Origin: a virus
Strand: one strand, 5' to 3'
Virus record (IMG/VR): IMGVR_UViG_3300027805_000086
Location: 1 to 24,543 of that record
Length of the DNA stretch: 24,543 nucleotides
Of this stretch, positions 1 to 24,543 are shown one piece after another; the stretch's first letter is position 1, and the number at the start of each line of letters is the position of its first letter. The position numbers were made by a program, and so were the translations under genes. Below the pieces are notes generated by a model. It had not been told where the DNA came from and searched no databases. It was given only the letters and a program-made list of their open reading frames with translations.

Positions 1-111
1 GACCGCGAAGACCTGGGCTGGGCCGTTAGCGAGGAGGTTCGCTCGCTCGCATATCAGCTACTCATCGATGAAGCCTTCCGCATGAAGGAGGTAATGGACC
101 ATGCCGCTTGA
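1..111 (+). CDS. C-terminal end of an unidentified phage protein (partial)
   Basis: Reading frame 1 is open from the first base to a TGA at 109-111, giving 36 residues that begin DREDLGW and end KEVMDHAA. The frame overlaps the start of the nuclease gene at 101 by 11 bp, the same tight packing seen throughout the window, which supports it being a real gene end. No function can be assigned from this fragment. A DNA metabolism role is only a guess from the neighbouring nuclease, SSB-like and primase genes. Confidence 0.6.
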   Translation, partial: DREDLGWAVSEEVRSLAYQLLIDEAFRMKEVMDHAA

Positions 112-1213
112 GTTGCGCCCCTCTGCCGCCTCGCGCTGGATCGCCTGCCCAGCCAGCGTGCGCCTGTCGCAAGGCATCCCCGACTCGCCATCAAGTGATG
201 CGGCGCAAGCGGGCACGGCGATTCACGCGCTCGCCGAAGACTGCTACCTCTTCGACGAGGACCCGATGGAATACCTCGGCACCACAAAAGAAGGCGTCAA
301 GCTCGCTCAGTGGCACTGCGAGATGGCACGCGACCACGTTGAGCAGATCCAGGAGGTCGAGGACTTCACCGGAAAGCACACCGTCAAGATTGAGGAGAAG
401 GTCACCTACATCGAGACGCCAGAGGTCACGCTGCGCGGCACCGCCGACGTCATCGGCCTGGGCTGGGACGTCGATTGCCTTGTGATCTGCGACCTAAAGA
501 CCGGCGCCCAATACGTCAATGAGGACTCCGACCAGATGAAGATCTACGCGCTCGGGGCGATTAAGAAATACGGCCTAAGCCTCAAGCACATCGAGCTGCG
601 CATCAATCAGCCTCGCACTGGCGGCCTGCGTATCCATTCGATGACACTCGAGGATCTGCGCAAGTGGGAGGACACCGTGCTGATGCCAGCCATCGACGCG
701 GTAATTGATCCGAACTCGCAGCCTAAGCCATCAGAGAAGGCGTGCCAATACTGCCCAGCCAAGCTCACCTGCCCAGCGCAGGCCGCTGCTTTTGAGCTTG
801 TGGCCGAGCAGGAGCCTGGCATCGTCACTATGAAGAAGGAGGACATCCCCGCAGTAATGCGGCGCCTCTCCGACGATCAGGTCAGCGATCTTCTGGACCG
901 CGCACCCATCGTCGAGGCATTCGTGGACGCGCTCAGGAAACACGCCAAGGAGCGCATGGAGCAAGGGGGCGTCTTGCCAGGATGGCAGCTCGCCCCGAAG
1001 CGCGCCAGCCGTAAATGGATCAACGAAGATAAAGCTAAAGATGCACTTATCAACGCAGGTCTGTCTGTGGATAAGCTGTACATAACTGACTTCATATCGC
1101 CAGCAGAAGCAGAGAAACTGCTGGACAAAGAGCATCGGGGGATTCTTGAAGAGCTGACCAAGAAGGAAAGCTCGGGAACCACCATTGCAAGAGACGCAAG
1201 CCTGCGTCAATAA
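101..1213 (+). CDS. DUF2800 family Cas4/RecB-like PD-(D/E)XK nuclease
   Basis: This 370-residue protein looks like a phage DUF2800 nuclease of the RecB/Cas4 superfamily, expected to act on DNA ends during replication or recombination in the cytoplasm. Visible motifs are the N-terminal SRWIACPAS segment (Cys16), GTAIHALAE with His42, GTADVIG with Asp116, the ICDLKTG strand with Asp131 and Lys133, and a QMKIYALGA helix (Gln145, Tyr149). These match the nuclease core order. Cys215, Cys218 and Cys224 (CQYCPAKLTC), together with Cys16, resemble the four-cysteine Fe-S site of Cas4 and AddB; cluster binding is inferred. The start has an AAGGAGG stretch (about 85-91) ahead of ATG 101. It lies upstream of an SSB-like gene and a primase-helicase, so a role in processing replication intermediates fits. 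The family assignment is firm; the substrate is unknown. Confidence 0.85.
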   Translation: MPLELRPSAASRWIACPASVRLSQGIPDSPSSDAAQAGTAIHALAEDCYLFDEDPMEYLGTTKEGVKLAQWHCEMARDHVEQIQEVEDFTGKHTVKIEEKVTYIETPEVTLRGTADVIGLGWDVDCLVICDLKTGAQYVNEDSDQMKIYALGAIKKYGLSLKHIELRINQPRTGGLRIHSMTLEDLRKWEDTVLMPAIDAVIDPNSQPKPSEKACQYCPAKLTCPAQAAAFELVAEQEPGIVTMKKEDIPAVMRRLSDDQVSDLLDRAPIVEAFVDALRKHAKERMEQGGVLPGWQLAPKRASRKWINEDKAKDALINAGLSVDKLYITDFISPAEAEKLLDKEHRGILEELTKKESSGTTIARDASLRQ

Positions 1214-1258
1214 TGCCCGTTCTGGGCCAACCTTAACCTCAAGAAAGCGAAACGCGAA

Positions 1259-1864
1259 ATGCTTAATCTCTCATCTGGCGGCGGCGGCGGTAACTTTATC
1301 CGCTTCTCACCCGCAGCAAATGCCTGGACTAACTCGAATGGCGAGGAGATCCAGCTCAAGAAGGTCGTCTTCGACATAGACAACGTGCAGACCGGCTGGC
1401 TACAGCTCGGCGTCGGTGTCCGTGACTGGGCGCCTGATGTCGCAACTGGAAAGAAAGGCGCGCAGCCTTCACCAGACCACAAGCGCGGCTTCTCCGTGAA
1501 GTTCTACAACAAGCAGCTCGGCACCTGCGAGTGGAGCAGCAACGGAGTCGGTCCCAACATGGGACTCGAGCAGATTTATCTCAAGTGCGTCGAGGATCGT
1601 AAGTCGATCCCGATGAACGCATCTCTACTGCCCGTCATTGAGTACAAGGGTAGCAAGATGGAGAAGATCGGCAAAGGCACCACGCGCATCCCGCAGTTCG
1701 ATGTAGTCGATTGGATTGCTCGGCCTGCTGGCATGGACGAGGGCGGCGGTGGCGTAGAGGAGGAGTACGCAGCACCTGCACCCTCACCTGCTCCAGCACC
1801 TGCCCGTGCGCCTGCGGCGAAGCCAGCAGCGCAGGCGGCAGCGGATGACGACGAGATGTTTTAA
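1259..1864 (+). CDS. Putative single-stranded DNA-binding protein with acidic C-terminal tip
   Basis: This 201-residue protein has a compact N-terminal domain (about 1-160) rich in strands and aromatic residues, then a linker of alternating Ala and Pro (about 170-193), and ends DDDEMF. A folded domain, a Pro/Ala linker and an acidic tip closing in a hydrophobic residue is the architecture of bacterial and phage SSB proteins, whose tip recruits partner proteins. Phage proteins of this kind commonly sit beside DUF2800 nucleases and primases, as here. The start is ATG 1259; the frame is open upstream to the nuclease stop at 1213, but no better start codon is present and the Shine-Dalgarno is weak. 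The SSB call rests on architecture and neighbourhood, because I cannot confirm an OB fold by eye. Confidence 0.6.
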   Translation: MLNLSSGGGGGNFIRFSPAANAWTNSNGEEIQLKKVVFDIDNVQTGWLQLGVGVRDWAPDVATGKKGAQPSPDHKRGFSVKFYNKQLGTCEWSSNGVGPNMGLEQIYLKCVEDRKSIPMNASLLPVIEYKGSKMEKIGKGTTRIPQFDVVDWIARPAGMDEGGGGVEEEYAAPAPSPAPAPARAPAAKPAAQAAADDDEMF

Positions 1865-1881
1865 CTCGAAGCGATAGGAGG

Positions 1882-1908
1882 AACCGGGGCTTAGGTCCCG
1901 GTTTTTTT
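1882..1908 (+). terminator. Rho-independent terminator after the nuclease/SSB-like pair
   Basis: A 7 bp perfect stem (AACCGGG at 1882-1888 with CCCGGTT at 1897-1903) encloses an 8 nt loop and runs into seven consecutive T (1902-1908). It lies 17 bp past the SSB-like stop. The primase gene starts only 24 bp further on with no visible promoter in between, so some read-through or an upstream transcript must serve that gene. Confidence 0.8.
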
Positions 1909-1931
1909 GACTCTAAAAACGAAGGCTGCAA

Positions 1932-4040
1932 ATGCAAGCTGAAGAAATTGCAAAAACACTAGGCAATGCCAAGCGAGTAAATGGTCAGTGGCTCGCATCC
2001 TGCCCGGTCCCAGGCCACGGCAGAGGCAACGGAGATAAGAACCCATCACTATCAATCAGCGACGGTGACGATGGAAGACCTCTCTTCCACTGTCACGGAG
2101 GCTGCGATCAGCACACCGTCTTCAACGTCATCCGCGAGCGCGGTCTGCTGCCAGAGCTGGAGCCTCGGCCCGAGCTCCTGTCTCGCATTCAGCCGCCAGC
2201 CATTACCAGGCAGCTCGAGCAGGAATGGTCCTACACCGACGAGGAAGGCGTGGTCCTCTTCATCAAGCAGCGGTATCGCACCACGGACTCGAAGGGTAAG
2301 GACTACAAGCTCATCAAGGTCGATGATGCAGGACGGCGGCACGCCACGATGGGCGATGCTCGGATCGTTCCGTATCGCCTGCCCGAGCTGCTCGATGCTG
2401 TTGGCAAGGGAAGGTTCGTCTACTTGACGGAAGGCGAGAAAGCCGCCGACGCGATCATCAGCCTGGGCTCGGTCGCCACTACATCGCACGCAGGATCAGG
2501 GCACTGGCCCGAGGCAATCACCCAATACTTTGCAGGCGCTAACGTCGTCATCCTTCCAGACAACGACGCGCCAGGATGGAAGTACGCAAAGAGGGCAGCA
2601 GCCAAGATCCTCCCGCTGGCGAAGTCGGTGCGCGTGGTTGACCTGGGCGGCGATGACCTGGGCGACGATGCCTACGAGTGGATCTACAAGCAAGGCAAGA
2701 CGCGCCAAGACCTCGCCGATCTGGTCAAGGGGCAGGCTCCTTTGCAGAGCGAGTCAGAGGTCCAGGTGCCAGAGCGCCTGCGCGAGAAGCCGCAGGCCGA
2801 GGCGCCAGCAGCGCCAGAGTCAGCGGCGCCAGCTCCAATGGCGGCGATGACGGCGGGGAGCGCGAAGGACGCCAATAGCGAACCAGAAGTTTCTGAGACT
2901 GGTTCGCCATTAAAGAGAACCTTCAAGCTCGAAGCCTTCGACGATATCGAGGACGAGCCGGTCGAGTGGCTGATCCATAAAGTGATCCCGAAGAAGGGGT
3001 TCTGTGCTCTTTATGGGCCGCCAGGATCATTCAAGAGCTTCATCGCGCTGGATCTGGCGGCGTCCATTGCAAGGGCAGCCGAATGGTTCGGCCAGGCCGC
3101 CACGCCCACGGTTAATGGTGCAGTTGTCTACATCGCGGGCGAGGGCCACGGCGGCATCGGGGCCAGGATCAAAGCCTGCCGCATCCACCACAACCTGCCA
3201 GAAGGAACGCCGATCTACTTCCTGCGCCACCAGATCAACCTGCGGTCAAGCCTCGAGGACTTCTCAAGCCTCATCTTCGCGGTCAGGGGTCTGGTCCAGG
3301 AGCTTGCCATCAAGATAGATCTCATCGTCATCGACACGCTGGCGCGGGCCTTCGGCGGTGGAAATGAGAATTCCAGTGAGGATATGGGCGCCTTCATCAC
3401 GGCCTGCGGGCACCTCCAAGGTGAGTTTGATTCAGCTCTGATGGTCATCCACCACAGCGGCAAGGACGCGGCAAAGGGTCTGCGGGGTCACTCTTCGCTG
3501 CTCGGAGCCGTGGATACGGAGCTCGAGCTGCTGCGTTTTGACGATCAACCGCGTGGTGTTTTGACCGTCAGCAAGCAAAAGGATGGCGAGGACGGTCTGC
3601 GATTCGGGTTCGAGATGGTCGAGGTAGAGATAGATCAGGACCGCGAGGGAAGCCTAAGCCTTGACGAACCGCGCAAGTCGCTGGCCGTCAGTCCGAGCGA
3701 TGAAGCTCTAAAAAGTAGAGCAGATGAGGCGCGGAAAGTGGGGCTGGATCGCACCGGAAAGGGTAAGAAGCAGGCGATTGCGGTGGATGCCTTGAAGGAT
3801 GTAATTAGTACTAAAGGAGTACATTGGAAGGTTTCAATGGGTGTTAGAAGGTGTGTAAAAGTAGAGCAATGGAGGGATGCTTTTGCTCAAAAAATGGGCA
3901 GTGACGAGGCCGGAACTGGTGCTTTCAGGTCTGCTTGGAAGCGAGTAAGAAGCGATCAGGGTAGGCCGCCAGCAGTTTGTATTGAAGGTGAATGGGTATG
4001 GATAGAAGAACAGAAAGAGCAGAAGTCGGAAGAGTTTTAG
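1932..4040 (+). CDS. Primase-helicase: zinc finger, TOPRIM and RepA-like AAA ATPase
   Basis: This 702-residue protein probably makes primers and unwinds DNA at the phage fork. The N-terminus has a CHC2-like zinc finger (Cys24, His29, Cys54, Cys58). A TOPRIM domain follows, with TEGEK at 166-170 supplying the catalytic Glu and PDNDAPG at 209-215 supplying the metal-binding Asp residues. An Ala/Pro/Glu-rich linker (about 270-325) joins it to a RecA/RepA-type ATPase with Walker A GPPGSFKS (362-369), Walker B IDLIVIDT (462-469) and a VIHHSGKDA motif (505-513). The C-terminal 90 residues look like the winged-helix tail of phage RepA-type helicases (WRDAF and VWIEE segments). An RBS-like GAAGG at 1921-1925 supports ATG 1932. 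The last 250 bp are visibly more AT-rich than the rest. It is followed directly by an iteron array. Confidence 0.88.
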   Translation: MQAEEIAKTLGNAKRVNGQWLASCPVPGHGRGNGDKNPSLSISDGDDGRPLFHCHGGCDQHTVFNVIRERGLLPELEPRPELLSRIQPPAITRQLEQEWSYTDEEGVVLFIKQRYRTTDSKGKDYKLIKVDDAGRRHATMGDARIVPYRLPELLDAVGKGRFVYLTEGEKAADAIISLGSVATTSHAGSGHWPEAITQYFAGANVVILPDNDAPGWKYAKRAAAKILPLAKSVRVVDLGGDDLGDDAYEWIYKQGKTRQDLADLVKGQAPLQSESEVQVPERLREKPQAEAPAAPESAAPAPMAAMTAGSAKDANSEPEVSETGSPLKRTFKLEAFDDIEDEPVEWLIHKVIPKKGFCALYGPPGSFKSFIALDLAASIARAAEWFGQAATPTVNGAVVYIAGEGHGGIGARIKACRIHHNLPEGTPIYFLRHQINLRSSLEDFSSLIFAVRGLVQELAIKIDLIVIDTLARAFGGGNENSSEDMGAFITACGHLQGEFDSALMVIHHSGKDAAKGLRGHSSLLGAVDTELELLRFDDQPRGVLTVSKQKDGEDGLRFGFEMVEVEIDQDREGSLSLDEPRKSLAVSPSDEALKSRADEARKVGLDRTGKGKKQAIAVDALKDVISTKGVHWKVSMGVRRCVKVEQWRDAFAQKMGSDEAGTGAFRSAWKRVRSDQGRPPAVCIEGEWVWIEEQKEQKSEEF

Positions 4041-4043
4041 GCC

Positions 4044-4155
4044 GTGACGAATGGTCGAATCGTGTGACGAATCGTGACGATTCGACCAGCAGGGAAGGGC
4101 GTGACGAATCGTCACAAGGTTATACCTGTGACGATTCGACCACCCAGATTCGACC
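4044..4155 (+). repeat. Iteron/palindrome array downstream of the primase-helicase
   Basis: GTGACGA occurs five times on the + strand (starts 4044, 4064, 4074, 4101, 4128), the last three exactly 27 bp apart. GATTCGACC occurs at 4079, 4133 and 4147 and inverted at 4053-4061. The 14-mer GTGACGATTCGACC is present twice (4074-4087 and 4128-4141). GGTCGAATCG (4053-4062) and CGATTCGACC (4078-4087) form a perfect 10 bp inverted repeat. The array also contains six GANTC sites (4057, 4069, 4079, 4106, 4133, 4147). Such arrays usually bind an initiator or regulator; the position right after the replication gene makes a replication origin or an operator the leading ideas. Confidence 0.85.
4101..4115. 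promoter_or_regulatory. 15 bp palindrome, candidate dimeric protein-binding site
   Basis: GTGACGAATCGTCAC is a perfect palindrome of 7 bp arms around one central base, in the middle of the iteron array. The arm equals the array's direct-repeat unit, so it looks like a head-to-head pair of the same half-site. A dimeric initiator or repressor would be the expected ligand; which protein binds is not visible. Confidence 0.6.
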
Positions 4156-4199
4156 GTTTCGTGTCTTGTGAATGACTACTAACTTGTTTGAGGTTTTTC

Positions 4200-4991
4200 G
4201 TGGCAACAAAAAACAAAAAAGTGCAGCAGAAGAAGGGTCGGGTGCCAAGTCCTGGCGGGCTGTCTTATCCAGCGTCCGAGTTCGACAGGTTCAAGGAAGC
4301 GAAGCTGGTGGAACTGGATCGGTTTCGCGCTGAACATGAAGCGAAATGGGGGATTGGAAGAATTAGTACTTTAGTACCTACAGAGTTTCGGGAGAAGTTT
4401 TACGCGCAGTCGGAGAGGGTCTGGGCTGCGCAGAACAGTCAGGATGTGTCGCGGATGGCGGCGGCGTGCGACGGCATGATCCGGGCCTACAAAGCGATGG
4501 ATGCCTGGGCGATTGCCGAAGGCATTGAGCCCATCACGAAGGTCCATGCAATTGAAGCGGATACCCATCTCGGGATCATGGTCATAGTCAACGATGAGGC
4601 TGACGCGGTTCAGTATCAAGCACTGCGCCAGGATGTGCGTCAGGTCTGGACGGTTGCCGAGATCGTTGAGCTGGTCAAGGCAGGGATCGGACAGGCGATC
4701 TGGGAGATGAAGGAGCAACTGCCAGTTCGCGGGACTGTTGTTGCGGTGCAGCAGGATTCGGCAGCGCGTTCGGCAGATTCGGCAGAAGGGTTCTGCAACA
4801 GCGCAGGCGATGGCAAAAAGGCCGCTGGCGAAGCAGTGGGCCGCGATGAAGACCGCAAGCGGCCATTGGCGAAGCCGGTGGCCTCGGGCGGGGGATCGGG
4901 ATTCGAGGACCTGGAGAACGATCTGGACCTTGATGAAGCGGTCGATCTGCCTAAAATGTGGAACGCGCCTCCTGAGGCGAAAAAGCGCTGA
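4200..4991 (+). CDS. Phage protein of unknown function before the TerS-like gene
   Basis: I do not recognise a family. With the start chosen here the protein is 263 residues, beginning MATKNKKVQQKKGR. GTG 4200 is preferred because a GAGGT Shine-Dalgarno lies at 4190-4194, five bases upstream; an in-frame TTG at 4188 would overlap that site. The N-terminus is Lys-rich. The body (about 25-175) is predicted helical with many Glu, Arg and Trp residues (EFREKFYAQSERVWAA; AEIVELVKAGIGQAIWEMKE). The C-terminal third is low complexity, with an Ala/Ser/Asp/Gly-rich stretch, and ends in an acidic segment (EDLENDLDLDEAVDLP). It lies between the iteron array and a TerS-like gene, so an array-binding regulator or packaging accessory factor is possible but unproven. 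Confidence 0.75.
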   Translation: MATKNKKVQQKKGRVPSPGGLSYPASEFDRFKEAKLVELDRFRAEHEAKWGIGRISTLVPTEFREKFYAQSERVWAAQNSQDVSRMAAACDGMIRAYKAMDAWAIAEGIEPITKVHAIEADTHLGIMVIVNDEADAVQYQALRQDVRQVWTVAEIVELVKAGIGQAIWEMKEQLPVRGTVVAVQQDSAARSADSAEGFCNSAGDGKKAAGEAVGRDEDRKRPLAKPVASGGGSGFEDLENDLDLDEAVDLPKMWNAPPEAKKR

Positions 4992-5045
4992 GTACGATGC
5001 TCGGTATGTCTAAACCCAAAATAATCGCTTGGAGGCCGTTTTAAG

Positions 5046-5495
5046 ATGCCTGGAAGGCCAAAATACAGATCAGACCTTGAGGCGCTGCAAGCAATCCCAG
5101 AAGACATGATCTGGTCGTTGCTTGAGCAGGGTCGAACAATCACGCAAGTCTGCTACGAGATTGGCGTCGGAAAGAAGGCGCTTCAGGACTGGCTGAACGA
5201 GGTCGATCCTGATGACTCTAAAATAACGCGCGCGCGTGCGAAAGCCGCAACGAACTATGCGATGCAGGCTCTGGAGATCGCAGACAGCTCCGAGCCTGAG
5301 CAGGCGGCGAAGGCGCGCTTGCAGATCCAGACGCGCCAGTGGATCGCCGAACGCTGGGATCGCAAGACGTACGGCACGCAAAGCGGCCCGCAGATCACGC
5401 TGAACGTCACCGACCTGCGCCTGAGCGCGCTGCGTCACGCCGAGGTCGTCGAGGACTTATCCACAGACGCGGTGCCAAAGTTATCCACAAATTGA
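5046..5495 (+). CDS. Terminase small subunit-like DNA-binding protein
   Basis: This 149-residue protein begins MPGRPKYRSDLEALQAI and has a helix-turn-helix-like region at about 20-50 (WSLLEQGRTITQVCYEIGVG, then KKALQDWL). A helical segment follows, ending in RLQIQTRQWIAERWDRKTYG, a pattern common at the end of phage small terminases (Terminase_2-like). Small terminases recognise the packaging start and hand the DNA to TerL, whose gene follows after a gap. GGAGG at 5031-5035 precedes the ATG. Two perfect DnaA-box 9-mers lie in its 3' end, both read as Leu-Ser-Thr. A transcriptional regulator is the alternative; gene order favours TerS. Confidence 0.7.
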   Translation: MPGRPKYRSDLEALQAIPEDMIWSLLEQGRTITQVCYEIGVGKKALQDWLNEVDPDDSKITRARAKAATNYAMQALEIADSSEPEQAAKARLQIQTRQWIAERWDRKTYGTQSGPQITLNVTDLRLSALRHAEVVEDLSTDAVPKLSTN

Positions 5496-5670
5496 CGTTT
5501 CGCGCATGGCGCTGCCCATAAAAGCAGCAAAACAGCGGTCTGGCACGCTCTGCGACTTAACATAATAGCTATCGTGCGAAGTGTTTTCTGTAAGCTGCGC
5601 GTAAGTAATGAATGAAATCAAGGACTTACAAGCAGTCCACAGAATCCGCAGATGCGCGAATTTGTCCACA
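5457..5670 (+). other. Cluster of DnaA-box-like sequences (candidate origin)
   Basis: Two perfect TTATCCACA boxes lie at 5457-5465 and 5481-5489, followed by CAGTCCACA (5633-5641) and TTGTCCACA (5662-5670), all in the same orientation. The first two are inside the TerS-like gene, 24 bp apart, and both use the TTA Leu codon, which is uncommon in this GC-rich context. The others are in the non-coding gap. Between them lies a more AT-rich stretch around 5555-5575. This resembles a DnaA-dependent origin, though no binding has been shown. Confidence 0.55.
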
Positions 5671-5868
5671 GCGCCGCGAGCGCCAGGCCGACGCGGGGCA
5701 GCGGACTCTGCCAGCGGACGGCGCGGACACCCCCCCCGGTCGGCGAACGGCGGGGGCGGGCGACGGCGGCGCCGAACACCTACCGAATTCACATATCGCA
5801 TAAAAACCGCGCCATAATCGCGCAGGAATCACGCATCCCCACCCCCCTATCCCCCATCACGTTAAACC
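5496..5868. other. 373 bp gap between TerS-like gene and TerL
   Basis: No convincing gene is present; the short ORFs here have poor starts and compositionally biased Arg/Pro-rich products. The left part carries two DnaA-box-like sequences. The middle (about 5675-5780) is strongly GC-rich, with a small hairpin (GGCAG 5697-5701 with CTGCC 5708-5712), a run of eight C (5730-5737) and a G-rich stretch (about 5749-5772). The right part turns AT-rich and holds a candidate promoter. Functions consistent with the position are an origin, a packaging (pac/cos) site and a late-operon leader. Confidence 0.6.
5788..5818 (+). promoter_or_regulatory. Candidate sigma70-type promoter upstream of TerL
   Basis: TTCACA (5788-5793) matches the -35 consensus at 5 of 6 positions and CATAAT (5813-5818) matches the -10 at 5 of 6. 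The spacer is 19 bp, longer than the optimum. It would start a transcript about 45 bp before the TerL start and could drive the packaging/head operon. This is based only on consensus matches. Confidence 0.3.
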
Positions 5869-7305
5869 GTGCCCGCCAAAAAAAATTTAGAAGTTCCGCT
5901 GGAGCAAAACCCGTTTGTCGAGTTCGTCAATCGGTATCGCAAGAACCCGGTGCTTTTTGTCCGCGAGGTGCTAGGCACCACGCCGGACCAGTGGCAGGTG
6001 GAGTTTCTCAATCACATCGCGGCTGGCAACCGACGCATCAGCGTGCGTAGCGGCCACGGTGTGGGCAAGTCCACTGCGGCGGCTTGGGCGATGCTGTGGT
6101 ATCTGTTCCTGCGCTTCCCGGTGAAGATTGTGGTTACGGCACCGACGAGCAGCCAGCTTTATGACGCGCTCTTCGCGGAGGTGAAGAGGTGGGTGAAGGT
6201 GTTGCCTGCGACGCTGCAGGAGCAGCTCGAGGTCAAGCAGGACAGGATTGAGATCAAGGACGCGAACAACGAGGCGTTTATATCGGCGAGAACGAGCCGC
6301 GCCGAGCAGCCCGAGGCCCTCCAGGGCGTGCACAGCGATAACGTGATGCTGGTGGCCGATGAGGCCAGCGGTATACCGGAGCAGGTATTCGAGGCCGCAG
6401 CGGGCTCTATGTCTGGGCACGCGGCGGTGACATTGCTGCTTGGTAACCCGGTCAGGAGTAGCGGGTTCTTCTTTGACACGCATAACCGTTTGTCTGGTGA
6501 CTGGGTGACGATGAAGGTGAGCTGCGAGGACTCGCCGAGGGTGAGCGCGGCCTACATTGAGGAGATGAAGAGTCGTTACGGCGAGGAGAGCAATGCTTAC
6601 AGGATTCGGGTCCTGGGCGAGTTTCCGAGGAGTGACGACGATACGGTGATCCCGATGGAGTTGCTCGAGATGGCGATGGCGCGGGATGTGACACCGAGCG
6701 CGCACGCGCCCATCGTGTGGGGGTTGGATGTGGCGAGGTTTGGAAGTGACCGCAGTGCCTTGTGCAAGAGGCAGGGTAATGCGGTATTGGAGCCGATCAA
6801 GACCTGGAAGAATCTGGACCTGATGCAATTGACGGGTGCCGTCGTGGCCGAGTACGAGGTGCTTATGCCGAGCCAGCGCCCCCGCGAGATCTTGGTGGAC
6901 TCGATTGGTTTGGGCGCGGGCGTGGTGGATCGGCTGCGGGAGCTGGGCCTACCGGCGCGCGGGATCAATGTGTCGGAATCGCCTGCGATGGGCACGACCT
7001 ACAGGAACCTGAAGGCTGAGTTATGGCACAAGGCCAAGGCGTGGCTTGAGGCGCGGGATTGCTGGCTGCCTAAGGATGAGTTACTAGTGGCCGAGCTGGC
7101 GACGGTGAGGTATAGCTTCACCAGCAGCGGGAAGATTCAGATTGAGGGTAAGGACGAGATCAGGAAGCGTGGCCTGGCCTCGCCTGACAGGGCTGATGCG
7201 TTTTGTCTGACATTTGCGAGCGATGCGGTGGTAGGTGCGTATGGATCGAGCATGGCGAGCAAGTGGAGTCAGCCTTTACGGAGAAATATTCCGCGTGTAG
7301 CATGA
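5869..7305 (+). CDS. terL: Terminase large subunit (packaging ATPase and nuclease)
   Basis: This 478-residue TerL pumps DNA into the prohead through the portal and cuts the concatemer. The ATPase domain has Walker A SGHGVGKS (61-68), Walker B VMLVADEA (159-166, with Asp164 and Glu165) and a coupling motif LLLGNP (189-194). The RNase H-like nuclease domain shows the expected acidic residues: Asp287 in GLDVARFG, Asp344 in ILVDSIG, and Asp440/Asp443 in SPDRADAF. Length is normal. The start is GTG 5869, with only a weak Shine-Dalgarno; the following residues (PFVEFVNRYRKNPVLFVREV) are the usual N-terminus of this family, so the start is probably right. It follows the TerS-like gene across the gap and heads the structural gene series. 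Confidence 0.95.
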   Translation: MPAKKNLEVPLEQNPFVEFVNRYRKNPVLFVREVLGTTPDQWQVEFLNHIAAGNRRISVRSGHGVGKSTAAAWAMLWYLFLRFPVKIVVTAPTSSQLYDALFAEVKRWVKVLPATLQEQLEVKQDRIEIKDANNEAFISARTSRAEQPEALQGVHSDNVMLVADEASGIPEQVFEAAAGSMSGHAAVTLLLGNPVRSSGFFFDTHNRLSGDWVTMKVSCEDSPRVSAAYIEEMKSRYGEESNAYRIRVLGEFPRSDDDTVIPMELLEMAMARDVTPSAHAPIVWGLDVARFGSDRSALCKRQGNAVLEPIKTWKNLDLMQLTGAVVAEYEVLMPSQRPREILVDSIGLGAGVVDRLRELGLPARGINVSESPAMGTTYRNLKAELWHKAKAWLEARDCWLPKDELLVAELATVRYSFTSSGKIQIEGKDEIRKRGLASPDRADAFCLTFASDAVVGAYGSSMASKWSQPLRRNIPRVA

Positions 7306-7326
7306 CGACATTTAAGGAGTAACCCT

Positions 7327-7494
7327 ATGAAAATGACTAAGGCCGAGAAGAAGATTGGCAAGGTGATGCGCGAGTACAAGTCTGGCAAGCTGCACTCGGG
7401 TGCTGGCGGCAAGGTGGTGAAGAACCCGAAGCAGGCTATTGCGATTGCTTTGTCCGAGGCCGGTAAGTCCAAACCGATGAAGCGAGGCAAATGA
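7327..7494 (+). CDS. Small basic DUF6496-like protein
   Basis: This 55-residue protein starts MKMTKAEKKIGKVMREYKSG and contains KNPKQAIAIALSEAGK. The pattern of a charged helix, a Gly/His linker and a KQAIAIALSEA helix matches the small DUF6496 type found in phages and bacteria, for which I know no function. About a quarter of residues are Lys, suggesting nucleic acid contact. AAGGAG at 7314-7319 gives a good ribosome site. The stop overlaps the next gene's start (ATGA at 7491-7494), indicating translational coupling. Confidence 0.75.
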   Translation: MKMTKAEKKIGKVMREYKSGKLHSGAGGKVVKNPKQAIAIALSEAGKSKPMKRGK

Positions 7495-7955
7495 TGGCTG
7501 AAATGATGGAGCGCGAGCCGATGTCCTGCCCGATGGCGACGCAGGACATTACGCTGAATCTGAAGAACCGTGGCAAGGCTATCGATGCCGCGAACTATGG
7601 TCCAGAGAATCCTAAGCTGCCGAACACGGGTTATTGGCGTGAGATGGCGAGCAAATGGGATGTGACGCCTGCCGAGGCGAAGATGTCGCGGTGCGGTAAC
7701 TGCGCCGCGTTCAACCGCAGCGAGGAGATGGTGCAGTGCATTGCCAAGGGTTTAGGCCCTGAGGGTGATCCCTGGGCGACGATTGAGGCTGGCGATCTGG
7801 GGTATTGCGAGATATTTGACTTCAAGTGCGCGTCCTCGAGGACCTGCGAGGCGTGGATCGCCAAGGAGGAAGACGAGGAGGAAGAGGGCGAAGAAGAGGG
7901 CGAAGAGGAAGAGTACGGCAAGGCCGAGATGGAGGGCGATGAGTATGAAGACTAA
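7491..7955 (+). CDS. Cysteine-cluster protein with poly-acidic tail, possible Fe-S protein
   Basis: This 154-residue protein has a middle region with Cys68-x2-Cys71, Cys83, Cys106, Cys113 and Cys119. The segments CGNCAAF, GYCEIF and CEAW recall the spacing and aromatic context of high-potential iron-sulfur proteins (CxxC, then C, then GWC near a Trp). This is an inference from pattern; no family can be confirmed. The last 30 residues are almost all Glu, Asp and Gly, encoded by a purine tract at about 7862-7914. The gene overlaps the previous one by 4 bp and the next small gene by 11 bp, between TerL and portal. It may be a metal-binding virion or assembly factor; the function is unknown. Confidence 0.75.
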   Translation: MMAEMMEREPMSCPMATQDITLNLKNRGKAIDAANYGPENPKLPNTGYWREMASKWDVTPAEAKMSRCGNCAAFNRSEEMVQCIAKGLGPEGDPWATIEAGDLGYCEIFDFKCASSRTCEAWIAKEEDEEEEGEEEGEEEEYGKAEMEGDEYED

Positions 7956-8109
7956 GCCTGCTGGTTTGTATGCAAACATTCACGCCAAGCGCGAGCGCAT
8001 CAAGGCTGGCTCTGGCGAGAAGATGAGAAAGCCTGGCACCCCCGGCGCGCCTACGGCCAAGTCGTTCCGACTGGCGGCCAAGAGCGCGAAAGGTGCGAAG
8101 AAGAAATGA
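7945..8109 (+). CDS. Small Lys-rich phage protein (GLYANIHAKR type)
   Basis: The protein is 54 residues and begins MKTKPAGLYANIHAKRERIK, followed by AGSGEKMRKPG. This is a recurrent small phage protein that I recognise by pattern but know no function for. ATG 7945 is chosen because GGAGG at 7931-7935 sits nine bases upstream; ATG 7939 (adding Met-Ser) is too close. The frame is open further upstream, but that part runs antisense to logic inside the Cys-cluster gene and has no start site of its own. The C-terminus is a run of Lys and Ala, so DNA binding is plausible. The stop overlaps the glycosyltransferase start by 4 bp. Confidence 0.72.
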   Translation: MKTKPAGLYANIHAKRERIKAGSGEKMRKPGTPGAPTAKSFRLAAKSAKGAKKK

Positions 8110-8807
8110 AGGCTGCGATAGCGGTTGCCAGCGTCAAGGGCAGGTGCTTGCCTGTGATGCTGGCGAGCTGCCGCGAGTATGCGTGGATGAGTAAGGTGTA
8201 TCTTCGCACGCCCATTGATGCTCCGCGCCGCGATGTGTATCGGCAACTGCGTGGCGTGCCGCGCAGCTTCGGTGAGGACTATAACGAGATCATCGACGAG
8301 GTGTTTGCCGATGGCAACGATTACGCCATTGTGGCGAACGATGATGTGGTCCTGACGCCGACGAGCGTGGAGCTGTTGATTGAGGATTACAAGACGGTCG
8401 AGGCTGAATACGGCGACCGAGTGGGCTGGGTGTGCTCGAGGTGCGACGCGGCGCGGCCTTTGCAGAATGTAAGGAGCAATCCTTACGATGAGCAGGTGGA
8501 GTATTTCCGCTATCCGTGGGAGTCGTGCATTTTGCAAATGGATGTGATTTCGCCTATATTTGGCATCATCTCACGGCGGGTTTGGGAGGAGGCGAGGTTT
8601 CCTCCTTTAAATTGGTATTCGGATGATGTGCATTGCATGGACCTGTCGTCCAAGGGATACAAACACTTTTTATCACGGTCTTATGTGCATCATGTGGGCT
8701 CGGACACGACGGGCATGGACGGCGAGAAGCTGACCCTTGCCTCGGTGCCCTGGATACGAGCAAATCGGCCGCAGTACGCGGCCAAGTGGTTTGGGGTTGA
8801 GCAATGA
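8106..8807 (+). CDS. GT-A fold glycosyltransferase-like protein (family 2 type)
   Basis: This 233-residue protein opens with an AAIAVASVKGR strand and has the metal/nucleotide-binding acidic motif in YAIVANDDVV (NDD at 78-80). A second acidic cluster follows (WYSDDVHCMDL, 170-180) and a late VHHVGSD His motif. These are features of GT-A glycosyltransferases that transfer a sugar from a nucleotide donor. No membrane segment is visible, so it should be cytoplasmic. It sits among head genes with 4 bp overlaps on both sides, so it is made with the virion proteins. The acceptor could be a virion protein, phage DNA or host surface sugar; sequence does not say. A second, different glycosyltransferase-like gene lies at 14363. 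Confidence 0.7.
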   Translation: MKAAIAVASVKGRCLPVMLASCREYAWMSKVYLRTPIDAPRRDVYRQLRGVPRSFGEDYNEIIDEVFADGNDYAIVANDDVVLTPTSVELLIEDYKTVEAEYGDRVGWVCSRCDAARPLQNVRSNPYDEQVEYFRYPWESCILQMDVISPIFGIISRRVWEEARFPPLNWYSDDVHCMDLSSKGYKHFLSRSYVHHVGSDTTGMDGEKLTLASVPWIRANRPQYAAKWFGVEQ

Positions 8808-9061
8808 CGATCAAGCGTGGCGCCGAGACTTTTAGCGGGTACAACAAGCCCAAGAAGACGCCTTCACACCCGACAAAGAGTCATGCGGTGCTGGCGAAGT
8901 CTGGTGAGCAGGTAAAGCTGATTCGGTTCGGCCAGCAGGGTGTCAGCGGCTCGCCTGAGGGATCAAAGCGTAACGAGGCTTTTAAGGCGCGGCACGCGAA
9001 GAACATTGCCAAGGGCAAGATGTCTGCGGCTTACTGGGCAGATCGTGTTAAGTGGAAATAA
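8804..9061 (+). CDS. Conserved small basic phage protein (SAAYWADRVKW type)
   Basis: This 85-residue basic protein starts MTIKRGAETFSGYNKPKKTP and has KLIRFGQQGVSGS in the middle. It ends with KARHAKNIAKGKMSAAYWAD followed by RVKWK. This is a familiar phage protein type, strongly conserved in its last 30 residues, with no established role that I know. It overlaps the glycosyltransferase stop by 4 bp (ATGA). High Lys/Arg content and the location near the terminase and portal genes suggest nucleic acid or capsid association, which is inference only. Confidence 0.75.
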   Translation: MTIKRGAETFSGYNKPKKTPSHPTKSHAVLAKSGEQVKLIRFGQQGVSGSPEGSKRNEAFKARHAKNIAKGKMSAAYWADRVKWK

Positions 9062-9098
9062 AACAAAATGGTAGTAAAATCTCAGCAAGGAGATTTTT

Positions 9099-9569
9099 AT
9101 GCCAAATGGAAATTTAAAGCACGAAGTTCAGTGCCCTAAATGTGGTGAATTTCGTATGGCTAGATCTGATGTGATTGCGCAACTAAATAGGGCTGGAAAG
9201 CCTTTGATTTGTAAGTCCTGTCACAACAGGATGAGATTTCAGGATAAAAGTCACCCGAGGAAGGGCACTGGTGTTGCAAATGATCCTGATCTTCTTAAGA
9301 CCAGATCAAGCTACTACAAAGCTAAACGGAGATGTCAGTTGGGAAGCCAACATCATCCTTGTTACGAAAATGTTGAGTTCAGGTTTGAGTCGCTGCAAGA
9401 GTTGATTGATTGCATTGGGGTCAGACCAGATGGAAAATCCATTGATCGGATTGATCCATTGGGGCATTACGAGCCTGGCAATGTTCGATGGGCAACGATG
9501 CAAGAACAAGTGGCTAACAGGTTGCCTAGAAATTATTGGCGCCAACAAAGTGAAATGGTGAAATCATGA
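9099..9569 (+). CDS. HNH homing endonuclease-like protein with zinc finger
   Basis: This 156-residue protein has an N-terminal zinc-finger motif (Cys12, Cys15, Cys38, Cys41) and a C-terminal HNH-type segment, SIDRIDPLGHYEPGNVRWAT (114-133), with EQVANR following. That segment is typical of free-standing phage HNH endonucleases that cut DNA to spread their own gene. The gene is clearly more AT-rich than its neighbours, a sign of transfer. It has a strong ribosome site (AAGGAG at 9087-9092) and a possible -10 box TAAAAT (9075-9080) without a good -35. Its TGA overlaps the portal ATG (ATGA at 9566-9569). Cutting activity is inferred. Confidence 0.85.
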   Translation: MPNGNLKHEVQCPKCGEFRMARSDVIAQLNRAGKPLICKSCHNRMRFQDKSHPRKGTGVANDPDLLKTRSSYYKAKRRCQLGSQHHPCYENVEFRFESLQELIDCIGVRPDGKSIDRIDPLGHYEPGNVRWATMQEQVANRLPRNYWRQQSEMVKS

Positions 9570-11767
9570 ACATGAACGACCTTCCCCTGACCATTGACAT
9601 CGCGGCTCCTGAGCCGATGGACGATGCCGAGCTGGAGGCCATTGTTAACGGCGAGCTGCAGGACGCGGTGTCCTACATTGATTCGGACATTTCTCCGATC
9701 CGCGCCAAGGGGACCGAGTATTACCGTGGCGATCCGTTCGGCAACGAGGAGGACGGTCGCTCGCAGGTCGTGGCGATGGAGGTGCGCGACACGGTTTCGG
9801 CCATGATGCCGAGCCTGATGAAGGTGTTCTTCTCCAGCGAGAACGTCGTCGAGTATGTCCCTCGCGGGCCGGAGGACGAAGCCGGTGCCCAGCAGGCCAC
9901 TGACTACGCCAATCTAGTGTTTTCCTCCGACAACAACGGGTTTATGCAGTCCTATGCCATCTTTAAGGATGCATTGGTGCGCAAGTGCGGGATTGCGAAA
10001 TACTGGTGGGAGGAGACTGAGGAGGTACGGATTGAGGAGTATTCGGGTCTGGAAGACGAGACGTTGCAGATGCTGATGCAGGAGGATGCCAAGGTCACGA
10101 TTGTGATGTCATACCCTGACCCTGCCATCTCGCAGGAGCAGGTGGCGATGATTCAGGAGCAGGCCGCGATGGCTGGCGTTGAGGCTCCTGCCATGCCGAT
10201 GCTGCACGATGTGCAGGTCAAGCGCGTCCTGAAGGATGGACGCATTCGCATCATGGCAGTGCCGCCAGAGGAGCTGATTATTGATCGCCGCGCTCGGTCG
10301 TTCGAGGACGCCGGGATCATTGCTCACCGCCAGATGCTGACCGTGGGTAAGCTCATCGAGATGGGCTACGACCTGGAGGAGATTGAGCCTAACCTGTCTT
10401 CGGCTGATCTGGAGACGAACGACGAATATCTGGCGCGCCAGCCCTTATCCACGGGCCTTGGCGCTAACGATTCGATGAACCCGATGCAGAGGAGCCTATT
10501 GTATGTAGAGGCTTACCTGCGCGTGGACTATGACGGCGACGGTCTGCCTGAGCTACGCAAGATCTGCTGCATGGGTAGCGGCTACAAGATGGTGAGGAAT
10601 CTGCCTGCCTCTTATATTCCGTTCGTTGACTTCCCGTTTGATCCTGAGCCGCACACCTCGCCGATTGAGGCGATGAGTGTGTTCGACATTACGCACGACA
10701 TCCAGGAGATCAAGTCGCAGGTGCTGCGCAATACGCTGGACTCGCTGGCGCAGTCGATCCACCCCCGCACTGCTGTGGTCGAGGGGCAGGTCAACATTGA
10801 CGATGTGCTGAACAACGAGACTGGCGCTGTGATTCGTATGCGTGCGCCCGGCATGGTTCAGCCTTTGGCGCAGCCCTTCGTGGGCCAGGCTGGGTATTCG
10901 ATGCTTGAGTACATGGACCAGCTCAAGGAGGACCGCACCGGCATGAGCAAGGCCGCGATGGGTCTGAATGCTGATGCATTGCAGTCGAGCACCAAGGCTG
11001 CTGTGGCGGCCACGATCAGCGCCTCGCAGTCGCGCCTTGAGCTTACGGCCAGGATACTCGCGGAGGGTATGAAGAAGCTCTTTAAGGGTATCCTGTTCCT
11101 GCTGACCACGCATCAGGACAAGCCTCGCATGGTGCGCCTGCGCAATCAGTGGGTGCAGATTGACCCGCGTGCCTGGGATGCCTCGATGGATGTGGCGGTG
11201 AACATTGGTCTGGGCAACGGCGACACCAATGATCGCATTCAGACCTTGATGATGGTGCTGCAAAAGCAAGAGCAGATCATGGGTCAGTTTGGTCTGGATA
11301 ACCCTGTCGTGACTCCGCAGATGTACACCCGCACGCTGCAGAAGATTGTCGAGCTCTCTGGCATGAAGGACGCATCGCAGTATTTCCAGATGATCCCGCC
11401 TGACTTCCAGATCCCGCAGACCCCGCCCAAGCCGACGCCAGAGGAGGTGCTCGCGCAGGTTCAGGCCGAGTCTATTCAGGCTGACATCCAGAAGAAGGCT
11501 GCCGAGCTTGAGCTCAAGCGCCAGCAGATGATGCGCGATGATGACTATCGCCGCGATCAGATGGCGCAAGACTTCCTGTTGAAAAAATACGAATTGGAAC
11601 TAAAGTATGGCACCCAGATCAGCAATGCCGAACTAATGGCAGCGCAGAATCTGGACCGCGAGGCAATGCGCCAGCAGACTGCACTTGTGCAATCTGCGGT
11701 GCAGGCAGCTCAGGCGCAGCCGCAGGCTGTACCTGTCCCCATCAACCTTAACGGAATGGCTCAATGA
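9566..11767 (+). CDS. Portal (head-tail connector) protein
   Basis: This 733-residue protein forms the dodecameric ring through which TerL packages DNA and on which the tail assembles. Its N-terminal region (DSDISPIRAKGTEYYRGDPF, and the VAMEVRDTVSAMMPSLMKVF helix) and length match podovirus portals of the P22-like/large portal group. The middle holds a YVEAYLRVDYDGDGLPELRK strand region and the region around EDRTGMSKAAMGLNADALQS, characteristic of portals. The C-terminal 120 residues are a long Gln/Ala-rich helix, as expected for a portal barrel. It follows the HNH gene by 4 bp overlap and precedes a small protein and scaffold, the usual order. Its own Shine-Dalgarno is weak, so coupling to the HNH gene is likely. 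Confidence 0.9.
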   Translation: MNMNDLPLTIDIAAPEPMDDAELEAIVNGELQDAVSYIDSDISPIRAKGTEYYRGDPFGNEEDGRSQVVAMEVRDTVSAMMPSLMKVFFSSENVVEYVPRGPEDEAGAQQATDYANLVFSSDNNGFMQSYAIFKDALVRKCGIAKYWWEETEEVRIEEYSGLEDETLQMLMQEDAKVTIVMSYPDPAISQEQVAMIQEQAAMAGVEAPAMPMLHDVQVKRVLKDGRIRIMAVPPEELIIDRRARSFEDAGIIAHRQMLTVGKLIEMGYDLEEIEPNLSSADLETNDEYLARQPLSTGLGANDSMNPMQRSLLYVEAYLRVDYDGDGLPELRKICCMGSGYKMVRNLPASYIPFVDFPFDPEPHTSPIEAMSVFDITHDIQEIKSQVLRNTLDSLAQSIHPRTAVVEGQVNIDDVLNNETGAVIRMRAPGMVQPLAQPFVGQAGYSMLEYMDQLKEDRTGMSKAAMGLNADALQSSTKAAVAATISASQSRLELTARILAEGMKKLFKGILFLLTTHQDKPRMVRLRNQWVQIDPRAWDASMDVAVNIGLGNGDTNDRIQTLMMVLQKQEQIMGQFGLDNPVVTPQMYTRTLQKIVELSGMKDASQYFQMIPPDFQIPQTPPKPTPEEVLAQVQAESIQADIQKKAAELELKRQQMMRDDDYRRDQMAQDFLLKKYELELKYGTQISNAELMAAQNLDREAMRQQTALVQSAVQAAQAQPQAVPVPINLNGMAQ

Positions 11768-12024
11768 GTAATGAAGAGGAAGACGTAAAGAGAGGAAAAA
11801 AGGCGCAGCAACTACTGGAGGACGAGACTCTAGTGGCTGCGCTTGCGAAGTTGGAGAACGATCAACTCTGGGTGTTCAAGAGTACGCGAGCAGACGAGAC
11901 GGCCAAGCGCGAACAGTGCTGGTCGATGCTCCGAGCGATTGAGAATCTGCGTACAGAGCTCACAAAGGTGATCGATAACGGCAAGGTGGCGCAGCGCGCC
12001 ATTGAGCGTGTTCAAAAGAAATAA
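11764..12024 (+). CDS. Small helical protein between portal and scaffold
   Basis: This 86-residue, highly charged, probably all-helical protein starts MSNEEEDVKRGKKAQQLLED and contains REQCWSMLRAIENLRTELTK. A similar short protein is found between portal and scaffold in many podovirus-like phages; I know no function. It overlaps the portal stop by 4 bp and the scaffold gene follows after 12 bp. An assembly cofactor is plausible from context only. Confidence 0.75.
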   Translation: MSNEEEDVKRGKKAQQLLEDETLVAALAKLENDQLWVFKSTRADETAKREQCWSMLRAIENLRTELTKVIDNGKVAQRAIERVQKK

Positions 12025-12036
12025 GGAATCAAACCA

Positions 12037-13038
12037 ATGAATGCACCGACGCCACAGGCAAGTGCGCCATCTGGCCCCCTAAATATGGACCAAGCGGTCC
12101 AAGCACTCGCAGCAATACTGCCTGAAGAAGGACAACAGGACGGCGGCGAGACGCAGGAACCACCTACCGAAGAAGAGGAGGTGGTCGCGGCATCTGAGGA
12201 CGAAACCGAGAGCGTTGCAGACGAGCTCGAGGATGAATCTTCTGATGAACAGTCAGAGTCTGAAGAAGACACCCAGGAGGACGAAAAGCCCAAGGTCTTC
12301 ACCGTCAAGATTGACGGTAAGGAGGTTGAGGTCACTTTGGACGAACTCCAGAAGGGCTATTCAAGGACTCAAGACTACACCCGAAAGACGCAGCAGGTCG
12401 CGGAAATGCGCAAGCAGACCGAGGCCGAGTTAACTGCCATTCGGGCCGAGCGCGAGCAATATGCTCAATTGTTGGGTGCGTTAAGTGAGCAAGTGAAAGC
12501 GGCTGCCGAGCCTAAGATCGACTGGGATCGCCTCTACCAAGAGGACCCCATTGAATACGTCCGGCAGCGTGAGGTGATGCGTGAGAATCGGGAAAAGGCT
12601 GCGGCTATTCAGGCCGAACAGCAGCGGCTGGCCGAGATCTCGCAGCAAGAGCAGATGAAGGAGATGCAGGCTCATAAGGCCAAAGAATCTCAGGCTCTGC
12701 TTGAAGCTATCCCTTCATGGAAGGACCCTGCCAAGGCCAAGGCAGAAAAGGCCATGCTGATCGAATTCGGTCAGAAGATGGGATTCACCAGCGAAGAACT
12801 TGGCAATATCTTCGATCATCGGGTGGTTTTGGCGCTCCGCAAGGCGGCGCTTTATGACCAGATGCAGGCCAAGCGCCAAGGCATCAAGCCGGTGACCAAC
12901 AACGGACCAAAACCTGCCAAGCCTGGAGCAGCAGGTCGAGTGTCACAGATGAGCGATGCGGCTCGCGCAAAACAGCGTCTTGCAAAAACTGGTCGCGTCG
13001 ATGACGCGGCTTCCGCAATTGAACTTCTATTGAGGTGA
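12037..13038 (+). CDS. Capsid scaffolding protein
   Basis: This 333-residue protein directs capsid shell assembly and leaves before or during packaging. It has a very acidic N-terminal region (about 40-85, strings of Glu, Asp and Ser), a short globular stretch (FTVKIDGKEVEVTLDELQKG, about 88-107), a long charged coiled coil (about 115-225, with QQVAEMRKQTEAELTAIRAE) and a basic C-terminus with AARAKQRLAKTGRVDDAA. That layout, and the position directly before the major capsid gene, is typical of phage scaffolds; basic C-termini bind coat protein in P22. No protease motif is visible. Confidence 0.88.
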   Translation: MNAPTPQASAPSGPLNMDQAVQALAAILPEEGQQDGGETQEPPTEEEEVVAASEDETESVADELEDESSDEQSESEEDTQEDEKPKVFTVKIDGKEVEVTLDELQKGYSRTQDYTRKTQQVAEMRKQTEAELTAIRAEREQYAQLLGALSEQVKAAAEPKIDWDRLYQEDPIEYVRQREVMRENREKAAAIQAEQQRLAEISQQEQMKEMQAHKAKESQALLEAIPSWKDPAKAKAEKAMLIEFGQKMGFTSEELGNIFDHRVVLALRKAALYDQMQAKRQGIKPVTNNGPKPAKPGAAGRVSQMSDAARAKQRLAKTGRVDDAASAIELLLR

Positions 13039-13042
13039 AAAA

Positions 13043-14008
13043 ATGGCTATCGTGACCAATACGTTCACGACCTACTCTGCAAAGGGTATTCGTGAAGACC
13101 TGAGCAATGTGATTACCAACATTGCACCGGAGGAAACTCCGTTCATGAGCAACATCGGTAAAGAGAATGTGTCCAACACTCTGTATGAGTGGCAGACCGA
13201 CACTCTGGCCGCTGCTGCTGCTAACGCCCAGCTCGAGGGCGATGACGTCACTTCGTTCGACTCAGTGACCGCTACCGTTCGCTTGCAGAACTATGCGCAG
13301 ATCTCGCGTAAGACGATCATCTTGTCCAACACCGAAGAGGTGGTGAACAAGGCTGGCCGTCGTTCCGAGGTGGCGTATCAGATCGCCAAGCGTTCGGCCG
13401 AGTTGAAGCGTGACCAAGAGTTTGCGATGCTGAATAACGCTGGCACCACCAGCGGCAGCACCACCGCAGCTCGCACGACCGCTTCTCTGCAAGCCTTCAT
13501 CAAGACTAACGTCGATTTCGACACCACCAACGGCGCGAACCCGACTTATACGACCCTGCCCACGCTGGGACGTACTGACGGCACCGTGCGCACCTTCACC
13601 GAAACCATTCTCAAGAATGTGATTCAGAAGGTGTGGACTCAGGGTGGCACTCCGAAGATTCTGATGACTGGCCCGATCAACAAGCAGCGCGTGTCCGGCT
13701 TTGCTGGCATCGCTTCTTCGCGGTTCAACATCGACGGCGGTGCGCGTCCTGCCACCATCATCGGTGCGGCTGATATTTATGTGTCGGACTTCGGCAACGT
13801 GCAAGTGGTTCCCAACCGCTTCCAGCGTGAGCGTGACGCCTTCGTGATCGATCCCGATTACGCGAAGATGGTTGTGCTGCGTCCGTACCAGCAGGTTGAA
13901 CTCGCCAAGACCGGCGACGCTGAAAAGCGTATGCTGATCGTCGAGTGGGGCCTGAAGGTTCTCGCAGAAAACGCACACGGTCTGGCCGCAGACTTGGTGA
14001 CTTCTTGA
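13043..14008 (+). CDS. Major capsid protein, SU10/DUF5309 type
   Basis: This 321-residue protein is the main head subunit, expected to have an HK97 fold. The N-terminus (FTTYSAKGIREDLSNVITNI, then APEETPFMSNIG), the central YAQISRKTIILSNTEEVVNK segment and the late VSDFGNVQVVPNRFQRERDA region match the DUF5309 capsid family named after phage SU10. Length is usual for the family. GAGGTG at 13032-13037, overlapping the scaffold stop, is a good ribosome site. A hairpin terminator follows 14 bp after the stop, probably raising the ratio of capsid mRNA to downstream genes. Confidence 0.93.
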   Translation: MAIVTNTFTTYSAKGIREDLSNVITNIAPEETPFMSNIGKENVSNTLYEWQTDTLAAAAANAQLEGDDVTSFDSVTATVRLQNYAQISRKTIILSNTEEVVNKAGRRSEVAYQIAKRSAELKRDQEFAMLNNAGTTSGSTTAARTTASLQAFIKTNVDFDTTNGANPTYTTLPTLGRTDGTVRTFTETILKNVIQKVWTQGGTPKILMTGPINKQRVSGFAGIASSRFNIDGGARPATIIGAADIYVSDFGNVQVVPNRFQRERDAFVIDPDYAKMVVLRPYQQVELAKTGDAEKRMLIVEWGLKVLAENAHGLAADLVTS

Positions 14009-14022
14009 TGTAAAGAAGGGGA

Positions 14023-14048
14023 GGGGCCGGAGCAATCCGGTCCCTTTT
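14023..14048 (+). terminator. Hairpin terminator directly after the capsid gene
   Basis: A 9 bp stem (14023-14031 with 14036-14044, one G-U pair) capped by a GCAA tetraloop is followed by TTTT (14045-14048). The T tract is short and the next start codon is only 4 bp further, leaving no room for a promoter, so it is likely a partial terminator that lowers downstream expression relative to capsid. Confidence 0.75.
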
Positions 14049-14051
14049 AAC

Positions 14052-14366
14052 ATGACAGACAAAAAACTATTTGATGTGAACCCAGATCTCGGGATCACCC
14101 GCACATGGCACTATGACGCAGAAAAAGATGAGGCGACCATCCAGACGCAGCAGGATGTGACCGCGATCATTGAGGAGAACAAGGACGAATTCAATCAGGT
14201 CGATGAGCGCGCTCGCTGGGGCGAGTGGTCGCGTGTCGCATCTATCCCGCTGAGTCTGTATTACCAGATGAAGGCCGAGGGCAAACTCGACGATCAGGAA
14301 TACATGAAGAGGTGGTTAAACGATAGTGAAAATCGCCACTTCCGTACAAGGCCCGGCAAGGTATGA
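14052..14366 (+). CDS. Conserved phage protein downstream of the capsid gene
   Basis: This 104-residue protein starts MTDKKLFDVNPDLGITRTWH and has QDVTAIIEENKDEFNQVDER, then ARWGEWSRVASIPLSL, ending with a WLNDSENRHFRTRPGKV tail. I recognise this as a recurrent phage protein in the head-gene region, with no proven function. It may be a minor head or head-completion component. No Shine-Dalgarno is visible because the terminator hairpin occupies the leader. Its stop overlaps the glycosyltransferase start by 4 bp. Confidence 0.8.
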   Translation: MTDKKLFDVNPDLGITRTWHYDAEKDEATIQTQQDVTAIIEENKDEFNQVDERARWGEWSRVASIPLSLYYQMKAEGKLDDQEYMKRWLNDSENRHFRTRPGKV

Positions 14367-15022
14367 AGCACAACTACATCGCGGTCTGCACGCCAGCGCG
14401 TGACATGGTGCATACCATGTTCACTTACGATCTGGTCAACATGGTGTGTTTTCACACACTGAACACGAACGACGCTGTATCGCTCAAGATCAGCGAGGGC
14501 ACATTGATCGCCAACCAGCGCGCCGAGCTGACGCTGGACGCAATGCGAGAGGGATGCTCGCACATCCTCTTCATCGACTCCGATATGCGTTTCCCGCAGG
14601 ACATGATCTCGCGGCTATTGGCGCATGATCTGGACATCGTGGCGACCAATTGCGCCCGCAGGCGTATGCCCACTGGGCCTACGGCTCAGGTCTATAAGCC
14701 AGACGGAGAGCGCGAGCTGGTCTGGACGATGCCAGATGACACCGGCCTGAAGGAGGTTCACTCTGTCGGCATGGGCGTCATGATGATTAAGGCAAATGTC
14801 TTCAAGGCATTATCAGAGCCTTGGTATGAGACGCCTTGGCGGCACGATAAGCGCGGCTACATCGGTGAAGATGTGTTCTTCTGTAGAAAAGCACGCGATG
14901 CTGGATTTAAAATCTGGATAGACCAAGATGTGTCAAAAGAGATCGGGCACATCGGGATGTTTGAATTCAAGCATGACCATACCTGGGTCATAAAGGACCT
15001 GGAGAAGGAAAAGGCGACCTGA
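14363..15022 (+). CDS. Second GT-A fold glycosyltransferase-like protein
   Basis: This 219-residue protein has the GT-A hallmark DSD at 72-74 (ILFIDSDMRF), preceded by a helix from an ISEGTLIANQRAE segment. A late GEDVFFCRKARDAGFKIWID region (168-187) supplies the probable catalytic Glu-Asp, and a His (GHIGMF) follows at 196. This order is usual for phage glycosyltransferases of the family 2 type. It should act in the cytoplasm on a nucleotide-sugar donor; the acceptor is unknown. It overlaps the upstream gene by 4 bp and the adaptor gene by 1 bp, so it is co-expressed with head-tail genes. Its sequence differs clearly from the first glycosyltransferase at 8106. Confidence 0.78.
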   Translation: MKHNYIAVCTPARDMVHTMFTYDLVNMVCFHTLNTNDAVSLKISEGTLIANQRAELTLDAMREGCSHILFIDSDMRFPQDMISRLLAHDLDIVATNCARRRMPTGPTAQVYKPDGERELVWTMPDDTGLKEVHSVGMGVMMIKANVFKALSEPWYETPWRHDKRGYIGEDVFFCRKARDAGFKIWIDQDVSKEIGHIGMFEFKHDHTWVIKDLEKEKAT

Positions 15023-15645
15023 TGGCTTTGACGACCTACAACGAGCTGAAAACCTCGGTCGCTGACTGGCTGAACAGGACCGACCTGACGGCGGTCGTGC
15101 CCGACTTTATCTCGCTGGCCGAGGCGCAGATTGAGAGGACGCTGCGCACTCGCCAGATGATTGTGCGCGCCACGGCCTCGATTGACACCGAATACAGCGC
15201 GGTTCCTGCTGACTTCCTCGAGACTAAATCAATCAAGCTGAACACTAACCCTGTAACGGCTCTGGCCTTTGAGTCGATTGACGCGATGGATCAGCTCAAG
15301 GCCACGACCTACATCGCCTCGGGGAAGCCTCAGTATTTCAGCATCGTCGGCGGCCAGATCAGGGTTTTGCCGGTGCCTGATGCGACTTACACCGCCGAGC
15401 TGACCTACTATGCAAAATTGAGTAAGTTATCAAGCACCAATACAACAAACTGGCTTTTGACGCAGGCGCCGGATGTGTACCTTTACGGATCGCTGATGCA
15501 GGCGGCTCCTTACCTCAAGGAGGATGAGCGCATTACGGTCTGGGCCAGCATTTATGCAAGAGGGCTTGAGGAATTGCAGATTGCAGATGATCGCGGCGCG
15601 ACGTCTGGCGGGGCCATAATGATGCGTGCCAGGACTTTCGGATAA
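15022..15645 (+). CDS. Head-tail adaptor protein (P22 gp4/T7 gp11-like)
   Basis: This 207-residue protein starts MALTTYNELKTSVADWLNRT and has FISLAEAQIERTLRTRQMIV, VPADFLETKSIKL and a YYAKLSKLSS segment before a helix rich in aromatic residues (LLTQAPDVYLYGSLMQAAPY). This is the pattern of phage adaptor proteins that bind below the portal and form the head-tail gatekeeper. Length fits. The gene overlaps the previous stop by one base (TGATG). Gene order after portal and capsid agrees. Confidence 0.82.
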   Translation: MALTTYNELKTSVADWLNRTDLTAVVPDFISLAEAQIERTLRTRQMIVRATASIDTEYSAVPADFLETKSIKLNTNPVTALAFESIDAMDQLKATTYIASGKPQYFSIVGGQIRVLPVPDATYTAELTYYAKLSKLSSTNTTNWLLTQAPDVYLYGSLMQAAPYLKEDERITVWASIYARGLEELQIADDRGATSGGAIMMRARTFG

Positions 15646-15658
15646 AGGAGTGCAATAA

Positions 15659-16057
15659 ATGTCATCGTTCACCGACTACACCGAGAACCTGGTTCTCAAT
15701 TGGCTGCTGACCACGAACAGCGCCACCCGACCGACCGCTTGGTATGTGGGTCTTTTCACTTCTGCCCCGAGCGACACTGGCGGCGGCACCGAGGTCAGCG
15801 GCAATGGTTATGCACGCGCTTCGACCGGCACGATCAGCGTCTCCGGCACCTCGCCCACGACCGCAACGAATGCCGCTGCAATTGAGTTTGCTGCCGCTTC
15901 TGGCGGCAACTGGGGCACGATTGGCTGGGCGGCGATCTTCGATGCGTCGACCGGCGGCAATATGCTGGCCTGGGCAGCCTTGACGACATCGCGGACGATC
16001 AACGATGGCGACGTTCTGCGCATCCCGGCTGGCGATCTTGATGTGACGCTGACTTAA
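15659..16057 (+). CDS. Phage tail fibre-like structural protein
   Basis: This 132-residue, strand-rich protein starts MSSFTDYTENLVLNWLLTTN and carries AWYVGLFTSAPSDTGGGTEV followed by SGNGYARA. That combination marks a widespread small phage tail fibre/virion protein type. It is rich in Gly, Ala, Ser and Thr and ends in an IPAGDLDVTLT strand. AAAGGAG (15645-15651 region) gives a ribosome site. The exact position in the virion is unknown. Confidence 0.75.
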   Translation: MSSFTDYTENLVLNWLLTTNSATRPTAWYVGLFTSAPSDTGGGTEVSGNGYARASTGTISVSGTSPTTATNAAAIEFAAASGGNWGTIGWAAIFDASTGGNMLAWAALTTSRTINDGDVLRIPAGDLDVTLT

Positions 16058-16059
16058 TC

Positions 16060-16821
16060 ATGGCTGCATACGGCGGCGGCCCATATGGGCAGGGTAATTA
16101 TTCCTACGGGATTACCCTCGCCGCTGTAACTGTCTCGGCATCCTCAACGACGGCGATCTCTGCCGTTCGCTATGTTTTTGGCGCCTTTACGAGCGCCTCA
16201 TCATCAACTGCTGCAGTCGCGGCAAACGTTGTTAAAAATGCGTCGTTTAGCGTTTCTGCGTCGTCTTCTGTTTCTGTAAATGCACAACGTGTCTCAGATG
16301 GCGCATTTACATCGGCGGCTGAGTCCTCTGCCAGCGTCAGCGCCCTGCGGTATGCGATAGGCGCTGCCACCTCTGCAAGCACTTCGTCCGTTAGTGTTGC
16401 TGCCCTGCGGTACGCGATAGGCTCATTTGCATCGCCTGGCGTCAGCGCCATGACGGTCAATGCAGTGCGTGTGCCGATGATTGAGATCCTTATTCAGGAT
16501 TTTGGCACGATGACGGTCAGCACAAGTGTTGTCGTCAATCAAGCTGTCACGATCAATGCTCAGTCCAGCATGGCAGCTAATGCTGTCGCGGTGCGCCAGC
16601 CTCAAATTCTGATCGCAGAAACATCTGGCATGAGCATAGCTGGTGTCCTAAAATGGGCAACAGAATCCGACACGCCGGAAACATGGTCAAGCATCCCAGA
16701 TCAATCAGAGATCTGGACTGCGGTTTCTGATGCATCGACGAGCTGGGCTCCGCAGAGCGACACGCCCGAGCCCTGGACTCCGATTTCCGAAAACTCCGAA
16801 ACCTGGCAAATTGCCGCATGA
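16060..16821 (+). CDS. Repeat-built putative adhesin/tail fibre with 20- and 10-residue repeats
   Basis: This 253-residue protein starts with a Gly/Tyr-rich tip (AAYGGGPYGQGNYSYG). Five tandem 20-residue repeats follow (36-55, 56-75, 76-95, 96-115, 116-135), each opening near V/L-R-Y and closing in a S-x-V-x-A strand, for example LRYAIGAATSASTSSVSVAA. A region of longer strands (136-195) leads to a C-terminal tract with Trp at 199, 209, 219, 229, 239 and 249, exactly every 10 residues, in a S-D/E-x-x-x-x-W pattern. No Cys or membrane segment is present. It lies between fibre-like genes, 2 bp after the previous stop, so a virion surface or fibre protein is likely; the family is unknown to me. 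Confidence 0.72.
   Translation: MAAYGGGPYGQGNYSYGITLAAVTVSASSTTAISAVRYVFGAFTSASSSTAAVAANVVKNASFSVSASSSVSVNAQRVSDGAFTSAAESSASVSALRYAIGAATSASTSSVSVAALRYAIGSFASPGVSAMTVNAVRVPMIEILIQDFGTMTVSTSVVVNQAVTINAQSSMAANAVAVRQPQILIAETSGMSIAGVLKWATESDTPETWSSIPDQSEIWTAVSDASTSWAPQSDTPEPWTPISENSETWQIAA
16165..16464 (+). repeat. Five tandem 60 bp repeats inside the adhesin-like gene
   Basis: The DNA codes five 20-residue units without gaps. Most copies have diverged, but the 21 bp segments at 16342-16362 and 16402-16422 differ at only one base, showing that the fourth and fifth unit starts duplicated or converted recently. Confidence 0.75.
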
Positions 16822-16829
16822 GGTGAAAG

Positions 16830-18236
16830 ATGGCCGATACCACGACAACTAACCTGCTGCTGACCAAGCCCGAGGTCGGCGCTTCTACCGACACTTGGGG
16901 CACCAAGCTCAATACCGACCTAGACAGCATCGATGCTGTGTTTGCTGGTGCTGGCACTGGAACGAGCGTCGGCCTGAACATCGGAAGCGGAAAGAAGCTA
17001 AAGATTGTTGGCGACGTCATTGATACAAATGGCAATGAGCTTCTTAAAGTCAGTGCAACGGCATCGGCTGTCAATGAGTTGACGGTTACGAATGCTGCGA
17101 CAGGTAGTGCGCCAAGATTATCAGCCTCTGGAGACGACACAAATATTGCTGTGAGACTTGCCGGTAAGGGGACCGGAGATGTTGTAGCTCAAGTCAATGG
17201 CTCGGATGTGTGGAGCGCATCAAGCTCATTTGGCTTCAAAAACCGCATCATCAACGGCGGTATGGTGATCGACCAGAGGAATGCTGGGGCGAGTGGAACC
17301 GCACTTGCATACACTGTTGATCGTTGGGGGTATAACGCCACACAAGCCACAAAAGCAACTTGGCAACAAAACGCTGGTTCAGTAACGCCCCCAGCAGGAT
17401 TTACAAACTATCTAGGCATTACGTCTTCTTCCGCTTATTCTGTTTTGACGGGGGACACGTTTTATCTAAGCCAAGCAATTGAAGGTTTTAATGTTGCTGA
17501 TCTTTCTTGGGGATCGGCATCAGCGGCAACAGTCACGTTATCTTTCTGGGTTCGTTCTAGCCTGACAGGGACATTTGGTGGTGCTCTTGTAAACAGCGCT
17601 GGCAACCGCTCTTACCCGTTTAGCTACACCATCAGCGCTGCAAACACTTGGGAATACAAGACGATCACAATCTCTGGTGACACTACTGGAACATGGCTAA
17701 CAAATAATGGTGTTGGCATTACTCTGCGCCTCGGTCTTGGTTCAGGCTCAACTTACACCGGTACTGCTGGTGCATGGGCGGCGTCAAACTTAGTTCAATC
17801 AACTGGCTCTGTCTCCATCGTCGGCACCAACGGCGCCACCTTCTACATCACAGGAGTACAACTAGAGCGCGGCAGCACAGCAACGAGCTTTGATTTCAGA
17901 CCGTATGGGACTGAGTTGATGCTGTGTCAGAGGTATTATGCGTTGGTTAGGTCTGGTGCTAGTGGTGTAACACAATCTTCGGCAGCAATTACTGTTGGCT
18001 GGAAAAATCCAGTAGAAATGAGGGCGTCGCCAACAATTGCTTTGTATTCAACAACACTTGTAATACGCCAAGATGGGGCTGCTTCGTTTACGTCGTCTGG
18101 TTCAACAATGACAGACTATTCAGCAGACACGTTTGGCGGATGGGCTGTTGTTAATGGTTTTACAGGTTTGACAACAACACGGTCAGCAATAACTTTTCCA
18201 ACAACGGCGGCTTTTACACTTGGCGCGGAGTTATAA
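16830..18236 (+). CDS. Tail fibre / receptor-binding protein
   Basis: This 468-residue protein has a conserved virion-anchor N-terminus ([20 protein letters not shown], 7-26, then [12 protein letters not shown]). A strand-rich shaft follows, and then a second module opening [20 protein letters not shown] (134-153) and YTVDRWGY (161-168), a start seen in many phage fibres with carbohydrate-binding distal domains. The C-terminal part (about 170-468) is Ser/Thr/Gly-rich with aromatic residues, as expected for a receptor-contacting jelly-roll. From about 17000 the gene is more AT-rich than its neighbours, suggesting that the distal module was acquired separately. It follows the adhesin-like gene by 8 bp, with AGGTGA as ribosome site. 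Confidence 0.82.
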
Positions 18237-18383
18237 ATGTATAAATTGCACAAAGACCTTTTTGTAGTGACGAGAATTGTAGATGGTGCTGGCATACCCT
18301 TCGACCCCGCGAACACGGATTATCAGGCTTACCTGAAGTGGCTCTCCGAGGGCAACCAACCTCTCCCAGCAGATGAGGAGTAA
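18237..18383 (+). CDS. Small tail-associated protein (DYQAYLKWLSEGN type)
   Basis: The 48-residue product starts MYKLHKDLFVVTRIVDGAGI and ends PFDPANTDYQAYLKWLSEGN plus QPLPADEE. This Asp/Tyr/Trp-rich ending recurs at the C-termini of phage tail-fibre-associated proteins. The ATG follows the fibre stop codon with no gap, so translation probably depends on ribosomes finishing the fibre gene. A fibre chaperone or assembly protein is a guess from position. Confidence 0.7.
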   Translation: MYKLHKDLFVVTRIVDGAGIPFDPANTDYQAYLKWLSEGNQPLPADEE

Positions 18384-18385
18384 TC

Positions 18386-18619
18386 ATGGAACCCGGCGAA
18401 ATCGATCCCGTAAAGTATGGCGCCATGTGGCAGCGCGTCCAGGACTACGAGCGCCGGTTTGAGGTCATCGACAAGAAGCTAGACAAGATGGAGGGCCAGA
18501 TAGAGGAGCTTCTGGCCTTAGCAAATAAGGGTAAAGGCGGCTTCTGGATGGGGATGACGATTGCCAGCAGCGTGGGGGCTGCAGTGGCGTGGATAGCGGG
18601 GCATTTCAAGGGGGGGTGA
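18386..18619 (+). CDS. XhlA-like small membrane protein, lysis cassette
   Basis: This 77-residue protein has an N-terminal coiled coil (about 14-48, YERRFEVIDKKLDKMEGQIE), a GKGG turn and one C-terminal membrane helix (about 53-74, FWMGMTIASSVGAAVAWIAG). This is the layout of hemolysin XhlA-type proteins that cooperate with holins. It lies 2 bp after the previous gene and heads a run of membrane proteins before the endolysin. A holin accessory role is inferred. Confidence 0.7.
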   Translation: MEPGEIDPVKYGAMWQRVQDYERRFEVIDKKLDKMEGQIEELLALANKGKGGFWMGMTIASSVGAAVAWIAGHFKGG

Positions 18620-18620
18620 A

Positions 18621-19097
18621 ATGATTGATCCAGTTACCGCATTGGCGGCCATATCGTCGGCGGTTGAGCTGGTCAAGAAGGTGGCCGCGACTGTTGATGA
18701 TGTGACATCGCTCGGCCCGGTCTTAGGGAAGTATTTCGACGCCAAGGCTGATGCGATTGAGGTGGTGCAGAAGTCGCAGCAAGGCGAATTTAAGGGTTCG
18801 GCACTTGGCAAGGCAATTGAGCTCGAGATGGCGATTGAGCAGGCCCGCCAGTTCGAGGAGCAGATAAAGATGCTCTTCTTCCAGGCTAATAAGATGGACG
18901 TCTGGATGCGGATCTCGGCCCGCGCTAAGAGGATTGAGGCTGATGCAGCGCACGCTGCTAGGCGCAAGAAGGAAGCAGAGAAGAAGAGGCAGGAGCAGAT
19001 GGAAGAGCTAATCGCTGTGATCTCTGGCGTCTTCGTGCTTCTTATCACTATCGCCGCGACTGTTTTTGTAATCATGCAAGCAATGGAGCAAAAGTAA
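18621..19097 (+). CDS. Lysis-region protein with coiled coil and C-terminal membrane helix
   Basis: This 158-residue protein starts MIDPVTALAAISSAVELVKK and is helical and charged through the middle, with a basic coiled-coil stretch (about 103-128, AARRKKEAEKKRQEQMEELI). It ends in a membrane helix (about 130-152, VISGVFVLLITIAATVFVIM). Similar proteins occur in the lysis regions of marine podovirus-like phages, with no assigned function. A C-terminal membrane anchor would leave the bulk in the cytoplasm, so it is not a typical spanin. It overlaps the holin-like gene by one base (TAATG). Confidence 0.7.
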   Translation: MIDPVTALAAISSAVELVKKVAATVDDVTSLGPVLGKYFDAKADAIEVVQKSQQGEFKGSALGKAIELEMAIEQARQFEEQIKMLFFQANKMDVWMRISARAKRIEADAAHAARRKKEAEKKRQEQMEELIAVISGVFVLLITIAATVFVIMQAMEQK

Positions 19098-19600
19098 TGC
19101 TTTCTCTTATCTCTACACTTGGCGGTCTACTCATCTCTGGTCTGCCTAAGCTGCTGGAATACTTCCAGAACAAGTCAGATCAGAAGCATGAGCTTGCACT
19201 TGCGCGGCTGCAGACTGAGCGTGAGCTGCAACTGGCGGCGCAAGGCTTCGCGGCACAAGCCCGTATTGAAGAAATACGCACAGAGCAAGTGGCGATGCAG
19301 ACTGATGCAGAGAAGGTGACGGCTGCGTTAGATCACGATAAAGAAATCGTCCGTAACTCCAGCAAGTGGGTGGTCAACTATATCGGCACTGTGCGGCCAA
19401 CCATCACATATATTTTTGTCATTGAACTAGTTTGCATTAACGCATTCATGTGCTACTACTTATATTCACACCCTGGCTTGATTGCAGGTATTGATGACGT
19501 ACTGAAGTATGCAGACATTGTTTTCAGCGAAGACGAGATGGCACTGCTGTCTGGGATCATTGCGTACTGGATGGGTAGCCGTAGCTGGAGCAAGAAATGA
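19097..19600 (+). CDS. Putative 3TM holin (GTA_holin_3TM-like)
   Basis: This 167-residue protein has a hydrophobic N-terminus (1-20), a charged coiled coil (about 25-88), then a WVVNYIGTVRPTITYIFVIE segment (91-110) leading into a membrane helix (about 102-123). A C-terminal hydrophobic stretch ends in LLSGIIAYWMGSRSWSKK (150-167). The RP-x-T-Y-x-F motif and the WMGSRS end match the holin family described from gene-transfer agents. Holins open the inner membrane at a set time so that the endolysin reaches the wall. The GIY-YIG gene starts within its stop codon (ATGA), separating it from the endolysin. Confidence 0.75.
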   Translation: MLSLISTLGGLLISGLPKLLEYFQNKSDQKHELALARLQTERELQLAAQGFAAQARIEEIRTEQVAMQTDAEKVTAALDHDKEIVRNSSKWVVNYIGTVRPTITYIFVIELVCINAFMCYYLYSHPGLIAGIDDVLKYADIVFSEDEMALLSGIIAYWMGSRSWSKK

Positions 19601-20082
19601 TCGGGGTCTATGCCGTAGTCAACAAGGCTACACATCGGGCCTATGTTGGCAGTTCAGCCAACTTAAGTAAGCGACTTATCGCACACAAGAGTGCCATCAA
19701 GACCCAAAAGTTTCTGCACTATCAAGGTTATGCTAAAGATGTCATCAAATTTGGCTTCAATTCGTTTGATTTTAGAGTGCTCAAAGAAACAAAAACAATT
19801 GATGAGGCACGAGAGTTAGAAGAGGCTTTCTTGGAAATTTTCTTGACTGACCTTTACAACGTGTCTCCTAGTTGGAAAGGCGGCTCCGGTGCAAGTAGGA
19901 CTAACGTCCAACCCTACATAGAAGGTGCCGCAAAAAGACTTGCGACACCAGGCTACAGGCAAAAACTTAGCGACGCTTGTAAAGGCAAAAGACAGATTGT
20001 TGAGTGCCCTCACTGCGCCAAATCTGGTGGTGGAGGTAATATGAGGCGTTATCACTTTGATAACTGCAAGGTGAAGAAGTGA
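19597..20082 (+). CDS. GIY-YIG homing endonuclease
   Basis: This 161-residue protein has GVYAVVNK (3-10) and AYVGSSANLSKRLIAHKS (15-32), which form the GIY-YIG core with Arg26 and His30. The probable catalytic Glu lies in ELEEAFLEIF (73-82), and Asn88 completes the core. The C-terminus carries a zinc-finger motif, CPHCAKSGGGG with RYHFDNC (Cys137, Cys140, His153, Cys157), common in phage homing endonucleases. The gene is more AT-rich than the flanking genes. It sits exactly between holin and endolysin, overlapping both by 4 bp (ATGA at its start, GTGA at its end). It would cut related phage genomes that lack it. Activity is inferred. Confidence 0.9.
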   Translation: MIGVYAVVNKATHRAYVGSSANLSKRLIAHKSAIKTQKFLHYQGYAKDVIKFGFNSFDFRVLKETKTIDEARELEEAFLEIFLTDLYNVSPSWKGGSGASRTNVQPYIEGAAKRLATPGYRQKLSDACKGKRQIVECPHCAKSGGGGNMRRYHFDNCKVKK

Positions 20083-20600
20083 AGCTATCAAAGGCTGGCG
20101 CCGATCTGATGCATCGCTTTGAAGGATGCAGGAATCGGCCTTACCTTTGCCCGGCTCACATCTGGACGATTGGCTACGGCCATGTTCTGTATCAATATCA
20201 GATTAGGCTGCCGATGGTGGCAACTGATGGAAAGATTGCCAGGAAAGATTACCCACTGAAGGCAGAAGATGCGAGAGTCTGGAGCAAACAAGAAATCGAA
20301 GAACTATTCGCGGCTGACGTCGCGTCTTTTGAACGCGGTGTTTTACGACTTGTTCCCACTGTTATTGGCCGTCAAGGCAGCTTTGACGCTCTGGTCAGTA
20401 TTAGCTACAACTTCGGTCTAGGAAACCTTCAGCGCAGCACGATCCGCATGAAGGCTAATCGCCGCGACTGGAAAGGTGCTGCAGAGGCTTTTATGCAGTG
20501 GACGAAGGGAGGCGGCAGAGAACTTCCTGGCTTGGTGCGCCGCCGCAAGGCTGAGATCGAATTATTCTTGAGCGACGATAAAGATGGCGACGAATCTTAA
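20079..20600 (+). CDS. Endolysin, GH24 lysozyme (muramidase)
   Basis: This 173-residue T4/P22-type lysozyme cleaves the MurNAc-GlcNAc bond of peptidoglycan. The catalytic triad positions are Glu15, Cys24 and Thr30 ([20 protein letters not shown]), so Cys takes the place of the Asp found in T4 lysozyme (E-8-D-5-T); the Cys variant is known in phage lysozymes. The domain continues through [20 protein letters not shown] and ends [14 protein letters not shown], usual for the family. No signal peptide or SAR anchor is visible, so release should need the holin. The start is GTG 20079, inside the GIY-YIG stop. It overlaps the next gene by 17 bp. Confidence 0.92.
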
Positions 20601-21468
20601 CCAGCAGCTTCAATCGCCTCCGGCGCCTGACATTGGTTCAGCACCGGCGCTGTATGACCGCACCTATGTCGATCAAAGCAACGGCGCAATGCGCACGTTC
20701 TTTATCCGTCTGGTCAATGCTGTTTCGACGCTATTCGGGCCGCGTGGCGGCAAGTACCTGAATATTCCTTCAGGCGCCTTTCAGGACTCTACGGATCAGA
20801 CAGACGGCTCGACCGCTGTGGCGTACTACTTCAGATACAACACAACGGACTACAGCAACGGCGTAAGCGTAGCTTCTCGCACCGCGTCCTTCACGGGTTC
20901 AATCACCACTACGACCTTGACGGTATCGGCGATCTCGGCAGGTGCGATTTACCCGTCAATGCAGATCAGCGGAACTGGCGTCACGGCTGGCACCAGGATC
21001 GTCGCGCAGCTTACAGGAACGACCGGCGGGACAGGTACATACACTGTATCTACATCGCAGACCGTGACCTCGACCGCAATGACCGGGGATCTGCCATCGA
21101 AGATCAGCGTGTCTCAGGCTGGGCTGTACAACGTGCAGTTTAGTGCGCAGTTCATCAACACGACGAACGATGTGCAGGAGATCTCTATCTGGTTCCGTGT
21201 AAATGGAACTGATGTGCCAAACTCAAACAGCGAGTTTGGCATTAAGCAGCGCAAGTCCACCGGCACCGCCAGCCGCCTGATCGCGGCTATGAACTTTGTT
21301 CTTGAGCTCGCGGAGAATGACTACTTTGAGATTATGTGGCGCGTCTCAGACTCTGGCGTCTCGATTGAGCAGTTCCCCGCATTCACGGCCAGCGGGACGA
21401 CTCCCGCAATCCCTGCTACTCCGTCGATAATTGTGACCGTGACCTTCGTCTCTAACCGTACAGCGTGA
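20584..21468 (+). CDS. Virion protein with a C1q/TNF-like jelly-roll split by an inserted domain
   Basis: This 294-residue protein starts with a conserved virion N-terminus ([20 protein letters not shown], 22-41, then [20 protein letters not shown]). A jelly-roll domain begins [19 protein letters not shown] (78-96) and resumes at [20 protein letters not shown] (171-190), ending near 292. Between them (about 98-168) is a Thr/Ser/Gly-rich module ([31 protein letters not shown]) of a kind inserted in many unrelated phage proteins. This suggests a domain inserted into a loop. The product is probably an exposed fibre or head decoration. The start at 20584 lies inside the lysozyme gene and has a weak Shine-Dalgarno. 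Confidence 0.75.
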
Positions 21469-21472
21469 AATC

Positions 21473-22954
21473 ATGGCCTACATCCCACTAAAGATCCCGC
21501 CTGGCGTCTACCGTAACGGCACAGAGTATCAGTCTGCTGGCCGTTACTACGATTCGTCTTTAGTCCGCTGGTTCGAGGGGACGATGCGCCCTGTCGGCGG
21601 GTGGCGTAAACGCAGCACCTCGCAGATGACCGGAGCGTGTAGAGGGTTCATCAACTGGCGGGACAACAGTGGCAATCGCTGGATCGGAGCTGGAACGCAT
21701 TCCAAACTCTACGCCATGAACGAGAGTGGTGTTCTGAAGGACATCACTCCTTCAGGCTTTACGCCTGGCAGCGCCGATGCGGTAGCGAAGATCGGCTATG
21801 GTTATGGACCTTACGGCTCATACGCCTACGGAGTGGCGCGGCCTGATACCGGAACTTTCTCACCAGCAACGACATGGAGCCTGGACACCTGGGGCGAGTA
21901 TCTGGTTGGCTGCTCCAGCAGTGACGGCAAACTCTACGAGTGGCAGCTTGGGTTTGCAGGCCCCACTCTGGCCGCTGCGATTGCGAACGCTCCGACCAGC
22001 AATGAGGCTATTCTGGTCACCGCCGAGAGGTTCGTGTTCGCTCTAGGCGCGGGGGGCAACCCGCGCAAGGTGCAGTGGTGCGACCAGGAGAACAATACAG
22101 TCTGGACGCCTGCCGCGACGAATCAGGCTGGCGACTTTGAGCTGGCGACTGTAGGCGACATCAAATGCGGCAAGCGCGTGCGCGGTTTGTCGCTTATCTT
22201 CACCGATGTGGACGTTCACACCGCGACCTATATCGGGCTGCCTTATGTGTACAGCTTTGAGAAGGTCGGCTCTGCCTGCGGCGTGATTTCATCGCAATCC
22301 GTGGCAGCCATCGAGACGGCTGCGATCTGGATGTCGCGCTCCGGCTTCTGGATATATGACGGATATGTCAAGCCGCTGCCCTGCGATGTTGCTGACTTCG
22401 TGTTTCAGGATCTGAACATGGGGCAGGCAAGCAAGATCTACGCTGTTAATAACTCAAAGTATGGCGAGATCTGGTGGTTCTATCCTTCAAGCCAAGCTAC
22501 TGAGAACGATTCTTATGTGGTGTACAACTACCGAGAAGGGCATTGGGCCATTGGCGATCTGGCGCGGACCGCTGGCACAGACAGAGGGGTTTTCACTAAT
22601 CCGCTGATGGTTTCAAGCGACGGCTACGTTTACGAGCACGAGGTCGGCTATGCCTACGACTCGGCAACGCCTTTCGCTGAATCTGGCCCGATTGAGCTTG
22701 GCAACGGGGATCGCACCATGACGGTTCTGGAGCTGGTGCCGGACGAGCAGACGCTTGGCGAGGTGACTGTCTCCTTCAAGGTCAAGAATTACCCGACGGA
22801 CACCGAAACGACGTTCGGGCCGTACACCGCGAGTCAGCCGACGGATGTGCGTTTTTCTGGCCGCCAGGTGAAGGTGAGATACACCGGTGCGGTGCTTGAG
22901 GATTGGCGCGTCGGCGTGCCTCGGATGGAGGCCGTCGCGGCAGGGAAACGCTAA
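21473..22954 (+). CDS. Packaged-DNA stabilisation/tail hub protein (P22 gp10-like beta-propeller)
   Basis: This 493-residue protein starts MAYIPLKIPPGVYRNGTEYQ, then SAGRYYDSSLVRWFEGTMRP and VGGWRK, the characteristic opening of podovirus proteins related to P22 gp10. Those form the tail tube end below the adaptor and hold packaged DNA in. Many W-containing blade-like strands follow (GNRWIGAGTHSKLYAMNESG, NNTVWTPAA, SRSGFWIYDG, EIWWFYP, EGHWAIGD), consistent with a beta-propeller. The C-terminus is a strand-rich domain ending RVGVPRMEAVAAGKR. Family length is about 470-500, as here. It follows the jelly-roll gene by 4 bp. The gp10 relation is inferred from pattern. Confidence 0.78.
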   Translation: MAYIPLKIPPGVYRNGTEYQSAGRYYDSSLVRWFEGTMRPVGGWRKRSTSQMTGACRGFINWRDNSGNRWIGAGTHSKLYAMNESGVLKDITPSGFTPGSADAVAKIGYGYGPYGSYAYGVARPDTGTFSPATTWSLDTWGEYLVGCSSSDGKLYEWQLGFAGPTLAAAIANAPTSNEAILVTAERFVFALGAGGNPRKVQWCDQENNTVWTPAATNQAGDFELATVGDIKCGKRVRGLSLIFTDVDVHTATYIGLPYVYSFEKVGSACGVISSQSVAAIETAAIWMSRSGFWIYDGYVKPLPCDVADFVFQDLNMGQASKIYAVNNSKYGEIWWFYPSSQATENDSYVVYNYREGHWAIGDLARTAGTDRGVFTNPLMVSSDGYVYEHEVGYAYDSATPFAESGPIELGNGDRTMTVLELVPDEQTLGEVTVSFKVKNYPTDTETTFGPYTASQPTDVRFSGRQVKVRYTGAVLEDWRVGVPRMEAVAAGKR

Positions 22955-23316
22955 TGGATGCTGAGTTTGATCGGTGTTCTAAATGGCTGGAGGCAGCATT
23001 AGAATACTCTGGAGGCACACACACGATAGAGGATATTGCGGCAGGAGTGAGGGATGGCAGATTTCAGTTCTGGCCTTCGCAAAACGCCGCAGCGATCACC
23101 GAGATCATTGTCTACCCGCGACTGAAAGCTCTTAACTGGTTTTTGGCTGGCGGCGACCTAGATGACCTCAAAGTCATGCGACCTTACGTCGAGCTTTGGG
23201 CGAAGCAGCAAGGTTGCAGCAGGTCAACTTTCTCAGGCCGTAGAGGATGGGAAAGAACCTTCTTAAAGGATGAAGGCTATAAACCGCAGTGGTTTGTAGT
23301 GAGCAAGGAGCTTTAA
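22954..23316 (+). CDS. Conserved phage protein near internal virion genes
   Basis: The protein is 120 residues from ATG 22954, which overlaps the previous stop by one base (TAATG). The same frame is open back to 22903, but that part lies inside the stabilisation gene and codes only Arg/Gly-rich filler. The sequence is rich in conserved features: EFDRCSKWLEAALEYSGGTH, FQFWPSQNAAAITEIIVYPR, LNWFLAGGDLDDLKVMRPYV and GCSRSTFSGRRGWERTF. I recognise it as a recurrent phage protein near internal virion protein genes; a GNAT-like or assembly role has been suggested for such proteins, but I cannot confirm it. Confidence 0.8.
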   Translation: MDAEFDRCSKWLEAALEYSGGTHTIEDIAAGVRDGRFQFWPSQNAAAITEIIVYPRLKALNWFLAGGDLDDLKVMRPYVELWAKQQGCSRSTFSGRRGWERTFLKDEGYKPQWFVVSKEL

Positions 23317-23318
23317 AA

Positions 23319-24272
23319 GTGGCAACCCGTCTACCTTACTACGTCAGCGAAGGCGACATTTACAGCAGGATCATGGGCCAGCAGGCTATGCCGCAGGGCC
23401 TTCTTAATCCTTATGCTGGGTTTACTGGCGGCTACGATCCTGGTCTTTATCAGCGCATGAGAGATGAGGCCGCAAGACTCAATGCGGCTTACATCGTTCC
23501 TGGCCTGCTTGATCTTGGTGGTGGCGGCATGGGAGATCAAGGTTCAATGGGTGCTACTGATTACGGACTCGGACTGATCGGGATGGGGCAGTCTCTTTCC
23601 GGTTATGGTCTGACCGGACTCGGCGATGCAATCGGCAATATCGGCATCGGCCAGCTTGGTGCGGCAGAGGCAGACGCAGCCGCGCAGGCCGCTACTGCTC
23701 AATCTATGGATGCGGTCGCGGCAGATGCTGCAGCCGCCGCTGCTGCCGCAGCCGCTGCCGCTGATATTGCGGCGATGGGCGATGTTGGCATGGGTAGCGC
23801 AGATGCGTCAGGTGGCCTTGCTGCTGCAGATGGTGTTGGCGCTTCTGGTTTTGGCGACGTTGGTGGATTCGGTAGCGGAGACGCTGGCGGCGGTGATGGA
23901 GGTGGCGGTGGTGGCGGCGGCGGTAAAGTGATCTGCAAAAAGCTCTATGAGATGGGGCGTATGCAGGAAGACATTTACGAGGCAGATCAAGCCTTCGGCG
24001 CTCTGCTGATACAGCAAAGCCCGCAAACGTATGCCGGATACATCTGCTGGGCTAAGTACGTCGTTGAATGGATGGGCCGCGACGACATCATCGGCAAGAC
24101 CGTGACGGCCATCGTGAGATGCCTTGCAAAGCCTTGGTCCATTGCAATGGCCGAGGAAATGGGTCTAAAGGTTAAGAGCAACTGGTTCGGCAGGTTCCTG
24201 CTAAAACGTGGGTTGCAAGTTTGCGATTTCATCGGCAAGATGAATCAAGATAGGAGTGTTCAAAATGTCTAG
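23319..24272 (+). CDS. Virion structural protein with poly-Ala and poly-Gly linkers
   Basis: The 317-residue product starts MATRLPYYVSEGDIYSRIMG at GTG 23319; AAGGAG at 23305-23310 sits eight bases upstream, which decides this start over the GTG at 23289. The N-terminal 70 residues are followed by a Gly/Ala-rich middle with a run of about 11 Ala (near 23725-23760) and a run of nine Gly (near 23900-23925). The C-terminal domain begins KVICKKLYEMGRMQEDIYEA and includes YAGYICWAKYVVEWMGRDDI. Similar C-terminal domains appear in virion proteins of other tailed phages, without a known role. An internal virion or tail-tip component is a guess from position. Confidence 0.72.
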   Translation: MATRLPYYVSEGDIYSRIMGQQAMPQGLLNPYAGFTGGYDPGLYQRMRDEAARLNAAYIVPGLLDLGGGGMGDQGSMGATDYGLGLIGMGQSLSGYGLTGLGDAIGNIGIGQLGAAEADAAAQAATAQSMDAVAADAAAAAAAAAAAADIAAMGDVGMGSADASGGLAAADGVGASGFGDVGGFGSGDAGGGDGGGGGGGGGKVICKKLYEMGRMQEDIYEADQAFGALLIQQSPQTYAGYICWAKYVVEWMGRDDIIGKTVTAIVRCLAKPWSIAMAEEMGLKVKSNWFGRFLLKRGLQVCDFIGKMNQDRSVQNV

Positions 24273-24543
24273 TGGCGGCGGTACTCAAACAGTTACGCAG
24301 CAGGTCGATCCTGCAATCAAAGAAACCTATCTGCAAGATATTGCGCAGCGGCGCCAAGTCGCGGCAGCGACGCCTGTTCAGCAGTTTGCTGGATTTACTC
24401 CTCTTTACGAGGCCGGAGAGAGGCAGCTCACTAATCTAGGGTTGACTCCGTTCTCGCCTGAAGAAATCACTACTTTTCAGAATCCATACGAGCAGGCAGT
24501 CGTGCAGCAGACAATGCGCGACATTGAAGAGCAGCGCCAGATG
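24265..24543 (+). CDS. Virion protein N-terminus, cut by the window end
   Basis: The frame is open from ATG 24265 to the end of the window (93 codons), overlapping the previous stop by 8 bp. GGAG at 24253-24256 lies eight bases upstream. The sequence starts MSSGGGTQTVTQQVDPAIKE and later reads FQNPYEQAVVQQTMRDIEEQ. The Gly/Thr-rich start with an NPYE-x-AVVQ-x-x-x-x-DI motif is the usual opening of a large repetitive phage structural protein, so the complete gene is probably much longer. Exact role unknown. Confidence 0.8.
   Translation, partial: MSSGGGTQTVTQQVDPAIKETYLQDIAQRRQVAAATPVQQFAGFTPLYEAGERQLTNLGLTPFSPEEITTFQNPYEQAVVQQTMRDIEEQRQM

Follow-up and report, generated by a model that had tools for sequence, protein, structure and literature searches.

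The DNA analyzed here (the window) is a whole 24.5-kb viral contig from IMG/VR (IMGVR_UViG_3300027805_000086, 24,543 nucleotides). Its co-directional genes encode, in order, an exonuclease, a probable single-stranded DNA-binding protein (SSB), a primase-helicase and, beyond the repeat array considered here, a conserved protein whose gene starts at 4200, TerS, TerL and an SU10-type portal (Table 1). The array sits at the early/late junction of this gene string, and TerS is coded about 0.9 kb 3' of it. The second gene is called a probable SSB gene because the equivalent gene of the CRP phages is annotated as ssDNA binding. The N terminus of the primase-helicase is of the DnaG/Toprim type, and the helicase part matches AAA_25 and has, by sequence, RSF1010 RepA as its sole solved relative (PDB 1g8y, E = 4.4e-4). 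No other part of the enzyme is as poorly conserved as the hypervariable Ala/Pro-rich linker (residues about 270 to 330) between its primase and helicase domains. In the model of the 4200 protein (pTM 0.42), the N-terminal part is helical and is accompanied by a small alpha/beta part. TerS and TerL are separated by a 373-bp noncoding gap (5496 to 5868) with very C-rich runs (CACCCCCCCCGG). Complete relatives of the phage are 33 to 36 kb long (about 35 kb), and 127-bp terminal overlaps in three of them indicate that these are circular assemblies. One relative (L085; G004, positions 28425 to 29128) and its equivalents in the complete relatives carry a minus-strand cassette for a RuvC-like protein and an XRE-like small regulator. 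Neither the phage nor its complete relatives gave a match to DNA polymerase A, DNA polymerase B or a tyrosine integrase, a nucleotide search against named phages gave no match, and no host was found among GTDB genomes.

Table 1. Features at and around the repeat array, with positions in the window
Feature	Position	Strand	Remarks
PD-(D/E)XK exonuclease gene, replication module	101..1213	+	No covariation with units
Probable ssDNA-binding protein gene, replication module	1259..1864	+	Assigned by position; no covariation with units
Toprim primase - RSF1010-RepA-like helicase - C-terminal winged helix, 702 aa, proposed initiator	1932..4040	+	
Codons 611-691, predicted winged-helix domain, proposed iteron reader	3762..4004	+	AlphaFold2 model; covariation
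Codon 667 (Ser), predicted third helix	3930..3932	+	Best unit-type correlate of the 702 residues
Iteron array, proposed replication origin	4044..4155	.	Repeat counts; layout kept in relatives
Direct unit GTGACGAATGG	4044..4054	+	
Hairpin 1	4052..4088	.	Arms TGGTCGAATCGT (4052-4063) and ACGATTCGACCA (4077-4088); unit GTGACGAATCGTG (4064-4076) between
Hairpin 2	4101..4142	.	Unit GTGACGAATCGTCAC, core AAGGTTATACCT, inverted unit GTGACGATTCGACCA (4128-4142)
Core of hairpin 2	4116..4127	.	AAGGTTATACCT; family form AAGGGTATACCT; the part of the array that hardly varies within the window's group
Outlying inverted unit GATTCGACC	4147..4155	+	
Conserved gene without assigned function, 3' of array	4200..4991	+	No covariation with units

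The initial annotation described five GTGACGA repeats, three of them 27 bp apart, and four GATTCGACC half-sites, and these counts are correct. GTGACGA starts at 4044, 4064, 4074, 4101 and 4128 on the plus strand, with the 27-bp spacing among the last three, and GATTCGACC lies at 4053 (minus strand), 4079, 4133 and 4147; a sixth GTGACGA is present on the minus strand (4109 to 4115). The 15-bp palindrome also stands (GTGACGAATCGTCAC, 4101 to 4115, with 7-bp arms and a 1-nt centre), whereas the direct repeat is 15 bp rather than 14 bp long (exact copies of GTGACGATTCGACCA at 4074 to 4088 and 4128 to 4142) and the inverted repeats measure 12 bp rather than 10 bp (4052-4063 with 4077-4088, and 4105-4116 with 4127-4138). 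The array is real and far above chance, with 30 surplus repeated 8-mers compared to a maximum of 15 elsewhere in the 24,202 112-bp windows of the contig. The core of hairpin 2 occurs once in the contig, and the single-strand fold of the segment is better than that of shuffled sequences (z = -4.6 as DNA and -3.2 as RNA). Six GANTC sites do fall between 4057 and 4151, as described, but the idea that they place the origin under the control of CcrM methylation was dropped, since the arrays of relatives hold anything from 0 to 6 of them. The contig as a whole has 86 GANTC sites compared to 108 +/- 12 expected, and those in the array are a by-product of the presence of GAATC/GATTC inside the unit of this phage.

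Searches of IMG/VR with several primase-helicases yielded 157 loci (gene end plus downstream DNA) with 101 distinct arrays. An array stands directly 3' of the primase-helicase gene in nearly all relatives. The recurrence of the repeats in related phages with an intact gene order, which the initial annotation had put forward for comparison, was borne out, as nearly all of the 101 arrays keep one layout despite sequence drift: direct units are followed by an inverted unit that completes hairpin 1 and, after a short spacer, by a unit, the core and an inverted unit that form hairpin 2. Scripted core patterns matched 98 of the 101 arrays, including L186, where the match is at a false place although the array is visible by eye. 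L050 and L078, with slightly different cores, were missed, and L116 has lost the layout, perhaps through misassembly. Arrays of the window's group have the core AAGGGTATACCT and those of a second group GAGTCTA..GACTC. In L038 and L189 an enzyme of group 1 is combined with a core of group 2, and the core of L169 is a compensated one, CTGTCTATAAGACAG. The hairpin stems are maintained by compensatory change.

The unit itself varies, with about 14 types among the 101 arrays: GTGACGAAT/GGTCGAAT, GTGTCAAAT, GGGACAAAT, GGTCAAAT, GGTAACAAA, GGTTACAAA, GGTTAACA, GCGACAAA, GGAGACAAA, ATCAGAAA, ATCGGAAA, CTTACAA and CGTTAC. Copies within one array change in concert, most plainly in L080 (ATCAGAA) compared to L138 (ATCGGAA). 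The concert is imperfect, as the window's array mixes GTGACGAAT and GGTCGAAT units. In nine genomes, full units are confined to the array locus, with only isolated matches to the shortest patterns elsewhere, at or below chance, and no second, distant cis element was seen. Helicase-adjacent arrays were not found in the distant phages MW202711, Mae-JY30 (scan limited to DNA upstream of the gene) and Salinibacter M1EM-1. The stop codon of the primase-helicase gene lies inside the array in L019, L024 and L124, making the putative origin partly coding, and the L124 gene crosses the core hairpin. In four other loci (L029, L039, L051 and L077) the array lies about 100 bp farther from the stop codon; the added DNA contains another stretch resembling a unit or a hairpin and looks like the remains of an earlier origin copy or of an insertion.

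Array distances, calculated from shared repeated 6-mers with the core excluded, were compared with protein distances in 45-residue windows by partial Mantel tests in which the distance of the enzyme body was held fixed. For residues 605 to 695 the partial r was 0.53 over all arrays, 0.70 in group 1 and 0.63 in group 2 (each reached in 0 of 2,000 permutations). Over all arrays, windows starting at residues 571 to 661 gave values of 0.44 to 0.54 and those starting before residue 571 gave -0.12 to 0.08; group 1 alone was noisier, with -0.22 to 0.30 before residue 571 and up to 0.73 in the C terminus. When enzymes with bodies more than 94% identical are paired, the C termini differ by 5% if the units are alike (n = 125, maximum 17%) and by 50% if they are unlike (n = 213). 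Among the protein segments tested, unit identity covaries only with the C-terminal 100 residues or so of the primase-helicase. Over the whole set, none of the separate proteins tested follows the units: partial r was -0.11 for the 4200 gene (0.01 in its first window, although this lies beside the array), -0.08 for TerS (all windows below 0), -0.06 for SSB, 0.06 for the exonuclease and -0.06 for the XRE-like regulator, for which 101 near-identical pairs have unlike units. All five were dropped as candidate readers of the unit. Within group 1 alone the 4200 gene gave 0.28, compared to 0.70 for the C-terminal domain. The 'wH' protein set, a mixture of several small proteins, was left out of these results.

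AlphaFold2 predicts a helix-strand-helix-helix-strand-strand winged-helix topology for residues 611 to 691, with residues 663 to 673 as the third helix and pLDDT values of 75 to 91 in most 10-residue blocks. Foldseek gave no significant match to the C-terminal model (best E = 0.11), and its upper matches, at E values of 0.1 or worse, include winged-helix proteins. Of the 702 residues, the one most informative about unit type is residue 667, in this predicted recognition helix of the domain (adjusted mutual information 0.74, compared to at most 0.50 in residues 1 to 579). Residues 666 and 667 are KT in 22/22 enzymes with GGTTACA units, KM or KV in 17/17 with GGTAACA, KK in 5/5 with GGGACAAA, DK in 7/7 with GGAGACAAA and RA in 6/6 with GTGACGAA. 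An exception is the window itself, which has Ser667 where L003 has Ala, though their units are identical.

A second, roseophage-like family shows the same organization with further unit types. Cultured Roseobacter phages carry the module with helicases about 30% identical to that of the window; exonuclease, SSB, primase-helicase, iteron/hairpin and a gene without assigned function are present in CRP-811, CRP-823, CRP-821 and CRP-831, and CRP-406 has a variant of the module. The units are ACTACAAA in CRP-811/823, GTATAAA in CRP-821/831 and GGCTGGAAA in CRP-406, and the cores of the CRP phages are AAACCCTTTAGGGTTT or AAACCCTAAGGGTT. CRP-811/823 and CRP-821/831 share the core CCCTTTAGGG and have helicase bodies that are 99% identical, with C termini that are 31% different. 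CRP-823 (L198) and CRP-821 (L200) are both recorded on host strain FZCC0197, yet their origin address types are unlike. Of 59 distinct roseophage-like contigs, 49 match the scripted core (CCTWTAGG and close variants), and the set has 25 different top 7-mers, some of which are register variants of one unit. Windowed partial r values are weaker in this family (0.18 to 0.31); in pairs with bodies less than 15% different, the C-terminal difference rises from 0.13 where the units are alike to 0.42 where they are unlike. The paper that describes the CRP-822-type roseophages, which share the module order but only about 30% helicase identity with the window, seems to contain no description of their origin, as the word 'repeat' is absent from it and 'origin' occurs once (PMC12629253).

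Judged from sequence comparison, the repeats are very probably the site where the phage begins to copy its DNA. The initial annotation had named the helicase and the 4200 product as possible ligands of such an origin. The covariation of array and C-terminal domain strongly supports the former, and the latter is probably not the reader, as it does not covary with the units. We consider it likely that the predicted C-terminal winged helix of the phage's own primase-helicase reads the iterons, with the hairpin serving in opening or priming and a host polymerase taking over. Binding of the iterons by this domain, to which the covariation points strongly, would assemble the hexameric helicase of RepA type on the unit-flanked hairpin beside them. 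Hairpin 2, with a conserved TA-centred core between flanks that vary with the iteron, would then be opened or extruded, and the Toprim primase domain may lay the first primer on the single strand so exposed. A host DNA polymerase would extend the primer, as suggested by the lack of matches to polymerase families A and B. The origin reading also rests on the match of layout and protein to the precedents of P4 alpha, pRN1 and RSF1010. In 8/8 genomes, coding-strand GC skew at fourfold-degenerate sites is below zero in the last plus-strand gene 5' of the array and above zero in the first gene 3' of it. As a sign of an origin this turn is suggestive but modest, coming from related genomes and fading within a few kb in many of them. 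The comparisons show, at the level of sequence, that the iteron 'address' and its apparent reading domain either are exchanged jointly as one cassette or change in parallel, with no change in the remainder of the enzyme.

The array could instead be a transcriptional operator between the replication and the packaging/late genes, with the C-terminal domain regulating the downstream operon, alone or alongside a role at the origin. The position at the early/late junction would suit this, and the same covariation would be expected. However, in nine genomes the units are essentially at one locus, a pattern more in keeping with a single origin than with a regulon; the gap holds no promoter-like site, the XRE-like regulator does not covary, and a regulator carrying its own helicase and primase would be unusual. 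We therefore regard an operator, which the initial annotation had also suggested for the late region, as unlikely, though the array may have some accessory part in regulation. Part of the correlation may be hitchhiking, because the C-terminal domain adjoins the array and close relatives differ in both at once. Recombination that swaps the neighboring array along with the 3' end of the gene, without any functional match, would be an improbable explanation for the whole of it. The start of the 4200 gene is about equally near and has an r of 0.01, copies inside the array change in concert, the pair 666-667 sorts with the units across differing backgrounds, and the pattern recurs in the roseophage-like family.

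In cosB/cosN layouts, repeats accompany a palindromic core, and the array resembles these and lies near terS and terL. A packaging site (cos or pac) read by the small terminase is nevertheless very improbable, as the units covary with the primase-helicase and not with TerS (partial r -0.08 for TerS). The least probable reading is that an attenuator, a processing site or a decoy acts here as RNA, within the transcript. The stable RNA fold (z = -3.2) and the compensated stems could speak for it, but G-U pairs in the stems are not preferred on the plus strand (60/1,612 pairs compared to 79/1,598 on the minus strand), which favors a role at the DNA level; the direct repeats outside the stems still follow the array's unit, and the plus strand has no terminator-like site.

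If the array is the origin, these data offer a sequence-based route to the origins and initiators of a large group of small environmental phages that seemingly borrow the host polymerase. They also provide a natural series of protein-DNA recognition, with dozens of iteron types matched to one domain of about 90 residues and contrasts of nearly a single residue, such as KT/GGTTACA compared to KM/GGTAACA. It is possible, though we hold this only tentatively, that the address types are replication-specificity groups under diversifying selection, in which phages with a common host repeatedly change iteron and reader jointly and thereby keep coinfecting relatives, satellites or defence decoys from using or poisoning one another's origin. 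CRP-821 and CRP-823, of different types on the one host strain, would fit this idea. With cultured phages of swapped types available (CRP-811/823 and CRP-821/831) and one host strain, origin specificity and incompatibility between phages can be tested directly.

Origins whose iterons are read by an initiator with fused primase and helicase are already known. What appears to be undescribed in the open-access literature searched is their combination with a helicase of the RepA type, a conserved-core hairpin flanked by iterons and an address subject to extensive modular change. In geminivirus origins, virus-specific iterons lie beside an invariant stem-loop, and the iteron-reading domain of the rolling-circle HUH Rep follows the iterons. 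The phage arrays are similar in their variable iterons, invariant hairpin element and proposed reader domain that tracks the iterons, but the proteins appear to be unrelated. The alpha protein of satellite phage P4 combines a Toprim-type primase, a helicase and a C-terminal winged helix that binds the origin repeats in one polypeptide (summarized in PMC4234260). The phage enzyme has the same three parts, the winged helix being predicted, and the covariation supports binding of the iterons by the C-terminal domain as in P4 alpha; the helicase is RSF1010-RepA-like instead of SF3. P4 has two separate iteron loci, ori and crr, whereas here the iterons are at one locus only (nine genomes), flank a hairpin with a conserved core and vary greatly in sequence between relatives. 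In the crenarchaeal plasmid pRN1, a stem-loop origin lies directly 3' of the primase-helicase-winged-helix gene (ORF904), its structure but not its sequence is well kept in relatives, and similar origins were proposed for some phages (PMC4234260). The phage locus agrees in the place of the stem-loop and in the keeping of structure rather than sequence, but pRN1 has an archaeo-eukaryotic primase, an SF3 helicase and no iterons, unlike the Toprim/DnaG-type primase, RepA-like helicase and iterons found here. The oriV of RSF1010 (RepA/RepB'/RepC, ssiA/ssiB) also has iterons plus hairpins (PMC4234260), together with the RepA-type helicase that the phage enzyme resembles. In RSF1010, three separate proteins read the iterons, unwind the DNA and prime synthesis, whereas in these phages the three functions would be fused in one protein.
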